Positions 1-52,926 of a DNA stretch of 52,926 bases are shown piece by piece. The notes beneath the pieces were generated by a model. The model saw only the letters and a list, made by a program, of their open reading frames with translations, was not told the DNA's origin and made no database searches. This DNA is from Phycisphaerae bacterium (GTDB lineage: Bacteria > Planctomycetota > Phycisphaerae > Sedimentisphaerales > Anaerobacaceae): NCBI GenBank assembly GCA_030619925.1, contig JAUXAL010000020.1, positions 1-52,926 of the forward strand, given 5' to 3'. The translations under genes and the position numbers were made by a program. Positions within the stretch are counted from its first letter, which is position 1; each line of letters begins with the position of its first letter.

Positions 1-921
1 GCGTTGGGCAGGAGCATAACTGTTGGCACTCTGGGCGATGCCGCCAATACCATCGTTTACGTCGCTGAAGTTCTCACTAAAGTAAACTTTGTGCCCATTG
101 GTTGGGGGTGCAAATTCTCCCGGCTTCCAGCTAAGGACCACGTCTCGTGGCACATCTGTTGCCTCATCAGCCGGGCTTGGCCTGCGGGCCTTCACCGGCG
201 GGCCACCTTTCCACTCAAACAGCTCCACTATGTCCTCTGCTGTCAAGGCCCGGTCGTAAACGCGGGCCTCGTCCAGGCTGCCGACAAAGGTTTCACTGTT
301 TTGAGAGTCAACGCAACCAATCGACACAACGGTGGCATCAGCGGTATCTCTAAAAGTAATATTCCCAGTTTCAACTTCCTCGGCATTGACATACTGCACT
401 GCGGCGCCGTTGTCCCAGGTCACTGCCACATGAATCCACTCATTCGGATAGGAGGCGATGAGCCCATTATTCCACGCGACAGCCGTATCTCCGTTTCGAA
501 ACAAGAGATCGCCGGCTGGGTTGGTCTGCCAGAACCACTTGACATTCGTCCTGGGAGTCCAGCCCCGACGCTTACCGATGATGCCCTGCTGTGAGATGCT
601 ATGTCCCTGGCCCTCCCAGTTTATCCAGGCCGCCAGGGTCATGGCATTGTTGGCGGCCGTGGGATCGAGGGGCCCAATCACGACTCTTTCACCCGCCGTG
701 TCGAGACGCACGGCCGTGCCAATAACACCGGGCACCCACTCCACATCGCCATTGAAGGTGCCGTTATTGCCGTTGCCGGTAGCATCGGCGGCCGTGGTAC
801 CAGAGGCCTCGTCAAACGGCCAGTAGCCAACCAGGCCTGCGGTAATATCCGCTTTCGTCACGCCCACAGCCTGGCCAAGTACCACAACAAAAGACATTAA
901 AAGAATCAATTTCTTAGACAT
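1..921 (-). CDS. Secreted LamG-domain protein (N-terminal part, runs off the left edge)
   Basis: The minus strand is open from an ATG at 921 to base 1 (307 codons, no stop). A GGAGG Shine-Dalgarno lies 7-8 bases before the ATG. The N-terminus (MSKKLILLMSFVVVLGQAVG) is a signal peptide. It is followed by a LamG/concanavalin-like fold: GLVGYWPFDEASGTTAADATG, then FVGSLDEARVYDRALT about 170 residues later. After it comes a segment with ATDVPRDVVLSWKPGEFA and HKVYFSEN, a module often seen after LamG in Phycisphaerae exoproteins. The protein is presumably exported and binds or displays on glycans; no catalytic domain lies in the visible part. The plus-strand ORFs over this region are shadows. Function beyond the fold is not known. 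Confidence 0.9.
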   Translation of the reverse strand, partial: MSKKLILLMSFVVVLGQAVGVTKADITAGLVGYWPFDEASGTTAADATGNGNNGTFNGDVEWVPGVIGTAVRLDTAGERVVIGPLDPTAANNAMTLAAWINWEGQGHSISQQGIIGKRRGWTPRTNVKWFWQTNPAGDLLFRNGDTAVAWNNGLIASYPNEWIHVAVTWDNGAAVQYVNAEEVETGNITFRDTADATVVSIGCVDSQNSETFVGSLDEARVYDRALTAEDIVELFEWKGGPPVKARRPSPADEATDVPRDVVLSWKPGEFAPPTNGHKVYFSENFSDVNDGIGGIAQSANSYAPAQR

Positions 922-997
922 AATAATCCTCCTTCAAAAAAAGTTAAGATAATTAGGTTTTAGCCACGCACCAAAACACTCGTTGTCTTCAACAAGC

Positions 998-1062
998 ACA
1001 GAAAACAGAAAACAGAATGTAGGGTACACGATAGTTTTTAATTCTGACTTCTGTCTTCTTGT
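998..1062. repeat. Inverted pair of heptanucleotide repeats
   Basis: Three ACAGAAA/ACAGAAT heptads at 998-1018 are followed after 23 bases by TTCTGAC-TTCTGTC-TTCTTGT at 1042-1062, which reads as the complement of the same word. The arrangement could form a hairpin. It belongs to the heptad-repeat family seen at many places in this window. Confidence 0.6.
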
Positions 1063-1120
1063 TTTGTGCCTGCCCAGGATAATTTTTTACGACTTGATTC
1101 TACCTCCTTCGTTGGGTTCG

Positions 1121-1183
1121 GGTCCCATTTTGCAATAAGTCGCAAAATGGGAGCCCTCCCAAACGCTCTTTATCGCGTTTGGG
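1121..1183. repeat. Tandem palindromes, copy related to 46760-46835
   Basis: Two perfect stem-loops lie side by side: CCCATTTTGC/GCAAAATGGG (1124-1133 with 1142-1151) and CCCAAACGC/GCGTTTGGG (1158-1166 with 1175-1183). A diverged version of the same order of words, including GCAAAATGGG.GC and CTTTATCG.GTTTGGG.TCC, lies inside the signal-peptide region of the TPR gene at 46684. It is therefore a dispersed element and not a simple terminator. Confidence 0.7.
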
Positions 1184-1817
1184 GTCCCACTCAAAAGCCC
1201 GATATGGACGGGTAACTTAAACGTGAAAATCCCAAACAAGCTATAGAAATTTCGCCTGCTGGAAGATCGAAAACCCACAAATTCCAACAATCTTGTTTAT
1301 ACCAGATTAGCCACTTTCCCGTCAAGGAAAATCCCTGGACAGATTGGCAATTATGCGTGCCTTTTCGACAAGATTGTGCAAAAACGCGGAACTTGTTTAC
1401 CTGTGCTCGTACGCTCACTATCCAGGAACCACAAATCACGAGCCACAGGTCACCAGTTCATAGGTTGAACTACCAACAGGAGACTCTGTGTTAAGGCCGG
1501 GAATGCCCAAAAAAACTCGAAAGGTTGACGACAAAACTTGTCTATTAATTTTCGTTCAAAAAGCGTGCATTTTTACGAATTTTTGTGAATTTTTTGAAAT
1601 TCTTACGAAATTTTGCTCGTTTTTGTCAATTTTTGAAACTGCCGCCGAAACAGTCTAAGCCCTGTAGTGAGAAGAACTTATAAGGATTTCCCCCGGAATT
1701 CCTAAAAGCTAAATGTCGAAATGCCGGTGCAGGTCCGACCCCTGCGGGCCCTTTTTCGCCGCTGGGTTCTCGATAGGATTTTAGGAACCACAAATCGGCT
1801 AATTTGTGATTTTTTTC

Positions 1818-1846
1818 TTGACCCATCTCCCAAAATACCATATCAT
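1818..1846 (+). promoter_or_regulatory. Sigma70-type promoter of the RNA upstream of rny
   Basis: TTGACC (1818-1823), a 17-base spacer, then TATCAT (1841-1846). Transcription would begin near 1852. No ORF follows for 500 bases, so the promoter probably drives a structured RNA or a long rny leader. Confidence 0.6.
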
Positions 1847-1851
1847 AATAC

Positions 1852-2105
1852 AAAGTAAGCAGCGGATGACGAATAAGATTATGGGTGGTCCCGTATCTTC
1901 CTTGGGGTTTTATCGTTGGTTTGCAAAGGTACGGGTAAATGGAGAAGGTTTATAAGCCTTCTCTCATGGTAGTTAAGTCGTAAAGACGCTTTCAGCGCCT
2001 GTTGTAAAGCGAGAGCGAAAACTCGATTCTGGACCATTGATGTGGCGCTGAAAAGTGAATTTAGCGTGAAACGAAATCTGCTTGAAAAAGCGTTCGCTTA
2101 CCTAC
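1852..2105 (+). ncRNA. Candidate structured RNA upstream of rny
   Basis: The segment begins just after a good promoter and folds by eye into several stems: a closing GTAAGC/GCTTAC (1855-1860 with 2096-2101), CCCGTA/TACGGG (about 1890-1935), GAGAAGG/CCTTCTC (about 1942-1963), and TTTCAGCGCC/GGCGCTGAAA (about 1990-2053). CGCTTT/AAAGCG can form instead of the last stem, so two folds exclude each other. There is no ORF and no clear terminator. 6S RNA is a possibility, since ssrS lies near zapA, rny and related genes in some bacteria, but I do not see a clean 6S rod. A regulated rny leader is the main alternative. Confidence 0.4.
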
Positions 2106-2347
2106 GAGGGAGTATTGGGATTGAGCATAAGATCAGCCAATTGCGAGAAAAAAATAAATTTCTTAATGCCAAAAATGCCACGGTTACAGGAAATTTTGGC
2201 TACAAGTAGCTGATTCTGCGCTCTGGCGAAAAGGATTTCGTAACTCACAGCCATTTCTTTAGGGCTTTCCTGCCGTAAAACCCGCAATCTACCCTTTTGA
2301 GCGATATTTTGTAACTCGATGAAAACTGCAAGAGAAAGGTAGGAATT

Positions 2348-3928
2348 ATGAATATTCTGATGCAGATAGGGCCATCCACCGTGGTCGGTGCGCTTGTTAT
2401 TGGCCTTTTTTTGGGGGGGTGTCTGGTTGCCATGATTAACCAGATGATTTCCAGAGCAAAGGCCAAAACCTTCGAGCAGGAGATGCAGCGGCAGAGGGAA
2501 GGCGCCAAAAGAGAAGCGGATAACATAATTAAATCCGCTCAGATTGATGCCGCTGCGGAGGCCATCAAGAAAAGAGAGCAATTCACATCTGAGGCTAATA
2601 AAATCCGTGCCGAGCAACATGAAACCGAAATGAGATTAACCAAACGCGAGGATGCTATTGACCGCCAGGTCGAGCTGCTCCAGCAGCGGGAAAAAGGATT
2701 AAAACAGAAGGAACAAGAGGTCGACAGGAGATTACACAATATTGGCCTCAGGGAAAAGCAGCTTTCTGTTTTGATGGCACAGCAGAAGAATCAACTGCTC
2801 AAAATCACCGCAATGGACATTAATGAGGCCAAGGAACTGCTCTTAAAGCGGCTCGAAGACGAGTGTGAGCACGAGATGTCAGCTTTGATTCAACGTAAGG
2901 TTGAAGAAAGCACCGAAACTGCTGACGAAAAAAGCCGGGAGGTAATCAGTGCCGCCATTCAGCGTTACGCCGCTGAGCAGACCTGTGAAGTAACTGTCTC
3001 AACCGTCGATATCCCGAATGACGATATGAAAGGCCGAATTATTGGTAGAGAAGGACGCAATATTCGCGCGTTTGAAAAAGCTACCGGCGTAGATGTCATC
3101 GTCGATGACACTCCTGGAATGATCGTTGTCAGCGGCTTCAGTCCCGTCAGGCGTGAGGTTGCTCGTCTTTCGATGGAACGGCTCATACAGGACGGACGAA
3201 TACATCCGTCTCGAATCGAGGAGCTTGTCGCTCAGACCAAAAAGGACGTCAACCATAAGCTCTTACAGCTTGGTAGAGACGCCGCCGTCGAGACCAACAT
3301 AAGAGGACTGAGCAACAAAATACTCAGTTTGATTGGTGCTTTGAGTTATAGAACAAGTTATGGCCAGAACGTGCTTCGCCACAGCGTTGAAGTTGCTTTT
3401 CTATCTCAGGTTATGGCTGATGAGCTTGGGCTGGACGGCTCGGTGGCAAGGCGTGCGGGACTGTTGCACGACATCGGCAAGGCCATTGACCACGACGTTG
3501 AAGGCAACCACCCCACTATAGGCGCAAATTATCTCAAACGCTTCAACGAATCGTCTGTTGTGCTAAATGCCGTTGCGGGACATCACGGCGATATCCTTGC
3601 GGATAACCCTTATACTCCGCTGGTTGCTGCCGCCGATGCAATCAGCGCTTCGCGCCCCGGCGCCAGAAGAGAAACGCTCGAAAGATATATTAAACGACTG
3701 GAAAAGCTTGAGGAAATCGCCGGCAGCTTTAAGGGGGTTGAAAACGCATACGCAATTCAGGCCGGACGAGAAATCCGGGTGATTGTAAGCGCCGATGACG
3801 TGGATGATGAAGCGGCGATGAAAATTGCGCGTGAGATTGCCATCAAGGTCGAAGACGAAATGACCTATCCCGGCGAAATCCAGGTAACACTGCTGCGCGA
3901 GGTCCGCTGCGTCGAATATGCCAGGTAG
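2348..3928 (+). CDS. rny: Ribonuclease Y
   Basis: This is a 526-residue membrane-anchored endoribonuclease that starts mRNA decay. In order: an N-terminal membrane helix (about residues 11-29), a long charged coiled coil (about 35-200), a KH domain with GRIIGREGRN near residue 229, and an HD phosphohydrolase domain with LLHDIGKAIDHD near residue 373, which supplies the metal-binding His-Asp pair. Length and domain order match the family (about 520 residues). The ATG follows AGGTAGGA. ymdB lies downstream in the conserved rny-ymdB arrangement. A long leader or separate RNA lies upstream. Identification is secure. Confidence 0.97.
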   Translation: MNILMQIGPSTVVGALVIGLFLGGCLVAMINQMISRAKAKTFEQEMQRQREGAKREADNIIKSAQIDAAAEAIKKREQFTSEANKIRAEQHETEMRLTKREDAIDRQVELLQQREKGLKQKEQEVDRRLHNIGLREKQLSVLMAQQKNQLLKITAMDINEAKELLLKRLEDECEHEMSALIQRKVEESTETADEKSREVISAAIQRYAAEQTCEVTVSTVDIPNDDMKGRIIGREGRNIRAFEKATGVDVIVDDTPGMIVVSGFSPVRREVARLSMERLIQDGRIHPSRIEELVAQTKKDVNHKLLQLGRDAAVETNIRGLSNKILSLIGALSYRTSYGQNVLRHSVEVAFLSQVMADELGLDGSVARRAGLLHDIGKAIDHDVEGNHPTIGANYLKRFNESSVVLNAVAGHHGDILADNPYTPLVAAADAISASRPGARRETLERYIKRLEKLEEIAGSFKGVENAYAIQAGREIRVIVSADDVDDEAAMKIAREIAIKVEDEMTYPGEIQVTLLREVRCVEYAR

Positions 3929-3948
3929 AGAATCGTGAATAGTAACTT

Positions 3949-3976
3949 CGATACTCGATGCTCGATACTCGATACT
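3949..3976. repeat. CGATACT heptad array
   Basis: Four consecutive heptads (CGATACT, CGATGCT, CGATACT, CGATACT) lie in the rny-ymdB gap. The same word in other phases recurs at 23588-23645, 35858-35885 and 36310-36350. Confidence 0.75.
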
Positions 3977-4087
3977 CGCGAAAAATGGTAAGTAGTTAAT
4001 CAACCAATTAACCAATTGCGAGATACGAAACTGATAAGTCCGCTTTTGACAACTGAAAATCTCTATCTGAAATACGAGCGATAAATT

Positions 4088-4939
4088 ATGAAGCTGAATG
4101 TTCTTTGTATTGGTGACATAGTGGGTCGGCCCGGCAGACGTATTGTTGCCGATAAGCTAAAGCCATTGGTCAAAAAGCTGGGTATTGATTGCGTAATAGC
4201 CAACGCTGAAAACGCCGCCGGCGGCTCCGGCCTGACACCACAAATCCATGACAAGTTACTGCGGTACGGGGTAAACCTGGTTACATTAGGTGACCACACT
4301 TACCGCAAAAGAGATATAATCGCGACGCTGGAAACAGCCGAGAATATTGTCCGGCCTGCGAATTTATCGGAGCGTGCGGCCGGCAAAGGTTTTGCAGTTT
4401 ATAAAACCGGTAAAGGACTGACCGTAGCGGCCGTAGGTTTGATAGGTCGTCTTTTTATGAAGCCGGCCGACTGCCCCTATAATGCTGTTGATAAAATCCT
4501 GACGCAAGTCGAGCAGGAGGCCGACATCATAATCGTTGACTTCCACGCCGAAGCCACCAGTGAAAAAATCGCGATGGGCTATCATCTTGACGGCAGGGTC
4601 AGCTTGTGCTTCGGCACTCACACCCACGTTGTAACCGCTGATGAAAGAATCCTGCCCAAAGGTACCGCATATATCACTGATATCGGTATGACCGGGGCGC
4701 ACGATTCGGTCCTCGGGCGAGGGATCGAGAGCGTCTTAAAGTCGTTTAGAACACAGATGCCGTTCCCGTTTGAAATAGCGACCGATGATGTGAAAATGAA
4801 TGCAATTTTAGTTGCCATTGACGGGGCCACGAAAAAGGCTGAGCGTATCGAGCGAATTAGAATCGATGCAGAGAGCCGAGATTCGACAAGATACGACACC
4901 GATGACGGCAAGCCGGAATATTTGAACAATAACTTCTAA
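4088..4939 (+). CDS. ymdB: YmdB-family metallophosphoesterase (TIGR00282)
   Basis: This is a 283-residue calcineurin-like phosphoesterase. Bacterial YmdB hydrolyses 2',3'-cyclic nucleotides and affects RNA turnover, which fits its place after rny. Visible metal ligands are Asp10 (IGDIVGRPGR), Glu41-Asn42 (NAENAAGG), Asp69-His70 (TLGDHTYRK), His154 (VDFHAEATS) and His178/His180 (GTHTHV). The usual Asn in the GNH motif is Asp here (GDH), a conservative change. Length is normal. No strong Shine-Dalgarno is visible. The last codons are followed by a palindrome pair that runs up to the next gene. Confidence 0.93.
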   Translation: MKLNVLCIGDIVGRPGRRIVADKLKPLVKKLGIDCVIANAENAAGGSGLTPQIHDKLLRYGVNLVTLGDHTYRKRDIIATLETAENIVRPANLSERAAGKGFAVYKTGKGLTVAAVGLIGRLFMKPADCPYNAVDKILTQVEQEADIIIVDFHAEATSEKIAMGYHLDGRVSLCFGTHTHVVTADERILPKGTAYITDIGMTGAHDSVLGRGIESVLKSFRTQMPFPFEIATDDVKMNAILVAIDGATKKAERIERIRIDAESRDSTRYDTDDGKPEYLNNNF

Positions 4940-4947
4940 TCATCGCT

Positions 4948-4990
4948 CAGCCCATCCTTGATGGGCTGGCCCGCCACACGTATGGCGGGC
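4948..4990. repeat. Paired palindromes before the GH99-like gene
   Basis: CAGCCCATC-CTT-GATGGGCTG (4948-4968) directly abuts GCCCGCCA-CACGTA-TGGCGGGC (4969-4990). The GGAGG ribosome site of the next gene follows within a few bases. This is a member of the paired-palindrome family. It could end transcription from ymdB, but no T-run follows. Confidence 0.7.
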
Positions 4991-5006
4991 TGGAGGATGA
5001 CCAAAA

Positions 5007-7556
5007 ATGCGTAGTTTAAGCGAAGCTTTTGGTCTGTCAGGGCCTCTCTATCAAAGTGGTAAATTAACGATACCGCTACCTGTATTGCTTGCCATCGGAT
5101 TGATGGTGCTCGTGAGTGCGTCGGCTTCGTATGCTGAGCCAGATTTTACCTGGGACCGCGCTGCCTACTGGGACGTGCGATATCCAACATGCTTTACTCA
5201 TGGCCGGTCCCTGCGAGACGCCTTCGAGTACGCCGGATACAAAGTCCTCGACGCGGACCAGCTCAAGACGTGGATGGACGCTCGCATCACCGACGGCACG
5301 CCAAGTGTGGTTGTGTTCTGCCAGGACATCGCCCCGGACACGGTCGTGGAGTCGGCCTCGTCGGCTTGCACGCTTCGACGATATCTTGATGCAGGTGGCA
5401 AGATTGTGTGGTACGCGGATATTCCCATGTTCTACCAGGGACACTCGGATGGTACCCGGACCGATTGGGGGCATGATGGGTCGATCGACATATTGGGATT
5501 CAATGCCGCCGGCGCACCGTGGGACAGCGAGGATGAGGTGGCTTTCACCGCTGACGGACGCAATTGGGGGCTGACTGAAACATGGCGGTCGAAACGGCCG
5601 ACGTCCCGTAGTGGTCTTCGTGTTCTGGCTAAAGATGCCAGCGGATATGCCGCGGCGTGGGTGAAGCACTATGTGCCGGACGACACCTACAGGGGATTCG
5701 TCAGACTGTTCGACCGCTCCGGCGAGCCCAGCTTCAACGACGTTCGACGTGTGGCAGAATACCCTCATGTGCCTGAGCCGATTGTCTTCGATAACCAGGC
5801 AGAAAGCGAAGACGACATCATAGGCGTATTTTACTACCCGTGGTACCGCAATCCTGCCGTCAGCGGCTACTGGAAACACTGGAAGAGCGGCGGCTACTCA
5901 CCGCCGGCGACATGGGCCGCGTATTACTTGCCCAGCTATCCGGATTCCACATGGAACCCAAGCGTCCAATTGTACGACTGTTCAGATACAGAGCTCTTGC
6001 GATGGCAAGACCGCGCCATGGCCCGCGCAGGCATTGATATCGCTATCGCAAGCTGGTGGGGAATTGGCGGCTACGAAGACGTTGCATTCGCCAAAGCAAT
6101 CAGGACGTGTAAGAGCGTCCAATGGTGCATTTATTATGAGCCGGAGGGGTATGGTGACCCTTCTCCGCAGAAAATCTACAATGATATCAAGTACGTTATT
6201 GATAAGTATGGTCCAACACGCAACTATGCTAAAATTGACGGAAAATGGCTTGTATTTGTTTATGTGGCACGTGGTGAAGAGGCGGCCAACCGGTGGCATA
6301 ATGCAAAAGCCATGTTAGCCTCTGATGGATACGATGTTTACTTGAACGGAGATAAAGCGGCTGCACCGGACCCATGGGATTCAGTTCATTCCTACCGCCC
6401 TGTCGTCTATCAGGGCTTGACCGATACACTTCCTAACGTGGATGATTCCGCGTGGATAGCTCCGGGCTTTTGGAAGGTTCCGGAAGAAGGGCCTCGTCTG
6501 GAGCACTCGTTGAGCGAGTTCACATCGGCTTGGAATAATATCGTGGCAAATAGAGAGAGTTACCGGTTCATTCTTATCGAGACCTGGAATGAGTGGCATG
6601 AAGGCACGCAGATTGAGCCAGGCCAGGAAATTGTTCCCGATCCGAGCGGCTACTACCCGGCCGGATACGATTATGGGTACGATTTTATTGATGTGATTGG
6701 GCCTGCTGCGGTGAACGAGCTTCGCTGGGAATCCTCTGGTCATCGCCCTATTGTCCCTGTTCGTTTGGAGGCCGAAGAAATGGTCTGGGAAGAACGTGCA
6801 TTAGCAGAAAGCCCTTCTGAATGCAGGATTCCTGAAGAAGGTATCCGGATTGGTTCATCAATTTTTGTTCCATGTTCAAATGAGTTGATATTCATTATCC
6901 GGGCAAAGGCTGTCTTAAATCAGGCTGGGAGATTACTTGTTTGGCCAGAGTTGGTGCTTTATTTAGATGATGTGGTAGTTAGTCAACAGGAGATTCGGTC
7001 TTTAGATTATCAGGATTACTCTACTGTTGTGTCTCTTGACAAAGGCATCCATAAGGTGGAAGTAGGGTTTGATGAGCCATCAGGTTCTTACTGGGACCTT
7101 GTAGTGGATTTTGTTGATGTGAATGCAGCTCCCTGCATACCCACTGTGACTGAGGAAGGATTTGAAACCGGCGATTTCAGCGTACTTGATTGGACATTTT
7201 CTGATGATGAAAGCTGGACTGTTACTTCAAACCAGAAGATTTCTGGTGCTCATAGTGCTCAAGCCGGTTCAATTGATGACAGCGAAAGTTCCACTTTAAG
7301 AGTGAGATTTGATTGTGTTTCTGGAAATATAAGCTTCTATTGCAAAGTTTCTTCTGAATCACGCTGCGACTACTTAAGGTTCTACATCGATGGAGTGAAA
7401 CAGGACCAATGGTCAGGTGAGCAGGATTGGGCTCAAGTGTCTTTTCCTGTGACAGCAGGCACAAGAACTTTTGAATGGACTTATTCAAAGGACGACTCTT
7501 ATTCCGGGGGTTCTGATACTGCCTGGATTGACGAGATAGTATTTCCTGTCGAATGA
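5007..7556 (+). CDS. Secreted GH99-like (WbsX/GH71-99 fold) glycosidase, multidomain
   Basis: This is an 849-residue exported protein. The N-terminal signal peptide has its hydrophobic core at about residues 22-38 and AxA-like cleavage near SASYAEP. Residues about 45-240 form an alpha/beta domain of ThuA/DUF4350 appearance that I cannot name firmly. Residues about 270-570 match the GH99-like fold: GVFYYPWYRN, then YYEPEGYG, then ETWNEWHEGTQIEPG. Glu529 and Glu532 of NEWHEG sit where GH99 endo-mannosidases keep their catalytic pair. A beta-sandwich of carbohydrate-binding type follows. The C-terminus (about 715-849) is a MAM-like domain (ISFYCKVSSESRCDYLRFY, AWIDEIVFP). The substrate is probably an alpha-mannoside or similar glycan, by inference. 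GGAGG precedes the ATG. Confidence 0.8.
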   Translation: MRSLSEAFGLSGPLYQSGKLTIPLPVLLAIGLMVLVSASASYAEPDFTWDRAAYWDVRYPTCFTHGRSLRDAFEYAGYKVLDADQLKTWMDARITDGTPSVVVFCQDIAPDTVVESASSACTLRRYLDAGGKIVWYADIPMFYQGHSDGTRTDWGHDGSIDILGFNAAGAPWDSEDEVAFTADGRNWGLTETWRSKRPTSRSGLRVLAKDASGYAAAWVKHYVPDDTYRGFVRLFDRSGEPSFNDVRRVAEYPHVPEPIVFDNQAESEDDIIGVFYYPWYRNPAVSGYWKHWKSGGYSPPATWAAYYLPSYPDSTWNPSVQLYDCSDTELLRWQDRAMARAGIDIAIASWWGIGGYEDVAFAKAIRTCKSVQWCIYYEPEGYGDPSPQKIYNDIKYVIDKYGPTRNYAKIDGKWLVFVYVARGEEAANRWHNAKAMLASDGYDVYLNGDKAAAPDPWDSVHSYRPVVYQGLTDTLPNVDDSAWIAPGFWKVPEEGPRLEHSLSEFTSAWNNIVANRESYRFILIETWNEWHEGTQIEPGQEIVPDPSGYYPAGYDYGYDFIDVIGPAAVNELRWESSGHRPIVPVRLEAEEMVWEERALAESPSECRIPEEGIRIGSSIFVPCSNELIFIIRAKAVLNQAGRLLVWPELVLYLDDVVVSQQEIRSLDYQDYSTVVSLDKGIHKVEVGFDEPSGSYWDLVVDFVDVNAAPCIPTVTEEGFETGDFSVLDWTFSDDESWTVTSNQKISGAHSAQAGSIDDSESSTLRVRFDCVSGNISFYCKVSSESRCDYLRFYIDGVKQDQWSGEQDWAQVSFPVTAGTRTFEWTYSKDDSYSGGSDTAWIDEIVFPVE

Positions 7557-7693
7557 AACAGCATACGCCCATAGAATGCGGTTACTGATATTATCTGCAC
7601 TTGCCGAGAACCGGCTGGACGGTGTTTCCAATTGATTATTGTTTTAACATGCAACAGGAATTGCCACGCTGCACTCGCGATGTCGGAAAAGGG

Positions 7694-8326
7694 TCATCGA
7701 AAGAATTGGTTGTGTGCTTTTTCGCGGGCTATCGTTGTTATTGGGCCGTGGCCGGGATAAACTTTGGTTTCGTCAGGCAGGGTAAAAAGTTTTTCCTTTA
7801 TGCTGTTTAATAATTGTGACTTGCTGCCATTCGGAAAGTCCGTTCGCCCAATCGAGTCGGCAAACAGTGTATCGTTCGTAAAAACAATCCCTTCATCCTT
7901 TGAATACAGGCAGATACCGCCCGGCGTATGACCGGGGGTGTGAAGTACCTGCAGCTTTATGCTGACCTGCTCGATTATATCGCCGGCTTCGATAAATAAA
8001 TCAGCAGGACCAGCGCTGAACGGTACACCTGCGAGAGCCGATAGATTGTGTTCTGCTTCTGTGAGCATTTTGGCGTCGACTTTATGGATATAAACCTTTA
8101 TATCGGCGAACTCGGCTCGCAACGCAGCTACGCCTGCAATGTGGTCTATGTGGCCGTGAGTAAGGACCACCGCAGCAGGATTCAATTTATGTTCCTTTAG
8201 AAAGTTGATTAGCCGGTCGGCCCCAAGGCCTGCGTCAACAATCAGACAGTCCTTGGCTGTAGCGCTTTCGCGCAGGATATAGCAGTTGGTTTCATACGCA
8301 CCCAAAATCAAACGGTCAATTTTCAT
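7694..8326 (-). CDS. MBL-fold hydrolase, glyoxalase II-like
   Basis: This is a 210-residue cytoplasmic metallo-beta-lactamase-fold enzyme. The zinc motif THGHIDH lies at residues 56-62, followed by HTPGHTPGG near 130, a central Asp in FTNDTLFADSIGR, and a C-terminal GHG (YPGHGPITTI). This is the short single-domain group often annotated as hydroxyacylglutathione hydrolase-like. Without the C-terminal glutathione-binding helices of true GloB, the substrate is uncertain. AAGGAG precedes the ATG. It is convergent with the gene to its left and divergent from the ABC transporter. Confidence 0.88.
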   Translation of the reverse strand: MKIDRLILGAYETNCYILRESATAKDCLIVDAGLGADRLINFLKEHKLNPAAVVLTHGHIDHIAGVAALRAEFADIKVYIHKVDAKMLTEAEHNLSALAGVPFSAGPADLFIEAGDIIEQVSIKLQVLHTPGHTPGGICLYSKDEGIVFTNDTLFADSIGRTDFPNGSKSQLLNSIKEKLFTLPDETKVYPGHGPITTIAREKAHNQFFR

Positions 8327-8476
8327 TTCACTGCTCCTTTAAAGAGCGGTTAAGCTAACAAAAATAGTATTAGGAGTCAACAGTCTTTGAACATTGTACT
8401 TTGGACTTGACCGGCAGGGGTAAGTTTGTTAGTCTGTCCGCGCTGTAATGAATGGCGGGTAGCGTATGCGTTATAG

Positions 8477-8525
8477 ATTCCTGCCTCGCAGGAATGACAA
8501 TGTACGGGCGGTTCGCGAACCGCCC
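8477..8525. repeat. Paired palindromes before the ABC exporter
   Basis: ATTCCTGC-CTC-GCAGGAAT (8477-8495) is followed ten bases later by GGGCGGTTCG/CGAACCGCCC (8506-8525). An open frame crosses the pair in phase with the ABC exporter, but the exporter has a better start downstream. Confidence 0.7.
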
Positions 8526-8577
8526 CTACGCGGTACGCTCAATGCTAACGCTATATTATTATGGAGAAGCTTATCGC

Positions 8578-10713
8578 ATGAAAGCTTTTAGACGAGTATT
8601 CAAATATATCTGGCCGCAATGGCCATACATTATTGTTGTCGTCGTCAGCGCAATAATCGTCGCCATTCTTTTGTCACTAAGTTTTATGACGGTTATACCG
8701 CTGCTGAAAGTGATGATGGGCGAGGAAGGTCTGGGTGGATGGGCGGATAGAAAAATTAGCGCACATCGGTACGGCGTAATCTTCTACGTGCCGGAAAGAA
8801 CGGATTTCGCTGAATCTGATATTGCCCACTATCTTCTCGTAACGGGTGTTAAGAAGAACAGCCCCGCACAAAAAGCCGGACTGCAAAAACTCGACAGAAT
8901 TATTGGAGTTGACAGCCTTTTAGTCAAAGAAGACAGGGAAAAAGTGCCTTCTGCCGAACTGCTTGAAACACTTGCAACCGCATCGGAAAAGAGCGAACTT
9001 ACCATTCAAGTACAGCCCGACGGAAAAGCTGTTGGTGATATTGAAACACTGACACTTAATACAGGCCCAAAGCCTTTTTACCTGCGTCATTTAGAAAAGT
9101 GGACGAGCTTTCTCCCAAGACAGCAAGACAGAAAAAATAAAGCAAAAGCGGTAACCTTTATTATACTGGCGATAGGGGTCGTTACGGTAATTCGATGTTT
9201 GGCAAGGTTTTGTCAGGAATACGTGGCCCAAAAAATCGTGCAGGTGGGAATAAATCATTTGAGGGAGGATGCCTTTGGCCATGCTATGGAGACACCTATC
9301 AGGCATTTCGCAGATGAACGGCCGAGTGATACTGTCAGCAGAATTATCCGCGATACCAGCGTGATTGGCCAGGCTGTTAGAATAATGCTTGGAAAAGCTG
9401 TGCGGGAGCCGCTGAACACTCTTTTTCTGCTGGGATTAGCGATGTGGCTAAACGGGCAGCTAACACTGATTTTCTTGTGTGGTGCACCATTTGTGTTGGC
9501 ATTGGTGGCTGTTTTCGGGAAAAAAATGAAACAGGCTACAAGGAAGTCACTGATGGCTGGGTCACAAATGCTGGCAAAGCTCCAGGAGACAATGGCAGGG
9601 CTTAAAGTTGTCAAGGTCTATAATCGCCATAGCTATGAACGAGACAATTTTAGGATGATAAATAAGAGATTGTTAAAGCAGTTGCTGAGAATCTCGAAAG
9701 TTGAAGCCGCTACCGCCCCGATAATGGAAATATTTGGAATGATTGCAGGTTTGGCTGCTTTGATAATCGGAGCGCAGTGGGTCACTCGGGGTCAGATGGA
9801 CGGTAGTGAGTTTTTGGGATTGTTGCTTCTGCTGGGCGCTGCCGCTGAGTCGGTGCGAAAGACCAGTGGCGTCTGGAATAAGGTACAGGAGGCAAATGCC
9901 GCCGCGGAAAGAGTATTTGCTGTCATAGATACGCCGTCTGAGTTCGAAAAGCCCGAAGCGATTGCTCTGCCGCCATTGAAAGAGAAAATAGAATTCAGAG
10001 ACGTTGTATTTACCTATCCCGGCGCGAACAAGCCGATGTTAAAGGGAGTCAATCTTTCAGTCCCGGCGGGGCATAATGTCGCCATTGTGGGACCTAACGG
10101 CTCAGGTAAGACGACACTGGCAAATTTGATACCGAGGTTTTATGACCCCAATAATGGCCAAATCCTGATAGACGGCAAAGACATTCGCGATGCAACGCTG
10201 TTTAGTTTGCGAAACCAGATTGGAATGGTTACGCAGAATATGGTGACATTCAATGATACTATAGCGGCAAATATCGCGTATGGCAAGGCCGGCGCTACCA
10301 GAGAAGAGGTAATTGCCGCGGCCAGGCGTTCGTTTGCCCACGAATTTATTGACCTGCTGCCTGATGGCTATGACACAATTATAGGCGAGCAGGGTGCCGG
10401 CCTGAGCGGCGGCCAATTACAGAGAATTGTCATAGCCAGGGCGATTTTGAAGAACCCCCCAATCCTGATTTTCGATGAGGCAACAAGTCAGGTCGATGCC
10501 GACAGCGAAGCCAAAATTCACAATGCCATCGAGGAAATTATGCAGGATAGAACCAGTTTTATAATCGCCCACAGATTCAGCACTGTTATTACCGCAGATG
10601 TGATAGTGGTAATGGATGATGGGCAAATTGTGGCTCAAGGCCAACACGATGAGCTGGCGCAGAACTGCCCATTGTACCAAAGCTTATACCAAGTACAACT
10701 GGTGAAAACATAG
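8578..10713 (+). CDS. MsbA-type ABC exporter with a PDZ-like insertion
   Basis: This is a 711-residue fused membrane/ATPase half-transporter of the lipid A/lipid flippase type. I chose the ATG at 8578 because GGAG precedes it and the extra 42 codons upstream consist of palindromic repeat. After helix 1 (WPYIIVVVVSAIIVAILLSL), about 150 residues are inserted where exporters normally have a short loop. The insert contains GVKKNSPAQKAGLQKLDRII, the signature of a PDZ domain. The rest is canonical: coupling helices, Walker A GPNGSGKTT near 505, LSGGQ near 609, Walker B ILIFDEATSQ, and the switch His in IIAHRFST. The insertion would face the periplasm. The substrate is unknown; lipid or lipopolysaccharide is the family default. 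Confidence 0.9.
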   Translation: MKAFRRVFKYIWPQWPYIIVVVVSAIIVAILLSLSFMTVIPLLKVMMGEEGLGGWADRKISAHRYGVIFYVPERTDFAESDIAHYLLVTGVKKNSPAQKAGLQKLDRIIGVDSLLVKEDREKVPSAELLETLATASEKSELTIQVQPDGKAVGDIETLTLNTGPKPFYLRHLEKWTSFLPRQQDRKNKAKAVTFIILAIGVVTVIRCLARFCQEYVAQKIVQVGINHLREDAFGHAMETPIRHFADERPSDTVSRIIRDTSVIGQAVRIMLGKAVREPLNTLFLLGLAMWLNGQLTLIFLCGAPFVLALVAVFGKKMKQATRKSLMAGSQMLAKLQETMAGLKVVKVYNRHSYERDNFRMINKRLLKQLLRISKVEAATAPIMEIFGMIAGLAALIIGAQWVTRGQMDGSEFLGLLLLLGAAAESVRKTSGVWNKVQEANAAAERVFAVIDTPSEFEKPEAIALPPLKEKIEFRDVVFTYPGANKPMLKGVNLSVPAGHNVAIVGPNGSGKTTLANLIPRFYDPNNGQILIDGKDIRDATLFSLRNQIGMVTQNMVTFNDTIAANIAYGKAGATREEVIAAARRSFAHEFIDLLPDGYDTIIGEQGAGLSGGQLQRIVIARAILKNPPILIFDEATSQVDADSEAKIHNAIEEIMQDRTSFIIAHRFSTVITADVIVVMDDGQIVAQGQHDELAQNCPLYQSLYQVQLVKT

Positions 10714-10983
10714 TATGGAAACGTCAATAACGAATTAAAGCCCTCTCCCGGAAGGACGAACCACGAGATGCGCCGCCGTCACTCGGATTTGCCTGGCCCG
10801 AGAATTTCTGTATAGTCGTATCTAAAATTCGTACTTTGATTTACGGTAGATTGCCCATCTTGCCGATTAATTTAGGTAATACTTGCTAAAAGCGTGAAGC
10901 TAAGCCTTTTGAATTGCAGGTTATGGTTTTTCGCCTTTAGCTTTTGGTATAGAAATATCCTTTGATGTTTCGGAGTTGAAGCT

Positions 10984-11937
10984 ATGCCTGAACTTTTACG
11001 GCAACAAAAAGCGCATGAGCTTTTCAAGAGGTACGACGGCAATCCAATAATGACGCCGGAGAATTGGCCTTATCCGACAAATGCAGTCTTTAATCCTGCG
11101 GCGGCTAAGTTAAATTCAGAAGTGCTGCTGTTGGTTCGCGTTGAGGATATGCGTGGCTTTTCGCATTTTACTGTTGCCCGCAGTGCCGATGGGTTCACGA
11201 ACTGGGAAATTGAGCCTGCGCCAACCCTCGAGGCTAACCAAAGCTCTCGAGAGGAAAAGTGGGGGCTGGAAGACCCTCGCATTGTTTGGCTCGAGGAGCA
11301 AAAGCAATTCGCCATTACGTATATTTCTTTCAGTGAGGGCGGCCCCGTAGTTTCGCTGGCGATTACCAAAAATTTCAAGACTTTTGCCCGCCTCGGGTCT
11401 CTTTTGCCGCCGGAGGACAAAGATGCCTGCCTGCTTCCCCGCAGATTTGGGGGGCGATTTGCACTGATTCACCGCCCCATCGTTCGAGGAGAGGCTCATA
11501 TGTGGATCAGTTTCTCACCTGATCTGAAGCACTGGGGCGACCATAGGCCGTTGATTAGAACGAGACAGGCCTATTGGGACTGTTCTAGAGTTGGGCTGGC
11601 TTGTCAGCCTATAGAAACACCGCAGGGCTGGATGTTATTCTACCACGGTGTCCGCAGTACAACTGCGGGAGCAATATACCGCGTCGGAATGGCCCTTTTG
11701 GATACGGAAGAGCCGTGGAGGGTCTTGCGCCGAGGGGATGAATGGGTCCTGGGACCGCGGGCACTATACGAACGTATCGGTGATGTCAGCGATGTCGTAT
11801 TCCCTACCGGTGCTGTTGTTCACAAAGAAACCGATCGGCTTAGTCTCTATTATGGTGCTGCCGACTGTACCGTCGCTGTCGCAACGGCTAAATTAAGTGA
11901 CTGTATTGACTATATTATGTCCTGTCCGCAAGTATAA
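10984..11937 (+). CDS. GH130-family glycoside phosphorylase/hydrolase
   Basis: This is a 317-residue, five-bladed beta-propeller enzyme of family GH130, which phosphorolyses or hydrolyses beta-mannosides. Visible motifs are NPIMTPENWPYPTNAVFNPA at the N-terminus, LLLVRVEDMRG, and GLEDPRI (Glu96-Asp97-Pro-Arg99), which includes the substrate/phosphate-binding region. Near the C-terminus are FPTGAVV and YYGAADC. There is no signal peptide, so it is cytoplasmic and would act on imported mannosides, matching the secreted GH99-like protein about 4 kb upstream. Several GH130 members are hydrolases, and the sequence alone does not settle which this one is. GGAG precedes the ATG. Confidence 0.88.
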   Translation: MPELLRQQKAHELFKRYDGNPIMTPENWPYPTNAVFNPAAAKLNSEVLLLVRVEDMRGFSHFTVARSADGFTNWEIEPAPTLEANQSSREEKWGLEDPRIVWLEEQKQFAITYISFSEGGPVVSLAITKNFKTFARLGSLLPPEDKDACLLPRRFGGRFALIHRPIVRGEAHMWISFSPDLKHWGDHRPLIRTRQAYWDCSRVGLACQPIETPQGWMLFYHGVRSTTAGAIYRVGMALLDTEEPWRVLRRGDEWVLGPRALYERIGDVSDVVFPTGAVVHKETDRLSLYYGAADCTVAVATAKLSDCIDYIMSCPQV

Positions 11938-11977
11938 GGAGTAAACTGCCGGCAAGTTCAGCACCACGACTCTAACT

Positions 11978-12014
11978 CTTCGGCCTGACGATAAAGAAGT
12001 TTATTGGGCCGAAG
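11978..12014 (-). terminator. Hairpin downstream of the small lipoprotein gene
   Basis: CTTCGGCC (11978-11985) pairs with GGCCGAAG (12007-12014) just past the stop of the minus-strand lipoprotein. There is no T-run, so this is a weak or rho-assisted terminator, or simply a palindrome. It also lies 40 bases after the convergent GH130 stop. Confidence 0.35.
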
Positions 12015-12026
12015 AACGTTAGTCAC

Positions 12027-12167
12027 TCATCTAACGGCCACTACATGTGTTGGTGTTGTAGGTGGGGGCGTGTGCAAGCTTTCTATCTCAAACGGCTGGC
12101 CCGGACCGCAACCGGCAATACAACACAGAATCACTGCGACTACAATCAGCATTAGCATCGTTTTCAT
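12027..12167 (-). CDS. Small lipoprotein (46 aa)
   Basis: A short ORF opens with MKTMLMLIVVAVILCCIAGC, a signal peptide with a lipobox (IAGC, Cys20). It continues for 26 residues rich in Pro and Thr and ends VVAVR. GGAAAGAG lies 6-8 bases before the ATG. It is too short for family recognition. It resembles the tiny entericidin-like or regulatory lipoproteins found in many Gram-negatives, with no detectable homology. It lies downstream of the Cys-rich mini-gene on the same strand and may be co-transcribed with it. Confidence 0.6.
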   Translation of the reverse strand: MKTMLMLIVVAVILCCIAGCGPGQPFEIESLHTPPPTTPTHVVAVR

Positions 12168-12188
12168 AATTTCTCTTTCCAAAAAGGC

Positions 12189-12278
12189 TCAGCGTTTTTT
12201 CCTTGAAAGGGCCACAGCTAAGCCGAACAGCACAAGCACGGGCGAGTCGGGAATCGTAGGCAAACCACCCTGTCCCTG
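12189..12278 (-). pseudogene. Hydrophobic sorting-like tail in frame after the Cys-rich gene
   Basis: Directly after the two TAA stops of the Cys-rich ORF, the same frame stays open for 29 codons and encodes GLPTIPDSPVLVLFGLAVAL, then SRKKR and a stop. A hydrophobic span followed by a basic end resembles an exosortase-type C-terminal signal, although PDSP replaces PEP. It has no start codon of its own, so it is probably a relic of a longer protein. Confidence 0.4.
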
Positions 12279-12281
12279 TTA

Positions 12282-12428
12282 TTACTCGTGCCTGTCCGCT
12301 TCAGCACAGGGGTGTTCCTCAACATCGCCGTGGCACTGTGCTATCTGTTCGGGCGTACATTCAGCCGGCTTTGCTTCCAGGCTCTCTGGCATTTGGCACT
12401 TTTGGCAGTCGTTTTCCTTATTGCACAT
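12282..12428 (-). CDS. Small cysteine-rich protein (48 aa)
   Basis: A 48-codon ORF begins MCNKENDCQKCQMPE and contains ECTPEQIAQCHGDVEEHPC. Its six cysteines are spaced like a small zinc- or iron-binding protein. The CTPEQI...CHGD...HPC signature resembles short conserved hypothetical proteins of anaerobic bacteria; this is recollection and was not searched. The Shine-Dalgarno is weak (AAGAAG). It ends in a tandem TAA-TAA, with a hydrophobic tail in the same frame beyond. The function is unknown; metal or thiol handling is a guess. Confidence 0.55.
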   Translation of the reverse strand: MCNKENDCQKCQMPESLEAKPAECTPEQIAQCHGDVEEHPCAEADRHE

Positions 12429-12550
12429 AAGAACTTCTTAAAGCCATAAATACTTTTAGTCATTTTACCAGAGGATTCCGAGAAGACAAATTCTATATTT
12501 CTTCCTTTGGTAAAAAGAGGCCGGTTACTTATGCGCGTACGACAGTTTGT

Positions 12551-12653
12551 CATTCCTTCGCGGTGCTCGAGGACAAGTCTGAGCCCTCTATACTTCGCTC
12601 AGGATGGCAAGAAAATAAGCCCCGGAGCATGTCCTGAGCTTGTCGAAGGAATG
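12551..12653. repeat. Long inverted repeat CATTCCTTCG ... CGAAGGAATG
   Basis: The ends CATTCCTTCG (12551-12560) and CGAAGGAATG (12644-12653) are perfect complements around an 83-base centre that contains internal complementary words (CTCAGGA, TCCTGAGC). This is a typical bacterial dispersed palindromic repeat. Confidence 0.6.
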
Positions 12654-12758
12654 ACGACGTTGAGATAGTCTCTTAATATGTACTATGCCATCTGCGTTGC
12701 TCCCCAGCTTAACACGGGCAGCACTCTTGCAGTTGCCTGTTTTAACAGCCATAGGGAC

Positions 12759-12796
12759 AAAAAAAGCCAGATTCTAATGATAACAGAATCTGGCTT
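12759..12796 (-). terminator. Rho-independent terminator, minus strand
   Basis: On the minus strand, AGCCAGATTCT / AGAATCTGGCT (11 bp, 9-base loop) is followed by seven T. There is no annotated gene on this strand within the 300 bases to its right, so it probably ends a small RNA. Confidence 0.75.
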
Positions 12797-12960
12797 CGGA
12801 GGAGGGTGATGAAAAGCTAATAATGGCTTCCCCGAAATTTTGCTTATCTGATTCTAATTGTCCTTAATAATTAATCGAGCAAATACCAAAAATTTCTTTA
12901 AGCAAAAAGAGGAAAATTGAAAAAAAACTACATTTTTATTACTATAGAGTCAAGGCTTTT
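12759..12960 (-). ncRNA. Candidate small RNA with a CCCTCC motif
   Basis: The minus strand has a TTGACT box at about 12951-12956, an AT-rich stretch, then about 150 bases without an ORF, ending at a strong intrinsic terminator (12759-12796). Just before the terminator is an unpaired CACCCTCCTCCG, complementary to Shine-Dalgarno sequences. The arrangement fits a trans-acting sRNA. The -10 box is not clear, so the 5' end is approximate. Alternatively the terminator may belong to an element that is no longer functional. Confidence 0.35.
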
Positions 12961-13104
12961 ATCGTGAAAATCTTAAGTTTTTTTTGAAAACAGCCGGATT
13001 TAGCTTCCAAACCTGATTACTTTACGCTTGATAAATCAATTTTGTTCTCATATTTTAACAGATAGGCTGTTATTTCTTAGTACTGTTTTCCGGAAGGATA
13101 GGTT

Positions 13105-13959
13105 ATGGATACCCAAATTACGATTGCAGAGTTGCTGGCAGCCAAGCGTCAGCATCGCAAAATTGCCGCGGTCAGTTGCTACGATTATAGCACAGCCAGG
13201 CTCATTTCTCAGACCGATGTTCAGATGATACTGGTTGGCGACTCGGCTGCCCAGGTTGTGCTTGGGTTCGGTTCAACTCTGCCGGCAACAATGGATTTTA
13301 TGGTTGCGATAACCGCTGCGGTTCGGCGGGGGGCACCGAATGTGTTTTTGGTTGCTGATATGCCGTTTCTATCCTATCAGGTTGGAAAAGTCGAGGCGGT
13401 GAAAAACGCCGGCCGATTCGTTGCTGAAGCAGGGGCACAAATGGTAAAAATCGAGGCGACCGGTGTGCATCTGGACGTAATTAAAGCGGTTAGCGATGCT
13501 GGTATGGCTGTTATGGCTCATATCGGCATAAGGCCGCAGAGTATCAGTAAGATTGGACGATTCAAGGCCGAGGCCACTACAGCGGAGATGGCTGCCGAAC
13601 TGGTAAGTCTTGCTGAGCAAATGGTTAATTGTGGTGCCGGCTCGCTGCTGATTGAAGGGACCGCTGCGGGGGTGGCCGAGATCATCACAAAGCGCTGCGA
13701 GGTGCCGGTGATTGGCTGTGGTTCCGGGCCCCACTGTGATGGACAGATACTGATTGCGCCTGATATTTTGGGGCTGACACAAGGGCCAAGTCCAAAGTTT
13801 GCGAAGAGTTACGGCAATCTGGCTGACGGCGCAGTTGAGGCATTCAGCGCCTACAGCAAAGAAGTACAGAGCGGCCGGTTCCCCGACAGCGGACATAGTT
13901 ACCATATGAAGTCCGGGGAGCTTGAGAGGTTACAGCAATTGTTAAAAGGTAAACTTTAG
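13105..13959 (+). CDS. panB: 3-methyl-2-oxobutanoate hydroxymethyltransferase
   Basis: This 284-residue cytoplasmic TIM-barrel enzyme transfers a hydroxymethyl group from methylene-tetrahydrofolate to ketoisovalerate, the first step of pantothenate synthesis. Motifs visible are AVSCYDYSTARL, the Mg-binding VGDSAAQVVLGF, VADMPFLSY, VKIEATG, MAHIGIRPQS, the acid in LLIEGTA and VIGCGSGPHCDGQIL. The usual GLTPQ is GIRPQ, and the usual GGY...GK loop is shortened to KIGRFK. Length is slightly above normal. A GGAAGGA stretch precedes the ATG. No other pantothenate gene is nearby. Confidence 0.93.
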   Translation: MDTQITIAELLAAKRQHRKIAAVSCYDYSTARLISQTDVQMILVGDSAAQVVLGFGSTLPATMDFMVAITAAVRRGAPNVFLVADMPFLSYQVGKVEAVKNAGRFVAEAGAQMVKIEATGVHLDVIKAVSDAGMAVMAHIGIRPQSISKIGRFKAEATTAEMAAELVSLAEQMVNCGAGSLLIEGTAAGVAEIITKRCEVPVIGCGSGPHCDGQILIAPDILGLTQGPSPKFAKSYGNLADGAVEAFSAYSKEVQSGRFPDSGHSYHMKSGELERLQQLLKGKL

Positions 13960-14034
13960 GGACAGACATTTTAGAGTGTATGTATTGTGCAGCCGGATAC
14001 CCGATGAAAACTATGCCTTGGCAATAAAGCAGGA

Positions 14035-14772
14035 TTACTTCCTGCCATGTTCCGGGATTGGCAGGCCGAGTTCAGTGAGGACCTTTTGCATATCCTCCCA
14101 GACCCGTTTGCGGTTTTCCTGTGAGTAATTTCGCAATAGATAAGCAGTGTGATATGTCGCCATAAGCTTTATAGGGGGTCTGCCGAGGCCGGCGTAGTAC
14201 TCGTGGAACTGGCCGCGCAATTGGCCTATCGACTTGGTGGTGTTTAACAGCGTCCTGGCCGCGTGAGCACCGAGAGCTACAATAATCTCAGGATTTATTA
14301 TCTCAATCTGTCTCTGAAGGTAAGGCAGGCAGCTTATTATCTCATCGGCGCGGGGGTCGCGATTCTCCGGCGGACGACACTTCAAGATATTGCCTATAAA
14401 GACATCGTTTCTTTTGAGCCCCATTGCCGTGATTACCTTATCCAACAGTTGGCCGGCTCTTCCGACAAAAGGTCGGCCTTGCGCATCTTCATCAGCCCCG
14501 GGTCCTTCACCGACAAACATTATGCGGGCGTTGGGGTTGCCCTCGCCGGGGACGGCGTTGGTCCGCAGCGACCCCAGGCCGCATTCGCGGCACCGGCCAA
14601 CTTCCTCGTTGATTTTTTCGAGCTGCTTTTGCGCCTCGGCGGCGGCCGCACCATCGTCTTGTTCCTGTGGTTCGGGCGGGTTGGTTTTACCCTTGGGAAC
14701 GAAGCCGGTGAAAAACTGCTCCATTTCAAGGTGCTGGCGAACAACTTTATTGATGTCCACGTCTTTTTCCAT
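14035..14772 (-). CDS. Family-4 uracil-DNA glycosylase
   Basis: This 245-residue DNA repair enzyme removes uracil. It has the family-4 iron-sulfur ligands: the pair CREC, one Cys in ILKCRPPENRDP and one in IISCLPYL. The catalytic and uracil pocket is GEGPGADEDAQGRPFVGRAG, and the C-terminal motif is ATYHTAYLLRN, where HP is more usual. An acidic, Ala/Gln-rich linker of about 40 residues separates the N-terminus from the core. I took the ATG at 14772; an in-frame GTG one codon upstream is possible. The first 20 codons and upstream DNA are duplicated at 16379-16492 on the far side of the radical SAM gene. Confidence 0.92.
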   Translation of the reverse strand: MEKDVDINKVVRQHLEMEQFFTGFVPKGKTNPPEPQEQDDGAAAAEAQKQLEKINEEVGRCRECGLGSLRTNAVPGEGNPNARIMFVGEGPGADEDAQGRPFVGRAGQLLDKVITAMGLKRNDVFIGNILKCRPPENRDPRADEIISCLPYLQRQIEIINPEIIVALGAHAARTLLNTTKSIGQLRGQFHEYYAGLGRPPIKLMATYHTAYLLRNYSQENRKRVWEDMQKVLTELGLPIPEHGRK

Positions 14773-14821
14773 CACAGTGAATTGTAATGCTATTCTTGGA
14801 GCTATGCAATAGAAAAAACGG
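14708..14821. repeat. Direct repeat, copy A (5' end of the uracil-DNA glycosylase gene)
   Basis: About 114 bases covering the first codons and leader of the glycosylase gene recur at 16379-16492 in the same orientation. Long identical words include GCTGGCGAACAACTTTATT and GTCCACGTC. The two copies differ at scattered positions, so the duplication is not brand new. Together they flank the radical SAM gene. Confidence 0.85.
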
Positions 14822-15081
14822 TTACTGTAGCAAGACTGTTGACAGTGCGGACATTTTCGCTGGAGCTCTATTTACTCCCTAACCACACGTCGTGGGACAA
14901 TTACAGCTCCTCAGGTGCATCGGTGCCCTGCGTCTACGCACGAACAGATTCTAATCGGCTCTCATGCGGAATTGCTGTTGAAATCTCGGGATAGAAAGGT
15001 ATAATAGATGCAACTGTCACAGCCATCCTGCTGGTGAGATGAAACACACAGACCAGCTGCGCCGAATGCGGAGCATCGACC
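14822..15081 (+). promoter_or_regulatory. Leader and promoter of the radical SAM gene
   Basis: TTGAAA (14978-14983), a 16-base spacer and TATAAT (15000-15005) form a good promoter pointing at the radical SAM gene 80 bases downstream. The remainder of the gap holds nothing that I recognise. Its composition is closer to the GC-rich inserted gene than to the flanks. Confidence 0.6.
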
Positions 15082-16374
15082 ATGAAATCACTTTTTCCTG
15101 TCGTCGGAAAGGAACTGAAGCTCTTGCGGCGAGCTATGACCCGAGGAGGACTTAAGGTCCTTGGAAGCGAGCTTCTCCATAGACCAAACAGCATCATGGC
15201 GACACTCCGACGCTTCAAGCGGCTGCACAGGGCGGGCAACATCCTCACGGACGGGTCCAAGATCATGCAGTTCGGAGAAGACGGCAATAACACCTGCGTG
15301 AAGGTGGTTGTGTATGTTCCACACTGGCCGAGCACAGCCGCAAAGACGCGGATGAGGAGGGCGCTGCGCTCGGACACCGTGTGGCCGGAGCAGGTAACCC
15401 TGTCCATCACGGACCGTTGTCCCTACAAATGCCGTCATTGCTCCAACGCAAGAGGGCCGAGCAAACCGATGCCACAGTCGCGACTCGTTGAACTGGTCCG
15501 GGAGATTCAAGATATTGGAGGCAGTTGGCTCAACATCGGCGGAGGTGAGCCCGGAGTCGTGTTTGAAAGGGCTCGGGCGGCGGTGGCTGCTGCGGACGGG
15601 CGATCCGAGACGTGGCTCAATACAACGGGCTTTGACCTTGATGACGACAAGGCTGGATGCTTGAAGGAGGCGGGCTTGTTCGGTGGCCGTGTTTCCATTC
15701 ACAGCCACACGGCAGCTGAGCACGATGCTTTCGTGGGGTACCGTGGCGCTTTTAAAATTGCTGCCGAGGCGATACGGACCTTCAGGCGGGCGGATATTTT
15801 CCCAGTGCTCTCAGCAGCTATGCCGGAGGAGCGGATAACGTCGGATGGCGTCCACAACATGATGCAACTGGCCAAAGACCTTGGGGCTGGGTTTGTGGAG
15901 ATCATTCCCATTCGGCCGGCGGGAAGGGCCGTGATCGCATGCAGCCATTCCGAGCTTCGGCGGCACGACGTGAATCGTCGGATGTTCAAAACGTTCAACA
16001 CCGACCCGCGTTTTGTCGACTACCCTGCAGTGAACTCGCCGGCCTATTTGGAGACAGCCGATCGGTTCGGCTGCGTCGCAGGTTCGGAAAGGCTCTACAT
16101 CAGCGCTTCCGGTGACGTCCAGCCATGTCCGCTGGTTAACCTATCACTCGGGAGCGTGTTGGACGAAAGCCTCGCGTCTATCTGCCGGCGTATGCGGTCG
16201 TTGCTCCAGCGGCCGAGGTGCGACCTGCTGTGCAGCCAGTTGGGACCACTTGTGTCGAAATATGTTGCCGAGGGCGGTCAGGGATGCGCCGTGCTGCCGG
16301 TACCGCAGGAGAAGAGCGCAGAGATCCTGGCCGGCCTGCCGCCTTCCCAGACTCCAAACGCGTGGGTGCTCTGA
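15082..16374 (+). CDS. Radical SAM/SPASM protein, probably acquired
   Basis: This is a 430-residue radical SAM enzyme. The cluster motif CPYKCRHC is at about residues 113-120, followed by the glycine-rich NIGGGEPG. A C-terminal SPASM-like region carries FGCVAGSERLYISASGDVQ and PCPLV, with more cysteines behind (CDLLC, GCAVL). About 110 residues with no recognisable fold precede the radical SAM core, so this is not a minimal peptide-modifying enzyme; the substrate is unknown. The gene is visibly GC-richer than its neighbours (about 60 percent on a sampled line) and sits between two copies of the glycosylase 5' end, which points to insertion. It has its own promoter, and GGAG precedes the ATG. 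No precursor peptide is seen beside it. Confidence 0.85.
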   Translation: MKSLFPVVGKELKLLRRAMTRGGLKVLGSELLHRPNSIMATLRRFKRLHRAGNILTDGSKIMQFGEDGNNTCVKVVVYVPHWPSTAAKTRMRRALRSDTVWPEQVTLSITDRCPYKCRHCSNARGPSKPMPQSRLVELVREIQDIGGSWLNIGGGEPGVVFERARAAVAAADGRSETWLNTTGFDLDDDKAGCLKEAGLFGGRVSIHSHTAAEHDAFVGYRGAFKIAAEAIRTFRRADIFPVLSAAMPEERITSDGVHNMMQLAKDLGAGFVEIIPIRPAGRAVIACSHSELRRHDVNRRMFKTFNTDPRFVDYPAVNSPAYLETADRFGCVAGSERLYISASGDVQPCPLVNLSLGSVLDESLASICRRMRSLLQRPRCDLLCSQLGPLVSKYVAEGGQGCAVLPVPQEKSAEILAGLPPSQTPNAWVL

Positions 16375-16378
16375 ACGA

Positions 16379-16444
16379 GTGAAAAACCGTTCCATCTCAA
16401 GGGTGCTGGCGAACAACTTTATTAATGTCCACGTCCTTTTCCAT
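16379..16444 (-). pseudogene. Truncated, frameshifted 5' fragment of the uracil-DNA glycosylase gene
   Basis: It starts at the same ATG and reads MEKDVDINKVVRQH, like the intact gene at 14772. One extra base (GGG for GG in the plus strand) then shifts the frame to a TGA after 15 codons. It is the coding part of repeat copy B and cannot be functional. Confidence 0.8.
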
Positions 16445-16492
16445 TGCGACCGATTGTAACGACGTCCCTAAAGTTACGCAATAAAAAAGGCG
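16379..16492. repeat. Direct repeat, copy B, abutting the gdhA terminator
   Basis: Second copy of the 114-base segment described at 14708-14821. It runs from five bases after the radical SAM stop to the left arm of the gdhA terminator. Confidence 0.85.
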
Positions 16493-16510
16493 CTTGCCAA
16501 AGCAAGCGCC
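16483..16510 (-). terminator. gdhA terminator
   Basis: On the minus strand GGCGCTTGC / GCAAGCGCC (9 bp, 4-base loop) is followed by six T. It lies 38 bases after the gdhA stop. Confidence 0.85.
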
Positions 16511-16547
16511 CTTTCACCCTCTTTCTTGAGCTATAGCTTGGCCTTTC

Positions 16548-17915
<1,368 letters not shown>

Positions 17916-18010
17916 TCAAAAATTCTGTTCTCTGCGACTATTATAATAAGTTAAACTAATAACAAAATTACATAATTGCCTTGTAAATGACAAAACAATA
18001 AGATAACATA

Positions 18011-18046
18011 CTTGTATAGTTTAATACAAGGTATTAATAGTAATAC
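18011..18046. promoter_or_regulatory. Two palindromic operators between gdhA and the LysR gene
   Basis: CTTGTAT-AGTTTA-ATACAAG (18011-18030) contains a T-N11-A type LysR box. It is followed immediately by GTATTA-ATAG-TAATAC (18031-18046). They lie 22 bases before the LysR ATG. A TATAAT for gdhA appears on the opposite strand near 17938. The layout fits autoregulation and control of gdhA. Confidence 0.7.
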
Positions 18047-18067
18047 AATCTATCAGGATAGCTTATA

Positions 18068-18952
18068 ATGCATATAGAAATGCTAAGGATATTCTGCGAT
18101 TTGGTGGAGTTATTGAGCTTCTCGAAGACCGCCGAGAAACACCTTTTGAGTCAATCGGCGGTTTCACAGCAGCTTGCACAACTGGAACTTGCGCACAAGT
18201 GCCAGCTAATCGACCGAAAGAAAAGACCCATTGAGCTTACAAAACAAGGCCAGTCGTTTTACCAGGCCTCCAAAGATATTCTTGACAGATACGAACAGCT
18301 AAAGAATGAACTGAGCGCCTTGAAAAAATCTTCTGTGAGCAGAATAAACGTAGCTGCAATTTTCAGTATCGGTATGCACACACTGCCGGACTACGTTAAG
18401 AGATTCATGGTCAGCTATCCAAACGTCAATGTCCATATGGAATACTTTAGCGCCGAGAGGATTTATGAATTCGTTTTAGCCGGCGATATCGATATCGGTC
18501 TTGTGGCTGTTCCTAAAAGAGACAGAAGATTGGAAGTGTATGACTTTGAGGCTGAGCCGCTGGTTCTGGCCTGCAGCCCGAAACATCCTTTATCGCACGA
18601 ATCACAGGTTGATATTCATAGATTGCAGTTTGAAAGATTTATCGCCTTCGGGAAAGGTGTCCCTACGCGGGTGTGGATAGACAGTATTTTAGAGCGTTAC
18701 AATATTGTTGTCCGGCCGGTGATGGAATTCGATAACATTGAAACCGTGAAACGAGCGGTGGAAATAAACTCAGGGATAAGCATACTGCCGCAGACTGGGA
18801 TCCTTCAGGAAGTCGGCAGCGGCACGATAAAGGCGATTGCCTTTTCGAATGAGAATTTTGTCAGGCCGACCGGAATAATTGTCCGAAAGGGTAAAATTTT
18901 GGGCCAGGCTTGCCGATACTTTATTGAGCTGCTGCAGAAAAAAGCTAAATAA
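18068..18952 (+). CDS. LysR-family transcriptional regulator
   Basis: This is a 294-residue regulator. The N-terminal winged helix-turn-helix reads SFSKTAEKHLLSQSAVSQQL. The remainder is the two-lobed effector-binding domain (SIGMHTLPDYVKRF, GDIDIGLVAVPKRDRRLE, EINSGISILPQTGI). It is divergently transcribed from gdhA across 173 bases containing two palindromes, the classic arrangement for a LysR protein controlling its neighbour. The ligand is unknown, with 2-oxoglutarate or an amino acid likely from context. A second in-frame ATG four codons in is possible. Confidence 0.92.
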   Translation: MHIEMLRIFCDLVELLSFSKTAEKHLLSQSAVSQQLAQLELAHKCQLIDRKKRPIELTKQGQSFYQASKDILDRYEQLKNELSALKKSSVSRINVAAIFSIGMHTLPDYVKRFMVSYPNVNVHMEYFSAERIYEFVLAGDIDIGLVAVPKRDRRLEVYDFEAEPLVLACSPKHPLSHESQVDIHRLQFERFIAFGKGVPTRVWIDSILERYNIVVRPVMEFDNIETVKRAVEINSGISILPQTGILQEVGSGTIKAIAFSNENFVRPTGIIVRKGKILGQACRYFIELLQKKAK

Positions 18953-19088
18953 AAAATAACAGGTACACAAAAGAAATGGATATATTCTGCGAAAGAGCGA
19001 ATAAGGTTTTGAGCATTTGGTATTTGAATCTTGACTGTCGTCAGACAAGTTTTGAGATTGTTTCCACCGCAAGGTGTCCTGCGGAGGA

Positions 19089-19145
19089 TTTCGACCCGCC
19101 ACCGGCGGGCATGGATCGAAACCCAGCGTTGCTGGGTCGAATTTC
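19089..19145. repeat. Paired palindromes before the HAD gene
   Basis: CCCGCC-ACC-GGCGGG (19095-19109) and CCCAGC-GTT-GCTGGG (19122-19136) lie inside an outer TTCGACCC/GGGTCGAA inverted repeat. The same CCCAGC.GCTGGG plus CCCGCC.GGCGGG combination is found, in the other order, inside murD. Confidence 0.75.
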
Positions 19146-19160
19146 GGATTTTAATGAGAT

Positions 19161-19748
19161 ATGTCAATTAAAGCTGTAATATTTGATTTGGATGGCACAA
19201 TAACCCAGCCTTACTTTGACTTTGACGCCATTCGTGAAGAGATGGGGTTGGCCGGAGATTCCGGGCCTGTCTTGGAGTCGATGGAGAAAATGACCGCTCA
19301 ACAGCGCCAGGAGGTCGAGAAAATACTGCACTATCACGAGCAAAAGGCGGTAACAGAATCCAGGCTTAACGCCGGTGCAAAACAAACACTTTCGGCGCTT
19401 CGCGCAGCAGGCATTCATATCGGGATATTAACCCGTAACAGGCGAAGCAATGCGATTGCTATCGCCCGCAAGCATAACTTGAAATTCGACGCTATAATTG
19501 GCAGGGAGGAAGGGCCGGTCAAACCCGATGCCTTCGGCGTGCTGCAGCTATGTGAGCAATTCGGCGTGCAGCCGGAAGAAACACTGCTGGTAGGCGATTA
19601 TCTGTTCGATTTACTCTGTGCCAAAGCCGCACGTGCCGTTGCGGTACTGTTGACCAATCACGATCGGCCCGGCGATTTCGCCAAGCATGCAGATTTTTGT
19701 ATCGAAAACATCAGCCGGGTACTTGAAATTATTGAAAACAAAAAATAG
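19161..19748 (+). CDS. HAD-superfamily phosphatase (phosphoglycolate phosphatase-like)
   Basis: This is a 195-residue soluble HAD hydrolase. Motif I is FDLDGTI (nucleophile Asp9), motif II the Thr in ILTRNRRSN, motif III the Lys in VKPDAF and motif IV LLVGDYLFD. The helical cap (MEKMTAQQRQEVEKILHYHE) is small, type C1. Substrate specificity cannot be read from the sequence; phosphoglycolate or a pyrophosphate is usual. Only a weak GAG lies before the ATG. The stop is followed at once by heptad repeats and the next gene, 49 bases away. Confidence 0.88.
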   Translation: MSIKAVIFDLDGTITQPYFDFDAIREEMGLAGDSGPVLESMEKMTAQQRQEVEKILHYHEQKAVTESRLNAGAKQTLSALRAAGIHIGILTRNRRSNAIAIARKHNLKFDAIIGREEGPVKPDAFGVLQLCEQFGVQPEETLLVGDYLFDLLCAKAARAVAVLLTNHDRPGDFAKHADFCIENISRVLEIIENKK

Positions 19749-19775
19749 CGTATGGCGTATAGCGGTTACCGTATA
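19748..19775. repeat. GCGTATA heptad array
   Basis: Four heptads (GCGTATG, GCGTATA, GCGGTTA, CCGTATA) begin in the last codon of the HAD gene and fill the gap to the next start. The related word AGCGGAT/ACGCTAT occurs in frame in the TPR gene near 46983. Confidence 0.65.
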
Positions 19776-19796
19776 GAGAAAAGGGGAGGCAGATTA

Positions 19797-20597
19797 ATGA
19801 GTAAAAAGATAATTACCAACGTAGCTATTATCTTGTTATGGACAGTTAGTCCCTGCTGGGCCTGCCGGTGCACAGAAAGCCTGGCCGGCTGCCAGCCTGA
19901 AGAGGCAGATGCCAATTCAGTTGAGGCAATCTTAGAACAATTAAGGCAGAAAACCGCAGAGCTTAAATCCTATCAGGGACAGATTGAATACAGATTCATT
20001 CAGCCGTTACTCGAATCAGAGGCGCTCAGGAAAGGTGTTTTGTATTATGCAAAGTTTGGCAAACAATCGAAGATGAGGGTAAATTTTGAAACACTTAAGC
20101 AGGATGATGAAAAAGAGCAAAAATACATCGAGCACTATATCTTCGACGGCATCTGGCTAACCCATATCAATTATCAAATCAAGACTGTTAGACGTTATCA
20201 AGTGGCTGAACCGAACAAACCGGTGGACGCCTTCGATGCGGCCAGTAAGAATTTGCCGATAATCGGCTTTAACAAAATAGATGATTTGAAAAAGCAGTTT
20301 GAGGTAAAGCTGGTTGAACAAAAAAAGGACAAGCCGGAAAGTTTTATCCAGCTGCATTTGAAGGTTAAGCCGGATTCGATTTATAAAGACGACTATATCT
20401 CCATCGATTTTTGGATTGACAAGGAATTGGGACTGCCGGCGAAAGAGGTTGCCGTCTCGACCGAAGAAGATATTTACGAGATAAAATTTCTCAAGCCAAA
20501 GCTCAATAAGAAAATAAATAAGGAGGTGTTTGAGTATAAAATTCCCAAAGGTTTCGGTGAGCCGGAAATAATTCCGCTGAAAAAACAAGGCAAATGA
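19797..20597 (+). CDS. Exported LolA-like/DUF2092-like protein
   Basis: This 266-residue protein has an N-terminal signal (MSKKIITNVAIILLWTVSPC) with cysteines near the cleavage site. It may be a lipoprotein, but no perfect lipobox is present. The mature part (ILEQLRQKTAELKSYQGQIEY, then alternating charged strands, FWIDKELGLPAKEV) has the pattern of LolA/outer-membrane lipoprotein-sorting folds that bind acyl chains. I chose the ATG at 19797, which follows GGGGAGG; the longer frame starts inside the heptad repeat. It lies close to the next exported protein gene and the two may be co-transcribed. Function is not established. Confidence 0.7.
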   Translation: MSKKIITNVAIILLWTVSPCWACRCTESLAGCQPEEADANSVEAILEQLRQKTAELKSYQGQIEYRFIQPLLESEALRKGVLYYAKFGKQSKMRVNFETLKQDDEKEQKYIEHYIFDGIWLTHINYQIKTVRRYQVAEPNKPVDAFDAASKNLPIIGFNKIDDLKKQFEVKLVEQKKDKPESFIQLHLKVKPDSIYKDDYISIDFWIDKELGLPAKEVAVSTEEDIYEIKFLKPKLNKKINKEVFEYKIPKGFGEPEIIPLKKQGK

Positions 20598-20660
20598 AAA
20601 TGATTGACTATTCGCCGTTTTGCCTTGCTGCAGTTGGTAAATAGAACAGGAGCCGGTTCT

Positions 20661-22658
20661 ATGGGTTCGGCAATGGTTGCTGATAAAGATTTTCATATTA
20701 TTATAATGAAATGTGCTGCGAAAATAATGCCGATGAGCCAACGCATAAACGCATCTGCGCATACACGCATCAACTCATTTCTGATGTTCTTGTACTCTTG
20801 CGCTGTTATGCTCTTATGCTCACCTGTTTCTGTCAGTGCCGAAACGCTGCCCGAAACAGCCAGGCTTCTTCCTCCTGAAACAATCCTGCTGGCCAATATC
20901 GACAATTTCAATCGATTCCGAACGGGGTTCGAAAAAACTAACTTTTACAAACTCTACAAAGACCCGGCAATGGCGGCCTTTGTCGATGACTTTAAGACCA
21001 AATGGCGCGAAAAAATCCGCGAGCTGGATAACGAATTTATCAGGGTAGTTACTGATGCAGATGCGTTGCCTCAAGGCAGAGTGGCCGTCGCTATAGTGCT
21101 TAACCCGCCCACCGCGGAAACAAAAGATACCGATGAGCCGCTGTTTCTGTTCATAACCCAGTGGGGCCAAACGATAGCCAAAATCAAAGAAGCAGTGGAT
21201 AAAGTGGTCAAAAAGGACGTCGAAGACGGTGCCTACCGCAAAACCGAAGACTACCGCGGCGTCACTATCACAACGATAACAGGGCAGTCTTCCGCAGATG
21301 AAAGCTATTGCTTTATTGACGACACTCTCATAGAGTCTATGAATCCGGACGTTCTCAAATTTGTCATCGCACATATCAAAGGTGCCGGCAGCCCGACACT
21401 GGCCGACGACACTGATTATGCCGCCACCATAAAATTCATGCGGCCCTCTGCCCCTGGTCGGATTGATTTCTACGTCAATATAAAACAAATCATCAAAACA
21501 ATAATTGCCGAGGATACGACCGGCGGGATAAAAACAGTAATAGCTAACCTGGGCCTTGATAATGTTACATCTTTCAGTTGTTCAATTGACCCTGGGAGCC
21601 TGCCGTCGGCGGGCGGGGGCTCTTCTTTCGCAAAAGCATTCCTGAAAATCGAAGGCAGGAAAAAGGGTATTTGCAAAATGCTCGATTTCGAATCGGCCAC
21701 TTTTAGGGCGCCGCAATTTATCTCTGCCTCGGTATGTTCGGTATCATTTGTGAATTTGAATATCCAAAACGCTTTTAGTGAATTTGCCAATATCCTTACC
21801 GGTTTTTCACTACAATTTGCTGCGATGATGTATATGCCACTTTTGCTGCCGAGCCCGCAGGGCGAACCGTCACTGCAACTAAAAGCTGATATTATCGACC
21901 ATCTCGGCTCACAAATTATAACAGCCCAAAGCACAGGCAAGCCGCCTTTCAATGCCGGTGCGCGGCCACCAGCAGAATCACTTATCGCTGTGGCGGTAAA
22001 CGACCGCAGTGCTCTTGAAAAATCTCTGGCGCTTCTGCACAGCAGAGTAATAGCTCCAAACAACCCTAACGCCAGGCGCGAGCTTCTGGGCCACACACTA
22101 TATTTAGTTGCCCCCCCGACTATGCTGCCGGCTTCCAGGCCGGGCGAGAGAACACCGATGCAAGCCCCTGCCGGGCCAGGTGCCCCTAAAATGCCTAAGT
22201 TGGCATTTGCCGTCACTGATACTCATCTGATTTTCGGGAGTGAATCTGTTGTTGAACAAGCCATTCGGGCATTGAGCAGTACCGGGACCGTATCAGTGGG
22301 TTCTGCGAATTGGTTTAATAAGGCCAAATCAGCCGTTCCTTCGGTGGTTGGACTGGCCGGTTTGCAAGACAGTGCGGCTTCCGGCGAACTCTTCTGGCCC
22401 GTCCTGCGCGGATTGAAGCAAAGCGGCAGAAAAGGCAAGGCTGAGGATTCGGGTATTGAGATGGGCGTCGGGACGAGCCCCGGCACGGTCTTTCTGCAAT
22501 TGATGTTTTCGCAGGCAGGTTCTGATTTGTTTAATTTTAGTCTTTTGCCTGAGTTTGATGCTGTGCGTAAGTATTTTGGCTTATCTGCCTTTTACGGCAT
22601 CAGCAGGCCGGACGGCTTCTTCTTCGAATTCAAATATCTTAATCCCGTTAACAATTGA
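20661..22658 (+). CDS. Large exported protein of unknown function
   Basis: I do not recognise this 665-residue protein firmly. It has a signal sequence (INSFLMFLYSCAVMLLCSPV, SVSA cleavage) and a mature part beginning LPETARLLPPETILLANIDN, typical of planctomycete DUF3352-like proteins. These have long mixed alpha/beta repeats, short self-descriptive segments such as SLIAVAVNDRSALEKSLAL, and a Pro-rich linker (PASRPGERTPMQAPAGPGAP). The start is uncertain: AGGAG precedes the ATG at 20661, but 20706 and 20733 are possible. The signal peptide is encoded partly by octanucleotide repeats (20741-20820). Confidence 0.65.
   Translation: MGSAMVADKDFHIIIMKCAAKIMPMSQRINASAHTRINSFLMFLYSCAVMLLCSPVSVSAETLPETARLLPPETILLANIDNFNRFRTGFEKTNFYKLYKDPAMAAFVDDFKTKWREKIRELDNEFIRVVTDADALPQGRVAVAIVLNPPTAETKDTDEPLFLFITQWGQTIAKIKEAVDKVVKKDVEDGAYRKTEDYRGVTITTITGQSSADESYCFIDDTLIESMNPDVLKFVIAHIKGAGSPTLADDTDYAATIKFMRPSAPGRIDFYVNIKQIIKTIIAEDTTGGIKTVIANLGLDNVTSFSCSIDPGSLPSAGGGSSFAKAFLKIEGRKKGICKMLDFESATFRAPQFISASVCSVSFVNLNIQNAFSEFANILTGFSLQFAAMMYMPLLLPSPQGEPSLQLKADIIDHLGSQIITAQSTGKPPFNAGARPPAESLIAVAVNDRSALEKSLALLHSRVIAPNNPNARRELLGHTLYLVAPPTMLPASRPGERTPMQAPAGPGAPKMPKLAFAVTDTHLIFGSESVVEQAIRALSSTGTVSVGSANWFNKAKSAVPSVVGLAGLQDSAASGELFWPVLRGLKQSGRKGKAEDSGIEMGVGTSPGTVFLQLMFSQAGSDLFNFSLLPEFDAVRKYFGLSAFYGISRPDGFFFEFKYLNPVNN
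20741..20820. repeat. Octad repeats inside the signal-peptide region
   Basis: ACGCATAA-ACGCATCT-GCGCATAC-ACGCATCA (20741-20772), then CTTGTACT-CTTGCGCT-GTTATGCT-CTTATGCT (20789-20820). The second set reads as the partial complement of the first. They encode the basic and hydrophobic parts of the signal peptide of the exported protein. Confidence 0.55.
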
Positions 22659-22710
22659 TGATCGCAAAAGCTCTGAAGATAACCGGGCAAGAGCGGCCGA
22701 TAGTCAATTG

Positions 22711-23586
22711 TCAGTGTATAACTTTGTTTAGGGGGTAAGTGATTATGCCCGAGGCTCCCGCGCGCTTCAAAGCCGGGACCAGGGACCGGTCGACCTTGTC
22801 GTCGATAATCACTTCTATTGCCACATAATCAGAATCAACCAAACTCGAAATAGTCGGGCTCTTTTCAGCAGGCAGTATCTTCAATATCGATTCTAAGTTG
22901 TCCTTCTTTATATTCATCTTCAAGCCGACTTTGCTGCGGGCTTCGATTGCTGCGTTAAGAAGTATGGAGATGTTTTCTATTTTTTGGCGTTTGAACTTAT
23001 CGCCCCAGGCCTGCTTGTTTACGATAAATCTTGTCGTAGAGGTTATCACGGTATCTATTATGCGCAGATTATTTGCCCGCAGTGACGCGCCGGTCTCGGT
23101 GAGCTCCACTATCGCATCGACCAGCCGGGCCTTTACCTCCGTAGCACCCCAGCTAAATTCAACCTTTACGTTGATATTCTTGTCTGCGAAGTATTTTCTT
23201 GTTACGTTAACCAGCTCGGTTGCGATTATACCGCCGGCCAAATCCTTCGCGCTTTTAACCTGCGATTCATCAGAGACAGCCAGCACCCATCTGGCCGGAT
23301 TGCTTGTGGCTTTGCTGTAGGCAAGTTCGCAGACATCCACCACGTCACAGTCGTTCTCCATTATCCAGTCGTAGCCGGTAATGCCGGTATCGAGAACGCC
23401 GTCGGCTACATATCTGCCCATCTCCTGTGCTCGCAGCATAACAAGAGTGATTTGCTCGTCGTCTATGTGAGGTAAATAACTCCTTTCAGAATCGGCGATG
23501 TGGAACCCGGCTTTGCCGAAAAGTTCTATCGTTGCCTTTTGCAAACTGCCTGTGGGAATACCTAATTTTAGTATTTGTTCTGACAT
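22711..23586 (-). CDS. hisG: ATP phosphoribosyltransferase, long form
   Basis: This 291-residue enzyme catalyses the first step of histidine synthesis (ATP + PRPP). It is the long form, with a C-terminal ACT-like regulatory domain (about 215-291) that senses histidine (LESILKILPAEKSPTISSL, KRAGASGIITYPLNKVI). The catalytic core shows GIPTGSLQKATIELFGKAGF, GVLDTGITGYDW and the PRPP-binding region VELTETGASLRANNL, where the usual D.V..TG becomes E..ETG. It is the last gene of the nusA operon. The leader consists of GAGATAC-type heptads and I see no Shine-Dalgarno. No other his genes are nearby. Confidence 0.95.
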   Translation of the reverse strand: MSEQILKLGIPTGSLQKATIELFGKAGFHIADSERSYLPHIDDEQITLVMLRAQEMGRYVADGVLDTGITGYDWIMENDCDVVDVCELAYSKATSNPARWVLAVSDESQVKSAKDLAGGIIATELVNVTRKYFADKNINVKVEFSWGATEVKARLVDAIVELTETGASLRANNLRIIDTVITSTTRFIVNKQAWGDKFKRQKIENISILLNAAIEARSKVGLKMNIKKDNLESILKILPAEKSPTISSLVDSDYVAIEVIIDDKVDRSLVPALKRAGASGIITYPLNKVIH

Positions 23587-23650
23587 CGTTTCGTATCTCG
23601 ATGCTCGTAAGACCAGATCGAGAATCAGGAATCGAGAATCGAGTATCCCT
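23585..23650. repeat. Inverted GAGATAC/GAGAATC heptad cluster
   Basis: TATCTCGATGCTCG on one side and four heptads (GAGAATC, AGGAATC, GAGAATC, GAGTATC) on the other flank a short centre. The cluster supplies the hisG leader and the final codons and stop of the upstream HhH gene (GYSILDS). Confidence 0.7.
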
Positions 23651-24347
23651 TTTTACTTTTTTTTGTTTTCTTTTTGGTTTTGGTTGTTGCTTTCGCGGCT
23701 GTTCGCCGAGTAGTCTTGGTTTTTTTCTTCTTCTTTCTGCCCCTGCGTGTTTCGCTTTCGCGCCGCAAAAGAGCATAAAACTCGTAAGCATTTTTGGCTG
23801 GAATCTGCTTGGCCAAAAACCCTTCTATCTGCTGCTCATCAGCGTTAGGATGGACCAGCTCGTTGCTTCTGAGATATTCAATCATCTTTCTTGTAAGCGG
23901 TATAGCGTGGCCCTGCAGAGATGTGAGCATACAATAATCGACAACGAAACGGCTGGTACCTTCCATTTTCTCAAGAGCTTGTTTGGCCGGACGTTTGCCT
24001 ATGCTTTTCAGCGACTTTAAGCTGACTTTATGATATTCGTCGAATATAGCCCTCAGGACCTTGGGGATTGTTGAAGCTATATCACTTGTAACAGGCGTAT
24101 CGCCGCCCAACATTTCAACAATTTCTTCTGCGTGCGAAACCCGCAAATCGTTCAAGTCAACGAAATAATCAGCAAGCTTCTTAATCGCAGATTGTGTCGC
24201 CTTCTCGCTTAGTTCAGCGCCAATAATAGCATAGACAAGTGCATCCGCTGGTTCATCATAGATGACTTTTTGGGGTTTCGGATATTTACGACTCAGTGAG
24301 CGATACAGCCTTTGTATTTTTTTAGAATACCCTTTACTATCCTTCAT
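23625..24347 (-). CDS. HhH-GPD (endonuclease III-like) protein with a basic tail, probably not a glycosylase
   Basis: This is a 240-residue protein. Residues about 10-190 follow the all-helical endonuclease III fold (DALVYAIIGAELSEKATQSA, the hairpin LKSIGKRPAKQALEKM). The catalytic Lys of the helix-hairpin-helix and the Asp of the usual VDTHV segment are not conserved (HAIPLTRKM), and there is no Cys4 iron-sulfur loop. The last 45 residues are almost entirely Lys, Thr, Arg and Ala, like a histone tail, and the final seven codons come from heptad repeats. It is probably a DNA- or RNA-binding protein derived from a glycosylase. It lies within the nusA-infB-rbfA operon. Confidence 0.7.
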   Translation of the reverse strand: MKDSKGYSKKIQRLYRSLSRKYPKPQKVIYDEPADALVYAIIGAELSEKATQSAIKKLADYFVDLNDLRVSHAEEIVEMLGGDTPVTSDIASTIPKVLRAIFDEYHKVSLKSLKSIGKRPAKQALEKMEGTSRFVVDYCMLTSLQGHAIPLTRKMIEYLRSNELVHPNADEQQIEGFLAKQIPAKNAYEFYALLRRESETRRGRKKKKKTKTTRRTAAKATTKTKKKTKKSKKGYSILDS

Positions 24348-24426
24348 ATCGGCCTCTACAGGGAGCCGCCGGTGGGCGGCAACAGTTCAGCGTTGTACCA
24401 CTTCACCACCCGCCCGTCCAACCGTC

Positions 24427-24828
24427 TCACTGTCCAACCGTCTCGCCGTCCCAGTCTTTCTCGGGCTCTTCCTTCTTCAGCTCGTTGGCCGCCTGGTCTA
24501 TCAGTTTCATAGTCTCCAGCGCTTTTTTGAATTTCTCATCCCTGTAAAAATGCAAAACGGGACAGAATTTGCTCTGCAATTTACCGGCTAATAGTGATTG
24601 TATTCGGCTCTTTGCGTGCGTGATTGCCGCGAAAGTCTTGTTCTGTGTGGCATCATCCTTGCCAAAAATGCTGAGATACACATCGGCACTACGCAAATCA
24701 GCAGCCATATCAACTCTTGTGACACTCACAAACCCCTCAATACGTGGGTCATTAAGATGGTGGGCGATAGCGTCACTAACCACTTCTTTTACCACGCGAG
24801 CTACTTTTTCCTGTCTTCGCGTCACCAT
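24427..24828 (-). CDS. rbfA: Ribosome-binding factor A
   Basis: This 133-residue KH-fold factor matures the 30S subunit and helps process 16S rRNA. The N-terminal RRQEKVARVVKEVVSDAI, the core VSVTRVDMAADLRSADVYL and the segment CPVLHFYRDEKFKK are family hallmarks. The Glu/Lys-rich C-terminus is slightly longer than usual. It follows infB on the same strand, as in most bacteria. The 99-base gap holds ACTATTT heptads in inverted orientation. Confidence 0.93.
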   Translation of the reverse strand: MVTRRQEKVARVVKEVVSDAIAHHLNDPRIEGFVSVTRVDMAADLRSADVYLSIFGKDDATQNKTFAAITHAKSRIQSLLAGKLQSKFCPVLHFYRDEKFKKALETMKLIDQAANELKKEEPEKDWDGETVGQ

Positions 24829-24837
24829 CTGACCATT

Positions 24838-24918
24838 TACTATTTACTATTTACTATTTACTATTGTTTCGGAGCTCGTATCTCCGACTTCCATTTCAAT
24901 AGTAAATAGTAAATAGTC
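24838..24918. repeat. Inverted ACTATTT heptads between infB and rbfA
   Basis: Four ACTATTT heptads (about 24838-24865) face AGTAAAT-AGTAAAT-AGTCG (about 24900-24918) across a centre containing TCGGAGCTCG. In RNA this forms a long AU hairpin within the operon transcript, a possible processing or pausing site. Confidence 0.7.
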
Positions 24919-24927
24919 GATATTCAA

Positions 24928-27549
24928 TTAGCTGAGAGTTCTGGCTACTTTCACAATTTCGTAGAACTCAAGGACGTCATCGACTTTAATATCGTCGAAT
25001 CCCGCCACCTTAATTCCGCATTCGAGACCCGTCTTGACCTCGCGAACGTCGTCCTTGAAATGCTTTAGCGACTCTATACTCAGGTTGTCTTTGAGTACAA
25101 TATTGTCACGTATCAATCGCATTTTCGCATTCTTGCTTGCGTACCCGCTGCTGACATAACAGCCGGCCACTGTACCAACTCGTGAAATCTTAAACGTAGC
25201 TCTTACCACAACTCTGCCGAGCGAGTTCTCTGTTTCTTCCGGCTCGAGCAGGCCTTCCATTGATTTTCGCAAATCTTCGGTTATGCGGTAGATGACATTG
25301 TAGAGTCTTATCTCCACGCCCTTGGCTTCTGCGGTCTTGGCTGCGTGTTCTTCGGGGACGACGTTAAAGCCGATAATAATGGCGTTTGACGCCTCAGCAA
25401 GCACAACATCACCCTCCGTAATTCCGCCTGGTGCCGAGTGCAGGATATTAATCTTTACCTCCTCGGTGCTCAGCTCAGATAAGTATTTTGTCAAAACATC
25501 TATCGAACCCTGTACGTCGGCCCGGATGATAAGATCCAAATCTTCGGTCTTGCCCGCCTCTATTTGGCTGAATAGATTATCCAGTGTTACCTGCCTGCGT
25601 TCTATCAGAGAGCTTTCTCTTGAGCGTATTTGGTTTTCCTCGGCGGCGGCCTTGGCCCTGTTAATGTCGTCCAGACGGTAAAATCTGTCCCCAGCCTGGG
25701 GAACATCGCTCAGACCTGTTATCTCCACCGGCATAGAGCTTGTAGCTGTCTTTATGTTTTTGCCGTAGCTGTTTTTCAACATTTTTACTCTTCCGTAGGC
25801 GCCGCCGGCTAACACCACATCGCCCTTTTTCAGCTGGCCCTCTTTGATTAACAGAGTTGCCACAGGACCACGCCGTGCCGACATCCTCGCCTCAACGACC
25901 CATCCTGTTGCAGGGATTGTATCATCGGCCTTGAGTTCAAGCAGTTCAGCTACATAATCGAGAGATTCAAGCAAATCATCTATACCCTCACTGGTCACTG
26001 CGCTGGTTTTGACGACTTCGGTCTGGCCTCCCCACTCAGCCGGCGTCAGCTCCTGCTCGGTCAACTGGGAGTAAACACGATTTACGTCGCAGCCGGGCAA
26101 ATCTATTTTATTCAATGCCACGATAGTCGGCACATTTGCTGCCTTGCTGTGGGCTATCGCCTCGACGGTTTGTGGCATCACCCCATCGTCGGCGGCAATC
26201 ACCAGCACCACAACATCAGTCATATTGGCACCTCTGGCACGCATAGCTGTAAAAGCCTCGTGTCCCGGAGTATCGAGAAATGTTACTTTCTTATTGTCCC
26301 AGATAACTTCGGATGCTCCGATATGCTGGGTGATGCCGCCTGCTTCGCCGGCTGCTATCTGAGTCGACCGAATTTTGTCCAGCAGGCTGGTCTTGCCGTG
26401 GTCAACGTGCCCAAGCATTGCAGCAACCACCGCTCGCCTCTGGAGATTGTCTCTTTGGCGTTCTTTAAATTCAGCCCCTATCTGTTCTTCCAGTGTGCTT
26501 TTGTATTGCACCGTCAGCTCAGTGTCGAACTCCAGGGCAACCAGTTCCGCAACGTCGCTACTTATGACCTCATTGGCTGTGGCCATTACACCCTGTTGTA
26601 CCAGCTTGCTGATAATGTCCGTTGATTTAATCGCCAAAGCTGCAGATAAATCCTTTACTGTGATTGGCTCGCTTACAACGGCTTTTTTCGGCCTGACAAC
26701 AGCAACTCCGCGTTTGAGCCTGGTGGCAATTTTACGTATCGGTCTTAATCGCAGGCCTTCACCGCCGGCGGCATCAAGCCGGGCTTGTCTTTCCTCAATA
26801 TCTCTTTGTCGCCATCTGCTGCTGAGTTTAGGTTTCCTTACTATCTCCGAACCTCGCTCGTCTCGCCTTCGCCCATGTGTTCTCTCTTTGTATCGCTTTG
26901 GTAATTGTTTCTTTTCCTTGATTGGAGCCAGAGTTGAACTTTCCTGCTCCTGTTCGCTGTACATCAACGGCTCAGTAACAGGTGCATCATACCTGACTCT
27001 CGGTCTCGGCCTCGGCCGTCGTAACGGTTCCGGTGCCTCGACCCGAACAACCTGTGGTCCGCTCAGTCGAGCCGGCTCGGGCTTTTCCAAAATCGGCCCA
27101 GCAGGTAGTATCGGCTCCGGTTCCCGCTCTTGTGGTTCTTCTGTTATCTGTTCTTCTATGGGTGGTGGCTCTTCTGCAGTTACCGCAGCGCCCGTTTCTT
27201 GCTCACTTTGTTCAGCTTCTATTGTAGCGGCCGGTTTGGCCGCTGTCTTGGTTCGCTTGACACGTGGCTTTGCCTGCTTAGCTTTTGGAGCTTTTGTTTT
27301 CTTCGCCGGTGGTTTTCGCTTTACTTTCTTTTTGATGCGGACCTTATCCAGGTCCACCTTCTTGGACGTCTCAACCGTTGTAATATTTTCCCCTTCGCTG
27401 AACCACTCCCGGATAGTTGCGGTCAGACCGGCCGATATCACTGACATATGGTTCTTTACGTCCAGACCCTCATCCTGGCACTTCTTGACAATAGCAGCGC
27501 TTTTTACACTAAGTTCCTTGGCCAAAATGTAAACTCTTGTAGTAGCCAA
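24928..27549 (-). CDS. infB: Translation initiation factor IF-2
   Basis: This 873-residue GTPase delivers initiator tRNA. It has an N-terminal domain ([20 protein letters not shown]), a long Lys/Pro/Glu-rich disordered segment (about 80-290), then the GTPase with [14 protein letters not shown] (G1), DTPGHEAF (G3) and NKIDLPG (G4), and beta-barrel domains II-IV. I place the start at the TTG at 27549, eight bases after GGAG; the frame extends upstream only through another TTG. It lies between nusA and rbfA as expected. Length is typical for IF-2 with a long N-terminus. Confidence 0.96.
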
Positions 27550-27612
27550 AAAACAAATCTCCAATCTCAGCCGTGTTCAGTATCGACGGGCTTTACGATT
27601 CACAAGATACGT

Positions 27613-28833
27613 TTATTGTTCGTTATCCGCTGTTTTTGTTTGTTGGGCCAGCTGCTTGTCCGCCTCGTTTTGTTTTGACTCAGCCGCCAAACGTTTCACT
27701 TCTTCGGCTGCTGCTGCAACCAGTTTTTCCGCGATGTCCGAATCGATCTTCAGCTCGTTAATTAATGGTTCGACCCCTACATCCTCCAGGTCTTGAACAG
27801 ATATGGCGCCCAGGGCTATCAGCTTGTCAACCATTGTATCGTCAGCGCCTTCTACAGTCTTGATGCAGTTTGTCAATCGTTCGATGCCCTGATTGTATTC
27901 GTCCGGCGTTAGTATATCGATATCCCAGCCGGCCAGCCTGGCAGCCAACCGGACATTCTGCCCGTGCTTGCCGATAGCCAGACTAAGCTGGTCCTCATCG
28001 ACAACCACTGTCGCTCGTCCCAGCTCGAAGCACAAGGCGATTTCACTGACTTTTGCCGGCATCAACGCATTTACCACAAGCACCTGGGACGACTCATTCC
28101 AGCGGACGATATCTATTTTCTCTCCGCCGAGCTCATCGACTATGTTCTTTATTCTGCTGCCCCGCACCCCCACACAGGCCCCGACGGGGTCGACCTTGTC
28201 GTCGAATGAGACTACTGCAACTTTGGTTCTATAGCCCGCCTCTCGCGCAAGTGCTCGTATTTCGATAATTTTTTCATTGATCTCCGGCACCTCTAACTCA
28301 AACAATCGGCGGATAAACTCAGGGTGTGTGCGGGAGAGAATAATTTTGACCTGATTCGAAGTCTCTTTTACATCAAGAATCAAACATCGAATTCTCTCGC
28401 TCACCCGATGCGTCTGGCCCATTATCTGTTCGCTTTTTGGCATAAAGCCTTCGGTCCAACGGTACAGGTTAACAATCAGTGTTCCACCTTCGTATCGCAC
28501 GACCGAGCCACTTATGATTTCTCCTTTTCGCTGAACAAACTCAGCATAGATACTATCTCTCTCGTCAGCCCGTATCTTCTGGATCATCACCTGCTTGGCT
28601 GTCTGGGCGGGGATTCGGCCGAGCTGTTTTATATCGATTTCCACATCGTCCTTGGAGGCGGTGATCTGACCGGTGTTGCGGTCGATGTTTACCACTATAT
28701 TGCTTTCCGGCTCACCAAAGTGCTTCCTCGCTGCCGAGACCATAGCTTCTTCCAGGTCCACAAATATCGATTCCTTGTCGATATTTTTGTCGCGGGCAAT
28801 GTTATCCACGATTCTCAGTAATTCCTGACTCAT
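27613..28833 (-). CDS. nusA: Transcription termination/antitermination factor NusA
   Basis: This 406-residue RNA polymerase-binding factor has an N-terminal domain (residues 1-125), an S1 domain (GEIISGSVVRYEGGTLIVNL, about 130-200), two KH domains (VGVRGSRIKNIVDELGGEKI and LAIGKHGQNVRLAARL) and one C-terminal helix-hairpin-helix segment (LIALGAISVQDLEDVGVEPL), so it is the shorter type. AAGGA precedes the ATG. The usual rimP is not upstream; instead a terminated structured RNA candidate ends about 70 bases before this gene. Confidence 0.96.
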   Translation of the reverse strand: MSQELLRIVDNIARDKNIDKESIFVDLEEAMVSAARKHFGEPESNIVVNIDRNTGQITASKDDVEIDIKQLGRIPAQTAKQVMIQKIRADERDSIYAEFVQRKGEIISGSVVRYEGGTLIVNLYRWTEGFMPKSEQIMGQTHRVSERIRCLILDVKETSNQVKIILSRTHPEFIRRLFELEVPEINEKIIEIRALAREAGYRTKVAVVSFDDKVDPVGACVGVRGSRIKNIVDELGGEKIDIVRWNESSQVLVVNALMPAKVSEIALCFELGRATVVVDEDQLSLAIGKHGQNVRLAARLAGWDIDILTPDEYNQGIERLTNCIKTVEGADDTMVDKLIALGAISVQDLEDVGVEPLINELKIDSDIAEKLVAAAAEEVKRLAAESKQNEADKQLAQQTKTADNEQ

Positions 28834-28904
28834 AGTCCTTATCTCTTTAATCCAGCACCAATTTCTTTTCTCTTTCTACCCGGCACCACAAATTCGTGCC
28901 GGAC

Positions 28905-28936
28905 AAAAAAAGTGGAAACTAACTAAGTTTCCACTT
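28905..28936 (-). terminator. Rho-independent terminator upstream of nusA
   Basis: On the minus strand AGTGGAAACT / AGTTTCCACT (10 bp, 5-base loop) is followed by a run of T. No protein gene precedes it on this strand, so it ends an RNA gene or attenuates nusA transcription. Confidence 0.8.
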
Positions 28937-29160
28937 CAGCATGGGGTTCCTCGCCAATGGGTTCCCCAGCATGCCCAAAACGAACAGAGGTTGTAGTTCA
29001 CCTTTGTGCTACATCATCTGCCTCCGGTAGTTAAAAAACCTCGTTCGTTTTCCGACATTGAAGCAGAAATACCGGTTGCAAAGCCACCATTTGCGCAAAG
29101 CCCAGCGGTGCAAGTCGATTGTGGTTCGTCTACTTTGCACTGTTTGCTAATCCTGTCAAA
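28905..29160 (-). ncRNA. Candidate structured RNA or nusA attenuator
   Basis: About 220 ORF-free bases on the minus strand start near a TTGACA box (29154-29159) and end at a strong terminator. Stems visible by eye are GTGCAA-AGT/ACTTGCAC near the 5' end, a long-range AACGAAC-GAGG / CCTC-T-GTTCGTT arm with an inner TGTAG/CTACA hairpin, and a TGGGG/CCCCA hairpin before the terminator. The -10 box is poor. It does not match 6S, tmRNA, RNase P or SRP signatures known to me. Confidence 0.4.
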
Positions 29161-29635
29161 AGCATTTTAAACGCCTCTTAAGTTCAAAATTTAGCTTTGG
29201 TAGCTGTTAATCCTTATACCTAAACCTTTTATAATAATCGTCAAATCCGCCAGTGGCAATGATTTTTTTGCCGAATTTGTATAATTTTTAGCCCGAATCC
29301 GACGCAAAAAATGCCCTCACATGGCCAAGAATCATCTTCGAACCGCCAACGTCCGCATAAAATAGCCTTTTACGGGATTAGAACCGGCTTTCTCATCTCC
29401 AGTAACCATGGCAGGCTGCTTCTAAACAATCCGCTAAAAATTTGCCAAATTTTGCAGATTAGACACAATATTTCATCCCGGAGCACCGGAATTCAAAATT
29501 TCATTCAGCTTCTTTTGAATACCTGCTTTCGCAGGCACAGGTTTTGTATTTCGGGTTTCGTATTTATCTTTTATATATTCCCTACGTGCTATCCCCCTTT
29601 TTGCTTTTTTCCTTTTCAAAAGTCCTGTATTTCGC

Positions 29636-29664
29636 TTGACATTTTTCTCTCAGTCACATAGACT
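29636..29664 (+). promoter_or_regulatory. Promoter of the leader ORF and the PD40/MBL gene
   Basis: TTGACA (29636-29641), a 17-base spacer and TAGACT (29659-29664) lie 27 bases before the leader ATG, with AAGGAGG between. This is the clearest protein-gene promoter in the window. Confidence 0.7.
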
Positions 29665-29690
29665 ATTCTTTGATTTAAGGAGGATTCGAG

Positions 29691-29837
29691 ATGAAGTTCC
29701 GGCTTTCCGCGAGGGTTGAGTTTCTGTTCATACGTCCACGCAGGTGTTTTTTGGTCAATTTAACCCAGCCGGAGCAGGAATTCTTCTCTGCGTGTTTTTT
29801 CCTCGGCCTGATGGGTGGAGAGGATAGTATAAAATGA
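29691..29837 (+). CDS. 48-residue leader ORF coupled to the next gene
   Basis: It starts at an ATG seven bases after a perfect AAGGAGG and reads MKFRLSARVEFLFIRPRRCF and on to LGLMGGEDSIK. Its TGA overlaps the ATG of the next gene (ATGA), so the two are probably translationally coupled. It contains no domain that I recognise; a regulatory leader peptide or a small membrane-associated protein is possible. The excellent ribosome site makes it likely that it is translated. Confidence 0.55.
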   Translation: MKFRLSARVEFLFIRPRRCFLVNLTQPEQEFFSACFFLGLMGGEDSIK

Positions 29838-32164
29838 GATTGTTTGACAGTTCTAAAATTAGCATGGCGTTGATAGGCTTTGTCGTTGTTGTGCTTGGCG
29901 GCGGTGGCAGCGCGAACGCGGAGCTCACCTTCGGCTCTCCCGCTAATCTTGGGCCAAATGTCAACAGTTCATCTAATGATGCCGGGCCCAGCATCGCGGC
30001 TGACGGCCTGTCGCTCTTCTTCGACTCTGACCGCCCCGGCGGCTTAGGTGGTTGTGACCTATGGGTGGCAACGCGCAAGGCGACAGACGAGGACTGGGGT
30101 GAGCCTGTGAATCTTGGGCCGATTATGAATACGGAATACGAGGAATTCGATTCGAGCATCTCGGCCGACGGACTATCGCTCTTGTTTGCCTCCGACCATC
30201 CCGGCGGCTCAGGTGATTTCGACCTGTGGGTAGCAGGGCGGAATACGACAGATGAAGACTGGGGTGTGCCCGTGAATCTGGGGCCGATTGTGAACTCGGA
30301 ATACGAGGACTATGGCCCGGGCATCTCGGCAGATGGACTGTCGCTTTACTTTTCCTCTAATCGGCCCGGCACCTATGGTGGTCCCGACCTGTGGGTAACT
30401 ATGCGGACAACAGTAAATGACGCTTGGGGCGAGCCGGTGAACCTGGGACCAACCGTCAACAGTTCGCTTTGGGAGGCCAGGCCGAAGCTCTCAACTGATG
30501 GCCTGACACTCTTGTTCGGCTCAAACCAGCTTGAGGGCGGTGACCTGTGCGATATATATATGACCACGCGCGAAACGACGCAAAGCGCTTGGGGCACACC
30601 TGTGAAACTTGGCTCATCTGTTAACAGCCCCGATGACGAAGATTGGCCGTGTATCTCAACTGACGGACGAACGCTTCTCTTCGAGTCCGACCGGGCCGGC
30701 GGGTCAGGTGCCTGGGATATATGGCAGGTGTCAATCGAGCCAGTCGTTGACTTTAACGGGGACACAATTGTGGACCTCAAAGATTTCTGCAAACTTGCTC
30801 AATACTGGGGCCAGAATGAATCGTCCGTTGACATCGCTCCTGCGCCTCTTGGCGACGGAAAAATTGCTCACAAGGACCTGGCTGTTTTTTCTGAACACTG
30901 GCTTGAAGAATACCCGGAAATTATATATATACAGTGGCTCGGCCATGCCAGTGTGAAGGTCTGGACGGAAGATTGTGTAGTATACGTTGACCCGGAGAGA
31001 TTGACCGAATCGCCCCATGATGCGACGCTGGTGTGTGTTACCCACACTCATGGTGACCATTACTCACCTTCGGATATCGCCAGGGTTTCCAATTCCGAGA
31101 CGCAATTTATTGCTCCGCCTGATGTTGTCCAGCAGTACGGTAGCGGAGAGCCAATCGCTCCCGGCCAAACAATCGAATTGGACTGTGCCAGCGTGACTGC
31201 GGTGCCTGCGTATAATACCAACAAACCGAACCATCCCAAATCAAGGAACTGGGTCGGGTTCATAATAGAGCTCGGCTCGAAACGGATTTATGTCGCGGGC
31301 GATACAGACCTGACGGATGAAATGAAAGCGCTTACGGACATTGACGCAGCGATACTGCCCGCGGGCGGTACGTACACAATGAACGCGGTCGAGGCAGCGG
31401 AGGCAACGCAGTATATCAAACCCGAATTGGCTATACCATATCACTGGGGTCGAAATGTAGGCACCCTCAGTGACGCTGAGACATTTGCCAAGAAGGCTGC
31501 GTGCGCCGTAAAGATTTTGACGGTCGGCGAGACTATAAGCTCTGACAATTGGCCGGAGTATTCTTCCCTGATAGCGCACTGGAAGCTGGACGAGACAGAA
31601 GGTAGCATCGCCTACGACAGCGCAGGTGACAACAGCGGGACCCTCAATGGTAATCCGCTCTGGCGGCCTGCCGGCGGTAAGGTAGATGGCTCGCTCGAAT
31701 TCGACGGGACCGATGACTACGTTAGCGCCGACTTTGTCCTGAACCCGGCGGACGGGCCGTTCAGCGTCTTTGCCTGGATAAAAGGAGGTGCCCCGGGGCA
31801 AACTGTCATATCTCAAACAGGCGGCGTGAATTGGCTTTCTGCGGATGCATCGGATGGAAAATTGATGATGGAATTAAGGAGTACCGGCCGGATCAGCTTC
31901 ACACTGATATCACAAACAGTGATCACTGATGGCGACTGGCACCGCGTGGGTTTTGTATGGGACGGCTCCAATAGAATCCTATACGCTGATGGCGTGGAAG
32001 TAGCCACAGACGCGCAGACTGGTTTAGGAAGCTCAGACGGGGGCTTGTATATTGGCGCTGGAAAGAATCTTGAACCCGCCAGTTTATGGTCCGGCCTGAT
32101 TGACGATATTCGCATCTACAACCAGGCGCTGAGCGCAGAGGAAATCGCCGCACTGGCGCGTTAG
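29834..32164 (+). CDS. Secreted PD40/dockerin-like/MBL-fold/LamG fusion
   Basis: This 776-residue protein has the signal peptide MALIGFVVVVLGGGGSANA. Domains in order: five or six PD40/WD40-like TolB repeats (residues about 33-295; recurring ISADGLSLYFSSNRPG-type and DLWV.R.T..D.WG-type words), a dockerin-like pair of EF-hand loops (DFNGDTIVDLKDFCKLAQYW and later APLGDGKIAHKDL), an MBL hydrolase with THTHGDHY at about 397-403 and AGDTDLT, IPYHWG behind it, then a C-terminal LamG domain. The MBL part resembles the lactonase-like UlaG group. This combination in one exported chain is unusual. It is coupled to the leader ORF and followed 29 bases later by a second LamG gene. Confidence 0.8.
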   Translation: MRLFDSSKISMALIGFVVVVLGGGGSANAELTFGSPANLGPNVNSSSNDAGPSIAADGLSLFFDSDRPGGLGGCDLWVATRKATDEDWGEPVNLGPIMNTEYEEFDSSISADGLSLLFASDHPGGSGDFDLWVAGRNTTDEDWGVPVNLGPIVNSEYEDYGPGISADGLSLYFSSNRPGTYGGPDLWVTMRTTVNDAWGEPVNLGPTVNSSLWEARPKLSTDGLTLLFGSNQLEGGDLCDIYMTTRETTQSAWGTPVKLGSSVNSPDDEDWPCISTDGRTLLFESDRAGGSGAWDIWQVSIEPVVDFNGDTIVDLKDFCKLAQYWGQNESSVDIAPAPLGDGKIAHKDLAVFSEHWLEEYPEIIYIQWLGHASVKVWTEDCVVYVDPERLTESPHDATLVCVTHTHGDHYSPSDIARVSNSETQFIAPPDVVQQYGSGEPIAPGQTIELDCASVTAVPAYNTNKPNHPKSRNWVGFIIELGSKRIYVAGDTDLTDEMKALTDIDAAILPAGGTYTMNAVEAAEATQYIKPELAIPYHWGRNVGTLSDAETFAKKAACAVKILTVGETISSDNWPEYSSLIAHWKLDETEGSIAYDSAGDNSGTLNGNPLWRPAGGKVDGSLEFDGTDDYVSADFVLNPADGPFSVFAWIKGGAPGQTVISQTGGVNWLSADASDGKLMMELRSTGRISFTLISQTVITDGDWHRVGFVWDGSNRILYADGVEVATDAQTGLGSSDGGLYIGAGKNLEPASLWSGLIDDIRIYNQALSAEEIAALAR

Positions 32165-32193
32165 GTCCCTTTGGGCAGAAAGGACGGTGTAAA

Positions 32194-33777
32194 ATGAAAT
32201 GGTTTGATTATCTTAAGATTAGCCTGGTGTTGCTTGGATTTGTCGTTGGCCCCGTGGTGGTCAACGGCCAGAGCCCCGCGACAGAGGCCTTCACATTTGT
32301 GCAAGTCTGTGACCCGCAACTGGGCTGGGGTTTCGGCTATCAGAACGACGTAAACTCACTCAAGCAAGCTGTAACACACATTAACGGTTTGAAGCCGGAC
32401 CTTGTAGTCTTCTGCGGTGACTTAGTCAACACCTTTACCGACAGTTCCATTGCCGATTTCCTCCAAATCAGAAGCGGGCTAACCATGCCCTCTTACTGCG
32501 CCGCGGGAAATCATGATGTTGGCAATGAACCAACGGTTGCATCTTTGAATCGCTATCGCCAGGCCTTAGGCGACGACTATTTCTCTTTCGAGCACAAAGG
32601 CTACACATTCGTAATTACGAACACACAGCTTTGGAAAGCACCAGTTGCGGGTGAGTCAGAAAAACAGGATCCCTGGCTCAAGCAGACACTGGCCGCTGCC
32701 CGTGATAAGAACAGTCCTGTCTTTATAGTGCAACACTATCCTTTGTATATCAAAGAACCTAACGAGGGCGAGGAATACTACAACCTGCCTCCGGCCAAGA
32801 GGAGCGAGTTGTTGGCCCTGTTTGAGGACTCTGGAGTTGTTGCCGTCCTTTCCGGTCACAGACACCGGCTAATCATCAACGAATACAAGGGCATTCAAAT
32901 GGTAACTGGCGAAACTACGTGCAGGAACACCGACGGACGTCCTCTGGGTTTTAGGCTTTGGCATGTTGATTCACCAACATCAATAAGACATGAATTTCGT
33001 CCTTTGGTGCCGGAAATGCCAACGGCTGACTTTAACGGCGACGAAGTCGTTGACTGTGCAGACATATGCATCATGGTTGACCACTGGGGCGAAGACTACT
33101 CCTTGTGTGACATTGCTCCGCCACCCTTCGGCGATGGCATTGTCGATGTCCAGGACCTGCTCTTCCTTGCTGAGCATTTATTTGAGGACTATCGCCTGAT
33201 GGCGCACTGGAAGCTGGACGAGACAGAAGGCAACATTGCCCACGATGGTGCCGGGAACAATGACGGCATCCTCACTGGAGGACCGCTCTGGCAGCCTGCG
33301 GATGGTCAGGTACATGGCGCGCTGCAATTCGATGGGATAGATGATTATGTTAGCACACCTTTTGTTTTGGACCCATCCGGTGCGCCTTTCAGCGTCTTTG
33401 CCTGGATAAAAGGAGGTGCCCCGGGGCAAGTTGTCATCTCTCAGGCACAAGACGGAGTGCATTGGCTCTTGGCCGATCCGGCAGAGGGCAAACTAATGAC
33501 GGGGCTGACGGGGCTGAGTAGCGGCGGCCGCGGCAGTCCATTGAACTCACAGGCTACTATCACCGACGCCGAATGGCACTGTGTCGGTTTTGTCTGGGAC
33601 GGTTCATACAGAACTCTCTATGTTGACGACGTCGAAGTTGCCAAAGATACGCAGGCTGGTTTGGCAGGCTCATACGGCGGTCTGCATATCGGAGCTGGGA
33701 ACACTCTTGATGCAGCCAGTTTCTTCTCCGGCCTGATTGATGACGTTCGCATATACAACCGGGCGATAACTCCGTAG
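32194..33777 (+). CDS. Secreted metallophosphoesterase/dockerin-like/LamG protein
   Basis: This 527-residue protein has a signal peptide (LKISLVLLGFVVGPVVVNGQ). The calcineurin-like phosphoesterase (residues about 28-270) shows VCDPQLGWG, VVFCGDLVN, AAGNHDVGN, QHYPLY and LSGHRHR, the five metal-site blocks. A dockerin-like segment (FNGDEVVDCADICIMVDHWG, GDGIVDVQDLL) and a LamG domain follow. The LamG domain is nearly identical in parts to that of the gene before it. The frame ends at a TAG where the neighbour has a Glu codon, and seven more in-frame codons (TIRSLAR) lead to the aligned stop at 33799-33801. The substrate is unknown. Confidence 0.85.
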   Translation: MKWFDYLKISLVLLGFVVGPVVVNGQSPATEAFTFVQVCDPQLGWGFGYQNDVNSLKQAVTHINGLKPDLVVFCGDLVNTFTDSSIADFLQIRSGLTMPSYCAAGNHDVGNEPTVASLNRYRQALGDDYFSFEHKGYTFVITNTQLWKAPVAGESEKQDPWLKQTLAAARDKNSPVFIVQHYPLYIKEPNEGEEYYNLPPAKRSELLALFEDSGVVAVLSGHRHRLIINEYKGIQMVTGETTCRNTDGRPLGFRLWHVDSPTSIRHEFRPLVPEMPTADFNGDEVVDCADICIMVDHWGEDYSLCDIAPPPFGDGIVDVQDLLFLAEHLFEDYRLMAHWKLDETEGNIAHDGAGNNDGILTGGPLWQPADGQVHGALQFDGIDDYVSTPFVLDPSGAPFSVFAWIKGGAPGQVVISQAQDGVHWLLADPAEGKLMTGLTGLSSGGRGSPLNSQATITDAEWHCVGFVWDGSYRTLYVDDVEVAKDTQAGLAGSYGGLHIGAGNTLDAASFFSGLIDDVRIYNRAITP

Positions 33778-33968
33778 ACGATCCGGTCACTGGCGCGTTA
33801 GGGCACCTCAGAAACAACCTACTTTAGCCGTTGTAGGACGCATGGTTTACGCTTGCGACTTGTATTGCCGAATTTTTGGCAACTCGACCGCCTGGGGTGA
33901 AGGTACATACGCAGTACGATACTGATAAGTCTCCTCTGGCGGACACGCGATGCGAGATGTGGGCCATA

Positions 33969-34691
33969 CTACGAAGCTGGAACCAGATGCAGTGTTAACT
34001 TCTCCTGTGTAATGGTTATTTTCTCTACTCGCACTTTTTTATTCTCGACCCTGAGAACCGGCTCAAACGGCTCGTCGCTGAGCAATGCCCCTGCTATTTT
34101 TGTCGTCAAAGCCTCTGTGTCTACAGGTACGGTGGCAAGTCTCTGCGCATACATCTTTTTAGCCATCATCTTGGCAAGAGGTGTAATTTTCATAGCGCCG
34201 ACCTTCACCTTCGCCACCTGCAAATTCAAAAACCCCTGTTCATCAACTCTGGGTTCCACCGCAATAGTAACGACAAATTCCACACCTTTTATATGTGCTG
34301 TTCCCATCAATACAATACTGCCGGGCACAAAAAGCACCGCAGGTGCTGAAAACATTATGCCCTCGGACTCCTTTGGCCATCTGGACCACGTGATTATTTC
34401 ATTTATCCCATTCTGGGTAACAACCAGCTCGAATGGCTCGCCACGCTGTGCCCCATTATAAAGTTCGGACGATAGGTGCGTCAGATATGGGTGAACCTGC
34501 CCTTTCTTGTAGCCGGCCGGGTCATTACCAGCCGGCTTGTAAAGACCGGGCGTGTAAAGCAGTAAAGCAAAGATAACAGCCGCTATGGTCAAATCAACCA
34601 AAAGCCAGCAGATTAATTTTTTGTACCTTGCTTTTTTGCGAATTTTCAAATTCGCCCCTGTACCCGGTATTTCTGTCTTGCTTGAAGCCAT
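33969..34691 (-). CDS. YpmS/DUF2140-like membrane protein
   Basis: This 240-residue protein has a basic N-terminus (KIRKKARYKKL), one membrane helix (LICWLLVDLTIAAVIFALLL, about 28-47) and an extracytoplasmic domain of mixed strands (FELVVTQNGINEIITW, GIMFSAPAVLFVPGSIVLMG, VEFVVTIAVEPRVDEQG). The pattern of a short element binding near an alpha-helix followed by a beta-rich domain is that of the YpmS family. No function is established for the family. It is divergent from pyrF. Confidence 0.6.
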   Translation of the reverse strand: MASSKTEIPGTGANLKIRKKARYKKLICWLLVDLTIAAVIFALLLYTPGLYKPAGNDPAGYKKGQVHPYLTHLSSELYNGAQRGEPFELVVTQNGINEIITWSRWPKESEGIMFSAPAVLFVPGSIVLMGTAHIKGVEFVVTIAVEPRVDEQGFLNLQVAKVKVGAMKITPLAKMMAKKMYAQRLATVPVDTEALTTKIAGALLSDEPFEPVLRVENKKVRVEKITITQEKLTLHLVPAS

Positions 34692-34755
34692 TCATATGAT
34701 TATAGTGGTTTGAAGGTTTATTAAAAAGATTTTTCCAAATATGAGGATTTAGAAA

Positions 34756-35706
34756 ATGGCAAGTCATTTTGCTGACCGTCTGTGCGATGCCGTAAAAACA
34801 AAGAGAACTTCCTTGATTGTCGGCCTGGACCCCGTTTATACGAGGCTGCCCTCAGCGATAAAGAACCATCGCCAGATGAACGATGAGTTTGATGCCGCCG
34901 CTGCAGTCGATGCTATTTTTGATTTTTGCACACAGACGATGCGGATAATCGCACCGATGGTACCGGCTGTGAAGATAAATATTGCCTATTTCGAAAAGTA
35001 TTTGTGGGAAGGCCTGGAGACGTACTATGCCTTGATTTCCGAGGCCGACGATTTAGGCATGGAAATAATTGGCGACGTAAAACGCGGCGACATAGGCCAC
35101 ACTGCGGAGCTTTACGCCGCTGCTCATCTCGAAAATCCGGAGCTCACCGGCCTTGAGGACACCCTTGCACCCGACGCCATAACCGTCAACGGCTACATGG
35201 GAGCTGACGGTATTGAGCCCTTTGCGGATATGGCCAGCAGGCAGGGCAAGGGTCTGTTCGTATTGGTTCGCACCAGCAATCCTTCCGCTGCAGCTATTCA
35301 GGATTTTGCCGACGCTGACGGCCAGAAAATGTATGAAAAACTTGCTGAAGTCGTTGGCCAAGCCGCCAACAAAGCCGAACGAATTGGAAACGCCGGCTAC
35401 AGCAACGTCGGAATGGTGGTCGGCGGCACTGCACCGGACGTAACAACTACTCTGCGTCAGAAGTATGATAATGTATGGTTTCTTGTGCCGGGCTACGGCT
35501 CGCAGGGTGCCTCCGCTGCCGACTGTGTGCGGTTCTGCAAACCCAACGGTACCGGAGCTTTAATTAACGCTTCACGCTCGATAATCTATGCCTATGAAAA
35601 GCCAAAATACAAAGACCAGTTCGGCGACGACTGGAAAAGATGCATCGAGCAGGCCGTCATCGATGCGAAGATTGATTTGGCAAAGGCCATGCAAACACTG
35701 CTATAA
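34756..35706 (+). CDS. pyrF: Orotidine 5'-phosphate decarboxylase (type 2)
   Basis: This 316-residue TIM-barrel enzyme makes UMP, the last step of pyrimidine synthesis. The longer type-2 form is recognised by LIVGLDPVYTRLP, the catalytic DVKRGDIGHTAELY, VNGYMGADGIEPF, VLVRTSNPSA and the C-terminal VPGYGSQGAS and INASRSIIYAY. GAGG precedes the ATG. murD follows after 150 bases containing a palindrome. Confidence 0.95.
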   Translation: MASHFADRLCDAVKTKRTSLIVGLDPVYTRLPSAIKNHRQMNDEFDAAAAVDAIFDFCTQTMRIIAPMVPAVKINIAYFEKYLWEGLETYYALISEADDLGMEIIGDVKRGDIGHTAELYAAAHLENPELTGLEDTLAPDAITVNGYMGADGIEPFADMASRQGKGLFVLVRTSNPSAAAIQDFADADGQKMYEKLAEVVGQAANKAERIGNAGYSNVGMVVGGTAPDVTTTLRQKYDNVWFLVPGYGSQGASAADCVRFCKPNGTGALINASRSIIYAYEKPKYKDQFGDDWKRCIEQAVIDAKIDLAKAMQTLL

Positions 35707-35785
35707 GAAATACTGAGCTATCTTGCAGAAAGTAAATTACTGAGCTTTGCGTTATCAATGTCACTTATGGGTGGCACCCTCTCGT

Positions 35786-35800
35786 GCTTCGCAGCGAAGC
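35786..35800. repeat. GCTTCGC palindrome before murD
   Basis: GCTTCGC-A-GCGAAGC (35786-35800), followed by another GCTTCGCAGAG, lies in the murD leader. The longer murD frame would begin inside it with GTG. Confidence 0.6.
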
Positions 35801-35855
35801 GCTGCTTCGCAGAGTAGTACAAACTTGTTTGGGGGTGCTCTTGACGATAAACACC

Positions 35856-37343
35856 ATGAGATACGAAATGCGAGATACGAGATACGAATTTGCCGGCAAA
35901 ACTGTTCTGGTTATGGGTTTGGGGCGTTTCGGCGGCGGAGTTGATGTTGCTAAATTTGCCGCCGCCGGCGGTGCAAAAGTAGTAATAACGGATTTGGCTT
36001 CAGCACAGCAGCTAAGCGATTCGGTCAAGAAGCTCGAAGAATTTGCTGATATAGAATTTCATCTCGGCTCACACGACCCCGCTGATTTTGAACAAGCCGA
36101 TATTATCGTAGCCAATCCTGCGGTGCCAAGCGATAATGAGTTTCTCAAGCTCGCCCGCCGGCACAACAAATTTATCACGTCTCAGATAAGCATCTTTTTC
36201 CAGCTTTGCCCCGCCCCGATAATCGGCATAACGGGAGCGAACGGCAAGAGCACAACCACCGCCCTGGCCGCCCACCTTCTCAGAAACGGACTCGGCAAAA
36301 GCATAGTTCGAGATACGAGCATCGAGAATCGAGCGTCGAGAATCGAGCACGTTTGGCTCAGCGGCAACATCGGCGACGAGCCGTTACTGACGGTGGTAGA
36401 CCAAATCGCCTCTGGTGATTTGGTTGTGCTGGAGTTGTCGAGTTTTCAGCTTGAGCAATTGGCACAAATTCAAAAAGCACCGAAAGTTGCGCTCCTGACG
36501 AATCTTACGCCAAACCACCTCGACCGCTATGGCACATTTGCCGCCTATTGTGCCGCGAAGGAAAATATATTCAGGTTTCAGAAACCGAGCGAGGATTCTC
36601 CTGCCGTCTCTATCTTCAATGCCGAAGACAAGGTTGGTGCCGAATGGTTTGAAAAATACGAGAAGGCCGCGGGGGGCGGCAGGATTTGCATTAAGTTTTC
36701 AACTGACGATGTGAGCCAAGAGATTCGCGATAGTTTCAGACTGCCCGGCCGAGCCAATCTTTCAAACCTCGCTGCCGCCATCGCCATAGCTAAGTATTTT
36801 GGTGTTGATGATGACCTGATTAAAAATTCTCTGCCGGAGTTTAAGCCGCTTCCTCATCGGCTCGAACTTGTCCGCCAGACGTACGGCGGACTTGTAGAAC
36901 AAATACCCAGCAGCGCTGGGTCTTATCAGGCCCGCCTTCGGCGGGGTGTTTTTTGGTACAATGATTCGAAGGCCACTACGCCGCAAAGTGCGATTGCCGC
37001 ACTCGAGGCTTTTGACCAGCCTAAGATTATCATTGCCGGCGGATATGATAAGGAGTTGTCCTTCGATGAACTCGGCCGAAAAATAGCCGAAAACGCCAAA
37101 GCAGCTATTCTCATAGGCCAGACCGCCGAGAAAATCGCAGATGCCATTAAAGCTTCCCCAAAAAACCAGGCGCGAACCGAGCTTGTCGAATCTCTCGCCG
37201 AGGCCGTCCAATTGGCGAATCAGCTCGCAGAAACCGGCGATGTCGTTTTGCTGAGCCCCGCCTGCGCAAGCTACGATATGTTCGATAATTTTCAGCACCG
37301 CGGGTGTGAGTTTATCAGACTCGTGCGAGATATCAGCCGTTGA
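35856..37343 (+). CDS. murD: UDP-N-acetylmuramoylalanine-D-glutamate ligase with repeat-encoded insertions
   Basis: This 495-residue cytoplasmic ligase adds D-glutamate in peptidoglycan synthesis. The start I prefer is the ATG at 35856; the longer frame starts with GTG in a palindrome. Domain 1 begins FAGKTVLVMGLGRFGGG, domain 2 has the ATP loop GITGANGKSTT, SGNIGDEPLL and LELSSFQLEQL, and domain 3 has WYNDSKATTPQSAIAAL and the C-terminal LLSPACASYDMFDNF. Three pieces come from repeats: the N-terminal MRYEMRDTRYE (heptads), about 14 residues VRDTSIENRASRIE before the SGNIG motif (heptads, 36310-36350), and about 17 residues EQIPSSAGSYQARLRRG before WYNDSKAT (palindromes, 36906-36945). All leave the frame intact. 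The essential motifs are present, so it is probably active. Confidence 0.95.
   Translation: MRYEMRDTRYEFAGKTVLVMGLGRFGGGVDVAKFAAAGGAKVVITDLASAQQLSDSVKKLEEFADIEFHLGSHDPADFEQADIIVANPAVPSDNEFLKLARRHNKFITSQISIFFQLCPAPIIGITGANGKSTTTALAAHLLRNGLGKSIVRDTSIENRASRIEHVWLSGNIGDEPLLTVVDQIASGDLVVLELSSFQLEQLAQIQKAPKVALLTNLTPNHLDRYGTFAAYCAAKENIFRFQKPSEDSPAVSIFNAEDKVGAEWFEKYEKAAGGGRICIKFSTDDVSQEIRDSFRLPGRANLSNLAAAIAIAKYFGVDDDLIKNSLPEFKPLPHRLELVRQTYGGLVEQIPSSAGSYQARLRRGVFWYNDSKATTPQSAIAALEAFDQPKIIIAGGYDKELSFDELGRKIAENAKAAILIGQTAEKIADAIKASPKNQARTELVESLAEAVQLANQLAETGDVVLLSPACASYDMFDNFQHRGCEFIRLVRDISR
35858..35885. repeat. GAGATAC heptads at the murD start
   Basis: GAGATAC-GAAATGC-GAGATAC-GAGATAC supplies codons 1-10 of murD, beginning at the G of the ATG. 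Confidence 0.75.
36310..36350. repeat. Heptad array inside murD
   Basis: Six heptads (GAGATAC, GAGCATC, GAGAATC, GAGCGTC, GAGAATC, GAGCACG) lie in frame between the ATP loop and the GNIG motif, where other MurD proteins have no such segment. Confidence 0.8.
36906..36945. repeat. Paired palindromes inside murD
   Basis: CCCAGC-AGC-GCTGGG (36906-36920), the spacer TCTTATCAGG, then CCCGCC-TTC-GGCGGG (36931-36945). They lie in frame in domain 3. The same layout recurs in the TPR gene at 46719 and 47394. Confidence 0.8.
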
Positions 37344-37359
37344 TTATAGGACACCTCAA

Positions 37360-37420
37360 TCAGCAGCCCCCGTGTTTTCGCCGAAAGGCGTCCTGCGGAC
37401 TGCGAAAGCAGAAACAGGGG
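37360..37420 (+). terminator. Compound hairpin after murD
   Basis: CCCCCGTGTTT and AAACAGGGGG enclose two small hairpins (CGCC-GAAA-GGCG and CTGC-GAAA-GCAG). It lies about 20 bases after the murD stop. No T-run is present, so it is either an RNA-stabilising structure or a member of the palindrome family. Confidence 0.4.
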
Positions 37421-37533
37421 GCAATCCTTCGTAAAGTAGCTTCTTAAATCTGTCGATTTATAAACTGTTCGTAGTTATGAGTTCATAGTTCATAGACTGT
37501 CAACAATGAACAACGAAACACGAGGTGTTAAGA

Positions 37534-37911
37534 ATGGACGTAAATAACGAGCGAAGAACGGAGCAAAGACTGACGTTTAATTGGCCCATCTGGTTTGCCG
37601 AGGACTTTAACGATGCACTTTCACAAGGCCAGATGATTGATATTTCCAGCAGGGGCGCGGCCTTTACCTGTTACAAGGACGGCAGTTGTCCCGACCCCGG
37701 CCAGGAAATAACCGCTCGTTTTAGCGTCCCGCGTTTCGGCCCGGACGATTCCTTCGATATGGCAAATTTCACCCGCTCAGCTCGTATCTGCCAGGTTGAT
37801 GATGTAAATAGCTTTTCGCGCCGTGTTGCGATTCAGTTCGCCGAGCCGCTGCCTTTCAAGCCCGGCGAACAATCTGATGTGCCCCAAACGCCTGGGGCCA
37901 TAACAATATAA
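37534..37911 (+). CDS. PilZ-domain protein
   Basis: This is a 125-residue single-domain c-di-GMP receptor candidate. The two binding motifs are present: the arginine box ERRTEQRL at the N-terminus and DISSRGAAF (D-x-S-x-x-G) about 30 residues on. The strand pattern through FSRRVAIQFAEPLPF fits a PilZ barrel. The ATG at 37534 follows GAGGTG. There are no motility or cyclase genes nearby, so the output is unknown; cell-surface or polysaccharide control is typical. Confidence 0.85.
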   Translation: MDVNNERRTEQRLTFNWPIWFAEDFNDALSQGQMIDISSRGAAFTCYKDGSCPDPGQEITARFSVPRFGPDDSFDMANFTRSARICQVDDVNSFSRRVAIQFAEPLPFKPGEQSDVPQTPGAITI

Positions 37912-37935
37912 CTGCATAAGGCATAAGTCAGCTGT

Positions 37936-37949
37936 CGATAATCGATAAT
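37936..37949. repeat. CGATAAT heptad pair
   Basis: Two perfect CGATAAT heptads lie after the PilZ gene. It is a small locus of the heptad family. Confidence 0.45.
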
Positions 37950-38075
37950 CATGTTTCAGCTCCAATAAAGTCAGTGAATCCTGCTGCATTCTACCTTGAC
38001 TGCTGAAAATCTGCTTGTTAACGGCATATCAGTTTGCTATATTTTTCCCTGATACGAAATAAGGAAAGGAAGGAT

Positions 38076-40283
38076 ATGAGCAAATCCAGAAATTTTCTCT
38101 CGATTCTCATCCCGAGCGCCACGGTATTTATCTCAAGTTTTTGCATTATGGTGCTGGAGCTGGTGGCGGCCCGTCTCGTTGCCAAGCACTTAGGCTCATC
38201 GCTGTATACCTGGACAGCGGTAATAGGTGTAGTTTTAGCAGGCATTACCATAGGCAATTATCTTGGCGGCCGTATCGCAGACAGATTCCGGGCCCCAAAG
38301 GCGCTGGCAGTTCTTTTTGCTTTTTCTTCCGCCGCGTGTGTTATTGTCGTTATTCTGAACAATCTCGTTGGCGAGTGGATATGGCTGTGGCGCTTTAGCT
38401 GGCCCATGCGCGTGTTTGCCCACGTATCTTTAGTATTCTTGATCCCCTCCACACTGCTGGGAACTATAAGTCCGGTAGTTGCGAAGATGGCTCTTGACCG
38501 AGGATTGCCGACAGGCAGAACTGTTGGAGACATATATGCCTGGGGTGCTGCCGGAAGCATTGCAGGGACCTTTGCCACCGGATATTACCTGATATTAGCG
38601 ATGGGAACTATCTCTATTATCTGGTCGGTCGGCGGTGTTTTGCTGCTGTTGGCCATCCTCTACTGGGCCAGACTCTGGGTGCTGTACTTATGGGCGGCAA
38701 TCTTCATTGCCTTAATGACTATGGCGATGGCACCTGCCAGCTGGGCCAAAGGCGCCGGTGCCGGTCTTGCCCTGAGAGAAAGGCCCAACCCAAACATTAT
38801 TTACGAAGACGAAAGCCAATATTGCTACATAGCTGTAAAATCCATCTCTAAAAATCCCGACAGACGTGCTTTTATGCAGGACAAGCTAAAGCACAGCGAT
38901 ATGGTAATGGACGACATACTCGATTTGAAATATTCTTATGCGCAGATTTATGCTGCGGTAACGCATCTATTGAGTAAGGACAAGAGTAAGCTTTCGGTTT
39001 TAGTGATCGGAGGCGGCGGCTACGTCTTTCCTCGATACGTTGAGGAGGTCTGGCCTGGAAGCTGCATTGATGTGGTCGAAATCGACCCGGGGGTAACCAA
39101 GGCAGCTATGCAGGCCTTTGGCCTGAAAACCGATACCCCTATCAATACATTTACGATGGACGCCCGCGTCTATGTCAATCAACTGTTGGGGCAAAAAACG
39201 CAATATGATTTCATATATGAAGATGCTCTAAGTGATTATTCGATACCATATCAGCTCACCACGAAAGAATTTAACGATAAAATCGCCCGGATACTGACAG
39301 ACAGTGGCGCATATATGATTGAATTGATAGACGTTTACGATAGCGGCTTGTTCATCGGCGCATTTGTAAATACCTTAGAGCAAACATTTTCCCATGTTTA
39401 TGTTGTTACTGAAGAGCAATCGCGTTCAGGACGCAGTACTTTTGTGGTTATTGCCGCCAAGCAAGAAATTAATCTTGAGAATCTCCGCTTAGAAAAACCA
39501 GTAAAAGATTTGGATTTATGGATATTAAGCAGCGCTTGTTTAGAAGTACTCAAGGGAAAAGCACATGGAATTGTATTAACAGACGATTATGCCCCCGTTG
39601 AAAATCTTCTCGCACCGGTGGTGCTCCAGAGTGCTATAGATTTACTGACGGAGAAATATCGGGCGCAGGCAGAAGAGCTGGAAAGAAGAGGAAAACCGGA
39701 CCAAAGCATCGCGAAGTATAAAGATATTATTAGTGCCGACTCCACATTGTCGGCAGGGGCATACTCATACTCTAAGATAGGAGCGATTCTGGCGGGGCAG
39801 GGTAAGCTGGAAGAAGCCATGGACGCTTTCAAGAGCGCTCTTGAATACAATGACAGGGCTGAATTTAAGCAAAGTGTGTCGAACGTCCACTACAATATGG
39901 GTGTAGTATTGCAAAGGTTAGGCAGCAACGATGAAGCCTTCGAGTATATGCAAAAGGCGGTTCAGGGATATCGGGAGGACCTGGCCAAAAGCCCCGATTC
40001 AGCCAAAATGGTGAGCAGGCTGGGTAATGCCCTGGTAGGAGTCGGTAATTTTAGTGAAGCGACCGGATATTTTCAGCAAGCCGTAAATCTGAATCCATAC
40101 GATACAAAAAACCATTCAACGCTCGCACAGGTGCTTGTAATTCAAGAACGCTACGACGAAGCGCTTACAGGCTTGAAAGAAGCAGTTAGCTTTATGTTAC
40201 GTATCGGGGACAAAGAGGCTGCGGCAGAATTGCAAAAGCATCTTGAGCTTGTTGAGTTTAGAAAATCGAAGCAGAAAAAATAG
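38076..40283 (+). CDS. Membrane spermidine synthase-like protein with TPR repeats
   Basis: This is a 735-residue protein. Seven or so membrane helices (first SILIPSATVFISSFCIMVLE, with ELVAARLVAKHLG typical of the family) occupy residues 1-230. A spermidine-synthase/methyltransferase-like domain follows, with LVIGGGGYVFPRYVEE (nucleotide loop), DVVEIDPGVTKAA and YEDALSDYSIPYQLTTKEF. Three or four TPR repeats close the C-terminus (QSIAKYKDIISADSTLSAG, NMGVVLQRLGSNDEAFEYM, LGNALVGVGNFSEATGYF). True polyamine synthase activity is doubtful in such fusions. AAGGAAGGA precedes the ATG. Function is unknown. Confidence 0.85.
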   Translation: MSKSRNFLSILIPSATVFISSFCIMVLELVAARLVAKHLGSSLYTWTAVIGVVLAGITIGNYLGGRIADRFRAPKALAVLFAFSSAACVIVVILNNLVGEWIWLWRFSWPMRVFAHVSLVFLIPSTLLGTISPVVAKMALDRGLPTGRTVGDIYAWGAAGSIAGTFATGYYLILAMGTISIIWSVGGVLLLLAILYWARLWVLYLWAAIFIALMTMAMAPASWAKGAGAGLALRERPNPNIIYEDESQYCYIAVKSISKNPDRRAFMQDKLKHSDMVMDDILDLKYSYAQIYAAVTHLLSKDKSKLSVLVIGGGGYVFPRYVEEVWPGSCIDVVEIDPGVTKAAMQAFGLKTDTPINTFTMDARVYVNQLLGQKTQYDFIYEDALSDYSIPYQLTTKEFNDKIARILTDSGAYMIELIDVYDSGLFIGAFVNTLEQTFSHVYVVTEEQSRSGRSTFVVIAAKQEINLENLRLEKPVKDLDLWILSSACLEVLKGKAHGIVLTDDYAPVENLLAPVVLQSAIDLLTEKYRAQAEELERRGKPDQSIAKYKDIISADSTLSAGAYSYSKIGAILAGQGKLEEAMDAFKSALEYNDRAEFKQSVSNVHYNMGVVLQRLGSNDEAFEYMQKAVQGYREDLAKSPDSAKMVSRLGNALVGVGNFSEATGYFQQAVNLNPYDTKNHSTLAQVLVIQERYDEALTGLKEAVSFMLRIGDKEAAAELQKHLELVEFRKSKQKK

Positions 40284-40294
40284 TCTAACGGGGC

Positions 40295-40870
40295 CTACTT
40301 TGATCCTGTGACCTTTTCGAAAATTAAACTGTCCCGGGGGTTGTCGTTAGGATCAAAAGCCAGCTTGTAATTAGGGTGTTTCTTTGTATCTGCAATGTAT
40401 TCGGGGAAACTGAACTGGTCAGCCCACCACGTCTGGCCGTCCTCAGAGACCGAACCGACGAAGAAATCCCGAGTTTGGCCCTGTACCACGTTGTCGCCCA
40501 GTTCGACACGAAAGTGGTCTATTGCAATCTCAACGAGTAATTCGCGCTGCTCTTGCGAGTATTGAACCGTCCACGGACCTGGCTCGAACACTCCTTTACC
40601 GCCCAATTTCATCGGTGTGGTGGTTACCTGCCCGGGCTTCATTGTTACCCTGCCGAGACTGACTACCGCCGAGGAAATTGTCCCATCCGGCTCAAAGACA
40701 AATTCCCAGCCGCCTTTATCCGCTTTCCATCTGCCGACAAGAAACGCCGGGAACTGCCCGTCGCCATCAATGATTACTTCGACACCGCTTGTGTTCTCGA
40801 TAGGACTTTGGCAGCCGCTAAACAAAAAAGCGGATAAACTACAAACGAATAAGAGCAATAATCGTTTCAT
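40295..40870 (-). CDS. Lipoprotein of unknown function
   Basis: This 191-residue protein starts MKRLLLLFVCSLSAFLFSGC, a signal peptide with a lipobox (Cys20). The mature part is a predicted beta-rich domain (FLVGRWKADKGGWEFVFEPD, then KLGGKGVFEPGPWTVQYSQ). This resembles lipocalin-like domains that open with GxW, such as planctomycete secreted DUFs. The frame extends 17 codons upstream without a ribosome site, so I chose the inner ATG. It is convergent with the TPR transporter-like gene. Confidence 0.75.
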   Translation of the reverse strand: MKRLLLLFVCSLSAFLFSGCQSPIENTSGVEVIIDGDGQFPAFLVGRWKADKGGWEFVFEPDGTISSAVVSLGRVTMKPGQVTTTPMKLGGKGVFEPGPWTVQYSQEQRELLVEIAIDHFRVELGDNVVQGQTRDFFVGSVSEDGQTWWADQFSFPEYIADTKKHPNYKLAFDPNDNPRDSLIFEKVTGSK

Positions 40871-40907
40871 AAGTCGAGTTTTAAGAAATCTCAGTACAAG
40901 CTGCAAG

Positions 40908-40940
40908 AAAAAAAGAGGCAAGTCAGAAGACTTGCCTCTT
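40908..40940 (-). terminator. Terminator of the PEP-CTERM gene
   Basis: On the minus strand AAGAGGCAAGTC / GACTTGCCTCTT (12 bp, 4-base loop) runs into T residues. It lies after the PEP-CTERM gene and before the lipoprotein gene. Confidence 0.8.
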
Positions 40941-40984
40941 TGCTAACTAGTATCTGTTGCGGAAAACAAAAACTGACGATGTCA

Positions 40985-41041
40985 CCCCTGCGAAAGCAGG
41001 GGTTCAGAGCGAAAAAGCTGGATTCCCGCTTCCGCGGGAAT
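40985..41041. repeat. Paired palindromes after the PEP-CTERM gene
   Basis: CCCCTGC-GAAA-GCAGGGG (40985-41002) and ATTCCCGC-TTCC-GCGGGAAT (41022-41041). The second resembles the ATTCCTGC palindrome at 8477. Confidence 0.75.
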
Positions 41042-41103
41042 GACAAATACTGTTTCCACAACAGGAACTAACTAAATTGTTGGCCTTGGCCAAGGCTAAC
41101 GTC

Positions 41104-41613
41104 TTATTTGCGACGACGCAGAAGCAGACCACCAAGCCCAAGCAGTATAACAGTCATTGGTTCAGGAACGACGGTTATAGCTACTGAATCGGCCGGGATC
41201 CCATATTCCGGGTCGGCGAACAGCAAAATCCTGGCGGTTTCACCTAACACACCACCTACATAATCCAACGTAAACTGCGGCCCTACAGCGACAGCTGGGG
41301 TGCCCCCTGGACTCATTGCTATGGTAAGCTCATAACCGCTACCCCACCCAGCCTCTGCATAGGGTGAAACAGCGCCCATATCGCCTGCTGCGTCCAGGTT
41401 GAGCGCATTGCTCAGTGCTCCCGTGCCGCCCTCTTCAATGATTATATAACCCAGCCAGCTCGAAGCGTCTTCGCCTACAACACTAATTACCGGGGTGAGG
41501 CCTTCGCCAATCTCGATAGACTCGCCGGGATCACTACCATCGACGTAAATGACTACAGCGTTTGCTGCCGACGCTATTCCAAGAACCAGTGCCACAACTA
41601 AAAATTTTCTCAT
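41104..41613 (-). CDS. PEP-CTERM sorting-domain protein
   Basis: This 169-residue exported protein has the signal peptide MRKFLVVALVLGIASAANA. Its C-terminal sorting signal VPEPMTVILLGLGGLLLRRRK has the PEP motif, membrane span and basic end recognised by exosortase. The middle is a small beta-rich domain of cohesin-like or choice-of-anchor appearance (ISVVGEDASSWLGYIIIEEG, FTLDYVGGVLGETARILLFA). The start I chose is the second of two adjacent ATGs, six bases after GGAG. No exosortase gene lies in the window. Confidence 0.88.
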   Translation of the reverse strand: MRKFLVVALVLGIASAANAVVIYVDGSDPGESIEIGEGLTPVISVVGEDASSWLGYIIIEEGGTGALSNALNLDAAGDMGAVSPYAEAGWGSGYELTIAMSPGGTPAVAVGPQFTLDYVGGVLGETARILLFADPEYGIPADSVAITVVPEPMTVILLGLGGLLLRRRK

Positions 41614-41717
41614 CATCTTCTCCTTTCTTTTCAAAAGCACAGTCCCTTCACGATAACAAACTCCAGGTGTATCTTACTTTCTTTAAATTTGCCAATTACA
41701 GCTCTCTGAAAGCTACA

Positions 41718-42608
41718 TTACGGACAATCAGGAGCTGGACTATCAGCAAGCTGCCAGCTGGCGATCAGGATGTCCAGGTCATTGGTCGAGACCCGATACT
41801 TCTGCTTACCCTGTGGCAGGTTGTCGAAGTCAGCACAAATCTGATTGTTACTTAGTGACTCCAGCGGCTTATTCCAGGCTGCAATCAGGATGTCCAGGTC
41901 GTTGGTGGACACCCAATACTTCTGCTTACCCTGGGATAGACCATCTACGTCACCGTGGCACTGTCTCGGGTTAATGCTGGCAGCCCAGCAGTCGGGTGAA
42001 CCTACAGCGAGCCATTCATCCATGTGCGGACCCGTATAAGCCACCACTGGACCAACATTGACTTGAACATCAGTTGCGCCGGTCAAATCCACAGTTGGTT
42101 CTGTAGCATCTTCCAGTACCACATTGCCGCGAGTTGCGTTAAGAGCGACACTCAATTTGCAGCTTTGACTGCAAGTGACTGTACAAAGTCTACCCGAGTT
42201 ACCTGGAGCTTTGGTATCATAGAGTGAACCCATCTCGATGGTGATGCCACTCGTGCCGAGGCCACCCAGCGCGCCCGGGTCACCGGCGTCAGCCACAGGT
42301 GTATAACCAGCTACACCCCAATCACTGACTTCGCCGGTCGCCGGATCGACGGTGATGTAACGACCGAAATTGGCTGGGAAAATGCCGTAGCCGTTGTTGT
42401 CATCACCAACCACGAAGTCGGCGATGCCATCAATAGTGCCGTTGTCGACCGTGATGTCTAAAGCGAATGCTCTGACCAGCACGGCCTCATCCGACAAATA
42501 GTCGATGGTGACTACCCCTCCGCCCAGGTCTGTGGCAGTGAGGGTAACAGTTGCCCATACCGGAGCAGCGAGCAACCCTACTGCCAGGACGAAAATTATT
42601 TTTCTCAT
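41718..42608 (-). CDS. Exported dockerin-like repeat protein
   Basis: This 296-residue protein has a signal peptide (MRKIIFVLAVGLLAAPVWAT) and a beta-sandwich domain (about 20-210) of the cohesin/choice-of-anchor type. The C-terminal two planctomycete-type dockerin-like repeats read HGDVDGLSQGKQKYWVSTND and ADFDNLPQGKQKYRVSTNDL, each followed by a DILIA.W helix. EF-hand-like Asp positions are visible. AAGGGAG precedes the ATG. Despite the dockerin-like repeats, I see no cellulosome scaffold, and these repeats are common in secreted Phycisphaerae proteins. Confidence 0.85.
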   Translation of the reverse strand: MRKIIFVLAVGLLAAPVWATVTLTATDLGGGVVTIDYLSDEAVLVRAFALDITVDNGTIDGIADFVVGDDNNGYGIFPANFGRYITVDPATGEVSDWGVAGYTPVADAGDPGALGGLGTSGITIEMGSLYDTKAPGNSGRLCTVTCSQSCKLSVALNATRGNVVLEDATEPTVDLTGATDVQVNVGPVVAYTGPHMDEWLAVGSPDCWAASINPRQCHGDVDGLSQGKQKYWVSTNDLDILIAAWNKPLESLSNNQICADFDNLPQGKQKYRVSTNDLDILIASWQLADSPAPDCP

Positions 42609-43395
42609 AATACAACTCCCTTCTCTTCTCTTCTCTTCTTCGCAGAGTTGCACACTCTGCACTATCTCGGTTTTGCTTCCTGCCTGACAAAACATTAGCA
42701 CGCTTGTTCAATTTACGATACTTAGCGTTTTTGATTTACTGAACATAGCGCTCCGGCCAGCAGGAGAAACCGGAAATACAGGTAATCCCTTCTTACAACT
42801 CCTCCTTTCCCGCCGAGTGGCGAAAAAAGCGTGCCAGAAACAATATGCACAGGTTTCAATTGGTGAAGACTAACTTTATAATACCATAATATTCCTGCGC
42901 ACTTCAAGCAAAAAATGCAAAAAAAACAAAAAAATTGAACTTGGAAATTTGCTTCTACATCTCCTTTTTCCCCGCTGATTTGCAAAAATACGCGCAAAAA
43001 GCTATATGCACAGGTTATTAAGTTAGTAGAGATTGATGGCCGAAAATATCATATTGAGCTCTGAGAAAATCAAAAAAATGTGAAAAAAAACGGGAAAAAT
43101 TAGAATTTATGGCATAATTGCATGACTTAACATATAGAAAAGCCGCTGGAATATGCGTTTCGGGTGGTAATTTGGGCAGCCGGCAGCGCCGGCCAGGATC
43201 AAGCCCGCCTCCGGCGGGCCCGATTATGAGCTGTTTTTTGGGCTGATTTTGATGAATCCGGGCTGCGGCCCTACGGAAGCTTAAGGTGTGAAACTCAAAG
43301 CTAAAAACTGTTGAATTTTTGGCTTTCCCGATACAATCGGGATAGTTTTTAGTTTTTCACTTTTAGTCTTTAGCTTCTTTAGTTATTTTGCCGTT
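42609..43395. other. Gene-free stretch with a duplicated leader-like segment
   Basis: Two diverged copies of about 60 bases (near 42795-42855 and 42960-43018) share CTCCTTT, GCAAAAA-type and ATATGCACAGGTT words. On the minus strand they read as a region ending in AAAGGAGGAG. No gene follows them. The paired palindrome at 43179-43219 and an AT-rich segment before rodA complete the stretch. Confidence 0.5.
43179..43219. repeat. Paired palindromes upstream of rodA
   Basis: GCCGGC-AGC-GCCGGC (43179-43193), spacer CAGGATCAA, then GCCCGCC-TCC-GGCGGGC (43203-43219). The GATCA spacer word also occurs in the copies at 46736 and 47411. Confidence 0.8.
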
Positions 43396-44661
43396 ATGTA
43401 CAACGTGTATAATTTTCTGAAAGGACGACTTACAGTTGTAAGGCTGTGCCTGCTGGCGGCTGTCTTGATTCTGGTTGGCATCGGGATAGCTACTATCTAT
43501 TCTGTCGGTCACCCCGCAGAGCCAAGCCCGGCCACCGAGATCGGTAACCTGGGCAATCTCTGGAAAATGCAGGTCAAATACACCGTAGTCGCCATATTCG
43601 GCTTTATAGCGGTTAACTTGGTCAATTACAGGCGTTTTGGGGCGGTAAGCTATTGGATATATGCATTTGTGCTGCTGCTTTTGGGGCTGTTACTACTTGG
43701 TAGGTATGTTGTAGATATCCCCTTTGTGCCGGAGATTAATGGTACACACAGATGGATTAAATTCAGAATAGCCGGTCGGGACTTACCGGCCGTGCAGCCG
43801 TCGGAATTATGCAAGCTCGTGTACATCTTGGCCCTGGCCTGGTATCTGCGCTATCGCAGCAATTACCGCAATTTCAGCGCTCTAATCGGCCCTTTTGCTC
43901 TAACGCTGCTGCCGATGGTCCTAATCCTGCTTGAGCCGGACCTGGGTACTGTGATGCTGATGATGCCGGTTTTTTTTACAATGCTCTTTGTAGCCGGCGC
44001 AAAGGTTAAGCATTTGCTGATTATAGTGCTTATGGCGCTTGCCGTAAGTCCCCTGCTGTGGCACAAGATGAAGCCTTATCAGCGAACCAGAATAAGTAGT
44101 GTGCTGTTGCAAAACAGCTGGGTTCGCGAAAAGGCCGAGCAACACCCGACGCTGGGCAGGATTCTTGTGGGCAGGAAATTCAGCATAAAGCAGTGGATGA
44201 ACGACTGGGGCTATCATCTGATACGTTCAAAATATGCCGTTGCCTCAGGCGGGATAAACCGTGGTAAAGGGTATGGTTTTCGGCAGGGGCCCTTTATCAA
44301 GTACAACTTTTTGCCCGAAAGGCACAACGACTTCATATTTGCTATGATCGCACATCAATGGGGCTTCTGGGGCTGTCTGGGCTTGCTCGGGCTCTATGTT
44401 ATTATTGTTGTCTGCGGGCTGGAAATCGCGGTGAACAATACCGACCCGTTCGGCAGATTGGTTGCGGTCGGTATTGTCGCGACCTTTACAGTCGAGGTCG
44501 TCGTCAATGTGAGTATGACACTGGGCCTGATGCCCATCACAGGTTTGACTTTACCGTTGGTAAGCTACGGCGGCTCAAGCCTGCTGGTTAGTATGGCTTC
44601 TGTGGGATTACTAAATAATGTCGGCCGGTGCAGGCCTTTCAGCGTGGCACCAAAGACGTAA
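43396..44661 (+). CDS. rodA: RodA/FtsW-family peptidoglycan polymerase
   Basis: This is a 421-residue SEDS glycosyltransferase with about ten membrane helices that polymerises lipid II. Key features are LAVQPSEL-type AVQPSELCKLVYILALAW, LILLEPDLGTVMLMM with the catalytic Asp, RGKGYGFRQGPFIKYNFLPE followed by RHNDFIFAMIAHQWG, and PLVSYGGSSLLV. LPERHNDFIF is nearer RodA than FtsW (LPEAHTDF), so I prefer rodA. Next to murJ, it serves wall elongation. Confidence 0.9.
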   Translation: MYNVYNFLKGRLTVVRLCLLAAVLILVGIGIATIYSVGHPAEPSPATEIGNLGNLWKMQVKYTVVAIFGFIAVNLVNYRRFGAVSYWIYAFVLLLLGLLLLGRYVVDIPFVPEINGTHRWIKFRIAGRDLPAVQPSELCKLVYILALAWYLRYRSNYRNFSALIGPFALTLLPMVLILLEPDLGTVMLMMPVFFTMLFVAGAKVKHLLIIVLMALAVSPLLWHKMKPYQRTRISSVLLQNSWVREKAEQHPTLGRILVGRKFSIKQWMNDWGYHLIRSKYAVASGGINRGKGYGFRQGPFIKYNFLPERHNDFIFAMIAHQWGFWGCLGLLGLYVIIVVCGLEIAVNNTDPFGRLVAVGIVATFTVEVVVNVSMTLGLMPITGLTLPLVSYGGSSLLVSMASVGLLNNVGRCRPFSVAPKT

Positions 44662-44667
44662 CTCTTG

Positions 44668-44772
44668 AAAAGTGCCTAAAGTGCCTAAAGCGCCTAAAGT
44701 TTGAAGTGCCTAAAGTTGTGGATTATTTTTCGCTTTAGACACTTTAGTTCACTTTAGCTCACTTTAGGCATT
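44668..44772. repeat. AGTGCCTAA nonamer element, copy 1
   Basis: Five near-identical AGTGCCTAA-type nonamers face their complements (TTTAGACACTTTAGTTCACTT) across ATTATTTTTCGC. The complementary copy is at 49345-49420. The two flank murJ and the TPR gene in inverted orientation. Confidence 0.75.
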
Positions 44773-44784
44773 CGTAACTTTGAA

Positions 44785-46338
44785 ATGATAAAAGGCTTTA
44801 GACAAATTGCCTCTCTCACAGCAATCAGCAGAGTCTTCGGCATGGTGCGGGATATGGCGTTCGCCCATTTTTTTGGGGCTGGCTGGTTGATGACGGCCTG
44901 GACGATGGGCTTTAAGATTCCAAATCTTGCCAGAAGGCTCTTTGGCGAAGGGGCGGCTTCTGCATCTCTTATCCCCGTGTATAGCGAACAGCTTCATAAC
45001 AACCCGGAGCAGGCAAAACGTTTGGCTAACACGGCAGTAACCGTTTTATTCGTAATACTTGCGGCAATCGTCCTTATTGGCGAAGGGCTGGTCTGGAGCT
45101 ACTACAGTTTTTTCGAAACCAGAACCGGCCCTCGACTCGGACTGCTATTGTGCTCAATTATGCTGCCGTATATGATATTTGTCTGCATAGTGGCAATCCT
45201 GGCAGGTATTCTGAATGTCCACAGACATTTTGCCACGCCTGCTGCGGCGCCCATCGTGCTGAATATATTTGTTATTGGAAGCATTTTATTTGCCGGCTGG
45301 GGGTTGAAAATGGAGCCGGAACAGCAGGTCTTTTTCGTAGCGGTTGCGGTCCTGCTTGCAGGGCTTGGACAGATAGCGATTCAGATTCCTTCTCTGCGTG
45401 CCAGCGGAGTTTCGATCAGGCCTGCGTGGGATATTCACTCCGAGGCGTTTAAGAAAATCATTATTCTGATGGGTCCTATGATACTTGGTCTTACTGTTAC
45501 ACAGTTAAACACACTCGGAGATGATATTATTGCGCTTTGCTTTATGAACGAACGCGGCGACCCATTGGGTTATGGCGCACCGTCCTATTTGTACTATGCC
45601 CAGCGGCTTTACCAATTCCCTTTAGGCGTATTGGGGATATCCCTGGCAACAGCGATTTTCCCTGTTATGAGCTCGGATGCCGCCAAAAAAGATTTTGATG
45701 CCCTTACTAAAACAATCGCACGCGGAATCAAGGCCGCTGTATTCGTTGCGGTTCCGGCAACTGCAGGAATCTTTCTGGTCGCCAGGCCTTTAATCTCAGC
45801 TATATTCGAACACGGCAATTTCAAAAGCACGGACACGCCAATAGTAGCGTGGACGCTATCGTTTTATGCCGTGGGATTGTGCGGCTATTTTTGCCAGCAG
45901 ATAACAACACGGGCGTTTTACTCCATGCAGGATTCAAAGACACCTGCACGAAGTGCTTTGTATGCGGTTGTTGCTAATATTATTCTGAATCTGACTCTTA
46001 TCTGGTACCTTGGAACAGCAGGACTGGCTGCTGCAACAGCGGCGTGCTCATATCTGCAGGTCATAATCCTTGTTACGGTGCTTCGGAGAAAATTGGGCCA
46101 TTCAATCTTGGATGGACTGCCCGTTACCCTGGCCAAAACACTTGCAGCAGCAGCCTTTATGTTTCTGGCCGGGGCAGCAATTATGGCTCTGATGAAGAAT
46201 TTACCCGATGGCAGGTTCTTTGATGTCCTCAGGCTTGCTGTGGTTGTGCCCTCGGCGGCGGCGGTGTATTTGTTAGCTGCAAAATTCCTGCATATCAAGA
46301 TGCTTGCCCTGCTGACAGGTGGCAGCCGAAGCACCTGA
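44785..46338 (+). CDS. murJ: Lipid II flippase
   Basis: This is a 517-residue MOP-superfamily protein with about 13-14 membrane helices that moves lipid II across the inner membrane. The N-terminus LTAISRVFGMVRDMAFAHFF carries the conserved Arg residues. FKIPNLARRLFGEGAASASL is a MurJ signature, and later come LYYAQRLYQFPLGVLGISLA and the helix-13 region. Length is normal. No Shine-Dalgarno precedes the ATG, only the nonamer element. It lies downstream of rodA. Confidence 0.94.
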   Translation: MIKGFRQIASLTAISRVFGMVRDMAFAHFFGAGWLMTAWTMGFKIPNLARRLFGEGAASASLIPVYSEQLHNNPEQAKRLANTAVTVLFVILAAIVLIGEGLVWSYYSFFETRTGPRLGLLLCSIMLPYMIFVCIVAILAGILNVHRHFATPAAAPIVLNIFVIGSILFAGWGLKMEPEQQVFFVAVAVLLAGLGQIAIQIPSLRASGVSIRPAWDIHSEAFKKIIILMGPMILGLTVTQLNTLGDDIIALCFMNERGDPLGYGAPSYLYYAQRLYQFPLGVLGISLATAIFPVMSSDAAKKDFDALTKTIARGIKAAVFVAVPATAGIFLVARPLISAIFEHGNFKSTDTPIVAWTLSFYAVGLCGYFCQQITTRAFYSMQDSKTPARSALYAVVANIILNLTLIWYLGTAGLAAATAACSYLQVIILVTVLRRKLGHSILDGLPVTLAKTLAAAAFMFLAGAAIMALMKNLPDGRFFDVLRLAVVVPSAAAVYLLAAKFLHIKMLALLTGGSRST

Positions 46339-46683
46339 CATAACAAATCTGAAGAACTGATAATTTAACCTGATTTTTGTACAAATGGCATTTGACGTAT
46401 TAGGAGCTTAAGTGGTGCAAATTTAGGCGCTTAATTCAGTTTGATAGTGGTCTAAATAGGCCGTGATGGGAAAAACCCTTCCCAATAGTATAGATGATTA
46501 CTGAAAAAGGCTGCTAAGCCAACCAAAATACACTACTTAAGCCATCATTATGTCTAAAGCAAAAAAAACAATTACCCGAAATATATTAATGCAAGGTTTT
46601 ATTGCAGGCCGGCACCGCCGGCTTTGTTCAGAGCCGCGGCTTGACTGAGCTCGCCGAAGTCCTTCGGCGGACGGGAGAAACAA
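46339..46683. other. Gap between murJ and the TPR gene
   Basis: An AT-rich stretch holds one GGGAA-AAACCC-TTCCC hairpin near 46470, and then a palindrome pair (46608-46669). I see no gene. Confidence 0.5.
46608..46669. repeat. Paired palindromes abutting the TPR start
   Basis: GCCGGC-ACC-GCCGGC (46608-46622) and CGCCGAA-GTCC-TTCGGCG (46652-46669). The GGGAGA ribosome site of the TPR gene is in the sequence just behind. Confidence 0.75.
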
Positions 46684-49314
46684 GTGCGCAACAACAGGTC
46701 GTTTTTGGTGTTTTCGGGGGCGGCCAGCGGCCGCCTTGATCAGGCCGGCCTTCGGCCGGCATTTTGCTCTCTTTTTGCAAAATGGGGGCTCTCGCTTCTT
46801 ATTTTCGGTGCTTTATCGGTTTGGGCTCCTCGTCTGGCCTCCGCCGAGACGAGCGGCGGGTTGGCCGGCAAGCCCCAGCGACTCCCGTCGCAAGACGGGG
46901 CTGCGGGTGACCTGGGGTGGCTGTCTTCGGCGTCTGTCGGCCGAAGGTTTTATGAAATAGCTTATGAACTGGCTGAAGAAATAGCGGATAGCGAACAGCG
47001 GATAGCGGATAGTAAGGTTGAAAAACTAAACGCTATACGCTATACGCTAAACGCTAATAAGAGCGAACAGGCGATTGCATTCTTAATTGCTGCGATGAAG
47101 CTGGACGGCGACGACAATGACGTTCGCTCTCTACTGATTAAGCTTGTCTGTCGAGTTCCAGAGCGGGACTATTCCAACCTGGTGTATAATTTACTTGTGG
47201 ACTATGTAGATGAATCCGCCGACCTTGAGATGACAAGAAGGGCGGTTGGGTATTTGCTTGAAGGGCCCAACTCCCTTGAGGAGCGGGAAAAACTCCTTCA
47301 AGAGATGTTGAGAACCCTGGGCGGTAAAAACATTGTTCTCGGTTCTGAATTGGCTACCTCGCTTGGCTTGTTAATGGCTCAAAAGGCGGATTTGGCTGCC
47401 ACCGGCAGCCTTGATCATACCCGCCTTCGGCGGGCTGCTAAATCTTACTTCATACAGGCCTATAATAACAATAGGTACAATAAATGGGCCTTTGCAAAGC
47501 TGGCTGAACTTATGCCCGAACAGGTTGAACCGGCGATATATCTTGAACACCTAAGATTGGCATTACGTGAGAATCCATCGGATATCGAAGCCGCCCTTGC
47601 CTTTGCACAATATGCCGAACAGCTACAGCTTTACGAGACAGCCGAAGCCACTTATGAATACTGTGCCGATTTGTTTACTTATCTTTACCCTTCTGAACCT
47701 CTTCCTTCTCGCATTTATCTTCCCTGGGCGATTAGCAGCTACAACATGCAGGGTTCCCGCCTTGCGGGGTCCCAGCGAAATCACTCCAAATGCTTGCAAA
47801 TTGCCGAGCGTGTCCGGCAGGATGGTCGGTTCGACCTGCTCATCGAGGCCCTTGCCGCCAGAACAGCTGCCAAAATCGGCGATGGCGAACTGGCGACCCA
47901 GATATTCCAGGCAGCTGAAGAAAAAGCCCAACAGCTGTCTATGCAGGGTCTGAAACGAAGTACACCTGGTTCAGCGGCCCCGGATGATAGCCGCCCACAG
48001 CAGGTTAGTGTCCAGCAATTCGCCTGGTTTTATTGTTTTGCATTGCCCGATCCGGAGAGGGCGCTGTACTGCGCTAATGAAGCCCATGTAGCTGAGCCCA
48101 ATTCGGCTGCGGCGGCGGCTATTTTGGCTTATGCGCTTGTGATGAATAACCAGCTGAAATGGGCCAAGCCTCTTGTCAGCAATCATCAGCGTAATCAAAT
48201 CGCAGATTTAGCGCTGGCTCAGATTCAGTTGGCCGAAGGACAAAGGGATTTGGCAATTGAGACTCTAAGGTCCGTAATCGCCAAAGACCCCGGGTCGTTG
48301 GCGGCCGAGCGTGCTAAAGAAGTTTTGGCCCGGCAGCGCGAGAAATATATTCCGCCGGTTGACCCTGATATTCTCTTAATCGTATTAAGGAATACTTTCG
48401 GCCAAACGCTCGTTCCCGCATTTACTCCACCGGAGCAGATAATCTCAGTTCAGTTTAATATTCGCGGCAATACGTTCCCATACGGCAGCGAATTCAGCGG
48501 CGCTGTTGCAATAGTAAATAATTCTCCCGAGCCTCTTGTAATTAGCGATGATGGTTTATTTAGGGGTAATATCAGGATTGACGCCGACATTAGCGGCGAC
48601 CTTAATAAAAAGATACCGAACCTCATATCTGTCAAGAATCGGACGGTCTTCCTTGTCGAGCCTGGTCGCAACGCCCTCATTTCTCTGCGGCTTGTTACGG
48701 GCGAACTTAGAAAGATGCTCTTTGCTTATCCACAGGCATCTTTGGATATAGAATTTACACTTTATCTCGATCCTGTAACCACCCAGGACGGCAAGGTTAC
48801 TAACAGACTGACTTATCTAAAGCCGGCCAAGGTGCGGGTAAAACGTCCGGGCATCGAACTTACCAGCAGGTATCTGACAAACCGGTTTAATTCAATCTCA
48901 GAAGGCCAGCTCAGCCAAAAAATCAAGACCGCCCAGCTTTTCATTGGTCTTTTGACCGAGCAGCATGCGATGTCCAATCGTGAGCTGCCTTACGGATTTA
49001 GGTATGCCGATTGGGTGCCGCCTTTATTGAGGTCGGCACTGTTACATGAATCTGGACTGTTGCGTAACCCGGCCGAGGGCCATTGGGTCGTTAAGGTGCA
49101 CACTATGGCTGAGATGCTTTCTTTGCCGTTGGATCACGAACTAATCAGTGTGGTGGCAGAAAATTTGAACAATACTGACTGGCCGGTTCGTATGATGGCT
49201 GTTTATCTGCTGGCAAAAAGCTCGGACGGCAGATTCGATAGGGTTCTGGACTGGGCGGCGAAATATGATTCAAACGAGCTCGTTCGCAGTATGGCAATTG
49301 CCTTGGGCAGGTAG
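46684..49314 (+). CDS. Large exported TPR protein with a repeat-encoded signal peptide
   Basis: This is an 876-residue protein beginning at a GTG. The N-terminal 50 residues lie in palindromic and dispersed repeat DNA; within them WGLSLLIFGALSVWAPRLAS (cleavage AxA near residue 53) reads as a signal peptide. A heptad segment encodes EIADSEQRIADSKVEKLNAI (about residues 99-125). TPR-like helical repeats follow (YFIQAYNNNRYNKWAFAKLA, LAFAQYAEQLQLYETAEATY). A C-terminal part has beta-sandwich strands and ends with HEAT-like helices (MMAVYLLAKSSDGRFDRVLD). I recognise no enzymatic domain. It is probably an exported or surface scaffold. The repeats stay in frame throughout. Confidence 0.8.
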   Translation: MRNNRSFLVFSGAASGRLDQAGLRPAFCSLFAKWGLSLLIFGALSVWAPRLASAETSGGLAGKPQRLPSQDGAAGDLGWLSSASVGRRFYEIAYELAEEIADSEQRIADSKVEKLNAIRYTLNANKSEQAIAFLIAAMKLDGDDNDVRSLLIKLVCRVPERDYSNLVYNLLVDYVDESADLEMTRRAVGYLLEGPNSLEEREKLLQEMLRTLGGKNIVLGSELATSLGLLMAQKADLAATGSLDHTRLRRAAKSYFIQAYNNNRYNKWAFAKLAELMPEQVEPAIYLEHLRLALRENPSDIEAALAFAQYAEQLQLYETAEATYEYCADLFTYLYPSEPLPSRIYLPWAISSYNMQGSRLAGSQRNHSKCLQIAERVRQDGRFDLLIEALAARTAAKIGDGELATQIFQAAEEKAQQLSMQGLKRSTPGSAAPDDSRPQQVSVQQFAWFYCFALPDPERALYCANEAHVAEPNSAAAAAILAYALVMNNQLKWAKPLVSNHQRNQIADLALAQIQLAEGQRDLAIETLRSVIAKDPGSLAAERAKEVLARQREKYIPPVDPDILLIVLRNTFGQTLVPAFTPPEQIISVQFNIRGNTFPYGSEFSGAVAIVNNSPEPLVISDDGLFRGNIRIDADISGDLNKKIPNLISVKNRTVFLVEPGRNALISLRLVTGELRKMLFAYPQASLDIEFTLYLDPVTTQDGKVTNRLTYLKPAKVRVKRPGIELTSRYLTNRFNSISEGQLSQKIKTAQLFIGLLTEQHAMSNRELPYGFRYADWVPPLLRSALLHESGLLRNPAEGHWVVKVHTMAEMLSLPLDHELISVVAENLNNTDWPVRMMAVYLLAKSSDGRFDRVLDWAAKYDSNELVRSMAIALGR
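46719..46784. repeat. Paired palindromes and dispersed element inside the TPR gene
   Basis: GGCGGCC-AGC-GGCCGCC (46719-46735), spacer TTGATCAG, GCCGGCC-TTC-GGCCGGC (46744-46760), then CATTTTGC/GCAAAATG (46760-46784). The last part, with the sequence up to about 46835, aligns with the intergenic element at 1121-1183. Confidence 0.8.
46983..47057. repeat. Heptad array inside the TPR gene
   Basis: AGCGGAT-AGCGAAC-AGCGGAT-AGCGGAT (46983-47010) faces ACGCTAT-ACGCTAT-ACGCTAA-ACGCTAA (47030-47057). Both halves are read in frame. Confidence 0.8.
47394..47434. repeat. Second paired palindrome inside the TPR gene
   Basis: GGCTGCC-ACC-GGCAGCC (47394-47410), spacer TTGATCATA, then CCCGCC-TTC-GGCGGG (47420-47434). 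It encodes about 14 residues (LAATGSLDHTRLRRA) in frame. A smaller CCCGC-CTT-GCGGG lies at 47756-47768. Confidence 0.8.
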
Positions 49315-49344
49315 TTGATTAGTTAATTGGTTAATTAGCTATCA

Positions 49345-49420
49345 GAAAAGTGCCTAAAGTGAGCTAAAGTAAAAAATAATCCATAACTTTAGACACTCCA
49401 AACTTTAGTTCACTTACTCC
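49345..49420. repeat. AGTGCCTAA nonamer element, copy 2
   Basis: Copy in reverse orientation of the element at 44668-44772, sharing AATAATCCA.AACTTTAG.CACT and CAAACTTTAG words. Confidence 0.75.
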
Positions 49421-49536
49421 GCTCACCATCTTGCTGCCCTGTAAAATTTACCCAAAAATGGGTTGTAATATCATCATAATTTTGTAACATTCCGTACTTC
49501 GTTGATAGGTTGCGAGTTTTTCGAAAGGGTGTAGAG

Positions 49537-49710
49537 ATGCCAGCTAAGGTGAGTGAAGAAAAATGTACAGGTTGTGAATCCTGTATAGCGGAGTGCCCGA
49601 GCGAGGCTATAGGCAAGGTTGGCGACAAGGCCGTCGTTGATGTCGAAAACTGCATCGATTGCGGGGTTTGCGTTGACGCTTGTCCGGAGGAGGCAATCGG
49701 TATGGAGTAA
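49537..49710 (+). CDS. Two-cluster 4Fe-4S ferredoxin
   Basis: This 57-residue protein has two CxxCxxCxxxCP motifs, CTGCESCIAECP and CIDCGVCVDACP, each binding one [4Fe-4S]. It is a small low-potential electron carrier, consistent with anaerobic metabolism. I chose the ATG at 49537, which has GGGTG upstream; a TTG extension of nine codons is less likely. It ends eight bases before tRNA-Glu. Confidence 0.92.
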   Translation: MPAKVSEEKCTGCESCIAECPSEAIGKVGDKAVVDVENCIDCGVCVDACPEEAIGME

Positions 49711-49718
49711 ATTTGGTC

Positions 49719-49793
49719 GGCCCCATCGTCTAGGCAGGTCCAGGACACCGGGTTTTCAACCCGGCAACAGGGGTTCGAATCCCCTTGGGGCTA
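49719..49793 (+). tRNA. tRNA-Glu (anticodon UUC)
   Basis: The cloverleaf is complete: acceptor GGCCCCA with TGGGGCT, D arm GTC...GAC with a slightly long loop, anticodon stem CCGGG/CCCGG around TT-TTC-AA, T stem AGGGG/CCCCT with the loop TTCGAAT, discriminator A. CCA is not encoded. Its 3' end is the probable insertion point of the island that follows. Confidence 0.95.
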
Positions 49794-49825
49794 TTTTTTA
49801 TTTTCTATTGATTATTGATGATTGA

Positions 49826-50620
49826 TTATTTGCCTGACGGCAATTCCGTCAGTAATCTTCTTTGCTGAATCCGGTCGGTTAAACGTCGGCCTTTTAGTAG
49901 CTGTGTTGTGTTGCCATCCCGCACGTATACTTCGTTATCCAGATTAACGGGTTCTTTGTCTGCTTGGACATCTATACGACAAACCGTTCCTTCCATAAAT
50001 TTTTCAAATGATACCTTAACCTTGCCAATAGGGTACGGTTCAAATCGGTCTCTCAAGCAATTTCGTATTTGTTGCTCGAACGTATCGTTGTTCCCCTGTT
50101 CCATAGTGTTTAAATACGGCTCGATACCTACTATCTTTCCCGAATTATTTACACCTATAAGCAGTATTCCACCTTCGGCATTTAAAAAGCCTGCTATGGT
50201 CTTTAATGGAGAAAATAAAACATCGTTGTTTTTTCGATTTTGCTGCGTGTTACACTCAGGTATCTCTTTAAATTCAAGTGTATGACTCTCACTTTGTTGT
50301 ATAAGTTTAGATATAGGTACTTCGGCAAGGCTGGTTTCTTTTGCTTCCCTCGCATCCCGCCGTTGATAAATCAACGCTTCAATTGTTGTGTCCCTAATTT
50401 TCAGTAAGGATACCCAAACTTCTTCCTGATGTAATGGTGAATCTTTGTAATGTTTTCTAATGTCGAATATAAAATCATAAAAAAGCGGAAATTCGTTTTG
50501 AAGTTCGGCGCTGTCGCAATACGCCTCCAATAACTGTTCGCCGTTCATCCTACCGTAAGGTTCAAGTTGTCGCTTGCGTTCTGCAAGATTATCTTCGGCC
50601 TTCTTCTCTGTGTTTTTCAT
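49826..50620 (-). CDS. AlbA_2 (Schlafen-type) domain protein
   Basis: This is a 264-residue protein. Residues about 110-225 match the AlbA_2/divergent AAA-4 fold: ESHTLEFKEI, IAGFLNAEGGILLIGVNNSG with KIVGIE following, and the C-terminal RDGNTTQLLKG. The N-terminal 110 residues are helical and unrecognised. Such proteins often act as DNA-associated regulators, defence or toxin-antitoxin accessory proteins, or tRNA/RNA nucleases of the Schlafen type. There is no partner gene in view. AGGTGA precedes the ATG. It lies between the tRNA and the lipoprotein gene, on the opposite strand. Confidence 0.85.
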   Translation of the reverse strand: MKNTEKKAEDNLAERKRQLEPYGRMNGEQLLEAYCDSAELQNEFPLFYDFIFDIRKHYKDSPLHQEEVWVSLLKIRDTTIEALIYQRRDAREAKETSLAEVPISKLIQQSESHTLEFKEIPECNTQQNRKNNDVLFSPLKTIAGFLNAEGGILLIGVNNSGKIVGIEPYLNTMEQGNNDTFEQQIRNCLRDRFEPYPIGKVKVSFEKFMEGTVCRIDVQADKEPVNLDNEVYVRDGNTTQLLKGRRLTDRIQQRRLLTELPSGK

Positions 50621-50832
50621 AGTTCACCTGTCCTTTTCTGGTCGGTCTGAGCAATGGCAGGTTAGACAGGCGGGAAAAACCTTACCACTGCTCAAACCGC
50701 TTGACCGGTAGCTTGCCGGTCGTCCCGATTTTTATTTCTCTGGATTTTAACTGATACTGCCCGAAAAGCAATGTTTCGGCTTGGTTTTCCTTGTCTGTCA
50801 GCGGTAAAACAGGTATAATTACACTCGACTAA
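50621..50832 (+). promoter_or_regulatory. Leader and promoter of the lipoprotein gene
   Basis: It contains the hairpin GACCGG/CCGGTC near 50710 and a promoter TTGTCT (50791-50796), 17 bases, TATAAT (50814-50819) reading towards the lipoprotein. Confidence 0.55.
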
Positions 50833-50928
50833 CCAGCAAAAAGAATAAATCTCAGTAGCACCATTATCCTGCTCTTGCTGCTTGGCCTCGGTGGTTTGTT
50901 GCTTCGCAGAAAACGAAGGCTATTATGA
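50833..50928 (+). pseudogene. Orphan PEP-CTERM-like tail
   Basis: A 31-codon frame between two stops encodes INLSSTIILLLLLGLGGLLL then RRKRRLL. It matches the end of the genuine PEP-CTERM protein here (ILLGLGGLLLRRRK) but has no start, no body and no PEP. It is probably what remains of a deleted exported protein. Confidence 0.55.
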
Positions 50929-50941
50929 AAGGATAAGAAAA

Positions 50942-51799
50942 ATGAAAAAGGTACTAATTTTAACGACATTATTGCTCTTTACTGGCTGTGAATCACCGGA
51001 AGAAAAACAATTGAAGCCCAAAGGCGCAGTCCTGGAACAAAAACAAGGGGATATATTTGACCGGATAGGAGCGAAACCTCTGACATTTGACCCCAATCTA
51101 TTACCTCAAAAAGAAAGTGCACTCGTTGACCTCGGCCCTGCCCCCACCCCCAACATAGAGGCGTTTTATAAGCTCTTGGAGAAGAAAGAGCGGAAATTTA
51201 TGGAGTTGGCCGACCTCCTTTTCCAATTGCAGCAGCAAACCAAAGTGAAGCACGATGACTGGGAAACAATTATTTCGCTCTTGGGTCAGATGAATTTGCT
51301 GTCGGATGCTCTCTTTTGCCAGGAGATAGTTCAGGAGATTGATGCAAAATTGAGCCCTGAATTGAGGCAACACGCATTGGACACAATGCGCAAACGAAAG
51401 CAAAAACGAAAGCAATGGATAAAACAACTTCCCTCTGAAAAGCGCCAAGAGCTTTTGCGCCTGACCCGCTTACTAAACGAATGGATGCAGGCCGAAATTG
51501 AACGACAGAAACTTATCGTGCGTTTCCAGGAAGCCTATCCGGAAAAATGGCGGCAAAAACTACTCGAATACGATATTGAACAGGAAAAGCAGCGTAAATA
51601 TGATTTTGAACAACAAATACGCGAAATCAATGCGCAATTGGAAAGGGAATACCAACAACGGCAAATGATAGGCGCAATAGAAAGCCTCAAACCTGATCCC
51701 TATCAAGAATATCTTGACCGTCAAAAGGAAAGAGATGTCCGTCAAGAGGAAAGAGATTTCCGCAGAAAACTTTTGAATATTTTGAATAACCTTGAGTAA
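50942..51799 (+). CDS. Lipoprotein with a long coiled coil
   Basis: This 285-residue protein opens MKKVLILTTLLLFTGCESPE, a signal peptide with a lipobox (Cys16). The mature part is helical and charged: KLLEKKERKFMELADLLFQL, LRQHALDTMRKRKQKRKQWI, and a C-terminal QxxERDxR run (DRQKERDVRQEERDFRRK). The longer frame starts upstream in the orphan tail region and lacks a ribosome site. No family is recognised. The codon use and Gln/Lys content differ from the neighbours, in keeping with its position in the island. Confidence 0.75.
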   Translation: MKKVLILTTLLLFTGCESPEEKQLKPKGAVLEQKQGDIFDRIGAKPLTFDPNLLPQKESALVDLGPAPTPNIEAFYKLLEKKERKFMELADLLFQLQQQTKVKHDDWETIISLLGQMNLLSDALFCQEIVQEIDAKLSPELRQHALDTMRKRKQKRKQWIKQLPSEKRQELLRLTRLLNEWMQAEIERQKLIVRFQEAYPEKWRQKLLEYDIEQEKQRKYDFEQQIREINAQLEREYQQRQMIGAIESLKPDPYQEYLDRQKERDVRQEERDFRRKLLNILNNLE

Positions 51800-51825
51800 G
51801 TCCAAATTTCAGCTTGAAAACAAGA

Positions 51826-52053
51826 ATGGTAACTGTTTACGTCCTTCAGGGAAAAGACAAACGGTACGTCGGTATAACCAATAATCTAATTCGGCGATTA
51901 GCCGAACACAAGTCAGGACACACCAAAAGTGCACAAATCATCGGCCAATTTAAGCTTCTGCATACGGAAGAATTTCCCGATTACAACTCCGCACGAAAAA
52001 GAGAAAAGTTTTTGAAGAGCGGGCAGGGAAGAGAGTTTCTCAATAGTTTGTAA
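51826..52053 (+). CDS. GIY-YIG domain protein
   Basis: This 75-residue minimal GIY-YIG nuclease-type protein has VTVYVLQGKDKRYVGITNNL (the YVL...YVG motif), the conserved Arg in IRRLAEHKSGHT, the Glu in LLHTEEFPDYNSARKRE and FLKSGQGREFLNSL. Such small proteins are often found beside tRNA genes, followed by the tRNA 3' end; here the stop is followed within three bases by the tRNA-Glu fragment. The ATG at 51826 lacks a strong ribosome site. Confidence 0.88.
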   Translation: MVTVYVLQGKDKRYVGITNNLIRRLAEHKSGHTKSAQIIGQFKLLHTEEFPDYNSARKREKFLKSGQGREFLNSL

Positions 52054-52056
52054 GCT

Positions 52057-52127
52057 GGCAACAGGGTCCGCCTCCGGCGGATAAAGTTCGAACTTGCCCG
52101 CCGAAGGCGGGTCCCCTTGGGGCTATT
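52057..52127 (+). pseudogene. tRNA-Glu 3' fragment split by two palindromes
   Basis: It has three blocks identical to the tRNA-Glu 3' half: GGCAACAGGG (52057-52066), GTTCGAA (52086-52092) and TCCCCTTGGGGCTATT (52112-52127). Between them are TCCGCC-TCC-GGCGGA (52067-52081) and CCCGCC-GAA-GGCGGG (52097-52111). The palindromes fall exactly in the T arm, on either side of the loop sequence. Confidence 0.85.
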
Positions 52128-52171
52128 CGTGAAACGGTGAACCATCTAACCGCTCAACTGTCCAGCGCCTT

Positions 52172-52648
52172 TTAGATTATCAAACCGGATACGACCGTTT
52201 CAAATACCATAGTGCTGTCAACGACGCCCTGGACGCTGGTGGTGTATTTTCTCCGCCTGAATTTCGTGATATGGCCAAGCAGAAGCAATCTTTGTCCCGG
52301 CTCGACAACAGAGCGAAACTTCGCTGACTCTATGCCGGCAAAGCCGATAAAGCCCTTCAGCTCATAAATCAGCTTCACAAAAAAGCACGAAAGCTGAGCT
52401 GCGGCCTCGACCATTATTACGCCGGGCATCAACGGCCGGCCGGGGATGTGCCCGCGAACCCAGAATTCATTTTTCGTTACATCCTTATAGGCCAGAACAA
52501 GAAGTTTTTCCTTATCGTACCAGAGGATGCCATCGAGCTGCTGCATCTCAAATCGTTGGGGATTTGCTTTACCAATCGCTTCTTTATCGAATATGGGTTC
52601 TGCCGTCAGGTCTATTTTCGATAAATCAAATAATAATGGCGGCGGCAT
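52172..52648 (-). CDS. FabZ-like 3-hydroxyacyl-ACP dehydratase
   Basis: This 158-residue hot-dog-fold enzyme has the catalytic His in RGHIPGRPLMPGVIMVEAAA and the Glu of that same motif. Family members dehydrate 3-hydroxyacyl-ACP in fatty-acid or lipid A synthesis. The N-terminus (about 40 residues) and the RRRKYTTSVQG segment diverge from E. coli FabZ. GAGG precedes the ATG. Which pathway it serves is not settled by the neighbours in view. Confidence 0.88.
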   Translation of the reverse strand: MPPPLLFDLSKIDLTAEPIFDKEAIGKANPQRFEMQQLDGILWYDKEKLLVLAYKDVTKNEFWVRGHIPGRPLMPGVIMVEAAAQLSCFFVKLIYELKGFIGFAGIESAKFRSVVEPGQRLLLLGHITKFRRRKYTTSVQGVVDSTMVFETVVSGLII

Positions 52649-52844
52649 TATTGACCTCGATAGGGTAGCATTCTGCGCATTTGAGGCGCCGCTATCCGGC
52701 CGGTCCCGGTAAGCCCCGTTAGAAGTCCCCGCTATCAGCGGGACAAACAGCGGCTGTTTACTTCTAAGGCGGTAAGCCCATTAGCCGGCCGCAACCGAGC
52801 CGAAATACGCACAGCGTTCAGCGCTTACGAATGCCTGTGATAAT

Positions 52845-52926
52845 TTATTGGGTTGACCTGATTTCAAGAACGCGGCTGCGAACAACTTGAGCAGCCTGCT
52901 TGACTTTCTGCATTTGCTTGCGAACC
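52845..52926 (-). CDS. C-terminal end of an unidentified protein
   Basis: The minus-strand frame ends VRKQMQKVKQAAQVVRSRVL, then EIRSTQ and TAA at 52845. The remainder is beyond the edge. A basic helix at the end of a protein next to a FabZ-type gene could be an OmpH/Skp-like or other envelope protein; this is not supported enough to name. Confidence 0.35.
   Translation of the reverse strand, partial: VRKQMQKVKQAAQVVRSRVLEIRSTQ

Follow-up and report, generated by a model that had tools for sequence, protein, structure and literature searches.

Why should the 3' part of a tRNA-Glu gene stand a second time behind a small nuclease gene, with its T arm broken up by two palindromes? The question is raised by positions 52057..52127 of the window, i.e. 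the whole stretch of 52,926 nucleotides that was analysed. The fragment is made up of three blocks of tRNA sequence on the plus strand. Block 1, GGCAACAGGG (52057..52066), comprises the end of the anticodon arm, the variable loop and the 5' side of the T stem; block 2, GTTCGAA (52086..52092), is the last T-stem base with the T loop; and block 3, TCCCCTTGGGGCTATT (52112..52127), also serves as the right-hand copy of the repeat bordering the insertion. Between the blocks lie two inserts of 19 nt on the same strand, each composed of a 15-nt hairpin and a 4-nt foot: TCCGCCTCCGGCGGA followed by TAAA (52067..52085), one base before the 5' border of the T loop, and CTTG followed by CCCGCCGAAGGCGGG (52093..52111), one base before its 3' border. 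With both inserts removed, the blocks are identical to and collinear with 49763-49795, which is the 3' part of tRNA-Glu plus the first two flanking bases. The earlier note had described blocks matching tRNA-Glu base for base, with the palindromes between them around GTTCGAA, and this proved exact to the base; its suggestion that two hairpins had replaced the T stem does not hold, as the T-stem letters are kept and it is at the loop borders that the hairpins have entered. The outer blocks were recovered independently by a repeat search. A single long T arm formed by pairing of both hairpins is possible in the window, but was rejected because the hairpins differ elsewhere; in L158, L176 and others the two are unlike in sequence and each is its own palindrome.

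The intact tRNA-Glu (TTC) gene, the host tRNA of the element, was located at 49719..49793 (plus strand) by ARAGORN and Rfam. It is preceded by a ferredoxin-like ORF of 66 aa (49510..49710, plus strand; named by eye from its cysteine motifs), and an ORF resembling this one also precedes tRNA-Glu in the related genome G079. About 2 kb (49797..51825) separate the tRNA from the GIY-YIG nuclease gene (51826..52053, plus strand), which has 75 codons from its ATG, encodes the nuclease domain alone (PF01541, E 1e-12) and ends three bases ahead of the tRNA fragment. This interval contains a Schlafen/AlbA_2-domain gene (49826..50620, minus strand; PF04326, E 3.8e-19), which is possibly cargo or a second insertion, and an ORF with a lipoprotein-like start as judged by eye (50942..51799, plus strand; listed from an upstream TTG at 50882) that had no Pfam match. 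A short stretch at about 50870-50930 reads like what we take to be the end of a PEP-CTERM-type sorting signal, perhaps of a gene fragment. On the right lies a FabA-like gene (52172..52648, minus strand), a conserved neighbour that served as the marker for finding empty sites. Among the three main ORFs between the tRNA and its copy, Pfam recognised Schlafen/AlbA and GIY-YIG only, and no integrase was found in the window element. ARAGORN and Rfam (gathering score) reported the intact tRNA-Glu alone in the window; the fragment was not called, and Rfam gave no group I intron RNA around the GIY-YIG gene.

We consider it probable that the fragment marks the right-hand end of a minimal mobile element residing at tRNA genes, and the same site in relatives bears directly on this reading. 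Of 90 family genomes searched for the FabA-like neighbour, 87 gave a match, and 30 listed loci were read, of which L051 is the window's own and L057 has a FabA end that was not parsed. Ten of the 30 were empty, with 19-67 nt between tRNA-Glu and FabA. Two sites besides the window were filled (G145 and G079), one held a remnant (G043), four had other DNA between tRNA-Glu and FabA (L056, L059, L060, L062), and in eleven tRNA-Glu was not found beside FabA. The state of the site varies within genera g27, g14 and g9: G145 is filled whereas its genus mates G114 and G144 are empty, G079 is filled and its mate G124 empty, and G043 carries the remnant whereas G149 and G150 are empty. When the window was compared with G144, the left homology stopped at 49796 and the right homology started at 52112, leaving a flanking repeat of the tRNA 3' end of 17 bp; the repeat is 20 bp for G145 against G144 and 16 bp for G043 against G150. 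The expectation that the fragment would inform on insertion was thus borne out, since the fragment forms the right end of an insertion that has 16-20 bp of the 3' end of the tRNA on either side. By eye, a further and more decayed tRNA-Glu tail copy could be seen between tRNA-Glu and FabA in L060 and L062 (genomes G022 and G137), with another hairpin, CACGAC-N3-GTCGTG, in its T loop.

The distance from tail to tail is 2332 bp in the window, 391 bp in G145, 355 bp in G079 and 100 bp in the remnant. The compact elements of G145 and G079 (355-391 bp) lack the ~2 kb of the window (49797..51825) and contain the GIY-YIG gene alone, with no integrase. G079 belongs to another genus, and its GIY protein is 78% identical to that of the window; its hairpins stand at the same two places, the first with a different 3-nt loop. 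Both hairpins are retained in the remnant of G043, from a third genus. In G145 different hairpins occupy both T-loop borders with further ones between, L141 has the same right end as G145, and in L143 hairpins are found ahead of the T loop only. Different spacers in relatives had been proposed as a sign of chance assembly. The spacers of G145 and L143 are literally different, yet they are again hairpins in the same arm, so that chance assembly is not the explanation; chance and assembly artefact were both rejected because the same architecture occurs in independent genomes.

The association of such genes with tRNA genes extends far beyond this site. In a scan of named genomes with three sequences, 80 of 175 loci were kept as encoding relatives of the window GIY-YIG protein, and these span Planctomycetota, Verrucomicrobiota, Cloacimonadota, Bacteroidota, Myxococcota, several Patescibacteria groups and others. 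An intact tRNA or tmRNA gene on the same strand lies within 500 nt in 63 of the 80, and eight of the remaining 17 have no more than 450 nt of contig upstream. By distance, 69 tRNAs were found at 0-250 nt (38 kb scanned), 6 at 251-500 nt, 3 at 501-1000 nt and 1 at 1-3 kb (262 kb scanned); all 79 are on the strand of the GIY-YIG gene and none is opposite. The association is repeated over 17 tRNA isotypes and tmRNA. The order-level set comprised 92 loci, namely 3 of this genome and the best-scoring 89 of relatives; a same-strand tRNA or tmRNA was present within 500 nt in 34 of them and 58 had no intact tRNA there, the window locus itself being scored as a miss with its tRNA 2 kb off. One tRNA in this set was on the other strand, and none was found beyond 500 nt within flanks of 1.2-1.5 kb. 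At least two genomes occur in both sets (L022/L142, L023/L144), the genomes are mostly metagenome assemblies, and kinship is not taken into account in the shuffles or E-values.

Islands and phages with tyrosine integrases insert at the 3' end of tRNA genes and leave the tRNA intact, and integrase-driven islands are bordered by direct repeats of the tRNA 3' end. The locus might on that ground be read as a scar left by an ordinary island that integrates at tRNA genes and has attachment-site repeats, the GIY-YIG gene being a passenger. It shares with such islands the direct repeat (16-20 bp in three comparisons) and the intact tRNA, but here no integrase is present, the compact element is shorter than 400 bp with room for one small gene, and the second copy is hairpinned. 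With the association recurring over all those isotypes and tmRNA, we regard an island scar as highly improbable.

The tmRNA gene has such neighbours too. In the next relative, G028 (73% identical), the gene stands behind the 3' end of tmRNA, and the tmRNA tail copy has one hairpin (TCCGCCTGAGGCGGA followed by TAAA) ahead of its T loop. Searched in 99 genomes, tmRNA scored above the cut-off in 83, and comparison of coordinates placed a GIY match just downstream in 12. Presence is patchy within genera: in g40, G016, G021 and G034 have the gene there, whereas G011, G059 and G072 do not. Loci of the tRNA- and tmRNA-linked kind also occur in isolates, Roseivirga pacifica (L206) and Winogradskyella immobilis (L216).

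Several further loci were noted on the way. A distinct GIY-YIG subfamily, whose proteins end near GHAFxxRHFW, directly follows tmRNA in L019, L042, L044 and L045; no significant tail copy was detected for the tmRNA-linked L019 (a gene of this genome), L042 and L044. On inspection by eye, a tail of this kind is absent from two further small GIY-YIG genes of the genome (L016, L018). In the tRNA-Asn elements (L025, L027, L031, L037 and others) the GIY-YIG frame extends into the tRNA-Asn copy, where the D arm and the hairpin code for the C-terminus, e.g. GRASPPQAD, and the stop codon falls within the copied anticodon loop. Two GIY-YIG matches 360 bp apart follow one tRNA-Asn in G093:C16, L031 and L081, each with its own tRNA-Asn copy; the element appears to be repeated in tandem here. 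In two places of G003 (L036, L084) a small GIY-YIG gene was found, with 23S rRNA-like conserved sequence just downstream by eye in L036, which suggests an intron in 23S rRNA.

The partial copies were then compared with their tRNAs. Ninety-seven loci were tested (63 named, 34 order), and in 71 (50 and 21, respectively) a copy of the near tRNA across the gene scored above the best of 200 shuffles; no significant copy was obtained in the other 26, which include L019. Two orientations exist: in 42 loci the intact tRNA comes first and a 3' copy follows the gene, and in 29 a 5' copy comes first and the intact tRNA follows. Two of the pairings need a word of caution, although both loci keep their copies: the near tRNA-Cys of L027 is probably the hairpin copy itself and overlaps the site where the tRNA-Asn copy lies, and for L220 the alignment started from tRNA-Ile although its hairpin copy is of tRNA-Pro. 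When aligned less strictly, the 71 copies match their tRNAs at 3570 of 4097 positions, and hairpins are present in the inserts of 35 by a strict rule and of more by eye. In its compact form the element is one small GIY-YIG gene between an intact tRNA or tmRNA gene and a partial copy of it, with 15-nt hairpins at the borders of the copied loops.

The hairpins are not scattered over these copies. Fifty mapped insertions were placed on the tRNA structure, tmRNA being excluded, and 36 fall no further than 1 nt from a loop border, where 11.9 would be expected and none of 5000 simulations gave more than 23; L022 is the same genome as L142, and the count is 34 of 48 without this double entry. By loop, the border insertions are divided into 24 at the T loop, 11 at the D loop and 1 at the anticodon loop, and tRNA-Asn copies and some Arg and Pro copies have their hairpin in the anticodon arm instead. 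The earlier idea that palindromes target the T arm thus stands as far as position is concerned, which is not accidental. Perfect hairpins in the named set reach 4.27 per kb within 200 nt of the gene, against 0.027 at 1-3 kb (a difference of about 150-fold) and 0.005 in shuffles; the order set gave a weaker enrichment, 0.55 against 0.06 per kb. Of 163 GCC-N3-GGC cores lying no more than 250 nt from the gene, 139 are complementary at all three outer pairs, with 14 different triplets, compared with 8 of 130 at 500-3000 nt, so the hairpin persists although its sequence varies. In the neighbouring tRNA, the T loop together with one base on either side, the first of these being the last T-stem base, forms a 9-mer; of the 47 copies that extend as far as the T loop, 38 have it broken and nine keep it. 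Some copies retain identical blocks of 30-50 nt, and a pure breaking of homology was rejected as the role of the hairpins because of them.

The placement at T and D loops, which together form the elbow of the tRNA, could also mean that the hairpins act in RNA, stopping the leftover from folding into the tRNA elbow or from competing for processing with the functional tRNA. The gene is on the strand of the tRNA in every near case of the named set, and the window copy folds better than its shuffles (z -3.4 as RNA, -3.1 as DNA), which both agree with such a role. However, tRNA-Glu and tmRNA copies that consist of the 3' part only, and are unable to fold as tRNA, are hairpinned all the same, and we judge an action in RNA to be unlikely.

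Another candidate actor was the palindrome family of the genome itself. REP/REPIN palindromes, which are associated with RAYT transposases, are short hairpins with a 4-nt foot; the hairpins of the window resemble them in both respects and form an inverted pair. Independent REP-like repeats might insert at stem-loop junctions, with the tRNA pseudo-copies as tolerated targets. Palindromes CCGCCNNNGGCGG are indeed abundant in this genome (155 against 14 for the control), and in genomes with GIY matches the ratio of palindromes to controls is raised (median 4.6 against 2.3, p 4e-4) and an excess per Mb (p 0.03), both values ignoring kinship. The hairpins in one and the same arm also vary in sequence, number and orientation between G145, L143 and the window. 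Against this, the hairpins are concentrated in tRNA copies adjoining the GIY-YIG gene, unlike REP/REPIN, as seen in the named set from the steep fall in their density away from it. Moreover, much of the genomic family is something else. A second type of repeat, a CCGGC-rich hairpin with a GATC-containing spacer and then CCCGCCNNNGGCGGG, was found in G000, L003, L006-L009 and L011-L013 and at 36932, 43205 and 47421 of the window, and of the 15 genomic palindrome loci that were read, 8 have a GATC no more than 14 nt from the palindrome. The pattern of a palindrome, 5 nt and TTCRA has one exact match in the genome, the window's own fragment. The part of the earlier proposal that made the genomic family the actor is weakened by these two results, and free insertion of REP-like repeats appears quite unlikely.

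In the window protein Pfam matched GIY-YIG alone, at residues 7-69 of the 79-aa ORF, with no evident DNA-binding region beyond the nuclease domain. Among 12 proteins Y4, Y13, G15 and R23 are invariant and E59 is nearly so; we take these five to be the GIY-YIG catalytic positions. The solved structures nearest to the 12-protein profile are UPF0213 (1zg2, E 4e-12; 1ywl, E 1e-11), which are small GIY-YIG proteins, followed by SLX1 (7wme, E 4e-7), a structure-specific nuclease; we know of no tRNA-linked mobile architecture for either. Up to 4 of the 12 matched PHROG homing-endonuclease families and 6 matched the NCBIfam group I intron endonuclease model; the window protein had no match in PHROG or NCBIfam. 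An origin from a phage or plasmid was rejected, because the window protein had no match at E 1e-5 in phage or plasmid collections and none turned up when viral contigs were scanned with the three nearest proteins.

As reconstructed from the protein sequences, the nuclease tree tracks the tRNA target. The target changes 29 times over 64 rows and 18 states (17 isotypes and tmRNA), compared with a mean of 44.6 and a minimum of 40 in 300 shuffles of targets on the tree; shuffles within phylum gave a mean of 33.5, and 1 of 300 reached 29. The tree is built on 76 columns and 38 of its 76 inner branches are open. Its tRNA-Leu clade unites Giovannonibacteria and Bacteroidota, with SH-aLRT of 80-85 on the deeper forks.

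Homing endonucleases of the SegB kind usually have a DNA-binding region beyond the nuclease domain. The window protein resembles SegB-type elements in its GIY-YIG domain and conserved positions and in a site that is filled or empty among relatives, and differs from them in lacking such a region; being a bare nuclease domain with no evident DNA-binding part, it speaks against the reading as an element. SegB, a free-standing GIY-YIG homing endonuclease of T-even phages and a precedent for the cutting of tRNA genes by such an enzyme, is likewise encoded near tRNA genes of many isotypes; it cuts inside tRNA genes, and RAWTSGAAC was found in 23 of 83 mapped SegB sites, a motif that raises cutting without being strictly required, according to the available parts of the two reports (PMC13096335, PMC2988022). 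SegB is phage-borne, unlike the gene of the window, and a hairpin-studded partial tRNA copy is not mentioned for it in those parts (PMC13096335, PMC2988022). In our own reading, the reverse complement of the motif, GTTCSAWTY, corresponds to the T loop. Among the literature matches listed, which covered titles and the start of abstracts with subscription papers and preprints mostly outside, bacterial tRNA-linked mini GIY-YIG elements were not found.

The architecture, its recurrence over isotypes and phyla, its patchy presence in one genus, the repeat of the tRNA 3' end and the hairpins at loop borders were all observed directly, and from them we infer the cutting, the copying and the function of the hairpins. 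On the reading as a minimal mobile element, the nuclease probably cuts tRNA loops: it would cut the tRNA gene at or near a loop, which in the window would be the T loop. The broken 5' part of the recipient's tRNA would then be extended on the intact tRNA of the donor, synthesis would continue through the nuclease gene, and the end would be rejoined through the short copy of the tRNA tail. The product would be an intact tRNA, the gene and a leftover pseudo-tRNA, to which the window version would add its ~2 kb of other genes. Such a route would explain the intact tRNA, the short repeat and the spread across species, because the tRNA sequence itself supplies the homology. The hairpins may spoil the loop of the leftover, removing both the target and the continuous template at the cut, so that the leftover would be neither a good target nor a good template for precise loss. 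This disarming of the leftover copy is the least certain step of the proposed mechanism. A single T-loop target cannot explain all cases, since nine of the 47 9-mers are kept and many hairpins are in the D loop or anticodon arm; together with the long identical blocks, these suggest that the hairpins have more than one role, or another role.

Tentatively, and with some reserve, we suggest that these loci may represent a new minimal class of mobile DNA, in which a single small GIY-YIG nuclease, specific for the loops of one tRNA gene, would spread between bacterial phyla with nearly universal tRNA sequence as the homology on either side of its cut, and 15-nt hairpins at stem-loop junctions would mark the leftover and make the insertion hard to undo, both for the nuclease and for recombination. 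The mechanism can be addressed directly with the empty and filled sites of one genus, the SegB motif that resembles the T loop and the isolates that carry such loci. If this is true, the group of mini GIY-YIG genes would gain a role and the palindrome-bearing tRNA-like fragments beside them an explanation, and mobile elements of less than 400 bp would occupy tRNA genes over many phyla with no integrase or transposase.
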